Source: Nostoc sp. CENA543
GTDB taxonomy: Bacteria > Cyanobacteriota > Cyanobacteriia > Cyanobacteriales > Nostocaceae
DNA length: 64,000 bases
Assembly: GCF_002896875.1 (NCBI RefSeq)
Contig: NZ_CP023278.1
Span: 2,356,001-2,420,000 of the forward strand
Direction: 5' to 3'
Shown here: positions 1 through 64,000 of the stretch, piece after piece
Layout: each line of letters begins with the position of its first letter
How positions within the stretch are numbered: position 1 is the stretch's first letter
Position numbers and translations under genes: made by a program
Notes under the pieces: generated by a model
Told to the model about the DNA's origin: nothing
What the model saw: the letters and a program-made list of their open reading frames with translations, nothing else
Databases searched by the model: none

Positions 1-20
1 TCACTTTCTGATTTTGTGAC

Positions 21-437
21 TTAGCAGTAGGATTGGATATCCTCTCCACATTTATCTACTAAATAACACAAGGCGCGAAAACGCAAGCCTACAAATTGAT
101 CATATAGGGGGTTAAGTTTGCACATGGGAGGAATGTGAGCAATTTTCCGCCCAAATAATACAATGTCACGCTCGAAAGGACATTGAGCCGGAATTAATTT
201 GGCGATAAAGTACGCTAGTTGACGATTTTGGATTTCTAGGTCGTCCAGCCACTGACGCAGGGGTTTCAACAGATCAAATTTTTTGCGTCTACCTGCTTGT
301 GTAGAAATATCCATAGGTTGGATGAAAGCGGATAGAACAATATCTTGATGATCTTGATGAATGACACTCATAAGCAAGTTTTTACCTTTTAGATAAAGAT
401 TTGGTGAATTTTGTCGATTGTGCAACCTACCATACAT
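21..437 (-). CDS. Mo-dependent nitrogenase C-terminus-like protein
   Basis: Small protein (138 aa from the ATG at 437) of the cyanobacterial family named after the Mo-dependent nitrogenase C-terminus (Mo_nitro_C). The family hallmarks are visible: a PLRQWLDDLE segment, CPFERDI at about residues 86-92, and IPPMCKLNPLYDQFVGL followed by RFRALCYL and a second Cys (KCGEDI). Despite the name these are stand-alone proteins with no shown catalytic role; the conserved cysteines suggest metal or redox binding, which is inference. Start is uncertain: a TTG at 449, ATG at 437 and ATG at 371 are all in frame and none has a strong ribosome binding site. No nitrogenase genes lie nearby. Confidence 0.75.
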   Translation of the reverse strand: MYGRLHNRQNSPNLYLKGKNLLMSVIHQDHQDIVLSAFIQPMDISTQAGRRKKFDLLKPLRQWLDDLEIQNRQLAYFIAKLIPAQCPFERDIVLFGRKIAHIPPMCKLNPLYDQFVGLRFRALCYLVDKCGEDIQSYC

Positions 438-1125
438 TTTTTTTAGCAAAAACTATCCCCCGTGCAGATAGATTAAGAACTGCACAAGTAAAGGTTAATT
501 TTTAGAAAATTTGTAGGTAAATTAGGGGACTAATTGATATTTAAACTGACTGCATAGTCAAGAACTGTCCCGTTAAATACAAAATAACAAAGAAAAAATA
601 AAAGTGGTATTTCTTTAACTTATCGATTTCTGATATTGCAGATAGCAATCCCATATAGTAAGTTAAAATCTCCGGTTTTGAAACTATACAGTATGTAGAG
701 ATGTTATTTTACCTGTAAAAGTTCCGAGATACTGATGTCTCAGCTATGTTTATTAGGTTTTAACCTCTACGGACAACTGATTGTATGATACGCAGTAGCG
801 AATAAATTGTGCTGTACGCTACATAAATTCCCCTGAATATTATTTAATAAGTTACTACCCACTGTTTGATAAGCAGAAACTAATCTTCAGCCGCAAGTGC
901 AGGATTAACTTCTGAGGAAAGTTGATTTTATTCCCAGAATAAAATACCCTTTTCTGCTATAAAAATATCAAACGAGCGGAAGAAAAAAGTTATTAGTCAT
1001 TAGTTATTAGTCATTAGTCATTAGGGAACAGTTTTTCTCATCTCCTACCTTGTCTCCCCCTACCCCCTGCACACCTGTACCCCTGCACCCTGCACCCTGC
1101 CCTGCGCCCCTGCATCCTTACACCC
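438..1125. other. Intergenic region with heptamer repeats
   Basis: AT-rich non-coding stretch. It holds a short ATTGC-N5-GCAAT palindrome at 635-649, a TTAGTCA-type heptamer array at about 989-1024, and a C-rich run of CCCTGCA-like units at about 1050-1120 just downstream of the CPBP gene stop. No convincing promoter, tRNA or small gene was found. Confidence 0.6.
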
Positions 1126-3654
1126 CTACGCCTCTAACTTCTCCTTTCCTCCGAGGGCTAACAGCCAAACTAAGACGACAACCCAGTGTATGAGGACAAT
1201 TATCCAAAAACAGCCGGTGAGGGCGTAGGCGACTGTGCAGCATAGCCCTAAAAGTCCGGCTAGAGTAAGGAAAATGGGGTGTAAGAAGGTGGGGGAACCT
1301 TGGGGGAAGAAGGTTTTGGCGTTGAGGGGATGATAAATGATAAACAGAAAGATGATGAATATTGCCCACAATGCCCATATGTACCAGTTGATGACTTCTA
1401 TGGGGTGGGGAAGGGATAAAACTCGAAAGACTAATTCTTCGGAGATGGCTGGGAAAAACAGGGCTTGTAGGGCGATCGCTATCTGCTCTATTCTCTCAGA
1501 TGGGCTGAAACTCCAATGCAGAAAGCCGAATTTCCAACCCAAAGGTATGGCGATCGCCCCGTAAACTATTAATATCACTCCCATCACTAGCCAATCTTGG
1601 GCGCGGGGAAGTACCAAGGACGCAAGTAAGCGATTGAGCAAAATGGTAATGGGTGCAATGTTGGTACCAGGAATAGTGAGATATCCTAAGCCCATTGTCG
1701 GTGCGAGGGGGGCAATATCGGGATTTGTACCGCCAATTTGATTGGTTCTGAGAAACCACAGTTTTGCACCATGTTTTAAGAATAAAGCGGCTAGTTCGTC
1801 GTGGGCTTGTCTGGGTAGCATTGTCCGCCAACTGGTTAATGCCGCCCAAATACTGCGATCTCGTTCTGTTGGTTTTCTTTCACCAGTACCCATTAAATAA
1901 TCTGCACTACTTTGCCAGTCAGCGCGGACAATTCCCAATGGTGTTAATTGTCTTTCTAAGGCTTGACCAAGATGCACTAATTTTTGAAAGCGTAATGTCT
2001 GGGGATCATTGGGATGATTTTTTAGCCATTGCTGAATTTCAGGACGGGATTTCACCTGTTGGGTAATGACTTGAATGGCAATGTATAATGCTTGGCTAGC
2101 ATCTTGGACGCAAGAAGTGGCGGGAGAAACCGTCGCGCTACCTGTACCGTCACCTGTGCGATAACGCGCCATCATAATTTCTAACTGTTGCAGAAATTCT
2201 GCCGTGGGAGAGAGTTTCACCCCTGCAAAATCATAGTCTTGGGTAACGGCGGGAAACTTCATCAACACATCAGAAATGGGGCGTGTGGCTGCCCATCCCC
2301 ATTGCAAGTTACCCATATAATCAACCCAGGAATGTTTACCGGAGATGATCCCATCGGGATTATTGGCGTAAATTTGGGCGTAGGTAATGGCAAACTGTAA
2401 TTCTTGGGTGATGGGTTCACGCACTACCTCTGCTAGCCCAAAAGCAAAATGTCCAGTGACGGTGAACGCGGGGAATCCTTCGGCTTTTTTCCCGCCAATT
2501 CCGCCAAAACTGTGAAGAAGAATAGCTTTATCACCTTCTCGCCAATCTAATAAGGCGTTGGGTGGTGCTTTGGTGGTGGGATCAAGCAAAACTTTGGTAA
2601 TTGTTCCTTGGTCTTGTGGTGGAATTTGCCAATTTTTATCCTTGGTGTAGGTAAGTCCGGCTGCTTCTCCCAAGACTATTTTACTGGGCTGGAGTTGCAG
2701 GAGCGATCGCGGCACTAATCCCTGGACAGTAAATATTCCTTGGGGGTTTTTACTACCGTAGATATACCAGCCAAATGTTCCCACTGGGGAAGTTTCGATT
2801 TGTCTGGGGGTAGATGGGGGGATATTGCGGGTGTCGAATACCTGTTGGGGGATGCGGATGGTTTCTTCTACGCCATCAAATTGGCGAGTCACTCGGCTAT
2901 AGTGACGCACCCGAAAAAAATCACTAGGACAGGGTGAACTCCCCGGACAGGCGAAAGGTGCGGGATATTTACTGCTAGTGGGTTCGGGATAGAGAATTTT
3001 AACTAAGCTATAAAATCTACCCGTAGTTAATACTGGTTCCTGGGAAATTCGCAAGCGTGGTTCACTATTCCCGATTTCTACTAGTTCCGCATCATTTAAA
3101 CTGACAATCACATCATCATTAGGTCTAGCACCAGCCAGTGATTGTAAAGGCCCCACCTGAAGACGACCATCTAAACGTGCTGGATGAATAATCCCCCCAG
3201 CTTGGCTTTTTTTCGTACTCTCGGTAAATTTGACATCTCGTTGTACAGCCTGGACGTAAGACTTTAACTGTGGTTGATCTTGCCATTCCAAGCGGATGAT
3301 TTTACCAACTAGAGACTGCGCTGTGGGGGGTGCGTGTTGAATTTCTATCCATACCCAGTCTTCCCCAGGTGGGATTTGTTGTGGCGTGGGTAAGAGTAAT
3401 CTCCCTACCCATTTGGCGACGGGTTGATACAAATCGGGGTTAACAGTTTGATTGAGGGGATAATAGGTGGTTTGATTAAAGCTTTGGCGTTTGTGGATGG
3501 CGTAGTTACTTTCCTGCCGAATAATTGGTTGCGATCGCGGATAAAACAGGAAAATAGCGATCGCACTTATAATCACCAACAGCACAAAAACCCCAAAGCG
3601 AAATTTTCTCCTGGGACGTAACTTTAGTTTGGTAGAAGATTCTTCATTTGTCAT
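1126..3654 (-). CDS. Large CPBP-family (CAAX-protease-like) membrane protein
   Basis: 842-aa membrane protein. A basic cytoplasmic N-terminus leads into one transmembrane helix (about residues 20-38), then roughly 600 residues of soluble, probably exported sequence with no motif I recognise, then a multi-helix C-terminal membrane domain. That domain carries all three CPBP (type II CAAX prenyl endopeptidase / bacteriocin-processing) signatures: EELVFR at 739-744 (EExxxR), FIIYH at 771-775 (FxxxH) and a third membrane His at 823. These residues form the intramembrane metalloprotease site in the family. Most bacterial CPBP proteins are only about 200-300 aa, so the large N-terminal portion is the odd feature. 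Substrate is unknown. ATG start at 3654; it is transcribed alone. Confidence 0.75.
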   Translation of the reverse strand: MTNEESSTKLKLRPRRKFRFGVFVLLVIISAIAIFLFYPRSQPIIRQESNYAIHKRQSFNQTTYYPLNQTVNPDLYQPVAKWVGRLLLPTPQQIPPGEDWVWIEIQHAPPTAQSLVGKIIRLEWQDQPQLKSYVQAVQRDVKFTESTKKSQAGGIIHPARLDGRLQVGPLQSLAGARPNDDVIVSLNDAELVEIGNSEPRLRISQEPVLTTGRFYSLVKILYPEPTSSKYPAPFACPGSSPCPSDFFRVRHYSRVTRQFDGVEETIRIPQQVFDTRNIPPSTPRQIETSPVGTFGWYIYGSKNPQGIFTVQGLVPRSLLQLQPSKIVLGEAAGLTYTKDKNWQIPPQDQGTITKVLLDPTTKAPPNALLDWREGDKAILLHSFGGIGGKKAEGFPAFTVTGHFAFGLAEVVREPITQELQFAITYAQIYANNPDGIISGKHSWVDYMGNLQWGWAATRPISDVLMKFPAVTQDYDFAGVKLSPTAEFLQQLEIMMARYRTGDGTGSATVSPATSCVQDASQALYIAIQVITQQVKSRPEIQQWLKNHPNDPQTLRFQKLVHLGQALERQLTPLGIVRADWQSSADYLMGTGERKPTERDRSIWAALTSWRTMLPRQAHDELAALFLKHGAKLWFLRTNQIGGTNPDIAPLAPTMGLGYLTIPGTNIAPITILLNRLLASLVLPRAQDWLVMGVILIVYGAIAIPLGWKFGFLHWSFSPSERIEQIAIALQALFFPAISEELVFRVLSLPHPIEVINWYIWALWAIFIIFLFIIYHPLNAKTFFPQGSPTFLHPIFLTLAGLLGLCCTVAYALTGCFWIIVLIHWVVVLVWLLALGGKEKLEA

Positions 3655-4057
3655 TGCCCTGATTTGTACCCTAGTCTTCAGCAGCAGCTATGCGATTATA
3701 TAATGCTGCGTCACGCACTCGATACACACATCCCCAGGCGATCGTTTTTCTACGTTGCTCTTAACAAAAAGACAAAATAATAATTTAGTCTATTCCATTT
3801 CAGACAAATATCATCATCTAAAGTCTTTTTATTTCTATCAGAAAACAGCGAGATATTATTTTTTTATAGAGTCATGTTGTAAGTTAATAAATGTGAGCAA
3901 CCAAATATAGATGCCATATTCAAAAAATATGGTTATTACTGTTTCCAGTAATGAAGAGATTCAGCTAAACCCATATATTAATAAGCAATGCTGAAGTATT
4001 TAAATAACTTAAAACCAGGTATAAGTCCACCAATCAATAAAACCAAGGAGTTAAAAG
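3655..4057. other. Intergenic region, divergent leaders
   Basis: AT-rich spacer between the divergent CPBP gene and the 160-aa secreted protein gene; it must contain both promoters, but no box pair stands out. A good ribosome binding site (AAGGAG, 7 nt spacing) precedes the ATG at 4058. No repeat or small gene seen. Confidence 0.5.
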
Positions 4058-4540
4058 ATGAATTTACCTGCTATCTCTGCCGGTAAGTGGTTACAATTTG
4101 GTCTAGTTTTTACAAGTTTAATTGGCAGTTTCAGCTTGACATCAACTCCAGCATCAGCACAAGTCTTGATAGAAGATCCTATCGCCGACTTTGGCTCTGG
4201 AGATCCCGGTGCTTTTGCTGGAGTAGCTGTATTTGTTACTCCCAGTGCTTATTTGTCCACAATTGCGGCTGAAACTGTTGCGCCTTCAGGAACTTTCTTT
4301 AGAGGAATTAATGGTAGTGGTACGTTATTAGTTACAGCAACTTCATACATAGATCCGGTGACTCATGTCGCATATCCCAGCCTGGCACTGCATACAGGTG
4401 GACTAGGTGTACTCCCCTATGATGCAGGTGGAGGATCTATTAGAGGTGCTGTTGTAGAAAGACTAAGATTCGGTAATCTTACCTTAGATGAATTCACAGC
4501 ACTAGTGAGAGCTGCTGTTGGTAACGATGGTTTAGAATAA
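4058..4540 (+). CDS. Secreted protein of unknown function
   Basis: 160-aa protein with a clear Sec signal peptide: a charged start, hydrophobic core (about residues 12-28) and an ASA-Q cleavage site after residue 34. The mature part is rich in Gly, Ala, Thr and Val with few charges, suggesting a beta-rich extracellular or periplasmic fold; no cysteines, repeats or lipobox are visible. I do not recognise a family. ATG is supported by AAGGAG upstream. A hairpin follows the stop. It is the only plus-strand gene among minus-strand neighbours and seems to be a single-gene unit. Confidence 0.7.
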   Translation: MNLPAISAGKWLQFGLVFTSLIGSFSLTSTPASAQVLIEDPIADFGSGDPGAFAGVAVFVTPSAYLSTIAAETVAPSGTFFRGINGSGTLLVTATSYIDPVTHVAYPSLALHTGGLGVLPYDAGGGSIRGAVVERLRFGNLTLDEFTALVRAAVGNDGLE

Positions 4541-4581
4541 TACAATTCTGCTCAAAATTTTAATTGTTAGTAAAACTTGTT

Positions 4582-4610
4582 CACCCTGATTTTTGCAAGC
4601 AATCGGGGTG
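4582..4610 (+). terminator. Terminator-like hairpin after the secreted protein gene
   Basis: CACCCTGATT (4582-4591) pairs with AATCGGGGTG (4601-4610) with one G-T pair, loop of 9 nt, 42 nt after the stop. The downstream U-tract is weak, so this may be an mRNA-end stabiliser. Confidence 0.5.
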
Positions 4611-4676
4611 ATGTCTTTAAAATGCCTAAAAACTTATATAGCAGTCCTATTTGATTGGTGAGAACTCGCGGTGTCC

Positions 4677-4709
4677 AGATACCAGGCTTCTCAAAGAAGT
4701 CGGGGATCT
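4677..4709. repeat. Imperfect palindromic dispersed repeat
   Basis: Two 15-nt arms (AGATACCAGGCTTCT and AGAAGTCGGGGATCT) are inverted with 12 of 15 positions matching around a 3-nt centre. The agaagtcggggatct type of palindrome is, to my knowledge, a common intergenic repeat in Nostoc-type genomes. It lies between two convergent genes. Confidence 0.5.
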
Positions 4710-4785
4710 TGTATCTCATGAATGATTTATGATTGCTATATAAATAAGGCGATCAATTTTGTCTGTGATTGATCAACTCCAGTCT

Positions 4786-7509
4786 TTAAAATCTAAAACC
4801 TCCTTCAAAACTGGCTTCAAAGGTATCACCACTCATTCCCAAACGAGACTCCCAAAAAGAGCTACTTTGTGGAATACCATACTGAATTAATAAGCCGTAG
4901 GAAAAATCATCAATACGATTTCTAATTCCTCTGTCAATATTTCTAAAATTTTGCAAATAGGCTCCTAAAGACCAGCGAGTATTTATTGGTGTACTACCTT
5001 CTAACGTATAGAAAATTTGCTCTCTGATTTCTACATTACTACTTAAAATTAAGCCAGTATTGAATATCAATCTACCCTGTAAAAATCCCAAAGGTCGAAT
5101 CGTATCTTGCTCATCCACAAGTGCGATCGCTGTAGATAGAGAATAGTTCAAATTCCTATCTTGACGAGAAAAAAAGTAACTTAAATTTAGGTAAGCTGGA
5201 TTTTGGAAATTAGCCGCACTATTCCAATTAAATTGCAAGGATGGAATATGGTTAGTAACAGATTGCACTCTACCTTCTGCATCAATGTCCACATGGGTAT
5301 TGATATAATTCAAGGCAGCATTAGTATAAATACCCACTGTTGGCTCTAACAAACCAAAATTGTTTGTCACATTAAAAGCGGTATCTGCATTTAAGTTAAA
5401 CCATATTCCTGAATTGATAATATAGTTCCATTGACTAGAAGAACCTGACCATAAAACTTCTATACTAGGTAAATATAAATATCCATCAAAAGTTTGAAAA
5501 TAAGTCGTTAATTTCCCATTTTGGCTTAATTCAATGTTATCAAAAGCAATATCAAACGAACGAATATCAATTGGAACAGATGCCATATTAGATGAGTTCC
5601 AATTTTGAATATATTGCTGACCGTTAGGAGCAGTTAAAGTCACCTGTGTAGCTGATGAGCGATTTGATGTTTGTGGTGATGGAATCGGCACATTAATAGA
5701 GTTTAGATGACCAAAACTGTTTTGAGAAACTTCGGCTTTAGAAATAAATGTTTCACCATCCCGCCAAGTACGCTTACCATCTGCAAACTGAATTAAACGC
5801 CGATGATTTCCTGTGCGAATTTGTAAAACACTAGAACTATTGGGTGTAATTATGCTAGGAAATGTCAACCTTCCAGAAACCTGTTCTAAACCGCTATTAC
5901 GATTCCCTAAAAATAAACTTCTATTCAATCTTTGATTGATTTGTCTTCTTTGCGCTAATGTGGATTTTGCATCTATATTGGCAAAACGCTCTAATCGAGA
6001 AAAACGTTGTTGACCTTCTTGTAAACTTTGTGTTAAACGGGGAATGTCAACTAAATGAAAAATTCCGCCTATAAGCATTCCAATTGTGGTATTGGCTGTT
6101 TGTAATTCATCAATTTTGAGTTCATTCGATGATAAAGACAAGGACAGACCAGGATTAGTATAGATATTAGTGTAAGTTGCTTTAGCTTCTAGAGAATCAT
6201 ATTCTAAGAGAGTCCGATTATGAGGATAACTAAAATAAAATCTTTGCCAATCATGTTTTTCAGATATTTCTCTTAGTCCCAAATAATTCTGTCTCTCACT
6301 TAGAGCAATCCAATAGAGGGAATTTAAGTAATATAAATCACGTTGATTTTTATTAATAGATGGATTGAGCAAAATATTGAATAAATCAAAATTATCAAAT
6401 TCTTCTCTATTTCCGACTTTAATTCCTGGAGTAGATGTGATCACAGGTTGAAATTGGGTTCTTTGTCTAGTTAAAGGATTTCCCCAAATAAATCCTGCTT
6501 CCCTTAAGGTAGCACGAGGGATAACTGAGCCGCGAGAAAGATTTACTTCTCCTAGTAATGGTTGTAGATTACTAGTGGGAAATGTCTGTAAAATTAATGG
6601 GTCTTGATTATCATTAAAATAAGAAATATTAGGCACTAAGGAAGTTACAGAATTATTGTGGCTATTGCCATTAATAATAATATTACCGGGATTAACACCT
6701 ACAGGACTAGTTACTTCTGCTGCAATTGATTCAATAGAAAATTGATTAAGTCCTGTTTCTTTTGTTAACTCTTGCAAAGATTCAGGAAGAGTAAAAACTG
6801 TTTGCAAACCCCAAAGTCTTTGAGTTAATCTAATTGTTTGTACCGTGATGGTATCATTTGATTCTCCTTGATACAAAACCCCACTTTGCCAACCTTTACT
6901 TTCCACTACAATCCGATTACCAGGTAGTACCCAATAAAATTGATCCTTTTGAGGGAAATTAACAAATGTAAATTGGCTAAAAACTGAATCTGCTGAGGAA
7001 AATTTAATTTTGAAATCTATGTAATTAGTATTTTCTAAAGGATTGAAATTTGGAGAATTATCATTAAAATTATCTCTAGGATCAATTATCCAAGGATATT
7101 TACTAGCACTGTTAGTAATAGCATTTAAGATAAATATTTCTAATTCATTTTTGCTCAAGCTAGGCTTTTGGTTTGCTGCATCATGATTATCTATTGGTGT
7201 CTTGTCAGTCTCATTTAAATTATCCTCTGAATTTTGTAAAGGATTGCTTGGTGTAGGAATATTAATATTATTAGGAATAGAAATAGTTTTTGGCGGTGTT
7301 ATAGGTGTATTTTGTGCCAAAAGTTTGTATTTTAGTTTTTTGTGTAACTGCAATGATTTATTTTTAATTATTTTATTTTCTGTTGATTTATGTTCTCTAT
7401 TTGCTTGATTTTGTGCATTTACTTTATGTATGATCAAATTATTACTTAACAATGCCAAAAATACAGATAAATTAATTATCATCCGTAAATACATTGAATA
7501 AATTCGCAT
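4786..7509 (-). CDS. Putative outer-membrane beta-barrel protein, unknown function
   Basis: 907-aa protein with an N-terminal signal peptide (hydrophobic stretch about residues 8-27, VNA-Q cleavage near residue 32). A low-complexity Asn/Lys/Pro-rich linker (about 33-120) follows, then long alternating polar/hydrophobic segments rich in Asn, Ser, Tyr and Phe. The extreme C-terminus is GGFRF, ending in Phe as outer-membrane barrel proteins do. No TonB box, plug, POTRA or SLH motif was recognised, so the class of barrel is open. Base composition is visibly more AT-rich than flanking housekeeping genes, which may mean recent transfer or relaxed selection. ATG start at 7509; single gene. Confidence 0.65.
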   Translation of the reverse strand: MRIYSMYLRMIINLSVFLALLSNNLIIHKVNAQNQANREHKSTENKIIKNKSLQLHKKLKYKLLAQNTPITPPKTISIPNNINIPTPSNPLQNSEDNLNETDKTPIDNHDAANQKPSLSKNELEIFILNAITNSASKYPWIIDPRDNFNDNSPNFNPLENTNYIDFKIKFSSADSVFSQFTFVNFPQKDQFYWVLPGNRIVVESKGWQSGVLYQGESNDTITVQTIRLTQRLWGLQTVFTLPESLQELTKETGLNQFSIESIAAEVTSPVGVNPGNIIINGNSHNNSVTSLVPNISYFNDNQDPLILQTFPTSNLQPLLGEVNLSRGSVIPRATLREAGFIWGNPLTRQRTQFQPVITSTPGIKVGNREEFDNFDLFNILLNPSINKNQRDLYYLNSLYWIALSERQNYLGLREISEKHDWQRFYFSYPHNRTLLEYDSLEAKATYTNIYTNPGLSLSLSSNELKIDELQTANTTIGMLIGGIFHLVDIPRLTQSLQEGQQRFSRLERFANIDAKSTLAQRRQINQRLNRSLFLGNRNSGLEQVSGRLTFPSIITPNSSSVLQIRTGNHRRLIQFADGKRTWRDGETFISKAEVSQNSFGHLNSINVPIPSPQTSNRSSATQVTLTAPNGQQYIQNWNSSNMASVPIDIRSFDIAFDNIELSQNGKLTTYFQTFDGYLYLPSIEVLWSGSSSQWNYIINSGIWFNLNADTAFNVTNNFGLLEPTVGIYTNAALNYINTHVDIDAEGRVQSVTNHIPSLQFNWNSAANFQNPAYLNLSYFFSRQDRNLNYSLSTAIALVDEQDTIRPLGFLQGRLIFNTGLILSSNVEIREQIFYTLEGSTPINTRWSLGAYLQNFRNIDRGIRNRIDDFSYGLLIQYGIPQSSSFWESRLGMSGDTFEASFEGGFRF

Positions 7510-7902
7510 TTTTTAAGACATATATAGGATTTATATGGAATTTCTGCGAAGCTAGGTAAACTTTTATTCCTTCTTACTTACTGTTCACTTTCTACGCAAA
7601 TTATTTCAGCAATCAAAGCAGATTCTTATATGTATCAAATAGATTACTGAAGATGATATATAAACAGTTTAATTATTTCTATTTAACTAAGGACTGAACT
7701 AAATTCAGTGCAGACAAGATATATTAGATAGTTTTGAGTATTATGTTAAGACAAGAGGAAATAACTAGCGCAGTGATGCACTAGCAAAACCAAAAAATAT
7801 GCCTAAATTAGCTGATATTTTTAGGGGTTGAACACCGTTCAACCCCTAAGATAAACTTGCTTTTAAGCGTGGTATATATTGAGTATTTTCTACCATTCAA
7901 TA
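7510..7902. other. Intergenic region with one strong hairpin
   Basis: AT-rich leader of the barrel gene plus the 3' region of moxR. Apart from the perfect hairpin at 7821-7849 nothing recognisable is present. Confidence 0.5.
7821..7849 (-). terminator. Perfect 13-bp hairpin downstream of moxR
   Basis: TTAGGGGTTGAAC (7821-7833) and GTTCAACCCCTAA (7837-7849) are perfectly inverted with a 3-nt loop, 54 nt after the moxR stop. The tract after the stem on the minus strand is A/T-mixed rather than pure U, so termination is likely but not classical. Confidence 0.55.
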
Positions 7903-8811
7903 CTAGGGAATAGGGAGCGATCGCAATAATCGCTCAACGACACTGCGAGAATTACGTCCTCCCCTGGGAATCAGTCGATGACACAGCACATGAGGCGCAA
8001 GCATTTTTACATCATCAGGAATAGCGTAATCACGCCCCAACAAAAAAGCTAAGGCTTGGCTGGCTTTTTGTAACGCTACCGTTCCCCGTGGACTGACACC
8101 AAGGGTAATTTCCTCATCTTGGCGAGTTGTCCGCACTAGTTCCAAAATATATTGTTGCAGGGAAGTTTCTACTTTGACCTGAGAGCAAGCTTCCCGTAGT
8201 TGGGCAATCTCTGCCAAACTCATACAAGACTGTAAGTCATCTACCTTAATACCCTTTTGGAGATTTTGCAGCATTTCCAATTCTTCATCCGCAGAAGGAT
8301 AACCCAAACTCAAAGACAACATAAATCGATCCATTTGGGCTTCTGGAAGCGGGAAAGTCCCTTGATATTCCACAGGGTTTTGAGTTGCAATCACAAAAAA
8401 AGGTTCAGGGACAGTACGGGAGACTCCATCTATCGTCACTTGATGTTCTTCCATAACTTCCAACAAAGCTGACTGCGTGCGGGGTGTAGCACGATTAATT
8501 TCATCAGCTAACAAGACATTAGCAAACACCGGGCCAGGCAGAAAACTAAATTCACCGTTTTTAGGATTCCAGATATTAGTACCTGTGATATCCGTCGGTA
8601 GTAAATCGGGGGTACATTGCAAACGTTGAAATTTACCATCGAGTGAACGCGCCAGAGATTTAGCCAGGAGAGTTTTACCGACTCCCGGAACATCTTCTAA
8701 CAAAGCATGACCACCAGCTAATAATGCTACTAAAACTAGGCGGATAGCTTCGCTTTTACCAACGATGGTACGATTAAGGTTTTGGGTTAGAGCGTCAATT
8801 TTGTCTCTCAT
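7903..8811 (-). CDS. MoxR-family AAA+ ATPase
   Basis: 302-aa AAA+ ATPase of the MoxR family, chaperone-like ATPases that usually work with von Willebrand A-domain proteins in maturing enzymes or envelope complexes. Visible motifs: Walker A PGVGKT at 42-47, Walker B LADEINRA at 101-108, sensor-1 ATQNP at 142-146, and EAQMDRF at about 157-163, then the C-terminal lid with SPRGT. Length is normal. I prefer the ATG at 8811 (MRDKIDAL); an in-frame ATG nine bases upstream is less likely. The usual DUF58/VWA partner genes are not adjacent here, so the client is unknown. Confidence 0.88.
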   Translation of the reverse strand: MRDKIDALTQNLNRTIVGKSEAIRLVLVALLAGGHALLEDVPGVGKTLLAKSLARSLDGKFQRLQCTPDLLPTDITGTNIWNPKNGEFSFLPGPVFANVLLADEINRATPRTQSALLEVMEEHQVTIDGVSRTVPEPFFVIATQNPVEYQGTFPLPEAQMDRFMLSLSLGYPSADEELEMLQNLQKGIKVDDLQSCMSLAEIAQLREACSQVKVETSLQQYILELVRTTRQDEEITLGVSPRGTVALQKASQALAFLLGRDYAIPDDVKMLAPHVLCHRLIPRGGRNSRSVVERLLRSLPIP

Positions 8812-8894
8812 GCACCACAAGGGATTGGTGATTGGGCTATAAGAAACCGGAGTAGAAAATAACCTATGCCTTATTTGCCACTCCAGTATTTACA

Positions 8895-9050
8895 GTATTC
8901 CCACTTAAGCAATTCAAAATTCAAAATTCAAAATTCAAAATTGGGACTGGGAGAAGAAAGAAGGCAGGGGGGCAGGGAGCAGGGAGAAATGGGGAAGTTT
9001 TTCTCCCCCTTGCACCCTGCACCCTGCACCAATTCCTCTTCTATGCCCTA
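8895..9050. repeat. Heptamer and C-rich repeats between moxR and ribF
   Basis: Tandem TTCAAAA heptamers (about 8905-8942) followed by GGGCAGGGAGCAGG- and CCCTGCA-type short repeats. These lie in the short spacer downstream of ribF. Confidence 0.7.
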
Positions 9051-9056
9051 TACCTG

Positions 9057-10142
9057 TTACACGGCATTATCTGTATTTTTTTGTAGTAAAAGTTTTTTGG
9101 CGATCGCACAATCTTGTTGAATTTGATTTTTTAGGGCTTCTAGTGAAGGGAATTTTTGCTCTGAACGTAAAAATTCTACTAACTGGACGGTAAGTTTTTT
9201 TCCGTATAAATCACCACTCCAATCCAGCAAATGTACTTCCACGGAAGAATAAGTCCCGTTGACGGTGGGACGATTACCAATATTCATCACTCCTAAAATT
9301 TCACTTGCTGTATTCGCTGTGGATGTATCACTCAAAATCTGCGCCCGCACGGCATAAACTCCCTTACAGGGAATAAATTTATCACCTGGTAACTCTAAAT
9401 TAGCGGTGGGAAAGCCGATAGTTCTGCCTAGTTGTTCACCTTCGACCACAGTACCAATCAGAGTATAAAGCCGTCCCAGACATCGACTAGCGTTTTTAAT
9501 ATCCCCACTGGCTAAAGATTTACGGATAAGTGAAGTGCTGATGGGGGCATTTTCGCTGAAATTCAAACTGCTACAACTATTGTTGTCTTCGGCGGGGAGA
9601 GTAGAAGTTTGGAGAGTAACTATAGTTACAGGTATATTGTACTTAGCGGCGATCGCTTGTAAATCTTGAGCCGTTCCTCGGCGATTTTTACCAAAACAAA
9701 AGTCTTGTCCCACACTAATACGCTGACAGCGTAGTCTCTGCACAATCACCCTTTCCACAAACTCTTCAGGAGATAAAGCGGCTAACTCCCCATCAAACGG
9801 TAATAGTACAAGCTGCTGTACCCCAAGCGATCGCAATTGCTCTACTTTTTCATCTAAAGGTGTTAGCCAAGTCCGAGTTTGTCCCGTAAAAAACTCTTGG
9901 GGATGAGGACGAAAAGTTACAACTGTAGAATATATCTGTTCTTGTGGTGTTGCTTGGGGGTCTACTGATGGGAGTGGTGGCGAGGCGAGTTTCTGTCCTC
10001 CCATTAAAATTGGTTGAATAACTCTTTGATGGCCAAGATGCACGCCATCAAATTTGCCCAAGGCAACAGCCGTTGGCGTTAGTAGTTTATCAGTTGCAGT
10101 AGCAACCCACACAGAACACCCATTTTGAGACAGATTTGGCAC
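9057..10142 (-). CDS. ribF: Bifunctional riboflavin kinase / FAD synthetase
   Basis: 361-aa RibF, which phosphorylates riboflavin to FMN and adenylylates FMN to FAD in the cytoplasm. The N-terminal FAD-synthetase half shows the nucleotidyltransferase motif GKFDGVHLGHQ (about 29-39) and an ISTSLIRKSL segment; the C-terminal flavokinase half shows GRTIGFPTANLEL with the PTAN substrate-binding motif and NIGNRPTVNGTYSSVEVHLLD. Slightly longer than the 300-330 aa norm because of a variable insert near residues 55-75. Start codon is GTG at 10142. It runs in the same direction as moxR but with a repeat-filled gap, so co-transcription is doubtful. Confidence 0.93.
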   Translation of the reverse strand: MPNLSQNGCSVWVATATDKLLTPTAVALGKFDGVHLGHQRVIQPILMGGQKLASPPLPSVDPQATPQEQIYSTVVTFRPHPQEFFTGQTRTWLTPLDEKVEQLRSLGVQQLVLLPFDGELAALSPEEFVERVIVQRLRCQRISVGQDFCFGKNRRGTAQDLQAIAAKYNIPVTIVTLQTSTLPAEDNNSCSSLNFSENAPISTSLIRKSLASGDIKNASRCLGRLYTLIGTVVEGEQLGRTIGFPTANLELPGDKFIPCKGVYAVRAQILSDTSTANTASEILGVMNIGNRPTVNGTYSSVEVHLLDWSGDLYGKKLTVQLVEFLRSEQKFPSLEALKNQIQQDCAIAKKLLLQKNTDNAV

Positions 10143-10440
10143 TTGGATTTGGGGATTTGAGGTTTATTGAAGTTAGACAGTCAGTCACTTTTAAAAGGCA
10201 AAAGGTGAACCACTGCGTTGGGCGGGCAATGCCCGACTTGTAGCAAGTGGTGTTAGCGCAGCGTTAGCGACGCTAGGAGCGTCACCCGTTCGCGATAGCG
10301 TTGCGTAGCAAAGGGCAAAAGGCAAAAGGTAAATTTTTGGCTTTTTACTTTTACCTTTTTACTTCCTACTTCCTGTCTTCTTCAAATCTAATCTAAAATC
10401 TACCATCACTCCGACGACAACTTTGATCCAGAAAAATTAC
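10143..10440. repeat. Composite palindromic and tandem repeat region
   Basis: About 300 bp without a gene. It contains AAAGGCAAAAGGT-type units on both sides (near 10193 and 10310-10370) framing a GC-rich block at about 10205-10310 with nested short palindromes such as GGGCGGGCAATGCCCG and GCGTTAGCGACGC. Such mosaics of small palindromes are typical dispersed repeats of Nostoc-type chromosomes. Confidence 0.65.
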
Positions 10441-11319
10441 CTACGAAACGGATTCTGATAGGGGAACTGAGACGGGAATTTGCAGCACCATTCCTTCTCT
10501 TGCCATAATTGCCCCTGGAAATTGGGCAAAGGCTTGCGCCCCTACATGATCTAAGAAATCATCATCATGGGCTGGGTCATGGTGAAAAATCACGAGGGTT
10601 TTCACATTGGCAGCCTTAGCCACTTTGACGGCTTCTTGCCAAGTAGAATGTCCCCAACCGATTTTCGGTGATTTAGGAGAATAGTATTCGTCATCGGTGT
10701 AGGTGGAATCATAAATCAGAATATCTGCATTCCGGGCTAACCACAACACATTTTCATCTAATTTATCGGGAAAATGTTCTGTGTCGGTAATGTAAACAGC
10801 AGATCCACCACACCAGTTAACTCGATATCCCACCGCTTCCCCAGGGTGATTAAGTGGGGCTGTTTCTACGGTAATATCATTAATCTGTATGGGTTTTCCT
10901 GGATGAACATCATGAAATTCCAAATTAGCCTGCATGATTTGCAAAGGCACAGGAAAATTCGGGTGCAGCATCTGGTCGTTAAGACGTAGTTCTACTGTAG
11001 AACCATCAGGCGCGATCGCCCCGTAAATATGAAAATTATTTCCTTTCACAAATCCAGGAACAAAGAAGGGAAAACCCTGCATATGATCCCAGTGTGAGTG
11101 AGTAAAAAATAAATGAGCTTCTATTGGCATTTGGCGCAGTAAAGATTGCCCCAAAACGTGCAGCCCTGTGCCGCCATCGAAAACTAAGCGTTTACCACCC
11201 ACTTGCATTTCAACACAAGGGGTATTGCCACCATAGCGGACTGTATGTGGCCCTGGACAGGGGATGCTCCCACGAACGCCCCAAAATTGTACAGTAAATT
11301 GGTTCTCTATCCTTGACAT
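10441..11319 (-). CDS. Metallo-beta-lactamase-fold hydrolase
   Basis: 292-aa cytoplasmic MBL-fold hydrolase. FWGVRGSIPCPGP at the N-terminus, a YGGNTPC segment, the metal-binding HSHWDHMQG at 74-82 (HxHxDH), a second His in NHPGEAVGYR, and Asp in YITDTEH are all present, then a late FHHDPAHDDDF. The GVRGSIP start and YGGNTPCVE are shared with a subgroup related to phosphodiesterase/RNase Z-like enzymes; substrate not predictable. The ATG at 11319 is preferred over an in-frame TTG at 11352; neither has a good ribosome binding site. Single gene with repeats upstream. Confidence 0.85.
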   Translation of the reverse strand: MSRIENQFTVQFWGVRGSIPCPGPHTVRYGGNTPCVEMQVGGKRLVFDGGTGLHVLGQSLLRQMPIEAHLFFTHSHWDHMQGFPFFVPGFVKGNNFHIYGAIAPDGSTVELRLNDQMLHPNFPVPLQIMQANLEFHDVHPGKPIQINDITVETAPLNHPGEAVGYRVNWCGGSAVYITDTEHFPDKLDENVLWLARNADILIYDSTYTDDEYYSPKSPKIGWGHSTWQEAVKVAKAANVKTLVIFHHDPAHDDDFLDHVGAQAFAQFPGAIMAREGMVLQIPVSVPLSESVS

Positions 11320-11702
11320 GGGTATTGCTTGTTGGACTGGGCGGGCGATCAATAAAAAATGTAGTTGTTTAGTGAAATTTATACTGTTTTACCGCAGAAG
11401 ATAGAGAAATAGGTTTTTGGTAAAACAGCATACATAGATTAAGTTAATCTACGTAAATTGGGCGAGGCTATGCCAAGCACTTACCTCATTATTCCCAAAA
11501 TATTTGTATCAGTAATATCAAGAATGCTCCTAATTTTATAGCCTAATTTTGACTATGTTGTATATGAGGGAGTCAATAGTCAATAGTCATTAGTCATTAG
11601 TCATTAGTCAACAGTCATTACTCAGCACTCATTACTCATTACTCATTACTCATTACTCAGCACTCATTACTTTTTCTTCCTCTACCCCATACCCAATGCC
11701 CT
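11320..11702. repeat. Intergenic region with GTCATTA/CTCATTA heptamer array
   Basis: The proximal part (11320-11565) is the AT-rich leader of the MBL gene. From about 11569 to 11668 there is a dense array of seven-base units (AGTCATT, AGTCAAT, CTCATTA, CAGCACT), the classic short tandem repeat type of heterocystous cyanobacteria, directly downstream of surE. Confidence 0.8.
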
Positions 11703-12500
11703 TTAAGAAAACTTAAACTCCCACTGAGATAACTTATCTATTCCATTAGCGTAGGTAAGGTTGTATTGTAAGGGTGTAATGCTGATGTAGTTATCACGGA
11801 TGACGTGAACATCTATAGGGACATTTTGGGGGAGATTTAAGCCGGCTGGTGGTTCTACGTCTTCTAAAACTTCTCCAGTTAACCAGTAATAAGTTTTACC
11901 ACGGGGGTCTGTGCGTTTGTCAAAAACATCTACATACCTACGCACTCCCTGACGGGTGAATTGAACGCCAGCAATTTCTTCCCAGTTGACAGGCGGGACA
12001 TTGACATTAAGCAACATTAAATCTGGGATGGGTTTAATACTCAGTTGCTCTACCAAGATTTTGGCAAAGTGCGCCGCAGGTTGAAAGTTTTTATAGGTGT
12101 GACTAGTTAAGCTCATAGCGATGCTAGGAATACCTTCAATCATGCCTTCCATCGCTGCCGATACAGTACCAGAGTAGAGAATTTCTGTACCTAAATTTGC
12201 ACCTTGATTGATACCCGAAAGGACTAAATCAGGCGGAGAATCTAATAATGCCCACAGTGCCAGTTTGACGCAATCTGAAGGTGTACCGTCACAAGCCCAG
12301 GCTTTGATACTGGGATGAAAAATTGACTCGACAATTTCAGCGCGGATTGGTTGGTGTAGAGTTAGTCCGTGACCAGTAGCCGATCGCTCCCGATCAGGAC
12401 AAACCACCGTCACATCATGGCCTGCTTCCGCTAAACAGTTCGCCAGGGTACGAATCCCCAAAGCCGAAATACCGTCATCATTGCTAATTAGTAGTTTCAT
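11703..12500 (-). CDS. surE: 5'/3'-nucleotidase SurE
   Basis: 265-aa SurE, a metal-dependent nucleoside-monophosphate phosphatase with exopolyphosphatase side activity. Signature residues: SNDDG at 6-10 with the paired metal-binding Asp8-Asp9, [10 protein letters not shown], and [10 protein letters not shown] around the middle, ending in the SurE C-terminal extension with ITPLQYNLT. Length is typical. ATG start at 12500. It is divergent from pheS, separated by a repeat-rich 420-bp gap. Confidence 0.95.
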
Positions 12501-12923
12501 AGTTATGAGTCAATAGTCAATAGTCAATAGTCAACAGTCCACAGTCCATAGTCAAGAGTTGTGGACTGTTGAATCATCAATCCCCAGTCCCCAGTCCCCA
12601 ATACTTCGACAAGCTCAGTACAAGTCCCCAATCCCCAATCCCATCTAAAGTAGTAAAAAGAGCGATGGTTTTCACCCCTGTCTCTCATAAATTAATGGCA
12701 TACTACTAAAGTTATTTGTCGAATAGTCCAAAACTGTGGACTATTGACCCTCCGAATTTTGGATTTTGGATTTTGGATTGGTTTTTAGGTGCAAGCCCAA
12801 CAATCAAGGGTGTGAAACAAATCTAAAATCCCCAAGCTACCGCCCAAGATTGGGTGTAGTCAATCTAAAATCGCAAATCTAAAATCTAAAATTGGTTGAC
12901 TATTGACTATGGACTATTGACTA
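12501..12923. repeat. Repeat-rich spacer between surE and pheS
   Basis: Consists largely of heptamer families: GTCAATA/GTCCACA units (12507-12560), CAGTCCC/CAATCCC units (12575-12645) interrupted by CTTCGACAAGCTCAGTAC, GATTTTG units (12755-12785), AATCTAA units (12865-12895) and GACTATT units (12897-12923) that touch the pheS start. No clear promoter or ribosome binding site is visible upstream of pheS. Confidence 0.8.
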
Positions 12924-13916
12924 ATGACTAGCAACTTAGAAGCTCAACTTTTAGCATTGCGGCAAGAAGGAGAACAGGCGATCGCCGCCGCCGATACCCT
13001 CGAACGTCTGGAGGAACTCAGAGTTAACTATCTGGGGAAAAAAGGTCAATTGGGGGCTTTGTTGCGTAGCATGGGGCAAATGAGTGCGGAGGAGAGACCA
13101 AAAATTGGTGCGATCGCCAATACGGTCAAGGAAGCACTACAAGCTAGTTTAGACCAGCAAAAATCTGCCTTAGAAAATGCCCAAATTCAAGCACAATTAG
13201 AGGCAGAAACGCTAGATGTCACAATGCCGGGCATTTATCGCCCCCAAGGTCGCATTCATCCTTTAAATGGCATTATTGACCGGGCTTTTGATATTTTTGT
13301 GGGTATGGGCTACACGGTGGCGCAAGGGCCGGAAATGGAGACAGATTACTACAATTTTGAGGCTCTCAACACTCCACCCGACCACCCAGCCCGTGATATG
13401 CAGGATACTTTCTACCTGCCTGATGGGAATCTCCTGCGGACTCATACCTCATCGGTACAAATTCGCTACATGGAAAAGGAAGAACCGCCCATTCGGGTTG
13501 TAGCTCCAGGGCGAGTGTATCGGCGTGATAATGTTGATGCTACTCACTCAGCAGTTTTCCATCAAATCGAGTTGTTAGCCATTGATGAGGGACTAACATT
13601 TACTGACCTCAAAGGCACAATTAAAGTATTTTTAAATGCTATGTTTGGCGACTTGCCGATTCGCTTCCGTGCCAGTTATTTCCCCTTCACTGAACCCTCG
13701 GCTGAGGTAGATTTACAGTGGAATGGTCGCTGGTTAGAAGTTATGGGTTGCGGCATGGTAGATCCGAATGTGATGAAATCTGTAGGTTATGACCCAGAAA
13801 TTTACACCGGGTTTGCGGCGGGTTTTGGTGTAGAACGCTTTGCAATGGTGTTACACCAAATCGACGATATCCGTCGTTTGTATGCCAGCGATTTGCGCTT
13901 TTTACGGCAGTTTTGA
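12924..13916 (+). CDS. pheS: Phenylalanine-tRNA ligase alpha subunit
   Basis: 330-aa alpha subunit of the alpha2beta2 phenylalanyl-tRNA synthetase. N-terminal coiled-coil tRNA-binding arm (about 1-95), then the class II catalytic core: [15 protein letters not shown] with [11 protein letters not shown], motif 2-type [12 protein letters not shown], and motif 3-type [18 protein letters not shown] at the C-terminus. Length matches the family. ATG at 12924 lies immediately after a heptamer array. The beta subunit gene pheT is not in the window, as is common in cyanobacteria. Confidence 0.96.
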
Positions 13917-14047
13917 GGTAGTTTTAAAAGTCCTTGAGAGGAAATTAATTACTCCTCTCCAGAGACTTTCATCGCAAGAAAGTAAGTCAGTGCGAAAAAA
14001 AGAAACTACATTAAGCAATCTAAAAATACTAGGATTCAGTTCGTAGT

Positions 14048-14068
14048 AAGGACTTTAGTCCTTTTTTT
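14048..14068 (+). terminator. Intrinsic terminator
   Basis: AAGGAC-TTTA-GTCCTT stem-loop followed by five more U residues, about 130 nt after the pheS stop. The same palindrome type is also a dispersed repeat in Nostoc-type genomes, so it may be both. Confidence 0.7.
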
Positions 14069-14125
14069 GAGAACTCAAGTTTTCACTACAAACCTTGAAT
14101 TATTTACCCTGTTCTGAATAACAAA

Positions 14126-14926
14126 ATGGTAAAGTCTACCTACTATGACAATATTGCTCACCTTTATGATCAAACACGTTGGCTAACAGAATCTATAGCT
14201 GAGGAAGTGGTAGATTTTATTATTAAATTAGTCAACGCAACATCAGAGACCTCTTTTTTAGAACCTGGTATTGGTACAGGATTGAATGTTATTCCTTTGG
14301 TCAAACGTGGCTATTCTGTCACTGGGATTGATGCTTCTCAAGCCATGCTTGAGCAACTAAAGCAAAAACTACACACAATTCCGCCAAATCTCCAGTTAAT
14401 TCATGCAGATGCTTCTCAACTTCCTTTTGCAGATCAGAGTTTTGATGTTGTGTTAACCGTTCATATGATTCACACCGTTTTAGACTGGAAAGTCTTCTTG
14501 GATGAAATTGAACGTGTCTTGAAACCACAAGGTTATTATCTCAATGCTCAATGGATTACTCCACCAGCCCGTATGGAATTTGAAGGTTATTTCCGAAAAA
14601 TTTTAGCTAAATATCTAGAGAAATCAGCAACAAATCAAGTCAGTCAGAAAACAACCGCAGAAATCAACGTAGAAGAATATTTTAATTGCAAAGGATATTG
14701 TTCAAACTATGTAATTGCAAGGGAGTGGGTGGTAAACAACACAGTTCAAGAACTCCTCAATTGTTTCAAATCACGGGCATATGGTATATGTTGGGCGGTA
14801 TCTGATGAAATATTTCATCAAATAATGGTGGAGTTTGAAGAGTTTTGTCTGCAAAATTATGGTTCGTTAGCAACTGAGTTATCGTCTAAAGCCAAGTTTG
14901 AGATTTGGGCTTATAAAGCAAGCTAA
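14126..14926 (+). CDS. SAM-dependent methyltransferase (class I)
   Basis: 266-aa methyltransferase with a Rossmann-fold core of the UbiE/type 11 kind. Motif I is FLEPGIGTGLNVIPL (about 51-65), the acidic residue after beta-2 is in VTGIDASQAML (about 70-80), and LIHADASQLPFADQSFDVVL gives motifs II and III. The C-terminal 100 residues are divergent and hold no known acceptor-specific motif. Substrate unknown. It is convergent with cphA2 and probably transcribed alone after the pheS terminator. Confidence 0.85.
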   Translation: MVKSTYYDNIAHLYDQTRWLTESIAEEVVDFIIKLVNATSETSFLEPGIGTGLNVIPLVKRGYSVTGIDASQAMLEQLKQKLHTIPPNLQLIHADASQLPFADQSFDVVLTVHMIHTVLDWKVFLDEIERVLKPQGYYLNAQWITPPARMEFEGYFRKILAKYLEKSATNQVSQKTTAEINVEEYFNCKGYCSNYVIAREWVVNNTVQELLNCFKSRAYGICWAVSDEIFHQIMVEFEEFCLQNYGSLATELSSKAKFEIWAYKAS

Positions 14927-14969
14927 TACTCCTACATTACTTCCTAGTAAGTCTGGTCTTGAGCATCAG

Positions 14970-15022
14970 AGTAAAAAGATAAAAGGCAAAAACAAGAAAG
15001 ATACATCTTTTACCTTTTTACT
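14970..15022. terminator. Bidirectional terminator-like hairpin
   Basis: A 16-bp inverted repeat with one mismatch (14970-14985 against 15007-15022), made of AAAAGG/CCTTTT-type sequence, sits between the convergent methyltransferase and cphA2 genes. A/T-rich arms provide U-rich tails in both directions. Confidence 0.5.
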
Positions 15023-15051
15023 TATTCTGATACTGCTTTAGTGTGGCACAA

Positions 15052-16962
15052 TTACAAAATTGGGCTGATTTCTTTTAGATAAACTTGAGCAAAAGATTCA
15101 TTCTCTCCTAAAGAATAATCCTCAATTAAGCCTTTGCGTCGAATGGAAATATCGTTTTGTTTCTTAATAACTACGGTAGAGGCATCTAATATATCTCGCA
15201 TCAACATCATTTCGGTTTCGCTAGGGTTATCTAGCACCACTAAATTACTACCGTAGTAAAACATTCCTTCCGCTTCTAGAATTTCTTCTGGATACTCAGC
15301 AATGAGTAAATCTAGTTTGGGATGGCGGAGTAAAGTTTGGACATTGTGATTATATTCTGGGTGTAATACCTTTGGCGATCGCTGAATAAATACGCCCCCT
15401 CGACATACAGATCCGATTGTCCAGTCTGGGTGTTGTGACAAAATGTGATCAATTGTCGCTTGTAGTTCCTCTATCTGAATTTTATTAAAGGTAATAGTTG
15501 GGATTCTGGCATCTAAACCTGAGTTAAAAAATGTTGCCAGAATATGTGCAGGAACATCAACACTCTCACCCTCAGCCGGATTATAGTGCATGAAAATTCC
15601 TGGTGCGGCGTTGATTTCTAAAATGGAAAATTTACCATCTTTCCAAGAATCTGACAGGTTTTCGGCAATCACATCAATACCTAAACAGGTGAGTTGAAAG
15701 TATTGAGCGATGTCTTGCGTCAAAATAATGTTGTCATCATGAATGGTGTTGGTGGCATTAATACTTAAACCTCCAGCCGAAAGATTAGCAACTCTCCGCA
15801 GGTAGATAGTTTCTTCTTTGTCCAGAATGCTGTTTAATGACAACCCTTGCAAGTCTAAATAAAACTCCATTTCCTCATCGATGCGAATTTTACTCATTGG
15901 TGAAGTGGGAGTATCTAAACGTGCTGGTTTACGGTTTTCTTGACGGATTAATTCTGCAATTGTTGAGTAACCATCACCGACTACAAAAGCAGGACGGCGT
16001 TCAGTCGCAGCGACAAATTTACCATTCACACACAACAACCGAAAATCCTTACCAGAGATGCTTTTCTCCACAATGATTCTGATGGTTTCCCCTTCAGGAA
16101 TCGCTTCTAAAGCCCGGTCATAAGCTGCTTCTAGTTCATCTACATCTTTCACATCTGGGGTAACACCAATACCTTTATGACCCACAACAGGTTTCACCGC
16201 TACTGGGTAGCCAATTTCTTTTGCTATTTGTTTAGCTTCTCTGAAGGAAAAAACAATATCTCCTTGGGGAACGGGAAAGCCTAAATTGTGTAGAAAGGCT
16301 TTGCAATCATCCTTATGGGTAGTAAATTCCGAATCTAAATGACTGTCACAGTTAAAAGTTGTACCTACACCCCGGATTTGTTTTTTACCCCAGCCATACT
16401 GCATCAGGCCTTCTTCCCGTAAATAGAATGAGGGAATACCTTTTTCGTGGGCGGTTCGCAGTAGGGCGTAAACTGTAGGGCCACCGTAAGCAGATTGGCG
16501 AAATCTGTCTTGGAGGTTAAAGATTTGTTCATCTAGGAAGAACTCTTCCCCTTGGGTAATGGCTTCTAACCAATCCCAAACTAGGTAAATGACTGATGTT
16601 GTGGTGCGTTCGTGCAGTGATTGTACAGCTATGTGGAATCCTCTGGAATTGGGTTTCACACTCCAACGATTCGGGTACAAATCCATATCTAGTTTGCCTA
16701 CTTCTAAGACTGTAGCTGCAAACAGATGGGCGTAGGATTCGTAGGTTTGTTTGCCTAATTGGGGATAGCGATCGCTCACAACCGCAATATAATCTTCTAT
16801 TGGTAGGGGCTGTTTATCTGCTACCACCGCTAAATTAAACACTATTGCCCCGACATCTAAATAAGGGTTAGACCCTACATAATAGCGAAAATTGAAAATA
16901 TCAAATACATCTGTTTTCCTAGCATTAACACGGGCTATATCGGTGCTTTTTTCCTGAATCAT
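15052..16962 (-). CDS. cphA2: Cyanophycin synthetase 2 (dipeptide-polymerising type)
   Basis: 636-aa protein with the N-terminal and ATP-grasp domains of cyanophycin synthetase. The ATP-grasp part (about 210-470) shows GYPVAVKPVVGHKGIGVT, FRLLCVNGKFVAATERRPAFVVGDG and EINAAPGIFMHYNP. CphA1 is near 870-900 aa because it adds a C-terminal Mur-ligase-like domain for arginine addition; here that domain is missing and only a ~150-aa tail remains. This is the architecture of CphA2, reported to polymerise beta-aspartyl-arginine dipeptide rather than free amino acids in N2-fixing cyanobacteria. ATG at 16962. Divergent from the 67-aa gene and cyanophycinase, supporting a cyanophycin turnover locus. 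Confidence 0.88.
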   Translation of the reverse strand: MIQEKSTDIARVNARKTDVFDIFNFRYYVGSNPYLDVGAIVFNLAVVADKQPLPIEDYIAVVSDRYPQLGKQTYESYAHLFAATVLEVGKLDMDLYPNRWSVKPNSRGFHIAVQSLHERTTTSVIYLVWDWLEAITQGEEFFLDEQIFNLQDRFRQSAYGGPTVYALLRTAHEKGIPSFYLREEGLMQYGWGKKQIRGVGTTFNCDSHLDSEFTTHKDDCKAFLHNLGFPVPQGDIVFSFREAKQIAKEIGYPVAVKPVVGHKGIGVTPDVKDVDELEAAYDRALEAIPEGETIRIIVEKSISGKDFRLLCVNGKFVAATERRPAFVVGDGYSTIAELIRQENRKPARLDTPTSPMSKIRIDEEMEFYLDLQGLSLNSILDKEETIYLRRVANLSAGGLSINATNTIHDDNIILTQDIAQYFQLTCLGIDVIAENLSDSWKDGKFSILEINAAPGIFMHYNPAEGESVDVPAHILATFFNSGLDARIPTITFNKIQIEELQATIDHILSQHPDWTIGSVCRGGVFIQRSPKVLHPEYNHNVQTLLRHPKLDLLIAEYPEEILEAEGMFYYGSNLVVLDNPSETEMMLMRDILDASTVVIKKQNDISIRRKGLIEDYSLGENESFAQVYLKEISPIL

Positions 16963-17274
16963 AGATGTTTGACCTTTGGCTAACTTCCTTTAAATTCAGT
17001 TGTTAATTTCATTTAATATGTCTGACTAATTTTAAAGTGACTTTCGCAATTATTGCGGCACAACTTAATCTGTGTTTTTATACCACTGTTTATACATAAC
17101 TTCATTTATCAGCATTTTTAACTATCCCCAGACATACTTAGTTTTAGTTAGCCTAAATAATCATAAAATTTACCTATTTTCTCAAATACCCATACAAAAT
17201 ATTACCCTTGATAGGTGTAAGACTTACGCATAATAGATATAAATAGGAAATGGGTTTAGGAAATAGCCAAAGGT
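16963..17274. other. Divergent control region of the cyanophycin locus
   Basis: AT-rich region that must hold promoters for cphA2 and the 67-aa gene. I searched for the NtcA consensus GTA-N8-TAC and found none; a CGCAAT-T-ATTGCG palindrome lies at 17045-17057 and a GTAAGACTTAC palindrome near 17217-17228. Neither can be assigned to a regulator. Confidence 0.45.
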
Positions 17275-17478
17275 ATGAATAGTACACAAGCTACTTTAAG
17301 AGATGAAGTTAGACAACTTGCCCAAGAAGCTTTTCAACTCAAGCTTATTTCTGGTCATGGAGACGGGGCAGATGTTAACGAATATCAAATTGTCTATCAA
17401 GGTAAGCCCCGACATTTGCCATTAGAACAGGCACGCTTTTTCCTCATGAATTTGATTTACAGAAATCAGATCCATTAG
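17275..17478 (+). CDS. Small protein between cphA2 and cphB, unknown function
   Basis: 67-aa soluble protein starting at ATG 17275 (AAAGG lies only 1 nt before it, so the ribosome binding site is atypical). Sequence looks like a real gene: amphipathic N-terminal helix (about 8-24), a GHGDGADVNEYQIVYQGKPR middle suggesting a beta hairpin, and a hydrophobic C-terminal helix. It is followed by a strong terminator, so it is its own transcription unit. Its position between the divergent cyanophycin synthetase and cyanophycinase genes hints at a role in that pathway, but this is inference from context only. No family recognised. Confidence 0.65.
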   Translation: MNSTQATLRDEVRQLAQEAFQLKLISGHGDGADVNEYQIVYQGKPRHLPLEQARFFLMNLIYRNQIH

Positions 17479-17545
17479 CTAGTTTTAAGTTAAACATTCT
17501 CTGAGAAATTTATTTTTTGAAAAAACATTTAATCACCAATCTTCT

Positions 17546-17582
17546 CAACAGATAGCTACATTGAGCTATCTGTTGTTAATTT
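17546..17582 (+). terminator. Intrinsic terminator after the 67-aa gene
   Basis: Perfect 12-bp stem CAACAGATAGCT / AGCTATCTGTTG with a 6-nt loop, followed by TTAATTTTT. It separates the small gene from cphB. Confidence 0.8.
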
Positions 17583-17773
17583 TTCAAAGTTGAGATTGAC
17601 TAGAAATATCATCGAGGATTTTATTATTACTCACCTGTACTATAAGGTAGATTTTGGTTGATTATTGTGATTTATATGTATAATTTTTATCTACCAATAG
17701 GATGATTTGATATTGATAAATGTCATGCTTTATTGAAATTAGTAATAAATTAACTAATGTTAGGAAAATCTTT

Positions 17774-18628
17774 ATGACTACTAATGAAAATAAACGCCAG
17801 TTGGTAATTATTGGGGGAGCAGAAGACAAAGATGGAGACTCCCAAATTTTGCGGGAGTTTGTGCGCCGTGCTGGTAGTACAAGAGCCAATATTGTCATTA
17901 TGACCGCAGCGACAGAACTCCCCAGAGATGTGGGAGAAAATTACATCAGGGTTTTTGAGCGATTAGGCGCGGAAAAAGTGCGGATAGTAGATACAGAAAC
18001 CCGTGAGGACGCAGCTTCATCCACGGCATTAGAAGCGATCGCCAAAGCTACAGGTATATTTTTTACAGGGGGAGATCAAGCGCGCATTACTAGTATTCTC
18101 AAAGACACCGAATTGGATAGAGCAATTCACCAACGCTATGGCGAAGGTATCGTAATTGGTGGTACGAGTGCAGGCGCGGCAGTCATGCCAGATAAAATGA
18201 TTGTCGAAGGTGACTCAGAAACCAATCCTCGCCCGGAAATTGTCGATATGGGGCCAGGCTTAGGCTTCCTTCCTGGGGTAGTCATTGACCAACATTTTTC
18301 CGAACGCGGACGCTTAGGACGCTTAATCACAGCCTTAGTTCGAGAACCTGCTGTGTTGGGATTTGGCATTGATGAAAATACAGCTATGGTCGTAACTGAT
18401 AACCAGATTGAAATCATCGGTCAAGGCTCAGTTACAGTTGTGGATGACTCAGAAGCCACATACAACAATTTAGATGAAATTTTACGCGATGAAGCACTAG
18501 CAGTTTGTGGTGCAAAACTGCACATCTTACCCCACGGGTTTAAATTTGACTTAACAACCCGCAAACCCATCCTCAATAATGGTGTAACCGCAGATAATGC
18601 CGTACCCGTTGGCGCAGGTAATGCCTAA
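17774..18628 (+). CDS. cphB: Cyanophycinase
   Basis: 284-aa cytoplasmic serine peptidase of family S51 that cuts cyanophycin into beta-Asp-Arg dipeptides. The nucleophile motif GGTSAGAAVMP puts the catalytic Ser at residue 132, the same number as in the characterised Synechocystis CphB, which supports the ATG at 17774 rather than an in-frame ATG 54 bp upstream; AGGA precedes this ATG by 8 nt. Also visible: VIIGGAEDKDGD near the N-terminus, FFTGGDQARI, and VIDQHFSERGRLGRL. Located opposite cphA2, so degradation and synthesis genes share a locus. Confidence 0.94.
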   Translation: MTTNENKRQLVIIGGAEDKDGDSQILREFVRRAGSTRANIVIMTAATELPRDVGENYIRVFERLGAEKVRIVDTETREDAASSTALEAIAKATGIFFTGGDQARITSILKDTELDRAIHQRYGEGIVIGGTSAGAAVMPDKMIVEGDSETNPRPEIVDMGPGLGFLPGVVIDQHFSERGRLGRLITALVREPAVLGFGIDENTAMVVTDNQIEIIGQGSVTVVDDSEATYNNLDEILRDEALAVCGAKLHILPHGFKFDLTTRKPILNNGVTADNAVPVGAGNA

Positions 18629-18931
18629 TACCAATTTTGGATTTTGCGAAAAGTTCTGTAGGCGGGTTTCCCCCCGTAGGAAACTTTTCAAGACGGATTT
18701 TGGATTTTGGATTAAAAGTCCAGATTCTTAGACTGTTCCAGAATCTCGAAACAATAATACTTATCCCAATTTGGGATAACTTCTAATAGTCATATTTGTC
18801 TACTCATCATCATTTCTATTTCTATCTTTGCCAATCCTTCTCTGTATTACAAAATCCTTCCAATAAATATCCTCTTTTTCTAAATTAATCAGAGAAGAGG
18901 ATATCTTTCTTTTTGAGCAAAAATTACATAT
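18629..18931. repeat. Spacer with palindromic repeat
   Basis: Contains a long palindromic repeat at about 18650-18692 (AAAAGTTC... through ...GGAAACTTTT with a GGCGGG/CCCCCCG core) flanked by GGATTTT heptamer-like units, then AT-rich sequence up to the GH13 gene. The palindrome could act as the cphB transcription end. Confidence 0.55.
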
Positions 18932-20593
18932 ATGTCCAACCTAATTGAGTTTAAGTTATTTGCCCCCTATAATCAAAAAGCAATTTTGATGGGGGATTTT
19001 TTTCATGACCCAAAAATCCCGATGAAAAAAAGTGAGGATGGTTATTTTCGGGCTGCAATAGAATTAGCTGACGGTATTTATCATTATAAATTTCGTGTGC
19101 AAACTCGTAGCCCTAACTTTACGCAAAATGAATGGATAGATATTATCGACCCCTATGCCACTGATGTTGATGAACAACGTCAAAATGGTATAGTCAGGAT
19201 TCAAAATGGGCAACGGATTGTGGATGATTACATCTGGCAAAATGATCATCTACCATTACCTAAAAATCGGGAATTAGTCATTTATGAAATGCACGTTGCC
19301 GACTTTAATGGCGTAGACAACAAACATGGTCAATATTTAGGTGTAATTGCAAAATTAGATTATCTTTGTGATTTAGGCATTAACGCCATTGAATTAATGC
19401 CAGTAAATGAGTATCCCGGTGATTATAGCTGGGGTTATAAAGTGCGCCACTTCTTTGCTACAGAATCTAGTTATGGTTCAACATCAGAATTAAAGCAATT
19501 AATTGATGCGTGCCATAGCAGAGGCATTCGCGTTTTCATGGATGGAATTTATAACCATACAGATGAAGAGTGTCCGTTAATGTTAATTGATCGGAATTAC
19601 TGGTACTACGAACATCAGCATTATCCTGAAGACCCTGATAATTACTGGGGGCCAGAGTTTAATTACAACAATTATGATGAAAAATTAGATATTAAACCTG
19701 CATGGCAATATATCGGTGATGTCGTGCGGTTTTGGGTGCAAGAGTATCACATTGATGGCATTCGTTATGATGCAGTCCGCCAACTAGCTAACTTTGAGTT
19801 TTTAGACTGGCTAGCGCAACAAGCTAGGCAGGCTGCTGGTTCTAAGCCTTTTTACAATATTGCAGAACACATCCCCGACACCAACACAGTAGTTAAACCA
19901 GATGGGCCATTAGACGCTTGTTGGCATGAAAGTTTTCGCTACTTTATGATTCCTCACATTACTGGGGAAAAATTTGACTTAGAGGAACTAAAGCAAATTT
20001 TAGAACCCCAACAGCAGGGTTACGCCACAGCCACAAATGTCATTAATTATTTAGCAACCCACGATCGCCAACGTCTGCTGCGAGAATTAGGAGAGCGGGA
20101 TATTTTTGATACAACCGCCTTTGATCTAGCCAAGTTAGCCGCCGCCATCCTCATGACAGCCGTAGGCATACCAATGTTATGGATGGGAGAAGAGTTTGGA
20201 GAATACCACCGCAAAAGCAAAAGTGTAACTCAACCGCAAAAAATCACCTGGTCTTTATTAGCCAGCGATCGCAATCATGATTTATGGGCGTATTATCAAC
20301 AATTAATTACTCTGCGAAAACAAACACCAGCCCTGCAAAGTGACAATATAGAATTTTTTCACGAAAACCCGACAGATAAAGTTCTAGCCTACACTCGCTG
20401 GCACAACCAAGGCGATCGCATTGTAGTTGTAGCCAATTTTTCACCCCAGCCCTTAACTAATTATCAAATTTCTCATTTCCCTGATGGTAAGTCTTGGCGA
20501 GATTGTGTCACTAATGCCAAAGTAAGCGTTGAAGATCATAGTTTAGTTACTGACTTACCAAAATATGGGGCAAAAATACTGATTTCTCAGTAG
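18932..20593 (+). CDS. GH13 alpha-glucan enzyme (alpha-amylase / branching-enzyme-like)
   Basis: 553-aa cytoplasmic glycoside hydrolase family 13 enzyme acting on alpha-1,4/1,6-glucans. An N-terminal CBM48-like beta domain (about 1-90) precedes the TIM barrel. Conserved regions: DGIYNHT at 204-210, GIRYDAVRQL with nucleophile Asp280, general acid Glu312 in NIAEHIPD, and THDRQR near residue 370, then a C-terminal beta domain. Domain order resembles malto-oligosyltrehalose trehalohydrolase and branching enzyme, but the characteristic motifs of those are not certain, so the exact reaction is open. No signal peptide. Single gene, probably in glycogen metabolism. Confidence 0.82.
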   Translation: MSNLIEFKLFAPYNQKAILMGDFFHDPKIPMKKSEDGYFRAAIELADGIYHYKFRVQTRSPNFTQNEWIDIIDPYATDVDEQRQNGIVRIQNGQRIVDDYIWQNDHLPLPKNRELVIYEMHVADFNGVDNKHGQYLGVIAKLDYLCDLGINAIELMPVNEYPGDYSWGYKVRHFFATESSYGSTSELKQLIDACHSRGIRVFMDGIYNHTDEECPLMLIDRNYWYYEHQHYPEDPDNYWGPEFNYNNYDEKLDIKPAWQYIGDVVRFWVQEYHIDGIRYDAVRQLANFEFLDWLAQQARQAAGSKPFYNIAEHIPDTNTVVKPDGPLDACWHESFRYFMIPHITGEKFDLEELKQILEPQQQGYATATNVINYLATHDRQRLLRELGERDIFDTTAFDLAKLAAAILMTAVGIPMLWMGEEFGEYHRKSKSVTQPQKITWSLLASDRNHDLWAYYQQLITLRKQTPALQSDNIEFFHENPTDKVLAYTRWHNQGDRIVVVANFSPQPLTNYQISHFPDGKSWRDCVTNAKVSVEDHSLVTDLPKYGAKILISQ

Positions 20594-20682
20594 CAGCCTA
20601 GATTATGCCACACACAACTTAATGGCTGTGATATGATGGGAGACTGCTGCATACATTTAGAAAAAATCGAATTCAACTTATC

Positions 20683-20952
20683 ATGGCTCTGACGCAACAG
20701 CGCAAACAAGAAATTATCTCTAGCTACCAAGTCCACGAAACAGACACCGGTTCTGCTGATGTACAAATTGCGATGCTAACTGCGCGCATTAACCGCCTCA
20801 GCGAACATTTACAAGCAAATAAAAAAGACCACTCTTCCCGTCGCGGATTGTTAAAACTGATTGGTCAACGTAAGCGTTTGTTAGCATACGTCCAAGAAGA
20901 TAGCCGGGAAAAATATCAAGCTTTGATTGGTCGCTTAGGTATTCGTGGATAG
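20683..20952 (+). CDS. rpsO: 30S ribosomal protein S15
   Basis: 89-aa S15, which binds the central domain of 16S rRNA and helps form the 30S platform. The canonical [18 protein letters not shown] and the [19 protein letters not shown] segments are present and the length is standard. ATG at 20683. The PAM68-like gene starts only 12 nt after the stop, suggesting a two-gene operon. In other bacteria S15 represses its own mRNA through leader structure; the ~90-nt leader here was not resolved. Confidence 0.97.
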
Positions 20953-20964
20953 GGATTAGCATTT

Positions 20965-21435
20965 ATGCCTGCTGAAGAATCAGAAAGCACTCGTCTACCA
21001 TTTGAACCAAAAACCAAACGCCAAAAACCTGCAAAAGCGAAAAATACCCCACCAATCAAGTCTCAAGAACCTGAAAAACAGGAGAAACAACAGCCACCCT
21101 TCACAAAAGAAGAAATGGCGATTCCCCAGGTGGTGAGTCAGCGCATGATCAGGCGAGTAGCAGCATTTTGCGGCATTCCCACAGCGTTGGGTATTTCCGC
21201 CTTAGTAGTCAGTTATTTGTTAGCTACCTACTCCGATATCAAATTAGCTCCCATCGCTGTATTACTAGTGAATATGGGACTTTTTGGTCTAGGTGTGTTG
21301 GGAATTACCTACGGCGTTCTTTCTGCCTCATGGGACGAAGATAGAGTGGGCGGTCTACTAGGTTTTAGTGAATTTAGAACCAATTGGGGACGCATGGCAG
21401 ACGTTTGGCGCGAAACTCGGCAGAAAAAAGCATAA
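20965..21435 (+). CDS. PAM68-family photosystem II assembly protein
   Basis: 156-aa membrane protein of the PAM68/DUF3464 family, known from plants and cyanobacteria as an early photosystem II assembly factor in the thylakoid. A long charged, Pro/Lys-rich N-terminal tail (1-60) is followed by EEMAIPQVVSQRMIRR, two transmembrane helices (about 71-92 and 97-120) and the conserved SWDEDRVGGLLGFSEFRTNWGR end. ATG at 20965, 12 nt after rpsO. Confidence 0.88.
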   Translation: MPAEESESTRLPFEPKTKRQKPAKAKNTPPIKSQEPEKQEKQQPPFTKEEMAIPQVVSQRMIRRVAAFCGIPTALGISALVVSYLLATYSDIKLAPIAVLLVNMGLFGLGVLGITYGVLSASWDEDRVGGLLGFSEFRTNWGRMADVWRETRQKKA

Positions 21436-21594
21436 AAAAGCACTCAGGCATTTATATAACTGCGGTTTTGGGTAAATTTTTAGAGTCAATGTTGAAGTTT
21501 ATGGATGATGACTTCAACATTTCTAAATTAAAAATTTATGATGAAACTTTAAACCCGACTAGCAGCCATAAAAGCCTTGAGTGCTTAATTTTTT
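21436..21594 (+). ncRNA. Candidate structured RNA or complex terminator after PAM68 gene
   Basis: AAGCACTCA-GGC at 21438-21449 can pair with GCC-T-TGAGTGCTT at 21574-21586 (12 bp, one bulge), closing a ~150-nt domain that ends in AATTTTTT (21587-21594). Inside, a perfect 10-bp hairpin (21489-21498 with 21511-21520, ATGTTGAAGT/ACTTCAACAT) is visible. This is either an unusually elaborate terminator of the rpsO operon or a small RNA processed from it. Pairing was read by eye, not folded. Confidence 0.4.
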
Positions 21595-21701
21595 CAGGTA
21601 TGAATTCAATTCTTCATTTTTGCTGACTACACTAATTAAATAAGAACCAAGATAATCGCCTATTAGTTTGAGCTTTTACGCCATTCAAAGGGGAATTTCT
21701 A

Positions 21702-22760
21702 ATGATTGTAGTCATGAAAGTTGGTTCTCCCGAAGCGGAGATTAACCGGATTAATGAAGAACTGAGTAGTTGGGGTTTAACACCAGAAAAGATTGTTGGG
21801 AAACACAAGGTTGTAATTGGTTTAGTGGGTGAAACTGCCGACTTAGACCCACTACAAATTCAAGAAGTCAGTCCTTGGATTGAGCAAGTATTAAGAGTAG
21901 AACTGCCTTATAAACGTGCTAGTCGGCAATATCGCCACGGTGAAGCCTCAGAAGTGGTAGTGAATACCCCCGATGGTGCAGTGGTGTTTGGGGAACACCA
22001 TCCTTTGGTAGTGGTGGCTGGCCCCTGTTCTGTGGAAAACGAGGAAATGATCGTCGCCACTGCACAAAGCGTCAAAGCAGCCGGAGCTAGGTTTTTACGT
22101 GGTGGCGCATATAAACCTCGTACCTCACCTTACGCCTTCCAAGGACACGGCGAGAGTGCTTTAGAATTACTCGCCAAGGCGCGGGAAGTTAGTGGTTTAG
22201 GCATTATTACAGAAGTGATGGATGCGGCGGAACTAGAAATTATTGCCGAAGTGGCTGATGTGATTCAAGTCGGCGCAAGAAATATGCAGAATTTCTCCCT
22301 ACTCAAAAAAGTCGGGGCGCAACCCAAACCAGTGCTATTAAAAAGAGGAATGGCGGCTACCATTGAAGATTGGTTGATGGCAGCTGAATATATTTTGGCA
22401 GCAGGTAATCCTAATGTAATTTTATGCGAACGGGGTATTCGTACCTTCGACCGCCAATATACTCGCAACACCTTAGATTTATCTGTAGTGCCGGTATTAC
22501 GGAAATTAACCCACCTCCCAATTATGATTGATCCTAGTCATGGTACAGGTTGGGCTGAGTTTGTGCCTTCGATGGCGATGGCGGCGATCGCAGCTGGTTG
22601 TGACTCTCTGATGATTGAAGTCCACCCCAACCCCAAAAAAGCCCTATCCGACGGGCCGCAATCATTGACACCAGAAGCCTTTGACCAGTTGATGCAAGAG
22701 TTAGCCGTCATCGGTAAAGCCGTAGGACGCTGGCCAACACCAGCCGCAGCTTTAGCATAA
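21702..22760 (+). CDS. aroF: 3-deoxy-7-phosphoheptulonate synthase
   Basis: 352-aa DAHP synthase, first enzyme of the shikimate pathway, joining PEP and erythrose 4-phosphate. It is the type I-beta form: an N-terminal ferredoxin-like regulatory domain (about 1-70), then the TIM barrel with VAGPCSVENEEM, GAYKPRTSPYAFQGHG, VGARNMQNFSLLKK, LLKRGMAATIEDWL and PSHGTGW. Length is normal. ATG at 21702 follows a plausible AAAGGGGA ribosome binding site. Single gene. Confidence 0.94.
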   Translation: MIVVMKVGSPEAEINRINEELSSWGLTPEKIVGKHKVVIGLVGETADLDPLQIQEVSPWIEQVLRVELPYKRASRQYRHGEASEVVVNTPDGAVVFGEHHPLVVVAGPCSVENEEMIVATAQSVKAAGARFLRGGAYKPRTSPYAFQGHGESALELLAKAREVSGLGIITEVMDAAELEIIAEVADVIQVGARNMQNFSLLKKVGAQPKPVLLKRGMAATIEDWLMAAEYILAAGNPNVILCERGIRTFDRQYTRNTLDLSVVPVLRKLTHLPIMIDPSHGTGWAEFVPSMAMAAIAAGCDSLMIEVHPNPKKALSDGPQSLTPEAFDQLMQELAVIGKAVGRWPTPAAALA

Positions 22761-22827
22761 GCAGTTTTTCCACTGGAGAGTAAATCAAGAAAATTCTATC
22801 TCCAGGAAGCTGAATCAATACCTTGAG

Positions 22828-22887
22828 GAAGATGTCTCTACTGACTTAAACAGTATCAAATATATCAAACCCAGTAGTGACATCTTC
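22828..22887 (+). other. Inverted repeat in the leader of the BrkB-like gene
   Basis: GAAGATGTCTCTACTG (22828-22843) and CAGTAGTGACATCTTC (22872-22887) are inverted with one mismatch in 16, spaced by 28 nt, ending 20 nt before the next gene's ATG. It may be the aroF terminator (no U-tract) or a leader element of the following operon. Confidence 0.45.
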
Positions 22888-22907
22888 TGATCAGGGAGAT
22901 TAATTCC

Positions 22908-23819
22908 ATGAATTTGCAGGCGATATGGCAACTTTTTCAAGAAGCATTTCAAGAGTGGAGTGAAGATAAAGCCTCACGGTTAGCTGCGGCTTTAGCTTAC
23001 TACACAGTTTTTTCCATTGCACCATTGCTGATTATTGTGATTGCGATCGCTGGTGCAGTATTGGGTGAAGATGCTGCTAGGGGTGAAATTGTTAACCAAA
23101 TTCAAGGTTTAGTCGGTAGAGAGGGAGCAGAATTTATTGAAACCGCCATTCAAAATGCTAATCGACCGCAAGCAGGTACTATCGCTTCTATAATTAGTGT
23201 CGGCCTTTTGTTATTAGGTGCGACCGGAGTTTTTACCGAATTACAAGATTCCCTCAACACGATTTGGGAAGTACAAGCAAAACCAGGACGCGGTGTCAAA
23301 AATATTGTGCGCCAGCGTTTTTTATCTTTTGCAATGGTGGTATCGATTGGCTTTTTGTTGTTAGTCTCTCTCGTTGTTAGCACCGTATTGTCAGCAGTTG
23401 TCAGTTATTTTAGTGGGTTATTGCCAGGTATAGATTTCCTATGGCAACTGTTGAACTTTGTTATTTCCTTTATTGTCACCACTTTACTATTCGGGCTAAT
23501 TTTCAAAGTTTTACCCGATGTCAAAATTACTTGGGCGGATGTTTTAATCGGGGCGATGATTACATCCCTATTATTTTCCATCGGGAGATTCTTATTAGGA
23601 CATTATTTAGGTAATAGCAGTTTTGGATCAGCTTACGGTGCAGCAGGTTCAGTAGTAGTAATTCTGGCTTGGGTTTACTATACTGCCCAAATTCTGTTTT
23701 TTGGGGCTGAGTTTACCCAGGTTTATGCCAGGAAGTATGGTAAACGCATTGTACCGACACATAACGCCATCCCCTTGGATAAAGGTAAATCTACAAATCA
23801 AAACCAGAGAAATTCTTAG
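22908..23819 (+). CDS. YihY/BrkB-family inner-membrane protein
   Basis: 303-aa membrane protein of the YihY/virulence factor BrkB family. About six transmembrane helices are visible, starting after DKASRLAAALAYYTVFSIAPLLI, the conserved family opening, with later VLPDVKITWADVLIGAMITSLLF and GSAYGAAGSVVVILAWVYYTAQILFFGAEFTQ. The role is poorly defined (once thought to be RNase BN). GGGAG precedes the ATG. The DUF421 gene starts 2 nt after its stop and purB follows closely, so these three likely form one operon. Confidence 0.9.
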   Translation: MNLQAIWQLFQEAFQEWSEDKASRLAAALAYYTVFSIAPLLIIVIAIAGAVLGEDAARGEIVNQIQGLVGREGAEFIETAIQNANRPQAGTIASIISVGLLLLGATGVFTELQDSLNTIWEVQAKPGRGVKNIVRQRFLSFAMVVSIGFLLLVSLVVSTVLSAVVSYFSGLLPGIDFLWQLLNFVISFIVTTLLFGLIFKVLPDVKITWADVLIGAMITSLLFSIGRFLLGHYLGNSSFGSAYGAAGSVVVILAWVYYTAQILFFGAEFTQVYARKYGKRIVPTHNAIPLDKGKSTNQNQRNS

Positions 23820-23821
23820 AG

Positions 23822-24364
23822 ATGGATAAATATCTTTATATCGATTGGCGTGCAGTTTTTGTTCCTAGTATTAGCGTTCTGGAATTACTAGTCAGAGGCT
23901 CTTTAGTTTATCTAGCCCTATTTTCAGTGTTACGTTTACTACCTAGCCGACAATTAGGAACGCTGGGAATTACTGATTTGCTCGTAGTAGTGTTATTTGC
24001 TGAAGCTGCCCAAAACGCTATGGCTAGTAACTATACTTCCATTACCGAAGGAGCAATTTTAGTAGGAACGGTGATTTTCTGGAGCTACTTCTTAAACTGG
24101 CTAGGCTACAAATTACCCGCAGTACAGAGATTTCTGAATCCTCCGCCCATCTTGTTAGTGAAAAACGGTAAAACAATCACACGCCACCTCCAACAAGAAC
24201 TGATTACAGAAGACGAGTTGATGAGTAAATTACGTCAGCAAGGCGTGGAATTATTAGATGAGGTCAAGTTGGCGTATATGGAGGCCGACGGTAGCATCAG
24301 TATTATTAGATTTGAATTAAAAACTCAGAGTGTCAAACCACAAAAAGCCATTGAGAAAGGCTAA
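23822..24364 (+). CDS. DUF421-family membrane protein (YetF-like)
   Basis: 180-aa protein with three transmembrane helices in the first ~95 residues and a small cytoplasmic C-terminal domain. LRLLPSRQLGTLGITDLLVVVLFAEAAQNAM and the NPPPILLVKNGK segment identify the DUF421/YetF family, of unknown function. It starts 2 nt after the BrkB-like gene, implying translational coupling, and ends 40 nt before purB. Confidence 0.88.
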   Translation: MDKYLYIDWRAVFVPSISVLELLVRGSLVYLALFSVLRLLPSRQLGTLGITDLLVVVLFAEAAQNAMASNYTSITEGAILVGTVIFWSYFLNWLGYKLPAVQRFLNPPPILLVKNGKTITRHLQQELITEDELMSKLRQQGVELLDEVKLAYMEADGSISIIRFELKTQSVKPQKAIEKG

Positions 24365-24378
24365 ATAGAGGGTAAAAT

Positions 24379-24408
24379 ATGACAGTTGTATTCTGCCGCG
24401 AACGTTGA
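24379..24408 (+). other. Possible 9-codon leader ORF overlapping the purB start
   Basis: ATG at 24379, preceded by GAGGG at 6 nt, opens a nine-codon frame whose TGA (24406-24408) overlaps the TTG start of purB (24405-24407) in a TTGA junction. The purB start itself has no visible ribosome binding site, so initiation may depend on termination of this mini-ORF. Inference only. Confidence 0.35.
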
Positions 24409-25700
24409 TTGAGCGTTATACTTTGCCCGAAATGGGCAACTTGTGGACTGAAGCTTATAAGTTTAAAACCTGGCTTCAAGTAGAAATTGCAGTTTGTGAA
24501 GCCCAAGCTGAATTGGGTTACATTCCGGCTGCGGCTGTTGAGGAAATTAAGGCTAAGGCAAATTTTGACCCGCAACGGGTGTTAGAGATAGAGGCGGAAG
24601 TCCGCCATGATGTGATCGCTTTTTTGACGAATGTCAATGAATATGTAGGCGATGCAGGGCGTTATATCCACTTGGGGTTAACTAGTTCTGATGTCCTGGA
24701 TACGGCTTTAGCATTGCAAATGGTGGCTAGTCTGGATGTGCTAGCCCAACGCCTGGAAGATTTAATCCAGGTGATTCGTGAAAAAGCACGGGAACATCGT
24801 TATACCGTCATGGCTGGCCGATCGCATGGTATTCATGCTGAACCGATTACCTTTGGCTTTAAACTAGCTGGATGGCTGGCGGAAGTTTTGCGTCATCAAC
24901 AAAGACTGCAAATCCTCCGCGAAACCATTGCTGTAGGTAAGATTTCCGGCGCGGTGGGAACTTATGCCAATATAGAACCAAGAGTAGAAGCGATCGCTTG
25001 TCAAAAATTAGGACTCAAGCCAGATACCGCCTCTACACAGGTGATTTCCCGCGATATCCACGCCGACTATGTGCAGCAATTAGCCCTAGTCGCCGCCTCC
25101 ATTGAACGCTTTGCTGTGGAAATTCGCAATCTCCAAAAAACAGACGTTCTGGAAGTCGAAGAATATTTCTCCAAAGGGCAGAAAGGCTCTAGTGCTATGC
25201 CCCACAAGCGTAACCCCATCCGTTCCGAACGATTGACGGGGATGGCGCGATTAATTAGAAGTCACGCGGGCGCAGTCTTAGAAAACGTTGCTTTGTGGCA
25301 TGAACGGGATATTTCCCACAGTTCTGTAGAACGGGTTGTTCTGCCAGATGCTTGCATTTTGACCCATTTCATGCTAAAGGAAATCACCGAATTGGTGAAA
25401 AACCTGTTGGTGTATCCAGAAAACATGGCGCGCAATCTTAACTGCTATGGTGGAGTGGTATTTAGTCAAAAAGTCCTACTAGCCTTGGTAGAAAAGGGTT
25501 TGAGCCGCGAAGAAGCATATGCGATCGTCCAACAAAACGCTCATACTGCTTGGAATAAGCCAGAAGGCAACTTCCACGACTTGATTGTCAATGACTCCCG
25601 CGTCACCCAAAGGTTATCAGCAGATGAAATTGCCGTCTGTTTTGACCCCCAACAACACCTGCGTCATTTAGACGAGGTTTATCAACGATTGGGGATTTAG
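24405..25700 (+). CDS. purB: Adenylosuccinate lyase
   Basis: 431-aa PurB, which removes fumarate from SAICAR and adenylosuccinate in purine synthesis. The fumarase/aspartase superfamily signature GSSAMPHKRNP is at residues 261-271, with LTSSDVLDTALALQM, AGRSHGIHAEPITFG and ISHSSVERV also present. Length is standard. The family N-terminus MIERYTLPEMG aligns with a TTG start codon at 24405; upstream in frame there is no ATG or GTG before the stop at 24366. A short ORF with a better ribosome binding site overlaps this start. Confidence 0.95.
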   Translation: MIERYTLPEMGNLWTEAYKFKTWLQVEIAVCEAQAELGYIPAAAVEEIKAKANFDPQRVLEIEAEVRHDVIAFLTNVNEYVGDAGRYIHLGLTSSDVLDTALALQMVASLDVLAQRLEDLIQVIREKAREHRYTVMAGRSHGIHAEPITFGFKLAGWLAEVLRHQQRLQILRETIAVGKISGAVGTYANIEPRVEAIACQKLGLKPDTASTQVISRDIHADYVQQLALVAASIERFAVEIRNLQKTDVLEVEEYFSKGQKGSSAMPHKRNPIRSERLTGMARLIRSHAGAVLENVALWHERDISHSSVERVVLPDACILTHFMLKEITELVKNLLVYPENMARNLNCYGGVVFSQKVLLALVEKGLSREEAYAIVQQNAHTAWNKPEGNFHDLIVNDSRVTQRLSADEIAVCFDPQQHLRHLDEVYQRLGI

Positions 25701-26005
25701 GTAGGGATTGGGGATTGGGGGTTGGGGACTGGGGACTGGGAATTTTAGATTTTGGATTTTAGATTTTAGATTGAATCGAATCCAAAATTGAAAGGCTGGA
25801 AGGTGGACAAGGTAGACAAGGTGGAATAGATTTCCTTACTCAGCACACTGCTCAACGCCCCGCTACCGCTAACATCACTCACCACTCAGCACTCCCCACT
25901 CAGCACTCTAATTAAAGAATTTAAAATAGTTGCTGTACTTTTTCTCAGTAGTGGGTAATCTAAATAACAAATAAAAACCTCTTTATTTGTCATTTGAGTA
26001 CCCTA
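25701..26005. repeat. Mixed heptamer repeats downstream of purB
   Basis: Contains GGGGATT/GGGGACT units (25705-25742), GATTTTA units (25745-25772), GGTGGACAA/GGTAGACAA units, and CACTCAG units plus a CGCCCCGCTACCGCTAACA block (about 25855-25873) that recurs, slightly varied, in ppsA and upstream of ftsH. The last ~95 bp is a plain AT-rich leader for the DUF4126 gene. Confidence 0.75.
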
Positions 26006-26545
26006 ATGATTGAAATCCTAGCCACTCTTTCTGCTTCTGCGGCAGCAGGAATGAGAATAGGCATACCTTTATTTATTATTTTTCTTTTACAGGGTAGTGA
26101 TTTTTGGTCGCAAGTGCCTATTTTTTCTCATATTTCCCCTAGAGTTTTATTAACTTTTGTTATAGGTTGTTCCTTTGCGGAAATATTTGCCTCTAAAAAA
26201 CTCTGGGGGCAAAGAATATTACAAATAATTCATTTATGCTTATCTCCCATTGTCGGTGGGATTATGGGTGTAACCGTAGCTTCAGCCACCGCAACACCAC
26301 AGTGGTTACTAGCTGTGATTGGTGGTTTATTTGCTCTCGTCTTACAGTTGGTACAGGTGGGTTGGTTTTATCGCTTACGGGGGTTGCCATTGTGGGCAGT
26401 CTTTTTACAAGATACTTTGTGTATAGCTCTAGTGCTGTTTGCTTTTGATGCTCCGTGGCAAGGAGGATTAATCGCTTTAATCCTCCTCTTGTTCGCTGTG
26501 CATAGTGCTAAACAGTGGTATGACTGGTATCACACAAGCCGCTAG
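26006..26545 (+). CDS. DUF4126-family membrane protein
   Basis: 179-aa integral membrane protein with about five hydrophobic helices and few charges. The opening IEILATLSASAAAGMRIGIPLFI matches the DUF4126 family; function unknown. I use the ATG at 26006 over an in-frame TTG 12 bases earlier. Its TAG stop overlaps the stop of the convergent DUF2808 gene in a shared CTAG, so the two transcripts must overlap at their 3' ends. Confidence 0.75.
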   Translation: MIEILATLSASAAAGMRIGIPLFIIFLLQGSDFWSQVPIFSHISPRVLLTFVIGCSFAEIFASKKLWGQRILQIIHLCLSPIVGGIMGVTVASATATPQWLLAVIGGLFALVLQLVQVGWFYRLRGLPLWAVFLQDTLCIALVLFAFDAPWQGGLIALILLLFAVHSAKQWYDWYHTSR

Positions 26546-27129
26546 TACACCTGAACTTGGGCAAAACCGTAGGGGATAGTGCGCTGATAACCCGTATAGC
26601 CGCCAGCAAGTTCATATAGATAAAAATTCCGATTGAGGGTATTGAATGTCAAATTCCTGAAAGCGATTTGTATGGTGCTACCAGGGGGTACTGGTTGAGC
26701 GAAGGTAAGCCGCAATCTATCGCCTTCGGGGGAAATATTCGCATCGAGTCTTTGACCAGATTGATCTGTGACTTCAATGTCGTTATTGTTGACACTCACC
26801 AATTCTGAAGGACGAACTATTACATAGGATAAAGGTTGTTCCCCTGTATACACGCTGATTTGATGAGTATTAGCAAAACCACTTGTCCTACTAATTCGGG
26901 GTGCGGTACGGTCATCAGACATTGTTGGTCTGGATTGATATTCTTGTCCGGGCGTGACTGGTTGTTCTGGTGTAATTGGTTGTCCGGGCGTGACTGGTTG
27001 TTCTGGTGTAATTGGTTGTCCAGGTGTGACTGGTTGTTCTGGTGTGACTGGTTGGGTCTGGGCGATCGCTGGTAAACTAACTGTGGCGATCGCTAAACTT
27101 AGGGTAGAAAACCAAATCAGTTTTTTCAT
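26542..27129 (-). CDS. Exported DUF2808 protein with Pro/Thr/Gln repeats
   Basis: 195-aa exported protein: signal peptide with cleavage at IAQ-TQ or AIA-Q near residue 24, then a Pro-Thr-Gln-Glu-Gly repeat segment (about 27-64) made of 12-residue units such as PVTPGQPITPEQ, then a beta-sandwich-like DUF2808 domain (about 78-195) with the LTFAQPVPPGSTIQIAFRN motif. DUF2808 proteins are widespread in cyanobacterial envelopes with unknown function. The repeat linker probably spans or binds peptidoglycan-associated space, which is inference. Confidence 0.82.
   Translation of the reverse strand: MKKLIWFSTLSLAIATVSLPAIAQTQPVTPEQPVTPGQPITPEQPVTPGQPITPEQPVTPGQEYQSRPTMSDDRTAPRISRTSGFANTHQISVYTGEQPLSYVIVRPSELVSVNNNDIEVTDQSGQRLDANISPEGDRLRLTFAQPVPPGSTIQIAFRNLTFNTLNRNFYLYELAGGYTGYQRTIPYGFAQVQVY
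26950..27062 (-). repeat. Tandem 36-bp coding repeats in the DUF2808 gene
   Basis: About three copies of a 36-bp unit encoding PVTPGQPITPEQ, with GTTGTTCTGGTG and GTTGTCCGGGCG sub-blocks alternating on the plus strand. Copies are nearly identical in DNA, suggesting recent expansion. Confidence 0.8.
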
Positions 27130-27241
27130 TACTCACCGTCCATAAACAGGAAATTCAAGCTTTATTGGCAATATTCCTGCAATTTTTCTCTCATTACATC
27201 TGTCCGTAATGGGAAGTATGGAAATTTAAAAATACTACGTA

Positions 27242-27271
27242 TAAAAATTAAAAATCCCTCCAGAGGAGGGA
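27242..27271 (-). terminator. Intrinsic terminator of hemH
   Basis: On the minus strand TCCCTCC-TCT-GGAGGGA is followed by TTTTTAATTTTTA, 39 nt after the ferrochelatase stop. Classic stem and U-tract. Confidence 0.85.
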
Positions 27272-27310
27272 AGTGAGACATTAAAAAGCTTTTTTCTTAT
27301 AACTTTTCAC

Positions 27311-28477
27311 TTATTGCAATAGTCCTACTAGATGCAACAGCCCACGGCCTGTCACTAGCTCAATAATCAACGCAATAAAGCCTAACATCGCAATACGACC
27401 GTTCCAGACCTCTGCACTGGTGGTAATACCCCATTCCCAACTTTCTGGCGGATACATCTTCACTTTCTTCTTCATTTGGGTGACTTGGGAAAGTTTAAGG
27501 CTGGGTTTTTGCAGTGCTTCAATTACTAAATCAGCTAAGGCTTTGATAAAAATTGGATGGGTATTGGGTGCAGGTACGCGACGGAAGTTGTGAATTCCTG
27601 CTTCTTCGGCGATTTCCCGATACTCAATATCAATTTCCTGTAAGGTCTCAATATGTTCTGAGACAAAACTGATGGGGACGACAACTAAGTCATTCACACC
27701 TTGCGCGCCTAGTTCTTTGAGTGCATCTTCTGTGTAGGGTTGCAGCCATTCTACTGGGCCTACACGACTTTGATAGGCTAAAGTGTGCGCGTTGGCACGA
27801 TTGAGAGTCTGCATAATCAAAGCAGTACATTCCTCAATCTCTTGTTGATAGGGGTCGCCTGCTTCTTCTACATAGCTTTTAGGAACGCCGTGTGCGCTAA
27901 AGAAGATATGCACTTGATCTGGGTTGGGAAACTGGTCAAGTTCTTGGGCAATTAATTCCGCCATTGCTTGTAAGTAACCTGGCTGTTTGTACCAGGAAGG
28001 AATGACGGTGTATTCAATTCGTTGTAGTTTGGGATCATCTTGCCAAAGTTTCTCAAGTAGGCGGAAGCTGGAACCACTGGTACTGATGGAGAATTGGGGA
28101 TAGAGAGGCAAGATGACTAAGTTATCGATATTATCTTGGGTGAGAAGTGCGATCGCTTCTTCTGTATAAGGATGCCAATAACGCATTCCTACATAAATTT
28201 TGGCATCTTGTCCCAAATAAGTTAGCTGTTCTTGTAAAGCTTCTCCTTGCGCCTCTGTAATCCGTCTTAATGGAGAGCCACCACCGATTTGCTTATAGTT
28301 CTCTTGCGATGTTTTCGTGCGTCGTGACGCAATAAACCAAGCCAGGGGGTTTTGTAACCAACGGAATGGTAAGCGTATGATTTCAGGATCAGAAAAGAGG
28401 TTATACAAGAACGGCCCAACATCCTCTAATTTATCGGGCCCACCGAGATTGAGTAATAATACGCCTACACGACCCAT
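27311..28477 (-). CDS. hemH: Ferrochelatase with C-terminal chlorophyll-binding helix
   Basis: 388-aa ferrochelatase inserting Fe2+ into protoporphyrin IX to form haem. Core motifs: [11 protein letters not shown] at the N-terminus, [11 protein letters not shown], the catalytic His in FFSAHGVP, and [14 protein letters not shown]. After ~320 residues there is a linker and a CAB-like transmembrane helix, [20 protein letters not shown], with the E..NGRxAM chlorophyll-binding motif, found only in cyanobacterial and plastid ferrochelatases. This tail anchors the enzyme in the thylakoid and is thought to sense chlorophyll status. ATG at 28477; divergent from a methyltransferase. Confidence 0.95.
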
Positions 28478-28569
28478 AGCAGTTATTTTCCCCCGACTTT
28501 TTCAGATTTTTTACTAATGTTAACAATATATCTTTATTAAATATAAAGCTTAATAGTGAGCAATGTGCA

Positions 28570-29193
28570 ATGGCAACAATTTTAAGAGATTTAAGTTATC
28601 GATATCAATGGCTATATGACGGAATATCTCGTGTAGCCGCCATCAGCGTCGGTGGTGAAGCGCGTTTTCGGCAATTGGCTCTACAAGGCTTAACAATTCA
28701 CTCAGATACTCATGTTTTAGATTTGTGTTGTGGTAGTGGTCAAGCGACGCAATTTTTAGTGAAATATTCACAAAATGTAACAGGACTAGATGCCTCACCA
28801 TTATCTTTACAAAGAGCCAGGCAGAACGTACCGGAAGCGACTTATGTCGAAGCTTTTGCAGAAAAAATGCCTTTTCTAGATGCACAATTTGATGTAGTAC
28901 ATACCAGTGCGGCTTTACATGAAATGCAGCCAGTACAATTGCGGGAAATTATTCAAGAAGTTTATCGAGTTCTCAAGCCAGGAGGTGTATTTACTGTTGT
29001 GGATTTCCACCCACCTACTAACCCCATCTTCTGGCCTGGTTTAGCCTTATTTTTTTGGTTGTTCGAGACAGAAACAGCTTGGAAATTATTAAAAACTGAT
29101 TTAAATGCGTTATTAACTGAAATCGGATTTCAGGTCAGTCAACCCGTTTTATATGCAGGTGGTAGTTTACAGGTAATTCAGGCGAAAAAATGA
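28570..29193 (+). CDS. SAM-dependent methyltransferase
   Basis: 207-aa class I methyltransferase. Motif I VLDLCCGSGQATQFL (about 49-63), post-I acidic VTGLDASPLSLQRA, motif II AEKMPFLDAQFDVVHTSAALHEM and RVLKPGGVFTVVDFHPP are clear. A hydrophobic stretch (PTNPIFWPGLALFFWLF, about 153-169) near the C-terminus suggests a membrane-associated lipid or quinone acceptor. Substrate not known. Divergent from hemH with a ~90-bp shared promoter region; convergent with the histidine kinase gene. Confidence 0.85.
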   Translation: MATILRDLSYRYQWLYDGISRVAAISVGGEARFRQLALQGLTIHSDTHVLDLCCGSGQATQFLVKYSQNVTGLDASPLSLQRARQNVPEATYVEAFAEKMPFLDAQFDVVHTSAALHEMQPVQLREIIQEVYRVLKPGGVFTVVDFHPPTNPIFWPGLALFFWLFETETAWKLLKTDLNALLTEIGFQVSQPVLYAGGSLQVIQAKK

Positions 29194-29288
29194 AAAATTG
29201 GGCATGGGGCATGGGGCATGGGGTATTAATATTAATATTGATTTTTTCTAAATCATTTACTCTATTCCCAATGCCCAATGCCCAATCC

Positions 29289-30446
29289 CTATGTCTTCGG
29301 AAATATGACTGTAACCGTTGTGCCAACACCTACTTCACTATCTACAAAAATCTCTCCTTCGTGAGCGTCCACGCATTTTTTGACAATGGCTAAACCCAAG
29401 CCTGTACCCGAAATACCGCCAACATTATCGCCACGATGGAAAGGTTGAAATAATTGTTTTTGATCTTCAATAGAAATACCAATACCCGAATCTTGAATTC
29501 TTAAAGTTATAGTTTTTTCTTGATTTAATAATTCTAATTTTACTTGACCTTCTGGGTTGGAATACTTAATAGCATTCCCCAATAAATTCCCTAATATATG
29601 ACGGAATAAACTTTCATCTAATAGTATTGGTTCTAATGGTTGCGGGCAGTTAAAGATAACTTTTATTTGCTTATCTTTAATAGCTAATTGAAATTCTTCT
29701 ACTAATTGCCTACAAAATGCTTCTAAATCGACAGCAATCAGATCACATCGGAGTTTACCTGCATCAGCTTTGCCGATGAATGATACTTCATCTAATAGCT
29801 GTGCCATATTTTTGATTGCGGAACGAATCATTTGAAAATGAGAATGTTTTTTTTCTTGACTCAGTTTCTCTTCGTTATCTTGTAGCAATCCAGCCGCTAA
29901 CAGAATAGTATTTAAAGGATTACGAATATCATGGGAAAACATCGACACAAACTCTGATTTAAACTGGTTAATTTCTTGAGCCTTGACCAGTTCGGCTGTG
30001 CTTTCCTCTACCCGATTTTCTAAAGATTTATTAAGAATGCGTAAGCTTTCTAAAGTTTGCTTGCGTTCAATCGCATAACATAAAGCACGCACTAAAACAT
30101 GGACATTTACCTGTCGTTTGACTAGGTAATCTTGCGCGCCTTGGCGGACTGCTTCAATTGCTAAATCTTCATCGTTAGTATTAGTCAGTACGACAATTGG
30201 TATACTAGGGGATTGCTCTATCAATAAAGATAGAGATGATAATCCTTGAGAGTCGGGCAAAGTCAAGTCTAATAAAATCACATCATAATTCTTGTGACGC
30301 AGGGCGTTGAGTGCATCTCCTAATCGCTTCACATGAACTAGGGAAAACTGTTTTGATTCAGCTTGTTGCAAATATTCTTGTAATAACCTCGCTTCTGCTA
30401 TGTTGTCCTCAATTAATAAAATCGTGACTGAATGTCCAAGGATCAT
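29289..30446 (-). CDS. Response regulator / histidine kinase hybrid (REC-HisKA-HATPase)
   Basis: 385-aa cytoplasmic protein. N-terminal receiver domain (1-125) with acidic pocket EDN and phospho-acceptor Asp60 in VILLDLTLP; a short coiled-coil linker (about 130-160); HisKA with His172 in FSHDIRNPLNT; and a HATPase domain with DSGIGI and GTGLGLAIVKK G-boxes. Receiver-first kinases act downstream in phosphorelays. ATG at 30446 chosen over a TTG at 30485. It lies after the phytochrome and its response regulator on the same strand, separated by ~185 bp of repeats, suggesting a light-signalling relay. Confidence 0.92.
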   Translation of the reverse strand: MILGHSVTILLIEDNIAEARLLQEYLQQAESKQFSLVHVKRLGDALNALRHKNYDVILLDLTLPDSQGLSSLSLLIEQSPSIPIVVLTNTNDEDLAIEAVRQGAQDYLVKRQVNVHVLVRALCYAIERKQTLESLRILNKSLENRVEESTAELVKAQEINQFKSEFVSMFSHDIRNPLNTILLAAGLLQDNEEKLSQEKKHSHFQMIRSAIKNMAQLLDEVSFIGKADAGKLRCDLIAVDLEAFCRQLVEEFQLAIKDKQIKVIFNCPQPLEPILLDESLFRHILGNLLGNAIKYSNPEGQVKLELLNQEKTITLRIQDSGIGISIEDQKQLFQPFHRGDNVGGISGTGLGLAIVKKCVDAHEGEIFVDSEVGVGTTVTVIFPKT

Positions 30447-30630
30447 TTTCTTGGTTTCACCCCCTAATATCAATTCAAAATTCAAAATACCCTACGGGAA
30501 GCAAGCTACAAAATTCAAAATTCAAAATTCAAATTCAAAACTAAGAATTTTTCAAGGATGGGGAATGGGGACTGGGTAAAGAAATTACTTTCTCTAGCTT
30601 GTCTACCTTGTCCCCTACACCCCTATACCC
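30447..30630. repeat. ATTCAAA heptamer repeats between RR and kinase genes
   Basis: TTCAAAA units occur on both sides (30472-30487 and 30509-30540) of a CCCTACGGGAAGCAAGCTAC insert, followed by GGGGACTGGG and CCCCTACACCC units. The array separates the response regulator stop from the kinase start. Confidence 0.75.
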
Positions 30631-31065
30631 CTAAATTGGCGGTAGCGTGACGGTAGATAGCCAAAATTCCTCGATTCCTTTGACAATTTGGAATAGTTGG
30701 CTGAGGTTGCGGGATTTGGTGATGTAGCAATTTACGTGTAATTCGTAGCTGTGAAAAATATCATCTTCGTTTCTCGATGTTGTTAATACTACTACGGGAA
30801 TACGTTTTAATGCTGGGTCATTTTTAATTTCTGCTAATACTTCTCGACCATCTTTTTTTGGTAGGTTTAAATCTAACAAAATCAAATCAGGACGTAGCGC
30901 ATTAGTATATTCACCTTCACGGCGGAGATAAGCCATAGCGTCCATACCATCCCGGACTGTAATTACTTGGTGCGGTATGGAGCTATTTTTAAAGGCTTCT
31001 TGGATGAGGCGAATATCTGCTTTGTTATCCTCAACTAGAAATATTGTTTTGAGTTTTTCTTCCAT
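30631..31065 (-). CDS. Phytochrome-associated response regulator (Rcp1-like)
   Basis: 144-aa single-domain response regulator of the Rcp1/RcpA kind, which receives phosphate from cyanobacterial phytochromes. Acidic pocket VEDN at 11-14, phospho-acceptor Asp65 in LLDLNLPKKDG, TTS switch and the late Lys in CYITKSRNL are present, and the C-terminal dimerisation segment FWLSTVTLP follows. The ATG at 31065 starts inside the phytochrome gene (35-bp overlap), so the pair is translationally coupled. An upstream in-frame ATG at 31128 would lengthen it by 21 residues but is less plausible. Confidence 0.9.
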   Translation of the reverse strand: MEEKLKTIFLVEDNKADIRLIQEAFKNSSIPHQVITVRDGMDAMAYLRREGEYTNALRPDLILLDLNLPKKDGREVLAEIKNDPALKRIPVVVLTTSRNEDDIFHSYELHVNCYITKSRNLSQLFQIVKGIEEFWLSTVTLPPI

Positions 31066-33328
31066 TTCTACGCTCACGCTCTCGTCCCCCGACTGGAATC
31101 GTAAAGTAGAAGGTTGCACCTTCACCAAGTTGTGATTCTACCCAAATGCGTCCGCGATGACATTCGATGATCTTTTTACAGATGGCTAAACCCATTCCTG
31201 TACCTTGATATTCGTCTCTGGTGTGGAGGCGTTGGAAGATGACAAAAATGCGATCGCTAAATTGTGGGTCGATACCAATTCCGTTATCCTTGACTGAGAA
31301 TAACCACTCGTCTTCTAGCCTTTCTGCGCCGATGTGAATTTGGGGTGGTTTGTTGCTGCGGAATTTGATGGCGTTAGCAATTAAGTTTTGGAATAATTGC
31401 ATGAGCTGGGTACTACCAGCCATGACGATGGGTAAGGGATCATGGGTGATAGCGGCTTTAGTTTCCACAATTCTTTGGCGTAAGTTGCTCAGAGCTTTTT
31501 CGAGTGCGCTTTCGACTTCGGTGAGTTGGAAAGCGATCGCTTGGGTGTCTACTTTGGAGTATGCTAAGACATCGTCAATTAATGTCTGCATGAGGCTGAC
31601 ACCTTCAACGGCGTAGTTAATAAACTCTTTTGCGTCTATATCTAACTCATCTTCATAGCGCATTGCTAACAACTGCACATAATTTGCAACTTGGTTGAGT
31701 GGTTCTTGCAAATCATGGGAAGCAACGTAAGCAAACTTTTTCAGTTCGGCGTTGGAACGTTCTAAATCTTGCGCTAACTCTGCGAGTTCATCGGCTTGGC
31801 GGAGGACAATGTTAACAATTGCCTTTCTCAATTCTAGCGCGGCTTTAATTTCTACGTATTTCCAAGGCAAGGAGGTGAGGCGGACTGTCTGTTTCCACAG
31901 TTCAAAGGATTTACGGGGACATAGCCGCAAGTTTCCTTCAGACTGGCTCACTTCAAAGGCTCTATTGGGATCACCACCCCAATTCACTGTTTGAATTACT
32001 TCCGGTCTAAACCACAATACATAATTACGATGGGAAATGGGAATGGCTAATAAACCACTCGCGACATTTTTAAACCTTTCTGCATCGGGATAAAGTTTTG
32101 GCAAAGAATCAGTATAAAAAATTTCTGAGTCAATGTTATTTTTTAGCCATTGCATCAGAAACACTAATTCTTCTTCTTTGGGAGTTTCACCAATCAAGGT
32201 AAATTTATCACCACAACAAACAGCCGCACCTTTAGCAGAGGTTAAATCCAAAAGATTAGGCTGATGTTTGACTAACCCATCAATAAAATTGTCTTCTTGA
32301 GACATATATTCAACCAATAATGATTGAATATGGGTAAGATTCATCCGATAATCGTAATCTTCGGTTTCTTCTCTGGCTGATAGTTCTGCAAATATCACTC
32401 TGCCTAAAAATTCGCAGGCTTTGCGTAATTCGTAGGAAACATATTTTGGTGTTTGATGGTGACAGGCGATTAATCCCCAGAGTTTTTGGTCTTTAATTAG
32501 GGAAATAGTTAAGGACGCACCGACACCCATGTTGTGTAAGTATTCCAAGTGACAAGGTGCAGCACTTCTGAGGATAGAATTAGTTAAATCTAGTGGGCGA
32601 TCGCTGATGGGATTTTTCACTGGTATCATCTGCACAGGTTGCGCCTGAGCATCTGGTATCAGACGAATCGAGTTAGAAATAAATAATTTTCTGGCTGGTT
32701 TCGGAATATCCGATTCGGGATAATGCAGTCCTAAATATGACTCCAGACTAGGGATTTTTTCTTCCGCTAGTACAGAACCATGTCCATCATCATCGAATTT
32801 ATATAACATCACTCGGTCAAAACCTGTGACTTTACTGACTTCCTGCACAATTATCTGACAAAAATCTCGCACATTTGCGGTTTTTTCTAGCTCGTTAATT
32901 GATGCTTTGGCTAAATGATAAAAACTTAAGAATGGGATATTTTCTTGAGAAATAGCAGGCTCTAATTCTAAAATTAAAAATCCTTCAGCATTTCTTTGAA
33001 ATACACCATCAAAGACTACATAATCCCCTCCTTTCTTGGGCATCCACAACTTTGTAGGATTAATAAAGTCGATATTTTCTTTTAGTAATCCCGTCTTGAT
33101 GCGCTCAACTTGAAAAGAATCTAGTAACTCTTCTAATGTTTTCCCTAAAACAGATTCAGCATTAACCCCTAAATTTTCCCAGGTATTATTGCTAACTTGT
33201 AATACTTTCAAGTCTGGTTCTTCTAAAACTAATACCACCCCATGTGGTTGAATTTGACTAGAAAGATGAATTGGAGCTTCTTTTAAACTTTTGACATTAA
33301 TATCTGCTATTTCCAAGCCTATTGTCAT
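31031..33328 (-). CDS. Cyanobacterial phytochrome (PAS-GAF-PHY-histidine kinase)
   Basis: 765-aa red/far-red photoreceptor kinase. With the ATG at 33328 (AAGGA 6 nt upstream), key residues take Cph1 numbers: Asp207 in YPESDIP, bilin-binding Cys259 and His260 in AAPCHLEYLHNMGVG, and His290 in GLIACHHQ. It therefore should attach phycocyanobilin at the GAF Cys, unlike CphB/BphP types. PAS about 20-130, GAF 145-320, PHY 330-510, HisKA with VASHDLQEPL, HATPase with DNGIGID and GTGMGLAICKKI. Followed by an overlapping Rcp1-like regulator gene. Likely equals the CphA/AphA type; I leave the symbol empty because several paralogues exist. Confidence 0.94.
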   Translation of the reverse strand: MTIGLEIADINVKSLKEAPIHLSSQIQPHGVVLVLEEPDLKVLQVSNNTWENLGVNAESVLGKTLEELLDSFQVERIKTGLLKENIDFINPTKLWMPKKGGDYVVFDGVFQRNAEGFLILELEPAISQENIPFLSFYHLAKASINELEKTANVRDFCQIIVQEVSKVTGFDRVMLYKFDDDGHGSVLAEEKIPSLESYLGLHYPESDIPKPARKLFISNSIRLIPDAQAQPVQMIPVKNPISDRPLDLTNSILRSAAPCHLEYLHNMGVGASLTISLIKDQKLWGLIACHHQTPKYVSYELRKACEFLGRVIFAELSAREETEDYDYRMNLTHIQSLLVEYMSQEDNFIDGLVKHQPNLLDLTSAKGAAVCCGDKFTLIGETPKEEELVFLMQWLKNNIDSEIFYTDSLPKLYPDAERFKNVASGLLAIPISHRNYVLWFRPEVIQTVNWGGDPNRAFEVSQSEGNLRLCPRKSFELWKQTVRLTSLPWKYVEIKAALELRKAIVNIVLRQADELAELAQDLERSNAELKKFAYVASHDLQEPLNQVANYVQLLAMRYEDELDIDAKEFINYAVEGVSLMQTLIDDVLAYSKVDTQAIAFQLTEVESALEKALSNLRQRIVETKAAITHDPLPIVMAGSTQLMQLFQNLIANAIKFRSNKPPQIHIGAERLEDEWLFSVKDNGIGIDPQFSDRIFVIFQRLHTRDEYQGTGMGLAICKKIIECHRGRIWVESQLGEGATFYFTIPVGGRERERRNGRKTQNNISS

Positions 33329-33907
33329 AAATAAATATCCTTTTTTACTCTCTGGTGTCATCAAAATGAGAGTCAAACAATTTTAGATTTTAGATTTTTC
33401 GATTTCATGCCATTATCCAAAATTTAAAACCTAAAATTCCGATAGCCAACCACTCAATTTGAATTTTTCCGATCTCTCAATTAAAAACTTGTCAATTCTG
33501 ATTGAAATGGCGTAAGAATCATCTATTTAGCAACATATCGTTGTTTATTTTCTGATTGTGCTGTATTTGTCACTTAATTCTGCTATTCTTACCCCAAATG
33601 ACCTTTACAAAGGTACTATATTTTGTCTCCTAAGTAACATAAAGACAGTTAATTTCTACACCGTCTGCGTTTTACAGTCTAACAGTTAGTAAAGATAATT
33701 ACAGATAAGAAATATAAAAACCTAAATGATTGATTAAGCAGTTTATATTTAGCTATGTAAACCTAAAGAAAAGATAAAATTCAGCGAACTAGACAATGAA
33801 CCTGATAATTAATGACTAATGTACGGTGGATTTAAGCAAAATCTCCGTTTGACAAAGTAAATCGCTCACAGAACCCGCCCCTACTGACTAATGACTATTC
33901 CCCAATA
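33329..33907. other. Intergenic region upstream of the phytochrome gene
   Basis: AT-rich, with short GATTTTA units near 33385-33400, then plain sequence, then a ~64-bp MITE-like repeat at 33821-33884 and a TGACTAATGAC heptamer fragment next to the glycosyltransferase stop. No regulator site recognised. Confidence 0.5.
33821..33884 (-). repeat. MITE-like repeat, copy 1
   Basis: Reverse complement begins GTAGGGGCGGGTTCTGTGAG, contains TTGTCAAACGG and ends in CCACCGTAC. It matches the copy at 43833-43894 closely over its whole length. GGGCGGGTT / AACCCGCCC-type ends are inverted in copy 2, here partly decayed. Confidence 0.7.
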
Positions 33908-35407
33908 TCAAATCCAAGAATTAAACCACATTCTCATTCGATAGCCTTCAGGTGAAATAGGTAAACCTAAATAAATCGGCAGCCAGAATACAAAAGCGGC
34001 AATAATCATGAAAGAAATAGTTACGCCAACAACTCGCAGTGAGCGATGATAACTATATAGACATTGATTTACAAACCAGGCGATCGCTAAAAAAGCAAAC
34101 ACTACACCCGTCATATAATGATAGATAAATACACACCTTGTAACTCTCACCCAAGGTAGTAAATTCACAAAATAATTCAAGACTAAATATAACGCCACCC
34201 ACGTTTCAACAGAGAGATTTTCTGGCAGTAACAATCGTCTTTGCTTCAAAATAGGAATTACAATTGGCGCGACAAGCATCAACAGTAAAAATAAGATAGC
34301 TACAGCACCAAACCACCATAAGAAAGGATTTCCCAGTGCGTGGACATCATAAACCACACCTCCTGCATTAGCGGGTAAAGGTGGGCCGAAAACTGGTAGC
34401 GGATCAGTTATGCGATGTGCTGTTTGATAATAATAAGCCATCGGTCGAGTTAGTAACGGCCATTTATACCAAGCCGCACAATAGGGATGAACTGTAGGAG
34501 AATTACCGGATAGTTCCTTATGAAATGCAAAAATTTGCTCATGTACTGCAATAAATCCAAATTGGTTATTGATTTGCAGATGAGGAATCCAAATGAGACT
34601 ATAAACACTCAGAGGAATAATTCCCAGAAATAATATACATTGACCAATATTAATTTGTGTCAATTTTTGTATTGGTAAAAGTGGGGAAATATGAGATTCT
34701 TTTTGATGAGATGAGTTATTTATAGAAAATTCCAATAAATTTATGATAATTTTCGCAAGTTCATGTTTATGAGTAATTAATTCGTAGATCCAAGCGAATC
34801 CCCAAATGGCATAGATACCCACTAAAAAAAAGACACCATTCCATTTTGTGGCACAGGAAGCCCCAAGAGCGACACCTGCCAATCCTAAATACACTAATCT
34901 AGTTTTTTGTTTCTGGGACAGGGCTAATAAAAATAAAAATTGCCCCAATAATCCAAACAAAACTATATAAATATTAATCAAAGCGTAGCGGGACTCGACA
35001 ATAAAGATACCATCTAAAGCAGCGAATAAACCTGAGAGAACTGCAAAACTGCGACGGTAACTTAATTGATAGGCAATATTGGCGATAATCAAGGGAATAA
35101 ATGAGCCAGATAAAGCATTCATCCAGCGATAACTCCAAGGCGATCGCAATGAACCTGTAAGTCCATTAACTGATTCTTGCCAAAATGGAAAATGGCTACT
35201 CAGCCAAATTCCTATAGCAATCATATATTTACCTAAAGGCGGATGTGCGTCAAAAAATTGGGTATGGGTGAGATAGTCATTACCGTACTTAGCGTAATAA
35301 ACTTCATCAAACACTAAAGTATTAAATCTATCCAGTCCCCAAAAACGTAAAGCCAGGGATATTAAGAAAATCCCTACTAAGCACAGGCGATAAATGTTTT
35401 TAGTCAT
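33908..35407 (-). CDS. PMT-type (dolichyl-phosphate-mannose-protein mannosyltransferase-like) glycosyltransferase
   Basis: 499-aa polytopic membrane protein of the GT39/GT-C superfamily, which transfers sugar from polyprenyl phosphate on the outer face of the membrane. The GT-C acidic motif is Asp34-Glu35 in LVFDEVYYAKYG, followed by the PMT-typical DAHPPLGKYMIAIG, ALDGIFIVESRYALINIY and CATKWNGVFFLVGIYAIWGF. About ten or eleven helices are visible. Acceptor unknown: protein O-mannosylation or envelope glycan. Start ATG at 35407, preceded by a heptamer array. Single gene. Confidence 0.88.
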   Translation of the reverse strand: MTKNIYRLCLVGIFLISLALRFWGLDRFNTLVFDEVYYAKYGNDYLTHTQFFDAHPPLGKYMIAIGIWLSSHFPFWQESVNGLTGSLRSPWSYRWMNALSGSFIPLIIANIAYQLSYRRSFAVLSGLFAALDGIFIVESRYALINIYIVLFGLLGQFLFLLALSQKQKTRLVYLGLAGVALGASCATKWNGVFFLVGIYAIWGFAWIYELITHKHELAKIIINLLEFSINNSSHQKESHISPLLPIQKLTQINIGQCILFLGIIPLSVYSLIWIPHLQINNQFGFIAVHEQIFAFHKELSGNSPTVHPYCAAWYKWPLLTRPMAYYYQTAHRITDPLPVFGPPLPANAGGVVYDVHALGNPFLWWFGAVAILFLLLMLVAPIVIPILKQRRLLLPENLSVETWVALYLVLNYFVNLLPWVRVTRCVFIYHYMTGVVFAFLAIAWFVNQCLYSYHRSLRVVGVTISFMIIAAFVFWLPIYLGLPISPEGYRMRMWFNSWI

Positions 35408-35471
35408 TAGTCATTAGTCATTAGTCATTAGTTTATCTCCCTGCCCCCTGCCCCCTGCCCAATCCCAACCC
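35400..35471. repeat. GTCATTA heptamers and CCCTGCC units
   Basis: Four AGTCATT/TTAGTCA units abut the glycosyltransferase start and CCCCCTGCC units follow up to the rppB stop. The array leaves no room for a normal promoter close to the ATG. Confidence 0.75.
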
Positions 35472-36749
35472 CTACCCCTTCAACGGCAAATCAATTTCAA
35501 AAGTTGAACCTTGACCAACTATACTTTTAACAGATATTTGTCCTTGATGGGCTTGGACTATTTGTTGTGCGATCGCAAGTCCTAGTCCAAAACCTCCTGT
35601 TTGGCGAGAACGCACGGTGTCTACTCGATAAAAGCGATCAAAAATATAGGGTAAGTCAGGTGCGGGAATGCCGATACCATTATCTACGACTTGAATGATA
35701 ACGTGATGAGACTGGACTAAAAGAAGTAACTGTACTTTACCTTCTGCTGGCGTATATTTGAATGCGTTACTGAGGAGATTAATCACAGCTTGTTTGAGTA
35801 AATTTACGTCTGCACGCAGCATTACTGATTGTTCTGGTAGATGTGTGCTGAAATTGAGATTTTGCGCCACGGCTTGAGGGGTGAATTCAGAATTGAGCGA
35901 TCGCAATATGTCCCGCAGATCAATCTGTTGTAACGTAGTCTCAGCTAGAGAACCATCATTGCGTGACAAAAACAGCAAGTTATTAATCAACACACTCATA
36001 GACTTAGCCGTTTCCACAATCTTTTGTAATCGCTGTCTTTGTTCGATGATGTCTTCCGGTGGCATCAAAGCAACTTGAGCATTACTTAATACAGTGGCTA
36101 CAGGTGTCCGCAATTCATGGGAAGCATCGGCGGTGAAACGCTGTAATTGTTGATAAGCGCGCAGAGATGGACGCATCGCCAAACCACCTAAAAACCATCC
36201 TGTAATCCCAATCACACCAAAAGTAATCGGAACACCCAAAGCTAAGAATAATCGCGCCTGATTTAGACTGTGGCGAAGAGAGTCCATAGGCGCGGCTGTC
36301 TGAAAATAGCCGATGAGTTCCTTATCTTGAACGATGGGAATAGTAACTTGACGAACCCATAATGGATTGTAGTCAGGCTTTTCTGTACTCCTGGATACTT
36401 GTAGCGTTTGAAACATCTGCTCTGTAGTTAACTGTTTATCACCAGATGAGCCGATAAACTGTACAAGTTGTTTTTGCGAGTTATACCACCGAGCATAAAT
36501 CATACCCCCATTCAAACCAGCACCATTTTCTAACTGATTTTTTTCTGGGGGATTTTGCCATTGACTTTGATACAAATAATACTGATTTTTCGTCGCAAAG
36601 CTTTTACCTTGCTGAAACAATTCATCATCGAACAATCGTAATTGCTCTTCCACATTCAAACAATAACCCACCCCCGCAAAAGCAAATAAAATCCCCCCCA
36701 TCGATAAAGCAAACCAGTGAGCAAGATTACGGCGGCTAGAGTCAAACAT
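35472..36749 (-). CDS. rppB: Sensor histidine kinase, RppB-like
   Basis: 425-aa membrane sensor kinase. TM1 about 12-31, a periplasmic sensor domain (about 32-166), TM2 about 167-190, HisKA with His211 in [14 protein letters not shown], then HATPase with [10 protein letters not shown] (N-box), [20 protein letters not shown] and [13 protein letters not shown] (G-boxes). It pairs with the OmpR-type regulator upstream; the regulator/kinase pair resembles cyanobacterial RppA/RppB (NrsR/NrsS), implicated in redox and nickel responses. Symbol is by resemblance, not proven. The gap to the regulator gene is 153 bp of heptamer repeats. Confidence 0.8.
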
Positions 36750-36902
36750 TTTTAGTCAATAGTCAATAGTCAATAGTCAATAGTCATTAGTCAATAGTCA
36801 TTAGTTGATAGTCAGCACTCATTACTCAATAGTCATTAGTCAATAGTCATTAGTTGATAGTCAGCACTCATTACTCATTACTCATTACTCATTACTCATT
36901 AC
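36750..36902. repeat. Long AGTCAAT/CTCATTA heptamer array inside the rppA-rppB unit
   Basis: About 150 bp made almost entirely of seven-base units (AGTCAAT, AGTCATT, AGTTGAT, CAGCACT, CTCATTA). A block of about 50 bp is itself duplicated. It occupies the whole gap between the two genes of one two-component system. Confidence 0.9.
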
Positions 36903-37577
36903 CTAACCAGGCGGATTCAGCCGATAACCGACGCGATGGACTGTTTCTAGCCAATCTCTTGCGTCTACGACTTGCAGGCGTTGGCGGAGGCGGCGCACTA
37001 GGGTGGTGATGGCGTTACTTTCGGGTTCTTCTCCGTAACTCCATAAGGCTTGTTCAATTTGATCATGGGATAGAACTTGACGGGGATGGCGCATGAGATA
37101 TTCCATTAATTGGAATTCTCGACTAGAAAGTTGAGTTGTGGCTGTTCCTCGTTCAATCGTCAAACTGGCTAAATGCAGGTGTAAATCTTCTAGGGTGAGA
37201 ATATCACCTTGCCACATTGGCGATCGCCTACCCAAAGCCCTCACTCGTGCCAATAACTCTAGCACATCCACGGGCTTGACTAGGTAATCATCAGCCCCCG
37301 CATCTAATCCCATGACTTTATCTGCTACAGTGTCTTTTGCTGTCAACATCAGCACTGGCGAGAGTTTACCGGCTTGGCGATATATTTGACACAGTTCTAC
37401 ACCACTGACCTTGGGTAACATCCAATCTAAAATCAGTAAATCATAGTCTTTACGAAAAGCGTACCATTGAGCCGTTTCACCATCTGCGATCGCATCAACT
37501 AAATGTCCGCCTTTCAACAATGCTGCTCGCAGAGGTTCTAATTGCTCTGGGTCATCTTCTACCAGTAAGATCAGCAT
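36903..37577 (-). CDS. rppA: OmpR-family response regulator, RppA-like
   Basis: 224-aa regulator: receiver domain 1-120 with acidic pocket VEDD, phospho-acceptor Asp51 in LLILDWMLPKVSG, T in MLTAKD and Lys in DDYLVKPVD; winged-helix DNA-binding domain about 130-222 with LSSREFQLMEYLMRHPRQVLS and VRRLRQRLQ, ending TVHRVGYRL. It should bind promoters when phosphorylated by the adjacent kinase. ATG at 37577. First gene of the pair; a divergent small membrane protein gene lies upstream. Confidence 0.88.
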   Translation of the reverse strand: MLILLVEDDPEQLEPLRAALLKGGHLVDAIADGETAQWYAFRKDYDLLILDWMLPKVSGVELCQIYRQAGKLSPVLMLTAKDTVADKVMGLDAGADDYLVKPVDVLELLARVRALGRRSPMWQGDILTLEDLHLHLASLTIERGTATTQLSSREFQLMEYLMRHPRQVLSHDQIEQALWSYGEEPESNAITTLVRRLRQRLQVVDARDWLETVHRVGYRLNPPG

Positions 37578-37747
37578 CGCATTTACTCAAGTAACTATGA
37601 TTTGTACTTACTAATTCTCACATTAACCAAACAAGGTGACATAAAAATGTCACAGTTAGGCTGGAGAATGAGAGATGAGAAACAACAAGGTATACAAGCT
37701 AGAATTTTGGCTCAATGCCCCATTCCCAATGCCCAATGCCCAAATCT

Positions 37748-38137
37748 ATGTATCAACCTAACTTTGTTCGCGTCTTACATAACTTAGGTTTTGTGTTTTG
37801 GTTATCTTTGCCGTTAATTGGGTTAGTTTTTTGGCTGGGAAGTGGTTTGATTGGTGATCAAATACTGAGTCGCACCCATAACCACAAAAAATATTTGCAA
37901 GTCAATACCCAATCAACACGCCAGATGATGAAAAAGGTAGTGGCTATTGAGGCGGAAATTCTTCAGTCACAAGGGATTTCGATGGTAAAGGTAACAACCA
38001 ATCATTCCGTCCTCAAAACCATGATATTTGAGTTTGCAATCACCGAACCCAAACGCATAGAAGCTAAACTAAGTCGGGAATTAGGCTTATCACAGGAAAG
38101 AGTCAAAGAACTGATTCGTTATCAAAAGTTGCAGTAA
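37748..38137 (+). CDS. Small single-helix membrane protein of unknown function
   Basis: 129 aa from ATG 37748; an earlier in-frame ATG at 37715 lies within CCCAATGCC repeats and is unlikely. One transmembrane helix (about 12-35) is followed by a cytoplasmic or periplasmic domain (about 50-129) with IEAEILQSQGISMVKVTTN and a helical end LGLSQERVKELIRYQKLQ. Its place between a divergent RppA/RppB pair and an efflux operon suggests it belongs to the same response, but there is no direct evidence. No family recognised. Confidence 0.65.
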   Translation: MYQPNFVRVLHNLGFVFWLSLPLIGLVFWLGSGLIGDQILSRTHNHKKYLQVNTQSTRQMMKKVVAIEAEILQSQGISMVKVTTNHSVLKTMIFEFAITEPKRIEAKLSRELGLSQERVKELIRYQKLQ

Positions 38138-38190
38138 TTGACTGTTGACTATTGACTGTTGACTGTTGACTATTGACTATTGACTAATTT
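38138..38190. repeat. TTGACTA/TTGACTG heptamer array
   Basis: Roughly seven consecutive seven-base units directly after the small membrane protein stop, upstream of the RND adaptor gene. Confidence 0.85.
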
Positions 38191-38316
38191 TCGTAATCTT
38201 TTTTAATCTAAATATAAAATTCGTCATTATTTTGTCATATTCATTTGCGAAACTACAGGGGAGCTAATTTCTAGCAATTTCAACACTGATCCCTCAATAG
38301 TCTGCCGTCTAACGCT

Positions 38317-39666
38317 ATGGATACTTCTGAAGCTCAAGTTTCAACACCTGAAACCCCGTCAGACAGTTCTGTGTCTTCTTCTGAGTTAGTACCAGTCCGT
38401 TCTGGTAAACCTTGGTTGCGGACATTATTGGTTATTGGTTTGCTAACTGGGGGTGCAATTTTGTGGCGGATGTTGATTCCTGGTGGGACACCACAACCTT
38501 CTGTAGCCCAACAGCGACAGGTACAACCACCGCGTCCGATTGAAACTACTACCCTAGCCAGGGGAACTGCTACCAGAAGTGTACAGCTTTTGGGACAGGT
38601 GGAAGCAACTCAACAATCTACACTCCGCGCCCAAACTGGCGGTATTGTCAGAGAAATCTTAGTGCAGCCAGGCGATCGCGTCAAGGCAGGGATGGTGATT
38701 GCAGTTCTAGATGACTCTGACCAAAAATTGGCAATTTCTCAAGCTAGAGCGCAATTAGCACAGCAAATCAGCAATTTAGCCCGCTTAGAAGTAGGGACGC
38801 GTCCAGAAATTATCGCCCAGCGTCAGGCGGCGGTGAAATCAGCTCAAGCCAGGGAGAGGGAAGCCCAAGACAACCTCAAGCGCACCAGCGACTTAGTGAA
38901 AGAGGGAGCTTTATCGCAGAGATTATTAGTGGAAGCACAAGCTAGATTAGATGATATCCGAGGGGAACTATTAGAAGCCCAAGCGCAACTTTCCGAAGCC
39001 AAAGCCGGGCCAATTCGGGAAGAAATCGCCGCCCAAAAAGCTAATGTCGCCGCAGCTAAAGCTAACTTAGCCCAAGCCGAACTAGCACAGCAACGTACCA
39101 GGATTGTAGCAGCGCAATCTGGGATGGTACAGACACGACACATCAGTAACGGTGATTTAGTCCAAAGTTCTGGGGAAATTGTCACTTTAGTAGCAGGCGA
39201 TCGCTTCGATATTTTCCTAGAGTTACCAGAACAACTCAGTGGTCAAGTTAACCCTGGTATGACTATCGACTTAACAGCCCGTGCCTTACCGCAGTGGAAA
39301 CAACGAGCTAGAATTACAGCCGTCGTTCCCTCGGCTGACCCCGCCTCCCGCCGTCAACGGGTGCGTGTCCAAATTAACAATCCACCCTCTGGATTATTAC
39401 CAGGAATGGCGATCGCAGGTAATTTAACTATGCCTTCAAACCGTTCTAGTTTTGTAGTTTCTAGAGATGCTTTAACCAGAAGACAAGATAAATGGTTAGT
39501 CTTCACCGTGGCTGAGAACAAAGCCCAACAACTAGAAGTAGAGATGGTTGCAGACATGGGTGAAAAAGTGGCCATTTATCATCCCACTCTTAAGACAGGT
39601 CAAGCCATTGTCCTCCGTGGCGGTGACGGCTTGCAAGATGGCGTGCCTGTGAAAGTTGTGAAGTAA
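38317..39666 (+). CDS. RND efflux periplasmic adaptor (HlyD/AcrA family)
   Basis: 449-aa membrane-fusion protein linking an RND pump to an outer-membrane channel. A short cytoplasmic Ser/Thr/Pro-rich tail precedes the single anchor helix (about 37-52). Then come the biotinyl-lipoyl half-motif (VREILVQPGDRVKAGMVIAVLDD, about 115-135), a long alpha-hairpin rich in Ala, Gln and Glu (about 140-260), the second lipoyl half (VQTRHISNGDLVQSSGEIVTLV), a beta-barrel and a membrane-proximal domain. Followed after ~130 bp by the pump gene. Cargo cannot be told from sequence. Confidence 0.92.
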   Translation: MDTSEAQVSTPETPSDSSVSSSELVPVRSGKPWLRTLLVIGLLTGGAILWRMLIPGGTPQPSVAQQRQVQPPRPIETTTLARGTATRSVQLLGQVEATQQSTLRAQTGGIVREILVQPGDRVKAGMVIAVLDDSDQKLAISQARAQLAQQISNLARLEVGTRPEIIAQRQAAVKSAQAREREAQDNLKRTSDLVKEGALSQRLLVEAQARLDDIRGELLEAQAQLSEAKAGPIREEIAAQKANVAAAKANLAQAELAQQRTRIVAAQSGMVQTRHISNGDLVQSSGEIVTLVAGDRFDIFLELPEQLSGQVNPGMTIDLTARALPQWKQRARITAVVPSADPASRRQRVRVQINNPPSGLLPGMAIAGNLTMPSNRSSFVVSRDALTRRQDKWLVFTVAENKAQQLEVEMVADMGEKVAIYHPTLKTGQAIVLRGGDGLQDGVPVKVVK

Positions 39667-39681
39667 AGACCTAACCCCCAA

Positions 39682-39741
39682 CCCCTTCCCTACCAGGGAA
39701 GGGGAGTAAGACTCAAAGCCTCTCTCCTTGTAGGAGAGAGG
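39682..39741. repeat. Twin hairpin repeats between adaptor and pump genes
   Basis: Two perfect 10-bp hairpins: CCCCTTCCCT/AGGGAAGGGG (39682-39704) and CCTCTCTCCT/AGGAGAGAGG (39719-39741), in a C-rich repeat well known from intergenic regions of Nostoc-type genomes. They may attenuate pump expression relative to the adaptor. Confidence 0.75.
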
Positions 39742-39800
39742 TTTGGAGAGAGGTCAAAACCATAAACAAATCCCAATCCCCAGTCCCCAATCCCCTAACT

Positions 39801-42800
39801 ATGAAATTCATCGAAACTGCTGTACGTTGGCGACACGGCACGTTTGTCCTCTTCTGCTTATTGGCAATTTTGGGTGTATTTTCCCTATTCAGCTTACCTT
39901 TGGAATTGCAACCAGGAGGCGATCGCCCGGAAATTACCATCACCACAACCTACCCAGGCGCAGGCCCTTCGGAGGTGGAAGATTTAATCACCCGTCCCAT
40001 TGAGGAACAGATGGAACAGGTATTGGGAGTCCAGGAAATCAGCAGTAGCTCCCGTGCGGGACGTAGTAGTATTACACTGGAATTTGCCCAAAATGCCAAT
40101 GTGCAGGAACGGATGATTGATGTGATCAACCGTTTGCAGCAGGTGAACGATTTACCCCCAGAAGCCCAAGAATCGAGTGTGGAATTAGTGGGTGGTAACA
40201 GTTCCCCGATGATGTGGATTCCTTTTGATACTAAGGAAGGATTTGAACCAGATTCTAACCGCTATCGTGATTTAGCCGAGGAAGTCGTGATTCCCAGACT
40301 GCGGCGAGTGCAGGGAACTGGGCAATTTTTATTAGTAGGTGGACAACAACGGGAAGTAGAAGTCAAAATTGACCCCAAAGCATTAAGCGATCGCAATTTA
40401 ACTATCGGTGATGTCGTCCGGGTACTGCGGGAAAATAACCGTGATATTCGGGGCGGCCCGTTAATTTTAGGACGCAGAGAATACCGTGTTCGTACCGTCA
40501 GCCGTTCCCAGGATTTATCGGAAATTGAGGGTTTTGTTTTACGGCGTGACCAATCAGGTACAGTTTACCTGCGGGATGTGGCACAGGTACAAATGGGACG
40601 CAAACCCCAAGATAGTGCTTTGATTTTCAATGGTAAACCAGGGGTAGCCATTGGGGTAATTCGTCAAATTGGGGCGAATGTCCCAGAGGTGGCTAAGGGT
40701 GTGAGGGCAGAAATTACTGCACTGCAAGCCGAGTTTGATCAACAAAATCAAGGGATTCGCTTTGCTTACAACTACGACGAAAGTCAATACATTAATCAAT
40801 CAGTGGCGTTTGTGCAAGGAAACTTGGTAACGGGGGCGTTACTGGCTACCATTGTCTTGATTTTGTTCCTGGGTTCAATGCGGACTGTAGCGGTAGTGGC
40901 GATTACTATCCCTACAACTTTAGTGATGGTGTTTATTGTTATGTCTGCGTTGGGACGAACACTCAATATTATTAGTTTGGCAGGACTAGCCTTTGCTGTG
41001 GGGATGGTTGTAGATAATGCGATCGTGGTAATTGAGAATATCTTCACCCAGATGCAACAGGGTAAAAGTCCCTTGCGCGCGGCAATTGAGGCTACCCAGG
41101 AAGTCTGGGGGGCAATGTTGGGTTCTACCTTAACTAACGTGGTAGTATTTGCACCCTTACTGATGGTGACAGGTGAAGCAGGACGACTGTATGCAGATAT
41201 GGCAATTACCCTTTCTGCATCTTCTCTATTTTCCTTATTTGCGGCTTTAACTTTAGTTCCCATGCTGTCGGGACTCTTCCTCAAACAATCAGAAGCAATG
41301 CAAATGATGGAGGGGGGAGAATATCGGGGTGGTAATTGGTTAGAACGGGCGGTGGCGAAAACTTCTTTAGTATTTCGCCATTTTCAAGGTAAATTAGAAA
41401 ACTTTCTCGCTTCTACAGTCAGTTGGTCATTAGGACGGAAGCGGGTTGGTAGACGGTTGTTAGTGCTGTCAATTCCCTTGGTATTATTATTTGTGAGTGT
41501 GTTATTATTGCCACCTGCGGATTATTTACCAGAAGGGAATCGTAACTTAGTGGTGGTTAGGGCTGAACCCTTACCAGGGACAAGCATTCCCGAAGCCATT
41601 CGCCAATCTGAACCCATACGAGAATTTTTGCGATCGCAACCAGAGGTAGAGCGTACTTTATACGTTGACCGTCCAGGGGCATTACGGGGAATTGCGACTA
41701 TTTTAAAACCGGAATTTGCCACCACTCAAGGTTTAGCTGAAATGGTAGACAGGTTACGCGCCCAAACTGGGAACTTTGCTGGCTACCGCTTCATAGTTCC
41801 CACACGTATATCGATTTTCCGCGATCCTGGTAAGGAATTTGAGGTGGATATCGTCGGAGATGACTTAAATCAGTTGGGTGACATAGAAAAGCAAATCACC
41901 GCCAAATTACGCCAACTTCCCGGCGTGCAGAACGTCCGTTCTAACTACGTCGCCGGTGCGGCTGAACTGCAAGTGATTCCTAACCGTGAACGTCTGGCAG
42001 AAGTAGGGCTTTCAGAAGCCGAAATTGGTTCAATGGTAGAAGCTGCTTTGGGGGGACGCATCGCCTCTAATTATATTGATGGTAAAGAAGAACTCGACGT
42101 GTCAGTAGAACTCCAAAACACAGCCGTCGAGACACCAGAACAACTGCGGCAATTACCACTCTACAGCCAAGGGCGACAGGTACAACTCGGTGATGTGGCT
42201 GAAATTAAGGAAACCACAGGGCCAGATGTAATTAATCACGTTAACTTAGAACGTTCCATTAGTCTCACTGTCTCCGTCGCACCCGACGCGCCGCTAGGAA
42301 CATTAGTAGAACGTACCGAAGCGGAAATTTTAGCACCATTACGGGCGAGTCTTCCCCCAGATTACAGTTTAGAATTAGCAGGTTCAGCCGACCAATTAGC
42401 TAAAACAGTCAGTGAATTAGCCTTAGCGTTTGTGTTTTCGATTTTCATTACATATCTACTACTGGTGGCTTTATATCGTTCCTTCTTGTACCCAGTAGTA
42501 ATTATGGCGACTGTCCCAATGGGGATGAGTGGCGCACTATTAAGTTTAGTCATTGCCAACAACATTCCAGGAATGAATGTGGCGTTAGATATGATTACGG
42601 CATTGGGTTTCGTGATTTTGACAGGTATCGTTGTCAATAACGCCATTTTGTTAGTTGATAGAGCCTTACAACTCCAACAAGCAGGCGAAGATTATGATGC
42701 TTCCTTGTATAATGCCACAAGCGATCGCCTCCGAGCCATTTTCATGTCGGCAGGAACAAGCGTCATCGGGATGTTACCTTTAGCAGTGCTACCAGGACAA

Positions 42801-42968
42801 GGTTCAGAACTCTATCAAGGATTAGGTATCGTCCTCACTGGTGGTTTAGCATTTTCCACAATTTTGACACCTACAGTTGTACCTGCACTTATGGGTTTAC
42901 TGTATGACCTCTCTGGACGGAAATCTACATCTGTTGAGTACAAAGCCTTAGTAGAAACCAAACAATAG
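39801..42968 (+). CDS. RND efflux pump, HAE-1/AcrB-like
   Basis: 1055-aa proton-driven inner-membrane pump with the two-fold RND layout: TM1 (about 13-32), large periplasmic loop, TM2-6 (about 340-500), cytoplasmic helix, TM7, second loop, TM8-12 (about 870-1030). The opening FIETAVRWRHGTF and loop GAGPSEVEDLITRPIE are typical. In TM4 the usual Asp-Asp pair of AcrB reads VVDNAIVVIEN, Asp-Asn, so only one acidic proton residue is kept there; such DN variants occur in the wider HAE family. Operon with the adaptor; no outer-membrane TolC gene adjacent. Substrate unknown. Confidence 0.93.
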   Translation: MKFIETAVRWRHGTFVLFCLLAILGVFSLFSLPLELQPGGDRPEITITTTYPGAGPSEVEDLITRPIEEQMEQVLGVQEISSSSRAGRSSITLEFAQNANVQERMIDVINRLQQVNDLPPEAQESSVELVGGNSSPMMWIPFDTKEGFEPDSNRYRDLAEEVVIPRLRRVQGTGQFLLVGGQQREVEVKIDPKALSDRNLTIGDVVRVLRENNRDIRGGPLILGRREYRVRTVSRSQDLSEIEGFVLRRDQSGTVYLRDVAQVQMGRKPQDSALIFNGKPGVAIGVIRQIGANVPEVAKGVRAEITALQAEFDQQNQGIRFAYNYDESQYINQSVAFVQGNLVTGALLATIVLILFLGSMRTVAVVAITIPTTLVMVFIVMSALGRTLNIISLAGLAFAVGMVVDNAIVVIENIFTQMQQGKSPLRAAIEATQEVWGAMLGSTLTNVVVFAPLLMVTGEAGRLYADMAITLSASSLFSLFAALTLVPMLSGLFLKQSEAMQMMEGGEYRGGNWLERAVAKTSLVFRHFQGKLENFLASTVSWSLGRKRVGRRLLVLSIPLVLLFVSVLLLPPADYLPEGNRNLVVVRAEPLPGTSIPEAIRQSEPIREFLRSQPEVERTLYVDRPGALRGIATILKPEFATTQGLAEMVDRLRAQTGNFAGYRFIVPTRISIFRDPGKEFEVDIVGDDLNQLGDIEKQITAKLRQLPGVQNVRSNYVAGAAELQVIPNRERLAEVGLSEAEIGSMVEAALGGRIASNYIDGKEELDVSVELQNTAVETPEQLRQLPLYSQGRQVQLGDVAEIKETTGPDVINHVNLERSISLTVSVAPDAPLGTLVERTEAEILAPLRASLPPDYSLELAGSADQLAKTVSELALAFVFSIFITYLLLVALYRSFLYPVVIMATVPMGMSGALLSLVIANNIPGMNVALDMITALGFVILTGIVVNNAILLVDRALQLQQAGEDYDASLYNATSDRLRAIFMSAGTSVIGMLPLAVLPGQGSELYQGLGIVLTGGLAFSTILTPTVVPALMGLLYDLSGRKSTSVEYKALVETKQ

Positions 42969-43285
42969 GAGAAATGAGTGCGAAATTAATCTGAGAAATT
43001 CTCAGTGGTTCTCTCACCAGGCTGAGAACGGAAGCTTATAAGAGGCAGGGGGAGAGGTAAAAACCTTGCCCGTTGCGATGTACAAGCTCCCCTGCTCATG
43101 AGTCTCTGTTGGTTGAAGCCCCACTCCTTATGGGTGGTTTTCTCCCCTGCACCCTGCACCCCTGCTTGTTCATATGCTTCTTTGAGGGTGAGATTGCTTG
43201 TAACCTTTCTCTTGATAGAGGTTAACCACTTTTGTCTGTTTATAAGTTGGTGGTAACTGTGAAGTTAATAAATTAACCAAATATT
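42969..43285. other. Intergenic region with competing hairpin arms
   Basis: TTCTCAG at 42999-43005 can pair with CTGAGAA at 42991-42997 or with CTGAGAA at 43022-43028, mutually exclusive. Further on, CCACTC-CTTAT-GGGTGG plus TTTT at about 43120-43142 resembles a weak terminator. CCCTGCA units follow. The rest is the AT-rich leader of the fasciclin gene. Confidence 0.45.
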
Positions 43286-43705
43286 ATGGCTAACATTGTG
43301 GAAACTGCTGTCAAAGCTGGAACTTTCAATAAATTAGTCCAGGCTGCTGAAGCTGCACAAATCTTGGATACCCTCAAAAGTCCAGGTTCACTGACGCTGT
43401 TCGCACCTACTGACGAAGCTTTTGCAAAGTTACCAGAGGGAACTTTAGAAGCATTGCAAAAAGATATCTCCAAGCTCAAAAAGATTGTGACATATCATAT
43501 GGCCTTTGGCGATGTTAGGTCTGATGATTTAGCACAAATTGAAGAAGCAGAAACAGTAGAAGGATCAGTTCTAGCAATTGAATCCACCAAAGATGGGTTT
43601 AAGGTCAACAATGCTAAAGTCCTACAAACAGACATCCTCGCTGATAATGGAGTGATTCACGTTATTGACGCAGTATTAATGCCAGCAATGGTGGCTGGAA
43701 AATAG
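43286..43705 (+). CDS. Fasciclin (FAS1) domain protein
   Basis: 139-aa single FAS1 domain, an adhesion-type fold. The two conserved blocks are visible: LTLFAPTDEAFAKLPEGTLEAL (H1, about 38-59) and NNAKVLQTDILADNGVIHVIDAVLMP (H2, about 108-133), with YHMAFG between. There is no signal peptide or lipobox in this reading frame, so either it is cytoplasmic or exported by another route; small signal-less FAS1 proteins are common in cyanobacteria. ATG at 43286. Convergent with ppsA across a strong hairpin. Confidence 0.92.
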   Translation: MANIVETAVKAGTFNKLVQAAEAAQILDTLKSPGSLTLFAPTDEAFAKLPEGTLEALQKDISKLKKIVTYHMAFGDVRSDDLAQIEEAETVEGSVLAIESTKDGFKVNNAKVLQTDILADNGVIHVIDAVLMPAMVAGK

Positions 43706-43832
43706 CGAATACCCAGACTGATACCAAGTTGCTCTCAAAGATAGTAACCTGGGGTGGGGAGTGTGGGGAGTGTGGGGTGTAGGAATACTATTTCTGAAAG
43801 CAACTTAGTATGAATAACAGTCAACAGTTAGT

Positions 43833-43894
43833 GGGGGCGGGTTCTGTGAGATATTCACGTTGTCAAACAGTTATTTTGGTTAAACCCGCCCGTA
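43833..43894 (+). repeat. MITE-like repeat, copy 2
   Basis: Begins GGGGGCGGGTTCTGTGAG, contains TTGTCAAACAG and ends AAACCCGCCCGTAC, so its ends GGGCGGGTT and AACCCGCCC are inverted repeats. Matches copy 1 at 33821-33884 in order and spacing. GTCAATA-type heptamers flank it. Confidence 0.7.
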
Positions 43895-43921
43895 CATTTA
43901 GTCAATAGTCAACAAGTATAA

Positions 43922-43955
43922 AATGCGCGGATGGTTTTACACATATCCGCGCATT
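43922..43955. terminator. Bidirectional terminator between fasciclin gene and ppsA
   Basis: AATGCGCGGAT (43922-43932) and ATCCGCGCATT (43945-43955) form a perfect 11-bp GC-rich stem; U-rich sequence follows on both strands. It ends both convergent genes. Confidence 0.75.
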
Positions 43956-43991
43956 CAGCAATATTTTTACTCAGTTGTTAACTATTTCTTG

Positions 43992-46553
43992 TTAACTCTT
44001 CTCTACCTTCGCTACTTCTAACATAGTCTTCAAAACCGAATCAGGATTGAGACTAATCGAATCAATTCCCTGTTCTACCAAAAACTGAGTAAATTCGGGG
44101 TAGTCGCTGGGTGCTTGTCCACAAATCCCGATTTTGCGGTTGTGTTTTTTCGCTGCTTCGATAGCCATTTTGACCATTTGCTTCACAGCCGGACTGCGTT
44201 CATCAAACAGTCGTGCCACTAAAGCCGAATCTCTATCTAATCCTAATGTCAACTGAGTTAAATCATTAGAACCTATAGAGAAACCGTCAAATACCTCAGC
44301 AAACTGTTCCGCCATAATCACGTTACTGGGTAACTCGCACATGACATAAACTTGCAAGTTATTCACGCCTTGTTCAAGTCCATTTTTTGCCATCTCTGCT
44401 AAAACTAACCGTCCCTCTTCGGGAGTGCGACAGAAGGGAATCATCGGAATAACGTTGGTTAAACCCATTTCTTCCCGTACCCGTTTAATGGCTTGACACT
44501 CTAGGGCGAAACCTTCTCTATAACCTTCATCATAATATCTGGCTGCACCCCGCCAACCCAACATCGGGTTTTCTTCTTTCGGTTCAAATTGTCTCCCACC
44601 TTCCAAATTGGCGTACTCATTACTCTTAAAGTCAGACATCCGCACAATCACAGGTTTAGGATAAAACGCAGCCGCAATTCTGCCTATGCCTTGGGCTAAT
44701 TTATCGACAAAATACTGCGGCTTATCTGCATACATAGCCGTAATAGCAGCTATTTTGGCTTTAGCTTGGGCATCTTCTAATTTGTCGTAGTAAATTAACG
44801 CTAAAGGATGAATTTGGATTTGGTTAGCAATAATAAACTCAGTCCGCGCCAAACCTACGCCATCGTTAGGAATTGCAGATAAACTCAAAGCTTCTTGGGG
44901 ATTTCCCACATTCATTAAAATCTGGGTACGAGTACGGGGTAAATTTTCTAAGGCTACCTCTTCCACTTCAAAGGGTAATAAACCTGCGTACACTTTACCC
45001 TCTTCCCCTTCCGCACAAGAAACTGTCACTTCTTGTCCTGTGGTTAAAACCTCCGTCGCATTACCACAACCAACGATCGCCGGCACACCTAATTCCCGTG
45101 CGATAATTGCAGCATGACAAGTCCGTCCCCCAGCATTGGTAATAATTGCGCTGGCGCGTTTCATAATCGGTTCCCAGTCGGGATCTGTTCTCTGGGTAAC
45201 TAACACCTCCCCAGCTTGGAAGCTATCAATTTCTTTCACATCCAAAATCACCCGCACTTTCCCCTGACTAATAGCTTCACCTATTGCCCTACCAGTGGTG
45301 AGTGGGGAGTGGGGAGTGCTGTTAGCGGAAGCGGGGCGTTTAGCCCGTGGAGAGTGCTGAGTGGGGAGTGGAGAGTGCTGAGTGGGGAGTGCTGAGTCAT
45401 TACTTTGTCTCCCCTGTTCCCCATGCCCCATGCCCCATGCCCCATGCCCTAAAAGCCGATAACTCCGCAAAACATTGCCATTTTTCTGCGACTGGACGGT
45501 TTCTGGACGCGCCTGTACGATAAATAGTTGATTAGTAATCCCATCTTTAGCCCATTCAATATCCATCGGTGTGTAAGTTCCGTGGACTTGGGAATAATGT
45601 TCTTCAATTAAACAAGCCCAATCTGCTAGTTGTAAAATCTCTGCATCACTCAAAGCAAATTTATTTCGTTCTACGGTGGATACAGGAATATTTTTCGTCA
45701 AATTTGCGCCTTCATCGTAGACCATTTTTAATTCTTTACTGCCCAATTTTTTATCAATGATGGGGCGAAAGCCGTCTTTTAATGTGGGTTTAAATACATA
45801 ATATTCATCGGGGTTAACTGTTCCTTGAACGACGTTTTCCCCTAAGCCATAAGCAGCAGTAATTAAAGCTGCATCTTTAAAGCCTGTTTCTGTATCAATA
45901 GAAAACATCACCCCAGAGGTTGCTAGGTCAGAACGCACCATTTTCTGCACACCCACCGCCAAAGCAACGCTAAAATGGTCAAATCCTTTGGTGTGACGAT
46001 AGGAAATTGCCCTATCGGTAAAGAGAGACGCAAAACAACGATGGCAAGCTGTTAATACACCTTCAACACCAACCACATTTAAATAGGTTTCTTGCTGTCC
46101 GGCGAAACTCGCATCTGGTAAATCTTCGGCGGTAGCACTAGAACGCACAGCAACATCTGTATTAGGGTTGTACAGTTCACACAGACTTTTGTAAGCATGA
46201 GCGATCGCCTGTCGTAATTCTACCGGAAAAGGTGTATTCATCAGGAGCGATCGCGCCTGTTTTCCTCTAGCTTGTAATTTTTTGACATCTTCTACATCTA
46301 AATCTGCAAATAATGCTCGTAATTTCTCTTCTAAACCCGCCGACTCCATGAAATAACGATAAGCATAAGCAGTAGTCGCAAAGCCTGTGGGTACATTCAC
46401 ACCTTTGGGTGTTAACTGTTGAATCATTTCCCCTAAAGACGCATTCTTCCCACCCACTAAACCAATATCTGCAATTCCCACTTCATCAAACCAGAGAACA
46501 AGCGATTTCTCTTTAGAGAATTGAGCCACAGCCTGATGAGATACTGTAACCAT
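43992..46553 (-). CDS. ppsA: Phosphoenolpyruvate synthase with repeat-derived insert
   Basis: 853-aa PEP synthase (pyruvate + ATP to PEP + AMP + Pi), a gluconeogenic enzyme. N-terminal ATP/pyruvate-binding domain (1-355) with GGKNASLGEMIQ, VAVRSSATAEDLPDASFAGQQET and MDIEWAKDG; phosphohistidine domain with catalytic His480 in GGRTCHAAIIARELG; C-terminal PEP/pyruvate barrel ending GICGQAPSDYPEF. Between the first two domains, residues about 367-420 are low-complexity sequence encoded by dispersed repeat DNA, making the protein ~50 aa longer than usual. The frame stays open, so it is probably functional. ATG with GGAGGT 7 nt upstream. Confidence 0.94.
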   Translation of the reverse strand: MVTVSHQAVAQFSKEKSLVLWFDEVGIADIGLVGGKNASLGEMIQQLTPKGVNVPTGFATTAYAYRYFMESAGLEEKLRALFADLDVEDVKKLQARGKQARSLLMNTPFPVELRQAIAHAYKSLCELYNPNTDVAVRSSATAEDLPDASFAGQQETYLNVVGVEGVLTACHRCFASLFTDRAISYRHTKGFDHFSVALAVGVQKMVRSDLATSGVMFSIDTETGFKDAALITAAYGLGENVVQGTVNPDEYYVFKPTLKDGFRPIIDKKLGSKELKMVYDEGANLTKNIPVSTVERNKFALSDAEILQLADWACLIEEHYSQVHGTYTPMDIEWAKDGITNQLFIVQARPETVQSQKNGNVLRSYRLLGHGAWGMGHGEQGRQSNDSALPTQHSPLPTQHSPRAKRPASANSTPHSPLTTGRAIGEAISQGKVRVILDVKEIDSFQAGEVLVTQRTDPDWEPIMKRASAIITNAGGRTCHAAIIARELGVPAIVGCGNATEVLTTGQEVTVSCAEGEEGKVYAGLLPFEVEEVALENLPRTRTQILMNVGNPQEALSLSAIPNDGVGLARTEFIIANQIQIHPLALIYYDKLEDAQAKAKIAAITAMYADKPQYFVDKLAQGIGRIAAAFYPKPVIVRMSDFKSNEYANLEGGRQFEPKEENPMLGWRGAARYYDEGYREGFALECQAIKRVREEMGLTNVIPMIPFCRTPEEGRLVLAEMAKNGLEQGVNNLQVYVMCELPSNVIMAEQFAEVFDGFSIGSNDLTQLTLGLDRDSALVARLFDERSPAVKQMVKMAIEAAKKHNRKIGICGQAPSDYPEFTQFLVEQGIDSISLNPDSVLKTMLEVAKVEKS
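45294..45455 (-). repeat. Dispersed repeat insertion inside ppsA
   Basis: Plus-strand reading shows GTGGGGAGTG units, the block GCGGAAGCGGGGCGTTTAGC, GAGTGCTGAGTGG units and four CCCCATG units. The same block occurs inverted at about 49087-49118 outside genes. The insert keeps the frame and codes a His/Ser/Pro/Gly-rich linker. Confidence 0.88.
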
Positions 46554-47079
46554 AAAAATTACCTCCCCGATGTTACTCTGGTTGTTGATAATAAGTGTGT
46601 TTTTGACTAATTTTTTGATTTGTCAATTCCCAGCCCAATAGACACGCAATATCGTGTTTTCTATCTTGCTTGATTGCTTAATCTTTCCTTTGGGATCACG
46701 ATAACAAAAAAAAATCGATTTTGGTTTTGCTTTTAAAACAATTCATCTTTGTCAGCAATTTATCTCCAAAGATAGAGGTTTGTTTTAATATTTTGTAACA
46801 TGGTCAGCTATTTGAAATTATCCAGAATAAAATTGATCCCCGACTATTTTACGTAGCCAGTATAAATTTCACTATAGTCTGGGGAGAGCGATCGCTTTCC
46901 ACAATTACATATTTATGTAAATTAAAATACCCGACATTGACGAGAATGGTATTTTGTTGAGCAAGCTAAAAATCAACAGTATGAATATTTAATGGGGGAT
47001 TGGGGACGAAAAAGGGCAAAAGGTAAAAGATGATTTTTTACCTTTTACCTTTTGCCTTTTACCTTTTGCCTTTCTTCCC
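46554..47079. other. Intergenic region upstream of ppsA with AAAAGG/CCTTTT hairpin
   Basis: The ppsA-proximal half is AT-rich and should contain its promoter; none could be fixed. At about 47009-47072, AAAAGGGCAAAAGGTAAAA and TTTTACCTTTTGCCTTTT form a long A/T-rich hairpin made of TTTTACC/TTTTGCC heptamers, which probably also terminates ftsH. Confidence 0.6.
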
Positions 47080-49017
47080 CTACACCAACAATGTTTGCAG
47101 CAAGGGTTTATCTGGTGATAACTTACCTGTTCGCAACCATTCTGAGAGTTCGTCTGGTGTTTTCACTTGTTTGAGACGTTCCCGCAGTGCTGTACCTTCG
47201 AGAATTTCTTTTTGCAATAGTTCCTGGGCTGTTTCTTCTAACAACTCACGGTTATGTTGCAAAATACTCAAGGCGATGTGGTGAGCATTATCCACGATTT
47301 GCTTAACTTCGCGGTCAATTTCCTCAGCCACCTTCGGACTAATGGAACGTCGGGGATTACCGTAACCTTCGAGGAATTGTTGTTGAATCTTTTCAAATGC
47401 TACTGGCCCTAATTGGTCACTCATTCCATATAAAGTGACATAGCGTTCTGCTAAGTCAGTGGCTTTTTGAATGTCATCACTCGCGCCGGTGGAAACCTTA
47501 CCAAAGACAACTTCTTCGGCGGAACGTCCACCCAACAGGGTAGCAATCCGACCGCGAATTTCATCTTCAATCATTAAAAAGCGGTCTTCTTCGGGCATTT
47601 GAATTGTATAACCCAATGCACCCACACCACGGGGAACTACAGAAATTTTCTCAACTCTGCCAGCCCCAGGCATCAAAGCCCCAATGATGGCATGACCAAC
47701 TTCGTGATAGGCGACGGTTTTCTTTTCAGTCTCATTTAACACACGGGAGCGTTTTTCTAAACCAGCCACCACCCGTTCAATCGCTTCATTGAAATCAGCC
47801 ATCACAACAGCCGGGCGATTTTGTCTAGCAGCTAACAGTGCAGCCTCATTAACGAGGTTGGCTAAATCTGCACCAGCAAAACCTGGTGTTTTAATGGCGA
47901 TCGCTCCCAATTCTACATCATCAGCTAGTTTGACGTTTCTGGCGTGGACTTTGAGAATCGCTTCTCGACCAATTTTATCAGGACGGTCTACCACAACTTG
48001 ACGGTCGAAGCGACCAGGACGGCGCAAAGCGGGGTCAAGAACTTCGGGACGGTTAGTAGCAGCGATGATAATCACACCGGTATTAGCGTCAAAGCCATCC
48101 ATTTCTGTGAGTAGCTGGTTGAGGGTTTGTTCCCGTTCATCGTTACCACCAACAAAGCCACCAGCACCACCGCGAGATTTACCCAGTGCGTCTAACTCAT
48201 CGATGAAGACAATACAGGGGGCTTGTTTTTTAGCTTGTTCAAACAAGTCACGCACCCGCGCCGCACCCACACCGACGAATAACTCAATAAATTCCGAACC
48301 AGAGATACTAAAGAATGGTACACCAGCTTCCCCAGCGATCGCTTTTGCCAGTAATGTCTTACCAGTTCCCGGTGGCCCTACTAACAGCACACCTTTGGGG
48401 ATTTTCGCGCCTAATTGGGTGTATTTACCTGCATTCTTCAAGAAATCCACAATTTCTTCTAATTCGGCTTTAGCTTCGTCTACCCCAGCCACATCGGGGA
48501 ATTTTACGCCGGTGCTACCTTCAGAGTAAATGCGTGCTTTACTTTTACCTACAGTCAATGCAGCCGGGCCGCCACCTTGACGATTAATTAAAAAGCCCCA
48601 AATACCGAAGAAAATTAACGGGGGTGCTACCCAACTAAGTAAAGTCCCAATCCAACCATTTTGATTTGGTGGAGGTGCAGCAAACTCAACGTTATTCTCA
48701 CGGAGAATTTTCGGTAAATCCAAGTCAATAGCTACTGGTGTGGTGAGAAATACCTGTTGAGTGGCTTGACCTTCAGAAGTTTGGGTTTTGAGAGAATATT
48801 CAATGCGATCGCCGCCTACAATGGCTTTATCTACATTCCCTGCTTGGACTTGAGCAATAAAATCACTATAGGGGACTTGTGGCAATCGCGGGCCGAAAAA
48901 GCTAGGAACAATGAAATTTAGCAGTAACAATAAAGTCAGCAAAATCAGAAAGCTACCACCAAATTGCCGTAACCTCGGCGGTTTGATTTTTTTATTATTA
49001 TCAGTTTCTACAGGCAT
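47080..49017 (-). CDS. ftsH: ATP-dependent zinc metalloprotease FtsH
   Basis: 645-aa membrane-bound AAA+ protease. TM1 about 21-40, lumenal/periplasmic domain, TM2 about 120-140; AAA module with Walker A GPPGTGKT, Walker [13 protein letters not shown] with [11 protein letters not shown]41 peptidase with zinc motif HEVGH. In cyanobacteria FtsH hexamers degrade photodamaged D1 and other membrane proteins, and there are usually four paralogues; which one this is was not determined. ATG at 49017 with GAGGTG upstream. C-terminus extends past the protease helices ([10 protein letters not shown]). Confidence 0.96.
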
Positions 49018-49261
49018 TCTTTATCACCTCAAATGGAATTAGTCAATAGTCAATAGTCAATAGTCATTACTCCTTACTTATTACTCAGCACGGGCTAAAC
49101 GCCCCGCTTCCGCTAACAGCACTCACTACTTAATGCCCCACCAAATTAAGACAAAATGTGAATTGTAAAGGTTTGTGTAGTTATAGGTCTATTCTAAAGA
49201 CTAGATCATGCACTCTGAGTGAGTAGATACCCTACTGAAAAATGTGAATTGCCGTACTTCT
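49018..49261. repeat. Heptamers and the ppsA-type repeat block upstream of ftsH
   Basis: GTCAATA units at about 49037-49062, then CACGGGCTAAACGCCCCGCT (49088-49107) and CGCTAACAGCACTCAC, the inverse of the block inserted in ppsA. It lies in the divergent promoter region of ftsH and the 63-aa gene. Confidence 0.8.
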
Positions 49262-49453
49262 ATGGAAAATCAGTTAAGTTTTATTGTGAAGTTGCTCTTA
49301 GCCTCAGCATTACTATCGGCGTTAATTAAGTACGTGGCTCCCTATTTTCCCCTTCCTGCCACCGATACAACTGCTTTAGTTACTGTTTTGTTACCTACTT
49401 TGATTATGGCGATCGCACTGGCCTGGCGATTCCAAGCACAAAAACAAACTTAA
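49262..49453 (+). CDS. Small two-helix membrane protein
   Basis: 63 aa from ATG 49262 (an in-frame GTG at 49244 would add six residues). Two transmembrane helices are evident: about 8-26 (IVKLLLASALLSALIKYVA) and about 35-55 (LVTVLLPTLIMAIALAWRF), with a short Pro-rich loop and a Gln/Lys tail. Divergent from ftsH and ~90 bp before the AI-2E-type permease gene. Function unknown; small proteins of this form are common in cyanobacterial membranes. Confidence 0.65.
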   Translation: MENQLSFIVKLLLASALLSALIKYVAPYFPLPATDTTALVTVLLPTLIMAIALAWRFQAQKQT

Positions 49454-49543
49454 CTAAAAACCTCTAGGCGAGAACGGTAAAAATCAGCTAACCTACTGGA
49501 ACTGCAAGGAATTTGCATCACGCCAAAAGCTGGGAGTCAACCT

Positions 49544-50683
49544 GTGAACCTTGGTCAATGGATAGGCTTAATCGCCATAGTTCTTTCTTTATATATATTG
49601 TGGCAAATTCGGGAAGTGTTGCTGCTGATGTTTGCCGCAGTGGTTTTAGCCACTACCTTAAATCGGCTAGCTAGGCGGTTACAACAAACCGGTCTCAAGC
49701 GAGGACTATCGGTGTTTCTCTCGGTAGTGATATTCTTTGCTGTTGTCATCGGTTTTTTCTGGTTGATCGTCCCACCTTTTGCCCAGCAGTTTCAGGAAGT
49801 AACCTATCGTGTACCTCAAGGGGTGAACCGTTTTAATACTTGGATGAATGAATTAAGACCCCTTGTCCCGCCACAATTAATTCCTTTCATCCCAGATATC
49901 AACAGTTTAATTCAACAAGCACAGCCTTTTGTGAATCGAGTTTTAGGCAGTTCTTTTGCTGTTGTTTCTGTTTCCTTTGGTGCGCTTTTAAATGTGCTGT
50001 TAGTCTTAGTGTTAACGGGAATGTTATTAGTTGACCCCTTGGCTTATCGCAGGGTATTTGTGAGACTGTTTCCCTCATTTTATCGCCGCCGAGTCGAAGG
50101 GATTTTAGACAAGTGTGAACTCTCCTTAGAAGGATGGGTGACAGGCGCACTCATCGCTATGGGCGTAGTAGGATTGATGAGTGTAGTTGGCTTATCAATT
50201 TTAAAAGTAAAAGCCGCATTAGCTTTAGGAGTTTTAGCCGGATTTTTAAATTTAATTCCTAATCTCGGCCCCACAATGAGCGTAGTTCCAGCAATGGCGA
50301 TCGCGCTTTTAGATAATCCGTGGAAAGCCGTTGCTGTTTTGGGTTTATATTTTGTTATTCAACAGGCAGAAAGTAATTTCATTACACCTTATGTAATGGC
50401 ACAACAAGTGTCTTTACTACCAGCAGTCACCTTAATTTCCCAATTATTTTTCGTGACTTTCTTCGGCTTTTTAGGGTTATTTTTAGCTTTACCTTTAACA
50501 GTTGTCTTCAAAATTTGGGTGCAAGAAGTATTAATTAAAGATGTATTAGATGAATGGGGAAATAATCATGAGCAAGAAACTGAGTTAGTCATAGTTTCTC
50601 AACCCCCTGAAGATAAAGAAAAATGGTCAGAGGAAAAACCAGTTAATCATCTAAGTGATGATGCTGTATCTCCAGAAGATTAG
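49544..50683 (+). CDS. AI-2E family transporter (TqsA/PerM-like permease)
   Basis: 379-aa polytopic protein with around seven to eight helices. The AI-2E family conserved end is present: GVLAGFLNLIPNLGPTMSVVPA followed by NFITPYVMAQQVSLLPAVTLISQL and LGLFLALPLTV. Family members export autoinducer-2 or other small molecules, or act as Na+/H+ antiporters, so the substrate is open. Start codon GTG at 49544. C-terminal ~40 residues are acidic and likely cytoplasmic. Single gene. Confidence 0.9.
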   Translation: MNLGQWIGLIAIVLSLYILWQIREVLLLMFAAVVLATTLNRLARRLQQTGLKRGLSVFLSVVIFFAVVIGFFWLIVPPFAQQFQEVTYRVPQGVNRFNTWMNELRPLVPPQLIPFIPDINSLIQQAQPFVNRVLGSSFAVVSVSFGALLNVLLVLVLTGMLLVDPLAYRRVFVRLFPSFYRRRVEGILDKCELSLEGWVTGALIAMGVVGLMSVVGLSILKVKAALALGVLAGFLNLIPNLGPTMSVVPAMAIALLDNPWKAVAVLGLYFVIQQAESNFITPYVMAQQVSLLPAVTLISQLFFVTFFGFLGLFLALPLTVVFKIWVQEVLIKDVLDEWGNNHEQETELVIVSQPPEDKEKWSEEKPVNHLSDDAVSPED

Positions 50684-50739
50684 ATATAGCGATCGCAGTT
50701 AATTTTATCAGCCGTGACTTTGTTAAACTAAAAGCAAAG

Positions 50740-51390
50740 ATGAGATCACCGCAGATGGTTTCTAGCCTTGGCATTACTGACACAATTAAAAGCTTGAGCG
50801 ATTTACAAAAACGCTGTAACTTACATCAAGCCGATAGCGATCGCTTCTTTAATGAATGGGTTGATAATTTACCTGAACTGAATCAACAAGAACAAGCTGG
50901 TATTGCACGCATCAAGCAACGTTATGACTACCATCGCGTTGACGGTTTGTTATTAGAAGGTACAATTAATCTTTTAGTAGTGTCGCCACTGTTAGAATTA
51001 GCAGGTTTTCTTGATCCGCCTTACCGAATTCGCTCACCCTACGGAATAGAATTGGCACTGGAAGAGCCGGAAACCATAATTCGCGGTTTTATCGACACAC
51101 TGGTTGTGCAAGAAAAGCTTTGGATTTTAGTTGTCGAATCGAAACGTACAAGTATTCCAGTTTTGGCAGCGTTACCCCAATTATTAGCTTATATGCTCAC
51201 CAACCCAGTGAGCGATCGCCCAGTTTTTGGTATGGCCACCAACGGCGATGAATTTGTATTTCTCAAACTCAGTTTTGATAACACACCGTTGTACGATGTT
51301 TCTCGCACATTTTCGCTATTTCCCCGAAGACATGAATTAGGGGAAGTGCTGCGAATTTTAAAAAGATTGGGAGATGCTGTACTGACTTAA
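50740..51390 (+). CDS. Orphan HsdR-N-like nuclease-domain protein
   Basis: 216-aa protein resembling the N-terminal nuclease domain of type I restriction enzyme R subunits. The PD-(D/E)xK core is visible as GFIDTLVV (Asp) followed by LWILVVESKR (Glu-x-Lys), then ALPQLLAYML and GMATNGDEFVFLKL. It lacks the helicase domains of a real HsdR, and no hsdM or hsdS gene is nearby, so it is not a classical restriction system. Such short proteins are frequent in Nostoc-type genomes; role unknown. ATG at 50740; an ATG five codons later is possible. Confidence 0.78.
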   Translation: MRSPQMVSSLGITDTIKSLSDLQKRCNLHQADSDRFFNEWVDNLPELNQQEQAGIARIKQRYDYHRVDGLLLEGTINLLVVSPLLELAGFLDPPYRIRSPYGIELALEEPETIIRGFIDTLVVQEKLWILVVESKRTSIPVLAALPQLLAYMLTNPVSDRPVFGMATNGDEFVFLKLSFDNTPLYDVSRTFSLFPRRHELGEVLRILKRLGDAVLT

Positions 51391-51563
51391 TAGAGCTACA
51401 AATTTCATCATAATTGGGGATAATCTTGTACTGAACTATAGCAACAAGCGATCGCCATTGACTGACCATAATATATACAACAATCAAATCAGATTAAATG
51501 AGCCATTTTTTAACGATGGGCTGATGCTTTACTATAGGCGATCGCTTTTCGTCTCAGAAAAAA

Positions 51564-51797
51564 CTATGCAGCTTTGTCTTCTTGATTCAAAATTTGCAAC
51601 CAGTCAATCAGCCGTTGACGTTGCACTTCATTTACTTTAATACTTGCCGAACGCAGCGCAGCCCTGGGGAAGATTGCCCGTAAATCAGCCACCATTTCTA
51701 GGGTTTGACAAGCGTCCAAACATTCGACAATATAATCAATCGATTCCAGGGTAAGCCATTCTCTTGTCGCTTCCTCCTCGCAAATGTGGTACTTCAT
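51564..51797 (-). CDS. Small acidic protein of unknown function
   Basis: 77 aa from ATG 51797 (an ATG 33 bp upstream is also in frame). Starts MKYHICEEEATREWLTLES, then helical sequence with three Cys residues (about 7, 28 and 32) and ends WLQILNQEDKAA. No signal peptide or transmembrane helix, no recognised family. It is flanked by short HIP1-containing spacers and may be a single-gene unit. Confidence 0.55.
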   Translation of the reverse strand: MKYHICEEEATREWLTLESIDYIVECLDACQTLEMVADLRAIFPRAALRSASIKVNEVQRQRLIDWLQILNQEDKAA

Positions 51798-52048
51798 AGT
51801 TTTCTCTTTGCACTTAGCGATCGCTATCAAGTCGGCGGTTACACCATCACTTCATCATTCTAAAACAACAAAGCATTTTGTGTAAATTAATACAATAAAA
51901 AATCCTCACTTGAATAGATTAAGCTGTTATTTGGGGCTTCCAGAAAATAAATTATCCAATTTCCGAGAGAGAATATTTTGATTTTCCCCCTGCTCCCTGC
52001 CCCCCTGCTCACCACAGCGATTGTATATTTTTTTAGTTGGAAGTCCCT

Positions 52049-52507
52049 TTAATGTCTGCCTTTCTTCTCAAAATATTGTTGATGTTCTTCACTTGCTAAG
52101 TAGTATTGACCAGCAGACTTAATCTCTGTCACAATATCACGGTCAAACTTGCCTGACATCTGAAGCTTGGTTTTTGACTCCTGCGCCGTTGCTGCTTGCT
52201 GGGCATTGTGAAAAAATATTACAGACCTGTACTGTTCTCCTTTATCCGGCCCCTGACGGTTTAGTGTGGTTGGGTCATGAATATCCCAAAATACCGCTAA
52301 CAATTCTTCATAACTCACAACAGATGGGTCATATTCTACCTGCACTACCTCTGCATGGCCTGTTATTCTCGATAACACATCCAGGTAAGAAGGGTTGTGA
52401 AAATGCCCTCCCATGTAGCCAACTGAGGTTGATACTACTCCTTTTACCTTCCGAAATGCTGCTTCCACACCCCAAAAGCAGCCAGCCCCAAAAGTTGCTT
52501 TCTCCAT
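52049..52507 (-). CDS. msrA: Peptide-methionine (S)-S-oxide reductase MsrA
   Basis: 152-aa MsrA, repairing the S form of oxidised methionine with thioredoxin. The catalytic motif GCFWG is at 9-13 (Cys10), followed by GYMGGHFHNPSYLDVLS, VEYDP and YRSVIFFHNAQQ. Only this N-terminal catalytic Cys is obvious; there is no resolving Cys at the C-terminus, unlike three-Cys forms, and the protein is at the short end of the family. ATG at 52507. Divergent from the pirin gene by ~80 bp. Confidence 0.94.
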   Translation of the reverse strand: MEKATFGAGCFWGVEAAFRKVKGVVSTSVGYMGGHFHNPSYLDVLSRITGHAEVVQVEYDPSVVSYEELLAVFWDIHDPTTLNRQGPDKGEQYRSVIFFHNAQQAATAQESKTKLQMSGKFDRDIVTEIKSAGQYYLASEEHQQYFEKKGRH

Positions 52508-52588
52508 GATTGTTCTGCACGGTTAGCTTTTTGTCAGGTTGATCTACTTATAATTATTCCAGCATTTAACAATTACCCCCCATTACTC

Positions 52589-53473
52589 ATGGCAATAGTT
52601 CAACTGATTGAACCTGAAGTTAAAGATTTGGGTGGGTTTATTGCCCGCCGCAGTTTGCCATATCCTCATCGTCAAACGGTTGGGCCGTTTATATTCTTTG
52701 ATCATCTCGGCCCGTCTGTTTTGCCACCCAACAAAGGTATCGATGTCAGGCCACATCCTCATATTAATCTGGCAACATTAACTTACTTGTTTGATGGTGC
52801 TTTAATGCACCGTGATAGTTTAGGTACTGTACAAGAAATTCAACCTGGTGCTGTGAACTGGATGACGGCAGGAAAGGGGATTGTACACTCAGAACGCTCA
52901 CCCAACATTGACCGACACAACGAAGCCATGATTCATGGCATTCAAACCTGGGTTGCTCTGCCTGTTGAACATGAAGAAACAGATCCTTGGTTCATCCACT
53001 ATAAGGCTGACATCCTTCCCACTTGGGAAGCAAATGGGGCTGTCATCAAACTCATTGCCGGACAAGCACATGGTTATACTTCACCTGTGAAAGTTTTTTC
53101 ACCCATCCTCTATTTAGATGTAATGCTCTCTAGCAATGCTCACTTTACTATTCCTACTGATTATTCAGAAAGAGCAGTATACAGCGTGACAGAGGGATTG
53201 AGCATTAATGATGAACCCTTAGAGCCATATCGCCTTGCCATCTTAGAGCCAGGTCATCAAGTCAAGGTTTCTGCTGCTGATACTGCTCGGTGTATTGTGA
53301 TTGGCGGTGAGCCGTTGGGCAAACGCTACAAATGGTGGAATTTTGTCTCTAGCCGACCAGAGCGAATAGAGCAAGCTAAAGCTGATTGGCGGGACGGCCG
53401 CTTTGCTAGTGTGCCAGATGAAACAGAGTTCATTCCACTGCCTGAAGTGGTGACAGAGGCTAATCCTTTATAG
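52589..53473 (+). CDS. Pirin family protein
   Basis: 294-aa bicupin of the pirin family. The N-terminal cupin has the metal-binding pattern: HPHINLATLTYLFDGALMHRDSLG gives His, His and, after EIQPGAVNWMTAGKGIVHSE, the remaining His and Glu ligands. C-terminal cupin ends with CIVIGGEPLGKRYKWWNFVSSRPERIEQAK, the typical pirin tail. Some pirins are quercetin dioxygenases, others redox-sensing cofactors; role here unknown. ATG at 52589. Confidence 0.93.
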   Translation: MAIVQLIEPEVKDLGGFIARRSLPYPHRQTVGPFIFFDHLGPSVLPPNKGIDVRPHPHINLATLTYLFDGALMHRDSLGTVQEIQPGAVNWMTAGKGIVHSERSPNIDRHNEAMIHGIQTWVALPVEHEETDPWFIHYKADILPTWEANGAVIKLIAGQAHGYTSPVKVFSPILYLDVMLSSNAHFTIPTDYSERAVYSVTEGLSINDEPLEPYRLAILEPGHQVKVSAADTARCIVIGGEPLGKRYKWWNFVSSRPERIEQAKADWRDGRFASVPDETEFIPLPEVVTEANPL

Positions 53474-53571
53474 GAGGGCGATGGCGTACCCGCACACCAG
53501 AAGGTCGCACTCATCTGACCTTGAATAAGTAAAACTAATCAAAAGTATTGTGTTTATAAAATTCTGAGGAC

Positions 53572-53601
53572 TTGATAAAGTTTTGTAAAGCAGTGTAAAT
53601 T
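53572..53601 (+). promoter_or_regulatory. Predicted psbA promoter
   Basis: TTGATA (53572-53577) and TAAATT (53596-53601) are spaced by 18 bp, about 65 bp upstream of the psbA ATG, a position consistent with the short leaders of cyanobacterial psbA genes. TATACT immediately after is an alternative -10 box. Confidence 0.4.
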
Positions 53602-53608
53602 ATACTCA

Positions 53609-53630
53609 CAGGCGAAAACAAAACCGCCTG
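53609..53630 (+). promoter_or_regulatory. psbA 5' leader hairpin
   Basis: CAGGCG (53609-53614) and CGCCTG (53625-53630) form a 6-bp hairpin with an A-rich loop in the psbA leader, 34 nt before the ATG. Possible mRNA stability or translation control element. Confidence 0.45.
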
Positions 53631-53631
53631 A

Positions 53632-54747
<1,116 letters not shown>

Positions 54748-54769
54748 TTCTGACAACTGAATAAAAATT

Positions 54770-54799
54770 AAAGCACTCTCCTTTCGGGGGGTGCTTTTT
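54770..54799 (+). terminator. Intrinsic terminator of psbA
   Basis: AAAGCACTCTCC-TTTC-GGGGGGTGCTTT forms a 12-bp stem (two G-U pairs) with a tetraloop and ends in TTTTT, 22 nt after the psbA stop. Confidence 0.9.
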
Positions 54800-54978
54800 G
54801 GTATTTACAATAAATTATTGAGCTAATTTTTCTTGCTTGAATAATGAGCGAGATGGGTAAAGCGATCGCTCCCATGATTTCGTTGCTTGGGATAGGGCGA
54901 TCGCTGTTATTTTCAACATATCTCAGTCAGTGCAGAAATATCACCCTAGAATGAGGATGTCAAACCGCTACGTGAACA

Positions 54979-56148
54979 ATGCGAACTATTGCGGAAATTA
55001 ACGAGAAAATTCACCGCCAAACTGCGGTGGTGTTAACGGTTGAGGAATTCAAAGCACGAGTCGCGGAAATCGGTGTGAGTAAAGCTGCTCAAGAAGTGGA
55101 TGTCGTCACCACTGGCACTTTTGAACCGATGGAATCGAGTGGTGCAATTATTAATTTGGGACACACCGACCCACCAATCAAAATTCGGCGTTGTTGGGTG
55201 GATGGTGTACCCGCCTATACAGGTTTTGGCGCAGTCGATTTATATTTAGGTGCTAGCTGTGCTGTAGACACAATGGACGGGGAAGAAGTCAGAGAAAGAG
55301 GTGGCGGCCATGTGATTGAAGATTTAATCGCAGGTAAACCCATTCATGTGCGAGCTCAAGGACAAGTAACAGACTGTTATCCTAGAGCCAGTTTTGAGAC
55401 TTCCATTACTCGCGACACGATAAATCAGTTTTATTTATTTAATCCCCGTAATCTTTATCAAAATTTTATTGTAGGGGTGAATGGAGGCGATCGCCCATTA
55501 CATACCTATCTCGGCCCTTTGCAACCGCGTTTAGGTAATGCCGTCTATTCTAACCCTGGAGCAATTTCTCCCCTCTTCAATGACCCCAATTTACAACTGA
55601 TTGGCATCGGCACGCGCATTTTCTTAGGCGGTGGTGTGGGTTACGTGGCTTGGGAAGGTACACAACATTTTCCCTTACAGAAGCGTCTTGCCAATCAAAC
55701 ACCCATCGGCCCGGCTGCGACTTTAGCCTTAATTGGGGATGCTAAACAAATGGATAGTCGTTGGGTCAGGGGTTGTTATTTTAAGAGTTATGGCCCTTCC
55801 TTAATGTTGGGTGTCGGTGTACCCATACCTTTATTAAACGAACAGGTTGTAGAACACTGTGCAGTGCAGGATCAAGATTTAGTTGCACCGATAGTAGATT
55901 TCTCTATTCCTCGACGAGTACGACCGACATTTGGCTTGGTGAGTTACGCCCAGTTAAAATCCGGGCGTGTCACCATTGAGGGTAAAACAGTCAGAGCTGC
56001 GCCTTTAGCCAGTATGTTTTTATCTCGACAAGTTGCCCTAGAGTTAAAACAATGGATTGCAGCAGGCAATTTTACCCTCACAGAACCAGTAGCCCCAATT
56101 CCAATGGAAAGGTCATTTATGCCCCAAGACCATTGGAGAGACTTTTAA
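54979..56148 (+). CDS. Homocysteine biosynthesis protein (DUF39 / HcyBio family)
   Basis: 389-aa protein of the DUF39 family linked to homocysteine synthesis from aspartate semialdehyde in methanogens and other anaerobes. Conserved parts seen: MRTIAEINEKI start, EVDVVTTGTFEPMESSGAIINLGHTDPPIKI, YLGASCAV, GGGHVIEDLIAGK and GVGYVAWEGTQH. Cys in GASCAV is likely functional. The CBS and ferredoxin-like extensions of archaeal relatives are absent. Function in an oxygenic cyanobacterium, which has other homocysteine routes, is untested. ATG at 54979; heptamer array follows the stop. Confidence 0.87.
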   Translation: MRTIAEINEKIHRQTAVVLTVEEFKARVAEIGVSKAAQEVDVVTTGTFEPMESSGAIINLGHTDPPIKIRRCWVDGVPAYTGFGAVDLYLGASCAVDTMDGEEVRERGGGHVIEDLIAGKPIHVRAQGQVTDCYPRASFETSITRDTINQFYLFNPRNLYQNFIVGVNGGDRPLHTYLGPLQPRLGNAVYSNPGAISPLFNDPNLQLIGIGTRIFLGGGVGYVAWEGTQHFPLQKRLANQTPIGPAATLALIGDAKQMDSRWVRGCYFKSYGPSLMLGVGVPIPLLNEQVVEHCAVQDQDLVAPIVDFSIPRRVRPTFGLVSYAQLKSGRVTIEGKTVRAAPLASMFLSRQVALELKQWIAAGNFTLTEPVAPIPMERSFMPQDHWRDF

Positions 56149-56150
56149 GG

Positions 56151-56260
56151 CTGGGGACTGGGGACTGGGGACTGGGGACTGGGGACTGGGGACTGGGGAC
56201 TGGGGACTGGGGGAGAAAATCCAATGCCCAATGCCCAATGCCCAATGCCCGATCCCCGAT
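56151..56260. repeat. Tandem CTGGGGA array and CCCAATG array
   Basis: Eight perfect CTGGGGA heptamers in a row (56151-56206), then four AATGCCC units (about 56223-56250) and GATCCCC units. It is the cleanest heptamer array in the window and lies between two convergent genes. Confidence 0.95.
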
Positions 56261-56269
56261 CACCGATCC

Positions 56270-57298
56270 CTATTCCTGGGTTGGTTTTGGTCGTTTAATC
56301 GGCTTGGGAGTAGGTGTAGAACTGGGCGAAGACGAAGACGGTTTTGGTAAGGGTTTAGAAACTGCCGAAGAATCGCCGCCTGTTCTCTTGACGGGACGTG
56401 GAGTTTCTCCAGGTCTTCTGGGGGGGAATGGTCTTCTGCTACCGCCACCAGCACCGCGAGGGCCACCGCCACCTTTGAAGGGGGGTCTACGTTTTTTGGG
56501 CAAATCAGCGATCGCTTCTGCTGTTTCTATTACCAATCCGTCAGCTTCTCGCTTGGCTTGGAAGTCCCAAAACTTGCCTACGGCTTTGGTGGTCAGTACA
56601 CCCCGTAATTTCAATTTGAAATACTTGGGTTTGTCTGTCGGTTTACGTGGAGCTTGCTTAATTTTCACTACTAAGCTTTTCGATTCAAAAGACTGGTAAA
56701 CCACTTCTCCACGCACAGAAAAACCTCCATCGGGAATATGAGATGAAGGCGGTATGGGGTTTGTGGCTTCTTGACTTTGTTCTTTTGAACTATTGTCGGT
56801 TGTCTGTGATGTTTGCGCCTCTGCTTCTGCTAAATTTTTAGCAAGGTTTTCAGGCTCCCACACGCCCACAATTTGAATGTGTAAGGTGTCATTCTCTTGT
56901 CTCGTGCGGGGATAAACTACCCACAAATGGTCTTTTTCTAGGTCTAGGTGATTTTTGACTAAGCTCATAATCCGACCTAACAAGACAGCGTTTAGTTCTA
57001 CACCATCTGGGGTGACTAAAGCACCTTGGGTAAAATGTTCATCGCTGGCTTGGTAACGTCCCCGGACTAAGCCAATGGCACGATACTGCATTGGTTCGCT
57101 CGGAGGTGGTATTGGCTGTTGACGGTCGGCTAGGTTTTCATGGGTGTCGGTTTCACTGGATTTAACAGATGAATTCTCAATCTGAGAGGGCTGGGTTGCG
57201 GCTAATTGAATGTTAGCGGCTGCCTCTTTGGTAGTTTGAGGTTCATTAGAAGCAAAAGAGTGAGCGGAATCAGGCGAAGGCATCAGGTCGGAATTCAT
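56270..57298 (-). CDS. Pro/Gly/Arg-rich protein of unknown function
   Basis: 342 aa from ATG 57298, preceded by AAGGAG at a 5-nt spacing; in-frame starts further upstream are leader sequence. N-terminal ~90 residues are disordered (Ser, Gln, Thr, Pro). The middle (about 90-245) looks folded: PMQYRAIGLVRGRYQASDE, DLEKDHLWVVYPRT, FSVRGEVVYQSFESKSLVVKIKQ and KPKYFKLKLRGVLTTKAVGKFWDF suggest a beta-rich domain. The C-terminal ~75 residues are basic and RGG-like (KKRRPPFKGGGGPRG, SRRPFPPRRPGETPRP), typical of nucleic-acid binding. The leader has three palindromes. No family name recognised. Confidence 0.68.
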   Translation of the reverse strand: MNSDLMPSPDSAHSFASNEPQTTKEAAANIQLAATQPSQIENSSVKSSETDTHENLADRQQPIPPPSEPMQYRAIGLVRGRYQASDEHFTQGALVTPDGVELNAVLLGRIMSLVKNHLDLEKDHLWVVYPRTRQENDTLHIQIVGVWEPENLAKNLAEAEAQTSQTTDNSSKEQSQEATNPIPPSSHIPDGGFSVRGEVVYQSFESKSLVVKIKQAPRKPTDKPKYFKLKLRGVLTTKAVGKFWDFQAKREADGLVIETAEAIADLPKKRRPPFKGGGGPRGAGGGSRRPFPPRRPGETPRPVKRTGGDSSAVSKPLPKPSSSSPSSTPTPKPIKRPKPTQE

Positions 57299-57480
57299 AA
57301 AAACTCCTTGCGGCGGAGACACATCCCATTGTGGGATTTTACTAAAGCATCTGGAAAGAGCGTTTGTGTGGCTAATGAAAGTCAATTGACTTTTCACAAA
57401 ATCACAACAGGACGCTCTATACAATTTTAAAGACGCTAGATTAGTAATTCATGATCTAAATGTGTAATCTAGCGTCTTTA
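57299..57480 (-). promoter_or_regulatory. Palindrome-rich leader of the RGG-like protein gene
   Basis: Three elements: hairpin ATCCCA-TTG-TGGGAT at 57323-57337, about 14 nt before the AAGGAG site; a perfect 16-bp palindrome AAAGTCAATTGACTTT at 57378-57393; and a perfect 16-bp inverted repeat TAAAGACGCTAGATTA / TAATCTAGCGTCTTTA (57428-57443, 57465-57480). Together they suggest operators or an RNA leader. Confidence 0.5.
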
Positions 57481-57677
57481 GACTAGTTACGGAAGCATAT
57501 CATAGCTTCTATTTTGACGGCTCTTCCTAAAGTCATCACTTAATTTAGCAATGCTAATAATCAATTGTTATAAAATTCACAGATAATTGGCGGTATTCCG
57601 CACAGTTTTGGAAATTTTTAACTTTCGAGTTTGTGTGAATAATAATGGGATGAGAGTTTTGGAGGGGGGTAAAAATC

Positions 57678-58574
57678 GTGTCTCAACCGCGCAATCGCTG
57701 GATAGTTCAGCTAATTCTAGCACTGGCAGTGCTGACTTTTGTAGGTATTTCCTTAGTTCCCATTTTCGGTGCGCTTACTAATACGTCATCTTCAACCCCT
57801 AGTTCTACTACCAGTCCTGGTAGTGTGGCTGCTACAAACCAGATAACTAAGTTGCAAGATGAGGTACGGGGTTATGAGTTGGTTTTACAAAGAGAACCAG
57901 AAAACCAAACCGCGCTCAAGGGGTTATTACAAGCAAGGTTACAACTTTTGAGTGTAAAACAGGGTGATATTAATGGGGTGATTGAACCTCTAGAAAAGCT
58001 AGCAAAACTCAATCCTCAGCAGTCAGAGTATGGGGTTTTACTTGCTCAAGCTAAACAGCAAATTGGTGATAAGGAAGGAGCCGCTCAAGCTTATCGGGCT
58101 ATTTTAGACACAAAGCCAGGGGATTTGAAGGCTTTACAGGGTATGGTGGCTTTGTTGTTAGATCAACAACGTCCAGAGGCGGCTGTGGGCTTGCTACAAG
58201 AAACTTTGACTAATGCTGCTCAAGAGAATACTATTCAACCAGGCAGTGTAGATGCGGTGGCTGTCCAGGTACTACTGGGAAATGTCCACGCTACCCAAAA
58301 ACGCTATCCTCAAGCTATTTCTACTTTTGATCAGGCGATTAAGAAAGCTCCCCAAGATTTTCGCCCAGTTTTAGCTAAGGCGATGGTGTTAAAGGAACAA
58401 GGTAAGCTGACAGAAGCAAAACCTTTGTTTGATAGTGCTGTGGCTTTAGCTCCCGCACAATACAAAGATGAAATCAACAAAGCCGCCACTGCACCAGCAA
58501 CACCTACAGCCACAACAAATCCTACAACCACAACATCAGCTACACCAAACCCAGACAGTACGTCTAAACCATGA
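57678..58574 (+). CDS. Membrane-anchored TPR protein
   Basis: 298-aa protein with an N-terminal anchor helix (about 9-31), a Ser/Thr-rich linker (about 33-52), and tetratricopeptide repeats (about 55-265): EPENQTALKGLLQARLQLL, SEYGVLLAQAKQQIGDKEGA, AVGLLQETL and KRYPQAISTFDQAIKKAPQDF. The tail is Ala/Thr/Pro low complexity. TPR arrays bind protein partners; location facing lumen or periplasm is inferred. Start GTG at 57678 (upstream GGAGGGGGGT). A strong terminator follows. No operon partner. Confidence 0.85.
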   Translation: MSQPRNRWIVQLILALAVLTFVGISLVPIFGALTNTSSSTPSSTTSPGSVAATNQITKLQDEVRGYELVLQREPENQTALKGLLQARLQLLSVKQGDINGVIEPLEKLAKLNPQQSEYGVLLAQAKQQIGDKEGAAQAYRAILDTKPGDLKALQGMVALLLDQQRPEAAVGLLQETLTNAAQENTIQPGSVDAVAVQVLLGNVHATQKRYPQAISTFDQAIKKAPQDFRPVLAKAMVLKEQGKLTEAKPLFDSAVALAPAQYKDEINKAATAPATPTATTNPTTTTSATPNPDSTSKP

Positions 58575-58580
58575 AAAAAG

Positions 58581-58611
58581 AACAGTCCTTAAAAATTAAG
58601 GGCTGTTTTTT
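58581..58611 (+). terminator. Intrinsic terminator of the TPR gene
   Basis: AACAGTCCTTAA-AAA-TTAAGGGCTGTT is a 12-bp stem with one G-U pair, followed by TTTT, just after the stop. It may also serve the convergent GDT1 gene. Confidence 0.85.
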
Positions 58612-58617
58612 GAATTT

Positions 58618-58721
58618 TGTAGGCGCAAGCTAATGCTTGGCAACGCTATCGTGTTCGCCAAAGGCGTTCTCGCAGAGTACCCGTAGGGAATTTTGAATTT
58701 TGAATTTTGAATTTTGAATTG
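58618..58721. repeat. Palindromic repeats and ATTTTGA heptamers
   Basis: Short palindromic blocks (GTAGGCGCAAGC, GCCAAAGGCGTTCTCGCAGAG, ACCCGTAGGG) resembling those at 10205-10310, then about five ATTTTGA heptamers (58688-58721) ending at the GDT1 stop codon. Confidence 0.75.
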
Positions 58722-59351
58722 TTATGCTCCCTCAATGGCAGCAACCACGCCAAAAATCAAAAATAGGCATCCGCCAGCAAAGGTGAGTTGACGCTCAGAA
58801 ATGCGTCCCGCAATCATTTTGCCACCAATAACAGCGATCGCAGCGCAAATGGCATGACCTAAAATTGCTCCTGTGGTGACACCAATGGCATTATTACCTG
58901 CGGCTAGGGCAATGGTGGCAATTTGAGTGCGATCGCCCCATTCTGCCATGAATGTGAGAACAAAGGCTTCTGTCAAAATGGATAAGGGTGTTTTTTGCTT
59001 GGGTAGCTGCAATTCTGCTTTTTCGACTGCGGCTTTAGCTTCCTCGATTTCTTCCATCATTTCCGCTTTCTCGGCTTTTGCCGTCATCTTCACAGCTTCG
59101 TACAACAGCTTTAAGCCAAAGGCGATAAATAAAGCAATTTCAGCGTAATGTATATAAATTTTGGGCAATAATGAAGCCGCTTGACCAAATAACACTGAAA
59201 GGACAGTCATGGCGGCTAAGGCAGCTACTACGCCTGCAAATACCAATCTTCGTGAATGGTGCATTGCCAAAATCATAGCGATGAAAAATGTTTTATCGCC
59301 TAACTCTGAAACTGTAATTAGTAATAAACCTGCGGTAAAAGCTGTTAGCAC
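58722..59351 (-). CDS. TMEM165/GDT1-family manganese transporter
   Basis: 209-aa membrane protein of UPF0016 (TMEM165/GDT1; Mnx in cyanobacteria), a cation exchanger that moves Mn2+ (and Ca2+) out of the cytoplasm to the thylakoid lumen or periplasm. It has the two inverted halves with E-x-G-D-(K/R)-T: Glu16-Leu-Gly-Asp19-Lys-Thr and Glu137-Trp-Gly-Asp140-Arg-Thr, three helices each side and a charged Glu/Lys/Ala loop (about 90-118) between. Start is GTG at 59351, 9 nt after AGGAG. A yybP-ykoY Mn2+ riboswitch lies in its leader, which fits the transport function well. Confidence 0.93.
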   Translation of the reverse strand: MLTAFTAGLLLITVSELGDKTFFIAMILAMHHSRRLVFAGVVAALAAMTVLSVLFGQAASLLPKIYIHYAEIALFIAFGLKLLYEAVKMTAKAEKAEMMEEIEEAKAAVEKAELQLPKQKTPLSILTEAFVLTFMAEWGDRTQIATIALAAGNNAIGVTTGAILGHAICAAIAVIGGKMIAGRISERQLTFAGGCLFLIFGVVAAIEGA

Positions 59352-59565
59352 TCTCTCAAGCTCCTGAATAATCGCGTGTCATGTGAGCTTGATGAATGCC
59401 AAAAGCCCCCACCAAGCTCACAAGTAGTGTTGTTTGTGAACTTAGTGAAGGTCTCGCTACCAAATCTTTGTTATTTGTCATCTGAACCAGGCTCATCGCC
59501 AGTGTGTTGATTCAGATGTACTGGCTATTGAATTTTATGCCAGTAGCTACTCCCCTTCTATCTAG
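59352..59565 (-). promoter_or_regulatory. yybP-ykoY manganese riboswitch with translational switch
   Basis: On the minus strand GGGGAGTAGC (59555-59546) and AGCGAGACCTTC (59458-59447) are the two conserved loops of the yybP-ykoY class. P1 GAAGG/CCTTC (59558-59554, 59451-59447) closes the aptamer; inside are stems TACTGGC/GCCAGTA (59545-59539, 59525-59519) and CATCTGAA/TTCAGATG (59518-59511, 59486-59479). Downstream, GTGAGCTTG (59421-59413) pairs with CAAGCTCAC (59391-59383), which can instead pair with GAGCTTG inside AGGAGCTTGAG (59365-59355), the ribosome binding site. Mn2+ binding would thus free translation of GDT1. Structure inferred by eye. Confidence 0.85.
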
Positions 59566-59571
59566 GGCAAT

Positions 59572-59599
59572 CTTATACCTATCTGTAGGGATGAGTCAA
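59572..59599 (-). promoter_or_regulatory. Predicted sigma-70-type promoter of the riboswitch transcript
   Basis: TTGACT (59599-59594) and TATAAG (59577-59572) are separated by 16 bp on the minus strand, placing the start of transcription near 59564, just ahead of aptamer helix P1. Confidence 0.65.
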
Positions 59600-59729
59600 C
59601 TAATTTTAGATTTTGGATTTTGGATTGACTGCACCTACAAGGGACAAACCATTTAGGATTTTAGATTTTTTAAAATTGGAATTACAATTGGTAAATTGTC
59701 TTCCACAGCGAATCCGACTGGAGACTAAC

Positions 59730-60323
59730 ATGACACCAGCAACCATCATCGCTACAACCGCAAAAGAATCACCCCTGTTGTTTGAGGGAATGACTTGGAG
59801 AGAGTTCAAAGCAGTTGAGGGGTTGTTAGACCGTCCAGGCTATCGGTTGTCTTTTCTGGATGGCGTTTTGGAGATTAGGAGAAGGCTAGGAGAAGACCAC
59901 GAAACTGTTAAGGAAAGAATTGGTGCGTTATTAGAACTTTACCTACTTATAGCAGGGTTTGATTTTACTCCTACCGGCTCAATGACGCTAGAAAGTGAAT
60001 CTGGTGCTGTTAAACGGGAGGCAGATAAATCTTATAAGCTTGTTCCTGGGAAAGTACGTCCTGATTTGGCGATTGAGGTGGTTTTTACTAGTGGTGGTAT
60101 TAATAAGCTAGAGGCTTACAAGCGGCTGAAGATTCCCGAAGTTTGGCTTTGGGAAGATGGGGTTTTAGATGTCTATCATTTGCGTGTAGATGACACTGGA
60201 ACTTACTATGAAAGGGTTTCTCAGAGTGAAGAAGTGAAAGGGATAGATTTAGAGTTATTATTACGTTGCATTAACATGGTGAATCATGTAGATGCTATCA
60301 AAACTTTTCAACAGTCGCTTTAA
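59730..60323 (+). CDS. Uma2-family (DUF820) putative endonuclease
   Basis: 197 aa from ATG 59730 (GGAG 6 nt upstream; an open frame extends upstream but through repeats). Uma2/DUF820 proteins are PD-(D/E)xK-fold proteins greatly expanded in cyanobacteria. Visible: [15 protein letters not shown] near 44-58, [14 protein letters not shown] at 109-122 (core acidic Asp and Glu), K126, Y130 and [10 protein letters not shown] at 135-144. Biological role unknown. Its TAA stop overlaps the stop of the convergent nSTAND gene (TTAA). Confidence 0.88.
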
Positions 60324-63300
60324 TTACAAAGGGTGCGATCGCCTGGGCTAATATTGCTGTTATGCTCAAGATAATTATGAATGCGGGAGCATCCTTGCTG
60401 CATCAAGTTATCTAAATCTAAATTCCACAGTGTTACCCCAGAGTTTTCGCCACCACTCACAAGTAATTTACCATCAGGACTCAAACTCACACTATTCACT
60501 TTCTCGGAATTTCCTGAAAGTGTGGTGAGTAATTTACCGTTTGTGATATCCCAAAATTTGATGGTATTGTCAGCACTACCAGAAGCGAGAATTTGACTAT
60601 CTGCTGTAAAAGTGATGCTAGTTACACCGTCTGTATGTCCGGTGAGGGTTTGCATTAATTTGCCGTCTGGTAGTTGCCAAATTTTGATGGTATTGTCCCA
60701 ACTGGCGGAGGCTAATATTTTACCATTTGGGCTGAATTTTACTGAGGCGATCGCTAAACCGTGTCCAAGTAATTTTTTCACTAGTTTACCATCACTAATT
60801 CGCCAAATTTTTACTGTTTTGTCGTCGCTACCTGTCGCTAATATTTGACCATCAGGACTAAAATTCAGGCTAGTTATTACATCTTGGTGTCCTGTAATCG
60901 TTCTCAGCAATTTACCATTGGATAATTGCCAAATTTTGACAGTTTTATCAGCACTTCCAGAGACGATTGTCTGATTATCAGGACTAAAAATAATGCTGGT
61001 AACTCTATCTTGATGACCTTTTAATGTTAGGAGTAATTTTTGGGTTGGAATATCCCAAATTTTAACAGTTTTATCAGCACTAGCTGTGGCCAATAATTTA
61101 CCATTTTGACTAATAATAAGATTTTGAATTATATCGCGATGAGCTAAGAATGTAGTTAATTGTGACGCATTGACAATTTGCTCTCTTTGCCAAATAGTAA
61201 CTTTACCATCCCAGCCAGCAGAAACAAAAATTTTACCGTCTGGACTAAATTGTAAATCCTGCACATTATTTAAAGCTGATGTCATCTCAGGTTTTATTTG
61301 CCAGAGTCTGATAGTTTTATCTCTACTAGCAGAAGCAATATATTTACCATCAGGACTAAATTTTACATCTTGGACTTGTTCACCGTGTCCAGAGATAGTT
61401 TTAATTAATTTACCATCTAATCGCCAGAGTTTAATAGTCTTGTCAGCACTAGCAGAAACTATTAGTTGACTATTGAGGCTAAAATCAACGTGGTTAACTT
61501 GGTTATTGTGTCCGATAAAAGTTTGTATGAGTTTGCCTTGTTCATTCCACAATTTAATCGTTTGATCACGACTACCAGTAACTAAGTATTTACCATCAGG
61601 ACTAAACTGCACACAGGTAATACTAGCTGTGTGTCCAGGCAAAGTTTGAATTAATTGACCGTTATCGGTGCGCCAAAGTTTTAATAATTTATCTTCGCCA
61701 CCAGAGGCAATTATTTTACTGTCTGGGCTAAATGTGATAGAATTCACCCAACCATTGTGAGCAATCCAACTATTAATTAATTGCCCATCAACTCGCCATA
61801 ATTTAATAGTGGCATCGAAGCTAGATGTAGCAATGATAGAACTATCTGGACTGAAAATAATATCAGTGACTACATTGGTGTGAGCAGGAATATTATGGAT
61901 GAGCTTGATACATTTTTGGGACAAACACCTAGCGTCAAAAGCATAGATTTTCAGACTATAATCAGCACTAGCGACAGCCAAATATTTACCGTTGGGACTA
62001 AAAGCGATCGCGGTTAATCTTGATGGTGTAATAATATTCTCAATTAATCGACCGTCTTTAAACCAAATTTTGATTGTACCGTCATCACTAGCAGAAGCTA
62101 AAATCTGACCATTGGGGTGAAAAACGATGGCGTTTACCTGTTGCTGATGACCAAGGAAACGATTAATTTCCTGAGTGCGCGTCATAGCTTGTTGAAAAGT
62201 TGCGGCGGTGGTGATTTGGATATCTTCAGCAGGTGCAAGAACTCGTTTGAGTTCTCGTCGGGCTTTGATACTAGATATGACACTTTCTAATTGTTGATGA
62301 GATAACAAAAACGCCTCAGAAGCAGAATTTAAAGCGACAATTTCTCTTAATTGGGCGGCGCGTTGTTGTGTATAGGCTAAACCACCAAAGCCACTAGCAG
62401 CTATTCCTAAAATGCTGATCACAGCTATAGCTTTTTGTGCTTGTCGGAGACGTTTTTTCTGTTCTAATTGTTGTTGTTGCCGAGCATCTAAACAAGCAGC
62501 GATAAAATTTTGGACATCTATAGATAATTCATCTGTGTATTTAACATAGATTTCCTCAGCTTCCGCTAAACGAATACCTTGTAATAAAAAATCTGACTGT
62601 TCGTGATTTTGTTTCCAAAGAGCTGCGGCTTGCTCAATTTGACGCTGCGATCGCAGTCTACTACGATTTTCCTCCAACCACCAGCGCAACGTTGACCAGT
62701 GGCGAATGAGGATTTCGTGCGCTACTTCGATGGTAACAGGGGAGGTAGGGGGGCAGAGAGAAGTCCGAGCGGAGGCTTCCTCCGATCGGAACTTCGGAGG
62801 GTGCAGGGGTGTAGGGGAGGAGACGGAAGAAAGAGCAGTCCCCACTCCCCACTCCCCAGTCCCTAGTCCCTCCTCTAAATTCACCACGACTAATTTCGCC
62901 GCCGTTAACGCTGCAAGTGTTCTTTCTACCAGTTCATCAGGATATTTCTTGACGACTAACTCAGATTTCAAAACTCTGCGTCTGGTGTCTTCTGTGCCTT
63001 CGCCTAATTGCGTCAGTGAGAGAAAAATCCATCTTGCACATTCTTGCGCCTGTGGGTCTAAATTTTTGTAAACTTCTTCGGCTTTGCGTTCCAATGCGCC
63101 TTTAATTCCGCCAATTTGTTGCTGATAGGCTGTCAGCGTCAGTTCTCCAGCTTGGCGATATTCCCATAATTGTTCTAAGACAAATTCCAATAGGGGTAAA
63201 TCTCCCGCCGAGTGGTTTAAATCTTGCAGCAGAATTTCCACTAGTCCTGACTCGATTTTTAAACCCACTTGTTCAGCAGGGTTAATAATCACGCGGCGGT

Positions 63301-64000
63301 AGTCGTCATCACTCAAAGTGGGCGGAACTAATACACTAGACTGCTGCAATAAATTAGCGAGTTGAGGTACTTCCAAGCAAGGAGCAATAAAATCGGCTCT
63401 CAGGGTCAACACCAACTTAAACTTATCAGAGGCGTACTCGATAGCACCCAAGACTAATTCTAAAAATCGCTGTCTATCTTCAGTTGGTGCAAGGGTAAAT
63501 AATTCTTCAAATTGGTCAATTACTAACACCACCACCGGTTCTGGACGACTCCGCAGCCAATACACAAAGCCTTCTACTCCCTGGTAAAGCATGGCTTCTA
63601 ACAGGAGGGGATTGGGGATTGGGGATTGGGAATTGGGCATTGCTCTTTCTCCCATCTCCTCCCCCTGCACCCCTGCCCCCTGCCCCCCTGCCTTCACTTC
63701 CCCTAAGCGTCGCGCCAAGGCCTCTAAGGGACGTGCGCCGGGACGGATGGTTTTAATTAACCAGGAGTCGCTATTGGGGATTTGTTTTCCTTGACGTAGT
63801 TGTGCTGTGAGTCCGGCTTGGACTACGGAGGATTTCCCACTACCTGATGCACCGACTACGGCTAAAAATGATTGGTGGGTGATGTGTGCTATTAATTGCT
63901 GTGTGAGGGATTCTCTACCGTAGAAATATTGAGCATCTTCTTCACTAAAAGCTTTTAACCCCCGATAGGGACAAATTTTTAAATCTAAGGCTGTGGGTTT
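60320..64000 (-). CDS. nSTAND ATPase with 14 WD40 repeats (partial, 5' end outside window)
   Basis: Frame is open to the right edge; 1226 residues plus stop are visible. It begins inside the nSTAND module: [21 protein letters not shown], Walker [10 protein letters not shown] at visible residues 50-58, Walker [29 protein letters not shown] and [20 protein letters not shown] single transmembrane helix ([19 protein letters not shown]) follows, then 14 WD40 repeats, enough for two seven-bladed propellers, and the [14 protein letters not shown] tail typical of cyanobacterial WD40 giants. Two low-complexity inserts are coded by repeat DNA. Such proteins sense a ligand with WD40 and signal through an N-terminal effector, which lies outside the window. 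Confidence 0.9.
62725..62875 (-). repeat. Repeat insertion in the nSTAND gene, site 2
   Basis: CGAGCGGAGGCTTCCTCCGA palindrome with GGAACTTCGGAGGGTG, then CCCACTCCCC-type units, encodes about 45 Gly/Ser/Pro/Thr-rich residues between [10 protein letters not shown] and [10 protein letters not shown]. The frame is kept. Confidence 0.8.
63594..63705 (-). repeat. Repeat insertion in the nSTAND gene, site 1
   Basis: GGGGATT heptamers and CCCCCTGCACCC/CCCCTGCC units encode the linker [15 protein letters not shown] through [11 protein letters not shown] between the P-loop region and Walker B. The frame is kept. Confidence 0.8.

Follow-up and report, generated by a model that had tools for sequence, protein, structure and literature searches.

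A putative yybP-ykoY Mn2+ riboswitch with a four-arm platform ahead of a GDT1 transporter gene in Nostoc and other cyanobacteria

The window, which is the whole stretch of 64,000 nucleotides of Nostoc sp. CENA543 DNA that was analysed, carries a regulatory leader on its minus strand at about 59566-59349. Read in the direction of transcription, it passes from a promoter through a four-way-junction aptamer and a platform of about 100 nt to the GTG start of a GDT1-family gene. The leader very likely belongs to a cyanobacterial subgroup of yybP-ykoY Mn2+ riboswitches in which a relay of four RNA strands governs how a GDT1 (Mnx-type) exporter is translated, with Mn2+ binding and the direction of control as putative parts of this reading. 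The locus has every yybP-ykoY structural feature that was tested and falls below the Rfam threshold, and we treat it as a putative Mn2+ aptamer. It is also reasonably probable, at a lower level of confidence, that many cyanobacteria, from the Nostocales to lineages with GDT1 proteins 43-47% identical to the one in the window, carry a Mn2+ riboswitch that is below the Rfam threshold and works by a transcription-coupled four-strand relay hiding both the ribosome site and the start codon. The yybP-ykoY family and its control of UPF0016 genes are known already. As far as the literature was searched, the sub-threshold cyanobacterial subgroup and its four-arm platform are new.

The gene and its promoter were located as follows.

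58722..59351, minus strand: GDT1/UPF0016 transporter gene, 209 aa, GTG start, two ExGD[KR][ST] motifs
59572..59599, minus strand: promoter, with -35 TTGACT at 59599-59594 and -10 TATAAG at 59577-59572

A first-pass annotation of the sequence had placed a yybP-ykoY-type aptamer ahead of a GDT1 transporter, and both halves of that reading are borne out, the first by the structural features described below and the second by the protein itself. The protein matches Pfam GDT1 (PF01169) over two stretches with E 1.9e-45, and it has the two domain copies and the ExGD[KR][ST] motifs that mark the GDT1 family. NCBIfam gave the protein no family assignment. Characterised GDT1 proteins transport Mn2+, according to an excerpt of PMC7380456, and the gene probably encodes a Mnx-type Mn exporter. 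Outside the window, the same genome has two more GDT1 matches side by side, each in a shorter frame of its own (G000:C1:1876107-1876652). They are probably Hmx1/Hmx2-like and had no RF00080 match beside them in the genome-wide search.

A promoter scan found the same -35 element, paired with an overlapping -10. When 37 leaders were compared by eye, most showed a -10-like hexamer at an unchanged distance from P1, and CTTGACT or a similar sequence was clear in many of the Nostocales leaders. Transcription would start near 59566. The leader folds at -86.8 kcal/mol (z = -7.3), a stability that exceeds chance: none of 200 shuffled sequences was equally stable.

The aptamer follows the plan of Rfam family RF00080, a four-way junction formed by P1, P2, P3 and P4, and its parts are listed here.

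59446..59561, minus strand: aptamer, four-way junction on the RF00080 plan, 98.5% standard pairs over 27 leaders
59558-59554/59451-59447, minus strand: P1.1, GAAGG with CCTTC
59547-59545/59458-59456, minus strand: P1.2
59544-59539/59525-59520, minus strand: P2
59518-59508/59489-59479, minus strand: P3.1
59500-59498/59492-59490, minus strand: P3.2
59477-59473/59465-59461, minus strand: P4, a third internal stem
59553-59548 (GGAGTA) and 59455-59452 (GAGA), minus strand: the two strands of internal loop L1
59501..59507, minus strand: L3 metal loop, ACACACT

The elements named in the first-pass annotation are all found on the minus strand: the motifs GGGGAGTAGC and AGCGAGACCTTC, P1, two internal stems (P2 and P3), the promoter and the arms. 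It had described the two motifs as both conserved loops of the aptamer. The motifs are there, but they are not two loops, since both are strands of the one internal loop L1; L3 had gone unnamed.

Conservation of the aptamer was measured in alignment A1. It holds 27 of the 81 leaders from Nostocales, made up of the window and of 29 non-redundant loci from which 3 with long insertions were removed. Standard pairs occupy 98.5% of its 891 cells, while control helices made by sliding the strands reached 44.9% at most. The alignment covers 33 pairs, 8 of which are altered on both sides. Cells with a double change number 21 against 5.1 in shuffles, and they are located in P2, P3.1, P3.2 and P4. Further pair types were no more numerous than in the shuffles, 243 of 500 of which reach the same number. 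P1.1 is invariant in this alignment. In the wider set of 112 leaders it changes from GAAGG/CCTTC to GAAAG/CTTTC, a compensatory change, in five (L202, L203, L220, L223 and L224), and a non-standard P1.1 pair occurs in none of the 112. The 112 leaders were selected for having the aptamer and at least 81 are from Nostocales, so medians over the set lean towards that order.

The loops are conserved as well. GGGGAGTA is present upstream of the gene in all 80 Nostocales orthologues that the orthologue search kept, and AGC[AG]AGACC in 72 of them; the remaining 8 have AGT for AGC, and the wider pattern covers 80 of 80. Both strands of L1 have the sequence expected of a yybP-ykoY aptamer: GAAGGGGAGTAGC is found in 102 of the 112 leaders with close variants in 10, and AGCGAGACCTTC in 92 with close variants in 20. 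The L3 adenosine of the family, at 59505, is kept in all 112. The adenosine that contacts Mn2+ is A48 in X. oryzae (ACA48UACU), equivalent to A41 in L. lactis (PMC6754395), and aligning ACA48UACU to ACACACT suggests that the adenosine at 59505 is their counterpart.

Most leaders have ACATACT in L3, while the window has ACACACT, a C variant seen in 5 of 112 leaders which might tune metal affinity. This C for U just after the key adenosine is one reason to consider that the fold, as a yybP-ykoY variant, could respond to a different metal or signal instead of Mn2+, and an excerpt of a review (PMC7266159) does expect common variants of the motif with altered metal specificity. We consider such a change of ligand quite improbable, because the Mn2+-contacting adenosine and, with close variants, the commonest L1 strands run through the whole set, the characterised GDT1 proteins transport Mn2+, and X. 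oryzae and L. lactis themselves differ at the neighbouring L3 position while both bind Mn2+ (PMC6754395). The Mn2+ aptamer therefore remains the preferred reading of the fold.

The Rfam model was the check that the first-pass annotation had proposed for this reading, and the search did return the locus, but only below threshold, so that the check, read strictly, goes against the annotation. At the gathering score, which is a curated reporting threshold for a fold that is itself defined by structural features, RF00080 had no match in the window. Below that score it matches the locus with 26.2 of 45 bits (E 2.1e-5, local search) over model positions 1-177, and in a genome-wide search the locus is the best place in the genome (E 8.1e-5). 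The same pattern holds in the phylum: RF00080 is above the gathering score in none of 292 genomes and has a weak match in 42 of them, at 19.9-39.4 bits against the 45 of the gathering score.

A covariance model named R1 was built from 27 leaders and used with a cut-off of E <= 1e-3. It finds 64 places in 61 of 386 genomes and 42 of 142 genera, and 40 of the 44 weak RF00080 places in the 292 genomes coincide with its matches. GDT1 relatives, sought at E <= 1e-20 so that more distant GDT1 genes fall outside the count, number 91 genes in 90 of the 386 genomes. These genome counts are lower bounds, as searches of more than 40 genomes ran under stricter filters. Nearly all R1 places (59 of 64) lie 82-205 nt upstream of a GDT1 gene on the same strand, which puts the aptamer in the leader of a Mn homeostasis gene, as is typical of yybP-ykoY. 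A local search added L223, bringing the aptamer to 60 of the 91 GDT1 genes; it was absent at the other 31 with the local search included. Among the 40 sampled genomes of the window's family that have the gene, 38 carry the aptamer.

The two family genomes without it (L189 and L194) belong to one genus and have lost the leader. In its place the open frame of the upstream gene, rhodanese-like by eye, overruns the GDT1 start. The five R1 places that are not beside GDT1 (L239, L240, L241, L242 and L243) come from three genomes outside the window's class. By Pfam, their targets are one TerC gene, two sodium/calcium exchanger genes and two genes with a Tim44-like domain, the last being an unexpected target for a Mn2+ riboswitch.

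Between the aptamer and the start codon lies the platform, in which four arms were identified.

59434..59451, minus strand: arm A', the P1.1 3' strand CCTTC plus ACTAAGTTCACAA, which pairs with A if P1 is absent
59406..59423, minus strand: arm A, TTGTGAGCTTGGTGGGGG, whose partner is A' or B
59382..59398, minus strand: arm B, of which CATCAAGCTCACA at 59394-59382 pairs with A, and the CATT upstream of it joins the B-C pairing
59348..59365, minus strand: arm C, AGGAGCTTGAGAGAGTGC, with the Shine-Dalgarno AGGAG at 59365-59361 and the GTG start at 59351-59349

The switch had been described as one of three arms, A at 59421-59413, B at 59391-59383 and C at 59365-59355. All three are present, with AGGAG inside C and GTG at 59351-59349, and the claimed complementarity holds: a 9-nt stretch of B matches A exactly as its reverse complement, and B pairs with 7 nt of C. 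The number of arms was short by one, since A' at 59451-59434 had been missed. The full A-B helix is about 13 bp long. The first letters of A', CCTTC, are the 3' strand of P1.1, so P1.1 cannot coexist with the full A'-A hairpin. By the same overlap, A' would couple P1, and hence Mn2+, to A.

The geometry of the platform is nearly constant. In all 112 leaders 92-114 nt separate L1 from the start codon, counted after the start codons of 13 of the 31 wide leaders had been moved by hand to an in-frame ATG or GTG. The start codon is GTG in 92 leaders and ATG in 20. Of the 112 platforms folded alone, 111 form the long A'-A hairpin, and each of these 111 has B paired with C across the ribosome site as well. 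In five leaders (L207, L210, L211, L217 and L218) the hidden element takes in the ATG. By our own reading, C is GCATGA or close to it in these leaders and B is TCATGCC; B is altered to match C, which keeps the B-C pairing, and A-B keeps most of its pairs, with a mismatch.

The first-pass annotation had asked for a covariation check of the arms, and the A-B and B-C pairings do turn out to be maintained across divergent leaders. In a swap test, duplex energies of a leader's own arms were compared with those of arms swapped between leaders over 5000 permutations. Arm windows were anchored on motifs and positions instead of complementarity, and one leader was taken per cluster of <80% identity. 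With the first arm finder, which covered 27 of 30 clusters and missed 3, own arms were better than swapped arms for A'-A (-23.2 against -20.2 kcal/mol), A-B (-24.2 against -19.5) and B-C (-20.3 against -15.3), and in each case 0 of 5000 permutations was as good. The control combinations A'-B, A'-C and A-C in the same 27 clusters were equalled by 390, 3577 and 379 of 5000. A second arm finder, covering 26 of 30 clusters and missing 4, gave the same outcome, with 3533, 2573 and 776 of 5000 for the three controls.

Column counts were made in alignment A2, which holds 50 of the 112 leaders at <90% identity. The paired share is 92.3% for A'-A, 85.7% for A-B and 82.9% for B-C, and the double-change cells number 25, 53 and 34 respectively. 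All three helices beat all 500 shuffles and every slid control in paired cells, double-change cells and covariation score. A'-A is unexceptional in the number of pairs with a double change (64 of 500 shuffles) and in pair types (93 of 500). Relatedness inflates such column counts, and the three combinations that were not proposed as helices serve as a control of equal relatedness. Judged by these alignments, the three alternative helices A'-A, A-B and B-C covary across divergent leaders. The platform thus has the marks of a translational one, namely mutually exclusive helices that are maintained in evolution, one of which hides the ribosome site.

The arms suggest the following mechanism. Mn2+ would dock L1 to L3 and so stabilise P1.1, whose 3' strand starts A'. 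With P1.1 held, A' and A could pair only in a shortened form, and the newly made B would take A. Once A-B has formed, C, with its Shine-Dalgarno sequence and start codon, would be free for a time and ribosomes could load, which would be the ON state at high Mn2+. Without Mn2+, A would invade P1 and form the long A'-A hairpin, leaving B free to mask the ribosome site and the start codon by pairing with C, which would be the OFF state. The choice would most likely be made during transcription and then held by ribosome binding. Being ON at high Mn2+ would be the direction expected of an exporter.

The energetics of this exchange were calculated with and without P1 held. The energy comparison in RNA before C covers 105 of the 112 leaders and the full-length gap 104, an arm not being definable in the rest. 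Accessibility covers 110 leaders, L184 and L222 having no Shine-Dalgarno pattern. In one further computation with P1.1 forced, 4 of the 112 leaders lacked an A arm and another lacked a pairing value. Kinetics used direct-path barriers. Before C, the energy of A-B relative to A'-A moves from +9.1 kcal/mol without P1 to -2.2 kcal/mol with P1 held (median of 105 leaders), and from +6.3 to -2.3 kcal/mol in 25 non-redundant leaders. P1 shifts the energy towards A-B in 105 of 105 leaders, and with P1 held A-B is the lower in 69 of the 105 and in 14 of the 25 non-redundant ones; L207, L217 and L218 are among those where it is not. The barrier from A'-A to A-B falls from 13.4 to 3.9 kcal/mol with P1 and is lower in 104 of 105 leaders. 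In the ensemble, the mean fraction of A engaged with B goes from 0.01 without P1 to 0.36 with it, and A-B is ahead in 47 of 105. The window's own ensemble before C, with P1 held, has A'-A at 0.75 and A-B at 0.20.

In the full-length RNA, P1 does not reverse the balance. With P1 forced, OFF remains the lowest-energy fold. The ON state with A-B lies above the best fold by a median of 5.4 kcal/mol with P1 and 15.9 without (104 leaders), and in the window by 13.7 kcal/mol with P1 and 18.1 without. The effect of P1 towards ON is thus about 10 kcal/mol at the median and about 4 in the window. Under forced P1, a gain in openness of more than 0.2 at the ribosome site was computed for only 3 of 110 leaders; at the start codon the gain exceeded 0.2 in 30 of 110, and a loss of more than 0.2 was seen in 10. 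Returning to OFF along the direct path means crossing a barrier of about 3 kcal/mol, a value computed with P1.1 one base out of register in 5 of 112 leaders (L202, L203, L220, L223 and L224). The earlier claim that A-B pairing frees the ribosome binding site therefore stands in part. A-B pairing is there, but P1 alone does not open the site at equilibrium in the full-length RNA, least of all in the window, and on these model energies the claim can hold only for a co-transcriptional or ribosome-assisted step. Since the shift from P1 is insufficient in the full-length RNA, the ON state probably needs co-transcriptional folding or capture by the ribosome. The remainder of the energy would come from timing, from ribosome binding or from effects beyond nearest-neighbour energies.

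Two models of the Mn2+ state were tried and set aside. Forcing P1.1 alone, as a route to an open ribosome site at equilibrium, failed in the full-length RNA. When the first 13 nt of A' were blocked, A-B formed in 87 of 111 leaders, and B-C stayed in 24, the window included; as proof of the Mn2+ state this block assumes more than P1.1 and fails in the window.

A computed equilibrium that favours a hidden ribosome site with or without P1 is also what one would see if the leader were simply a constitutive structure, acting on mRNA stability or as something like an RNA thermometer, with no switching by a ligand. We give this very little credence: a static fold of A'-A plus B-C has no need of A-B, whose covariation is kept nonetheless, and the residues known to form the metal site of the aptamer are invariant.

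Control at the level of transcription is a more serious alternative to the translational relay, though still unlikely. It would make the long A'-A hairpin and the U-rich stretch after it an intrinsic terminator, prevented when Mn2+ holds P1, with B-C pairing as a secondary matter. The A'-A hairpin does use the 3' strand of P1, an architecture like that of the L. lactis switch described in excerpts of PMC11087558. In 110 of 112 leaders, the 8 nt that follow the A stem average 4.57 U, where platform composition predicts 2.31, and a terminator would work regardless of how hard it is, by computation, to expose the ribosome site in full-length RNA. However, the U stretch is short (CUUUUGG in the window) and weak, at 2-3 U of 8, in L037, L185, L209 and L220, and part of it (GGUCU) can pair with the AGACC of L1 in many leaders. 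A terminator scan found none on the minus strand, with the scan limited to loops of 3-8 nt and the A'-A loop being 10. Excerpts of the TaRTLEt work report that transcription terminates at some yybP-ykoY loci. Termination would leave the covariation of B-C over the start site in divergent leaders unexplained, though it may contribute to control.

MntP belongs to an exporter family other than GDT1. The E. coli mntP leader is a close parallel, for it likewise places a Mn2+ aptamer ahead of a Mn exporter gene; in excerpts of PMC11647493, its yybP-ykoY element acts on translation, with a ribosome site that is inaccessible without Mn and freed with it. Compared in outline, the present platform differs from that leader: it packs four arms into a compact relay whose length hardly varies and which usually hides the start codon too. 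The L. lactis yoaB and X. oryzae yebN riboswitches, as described in excerpts of PMC6754395 and PMC11087558, have the same aptamer plan, the P1.1 switch helix, L1, L3 and the Mn-contacting adenosine, and the 3' strand of their P1.1 is likewise shared with a competing downstream hairpin, against which Mn2+ stabilises P1.1. Their competing hairpin is a terminator, whereas the hairpin described here would feed an exchange of A-B and B-C over the ribosome site.

Mn is the metal of the water-splitting centre. If the proposed mechanism is right, a Mn-sensing leader on an exporter gene would add export-side control to its homeostasis. UPF0016 genes have been described under yybP-ykoY, which is present in 328 of the 333 screened strains that have such a gene, and an Anabaena UPF0016 member under ManSR (PMC7380456). 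Excerpts of a 2019 review of cyanobacterial Mn homeostasis (PMC7020235) and of a 2024 paper (PMC11649195) each name ManS/ManR (ManSR) as the sole identified regulator, and a term search of the 2019 review did not find the word "riboswitch". A search of literature titles and abstract openings found no description of a cyanobacterial yybP-ykoY or Mn2+ riboswitch, with Synechocystis, Anabaena and Mnx included in the search. According to an excerpt of PMC11649195, mnx mRNA is unaffected by Mn excess in wild-type Synechocystis. If the mechanism holds and Synechocystis mnx has such a leader, post-transcriptional control would fit this indifference.

The subgroup also bears on annotation, for here an accepted riboswitch family lies below its official threshold in all 292 sampled genomes and is missed by threshold-based annotation. 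Its covarying alternative helices make it a good natural case for the study of co-transcriptional strand exchange.

The surroundings of the locus were noted as well. The divergent neighbour at 59613-60323 on the plus strand is a Uma2 gene (PF05685), and beyond it lies a large nSTAND1-WD40 protein at 60320-63718 on the minus strand. Behind the transporter gene, at 58610-58721, AAAATTC repeats in a row and a repeat-like stretch with a higher GC content can be seen by eye.
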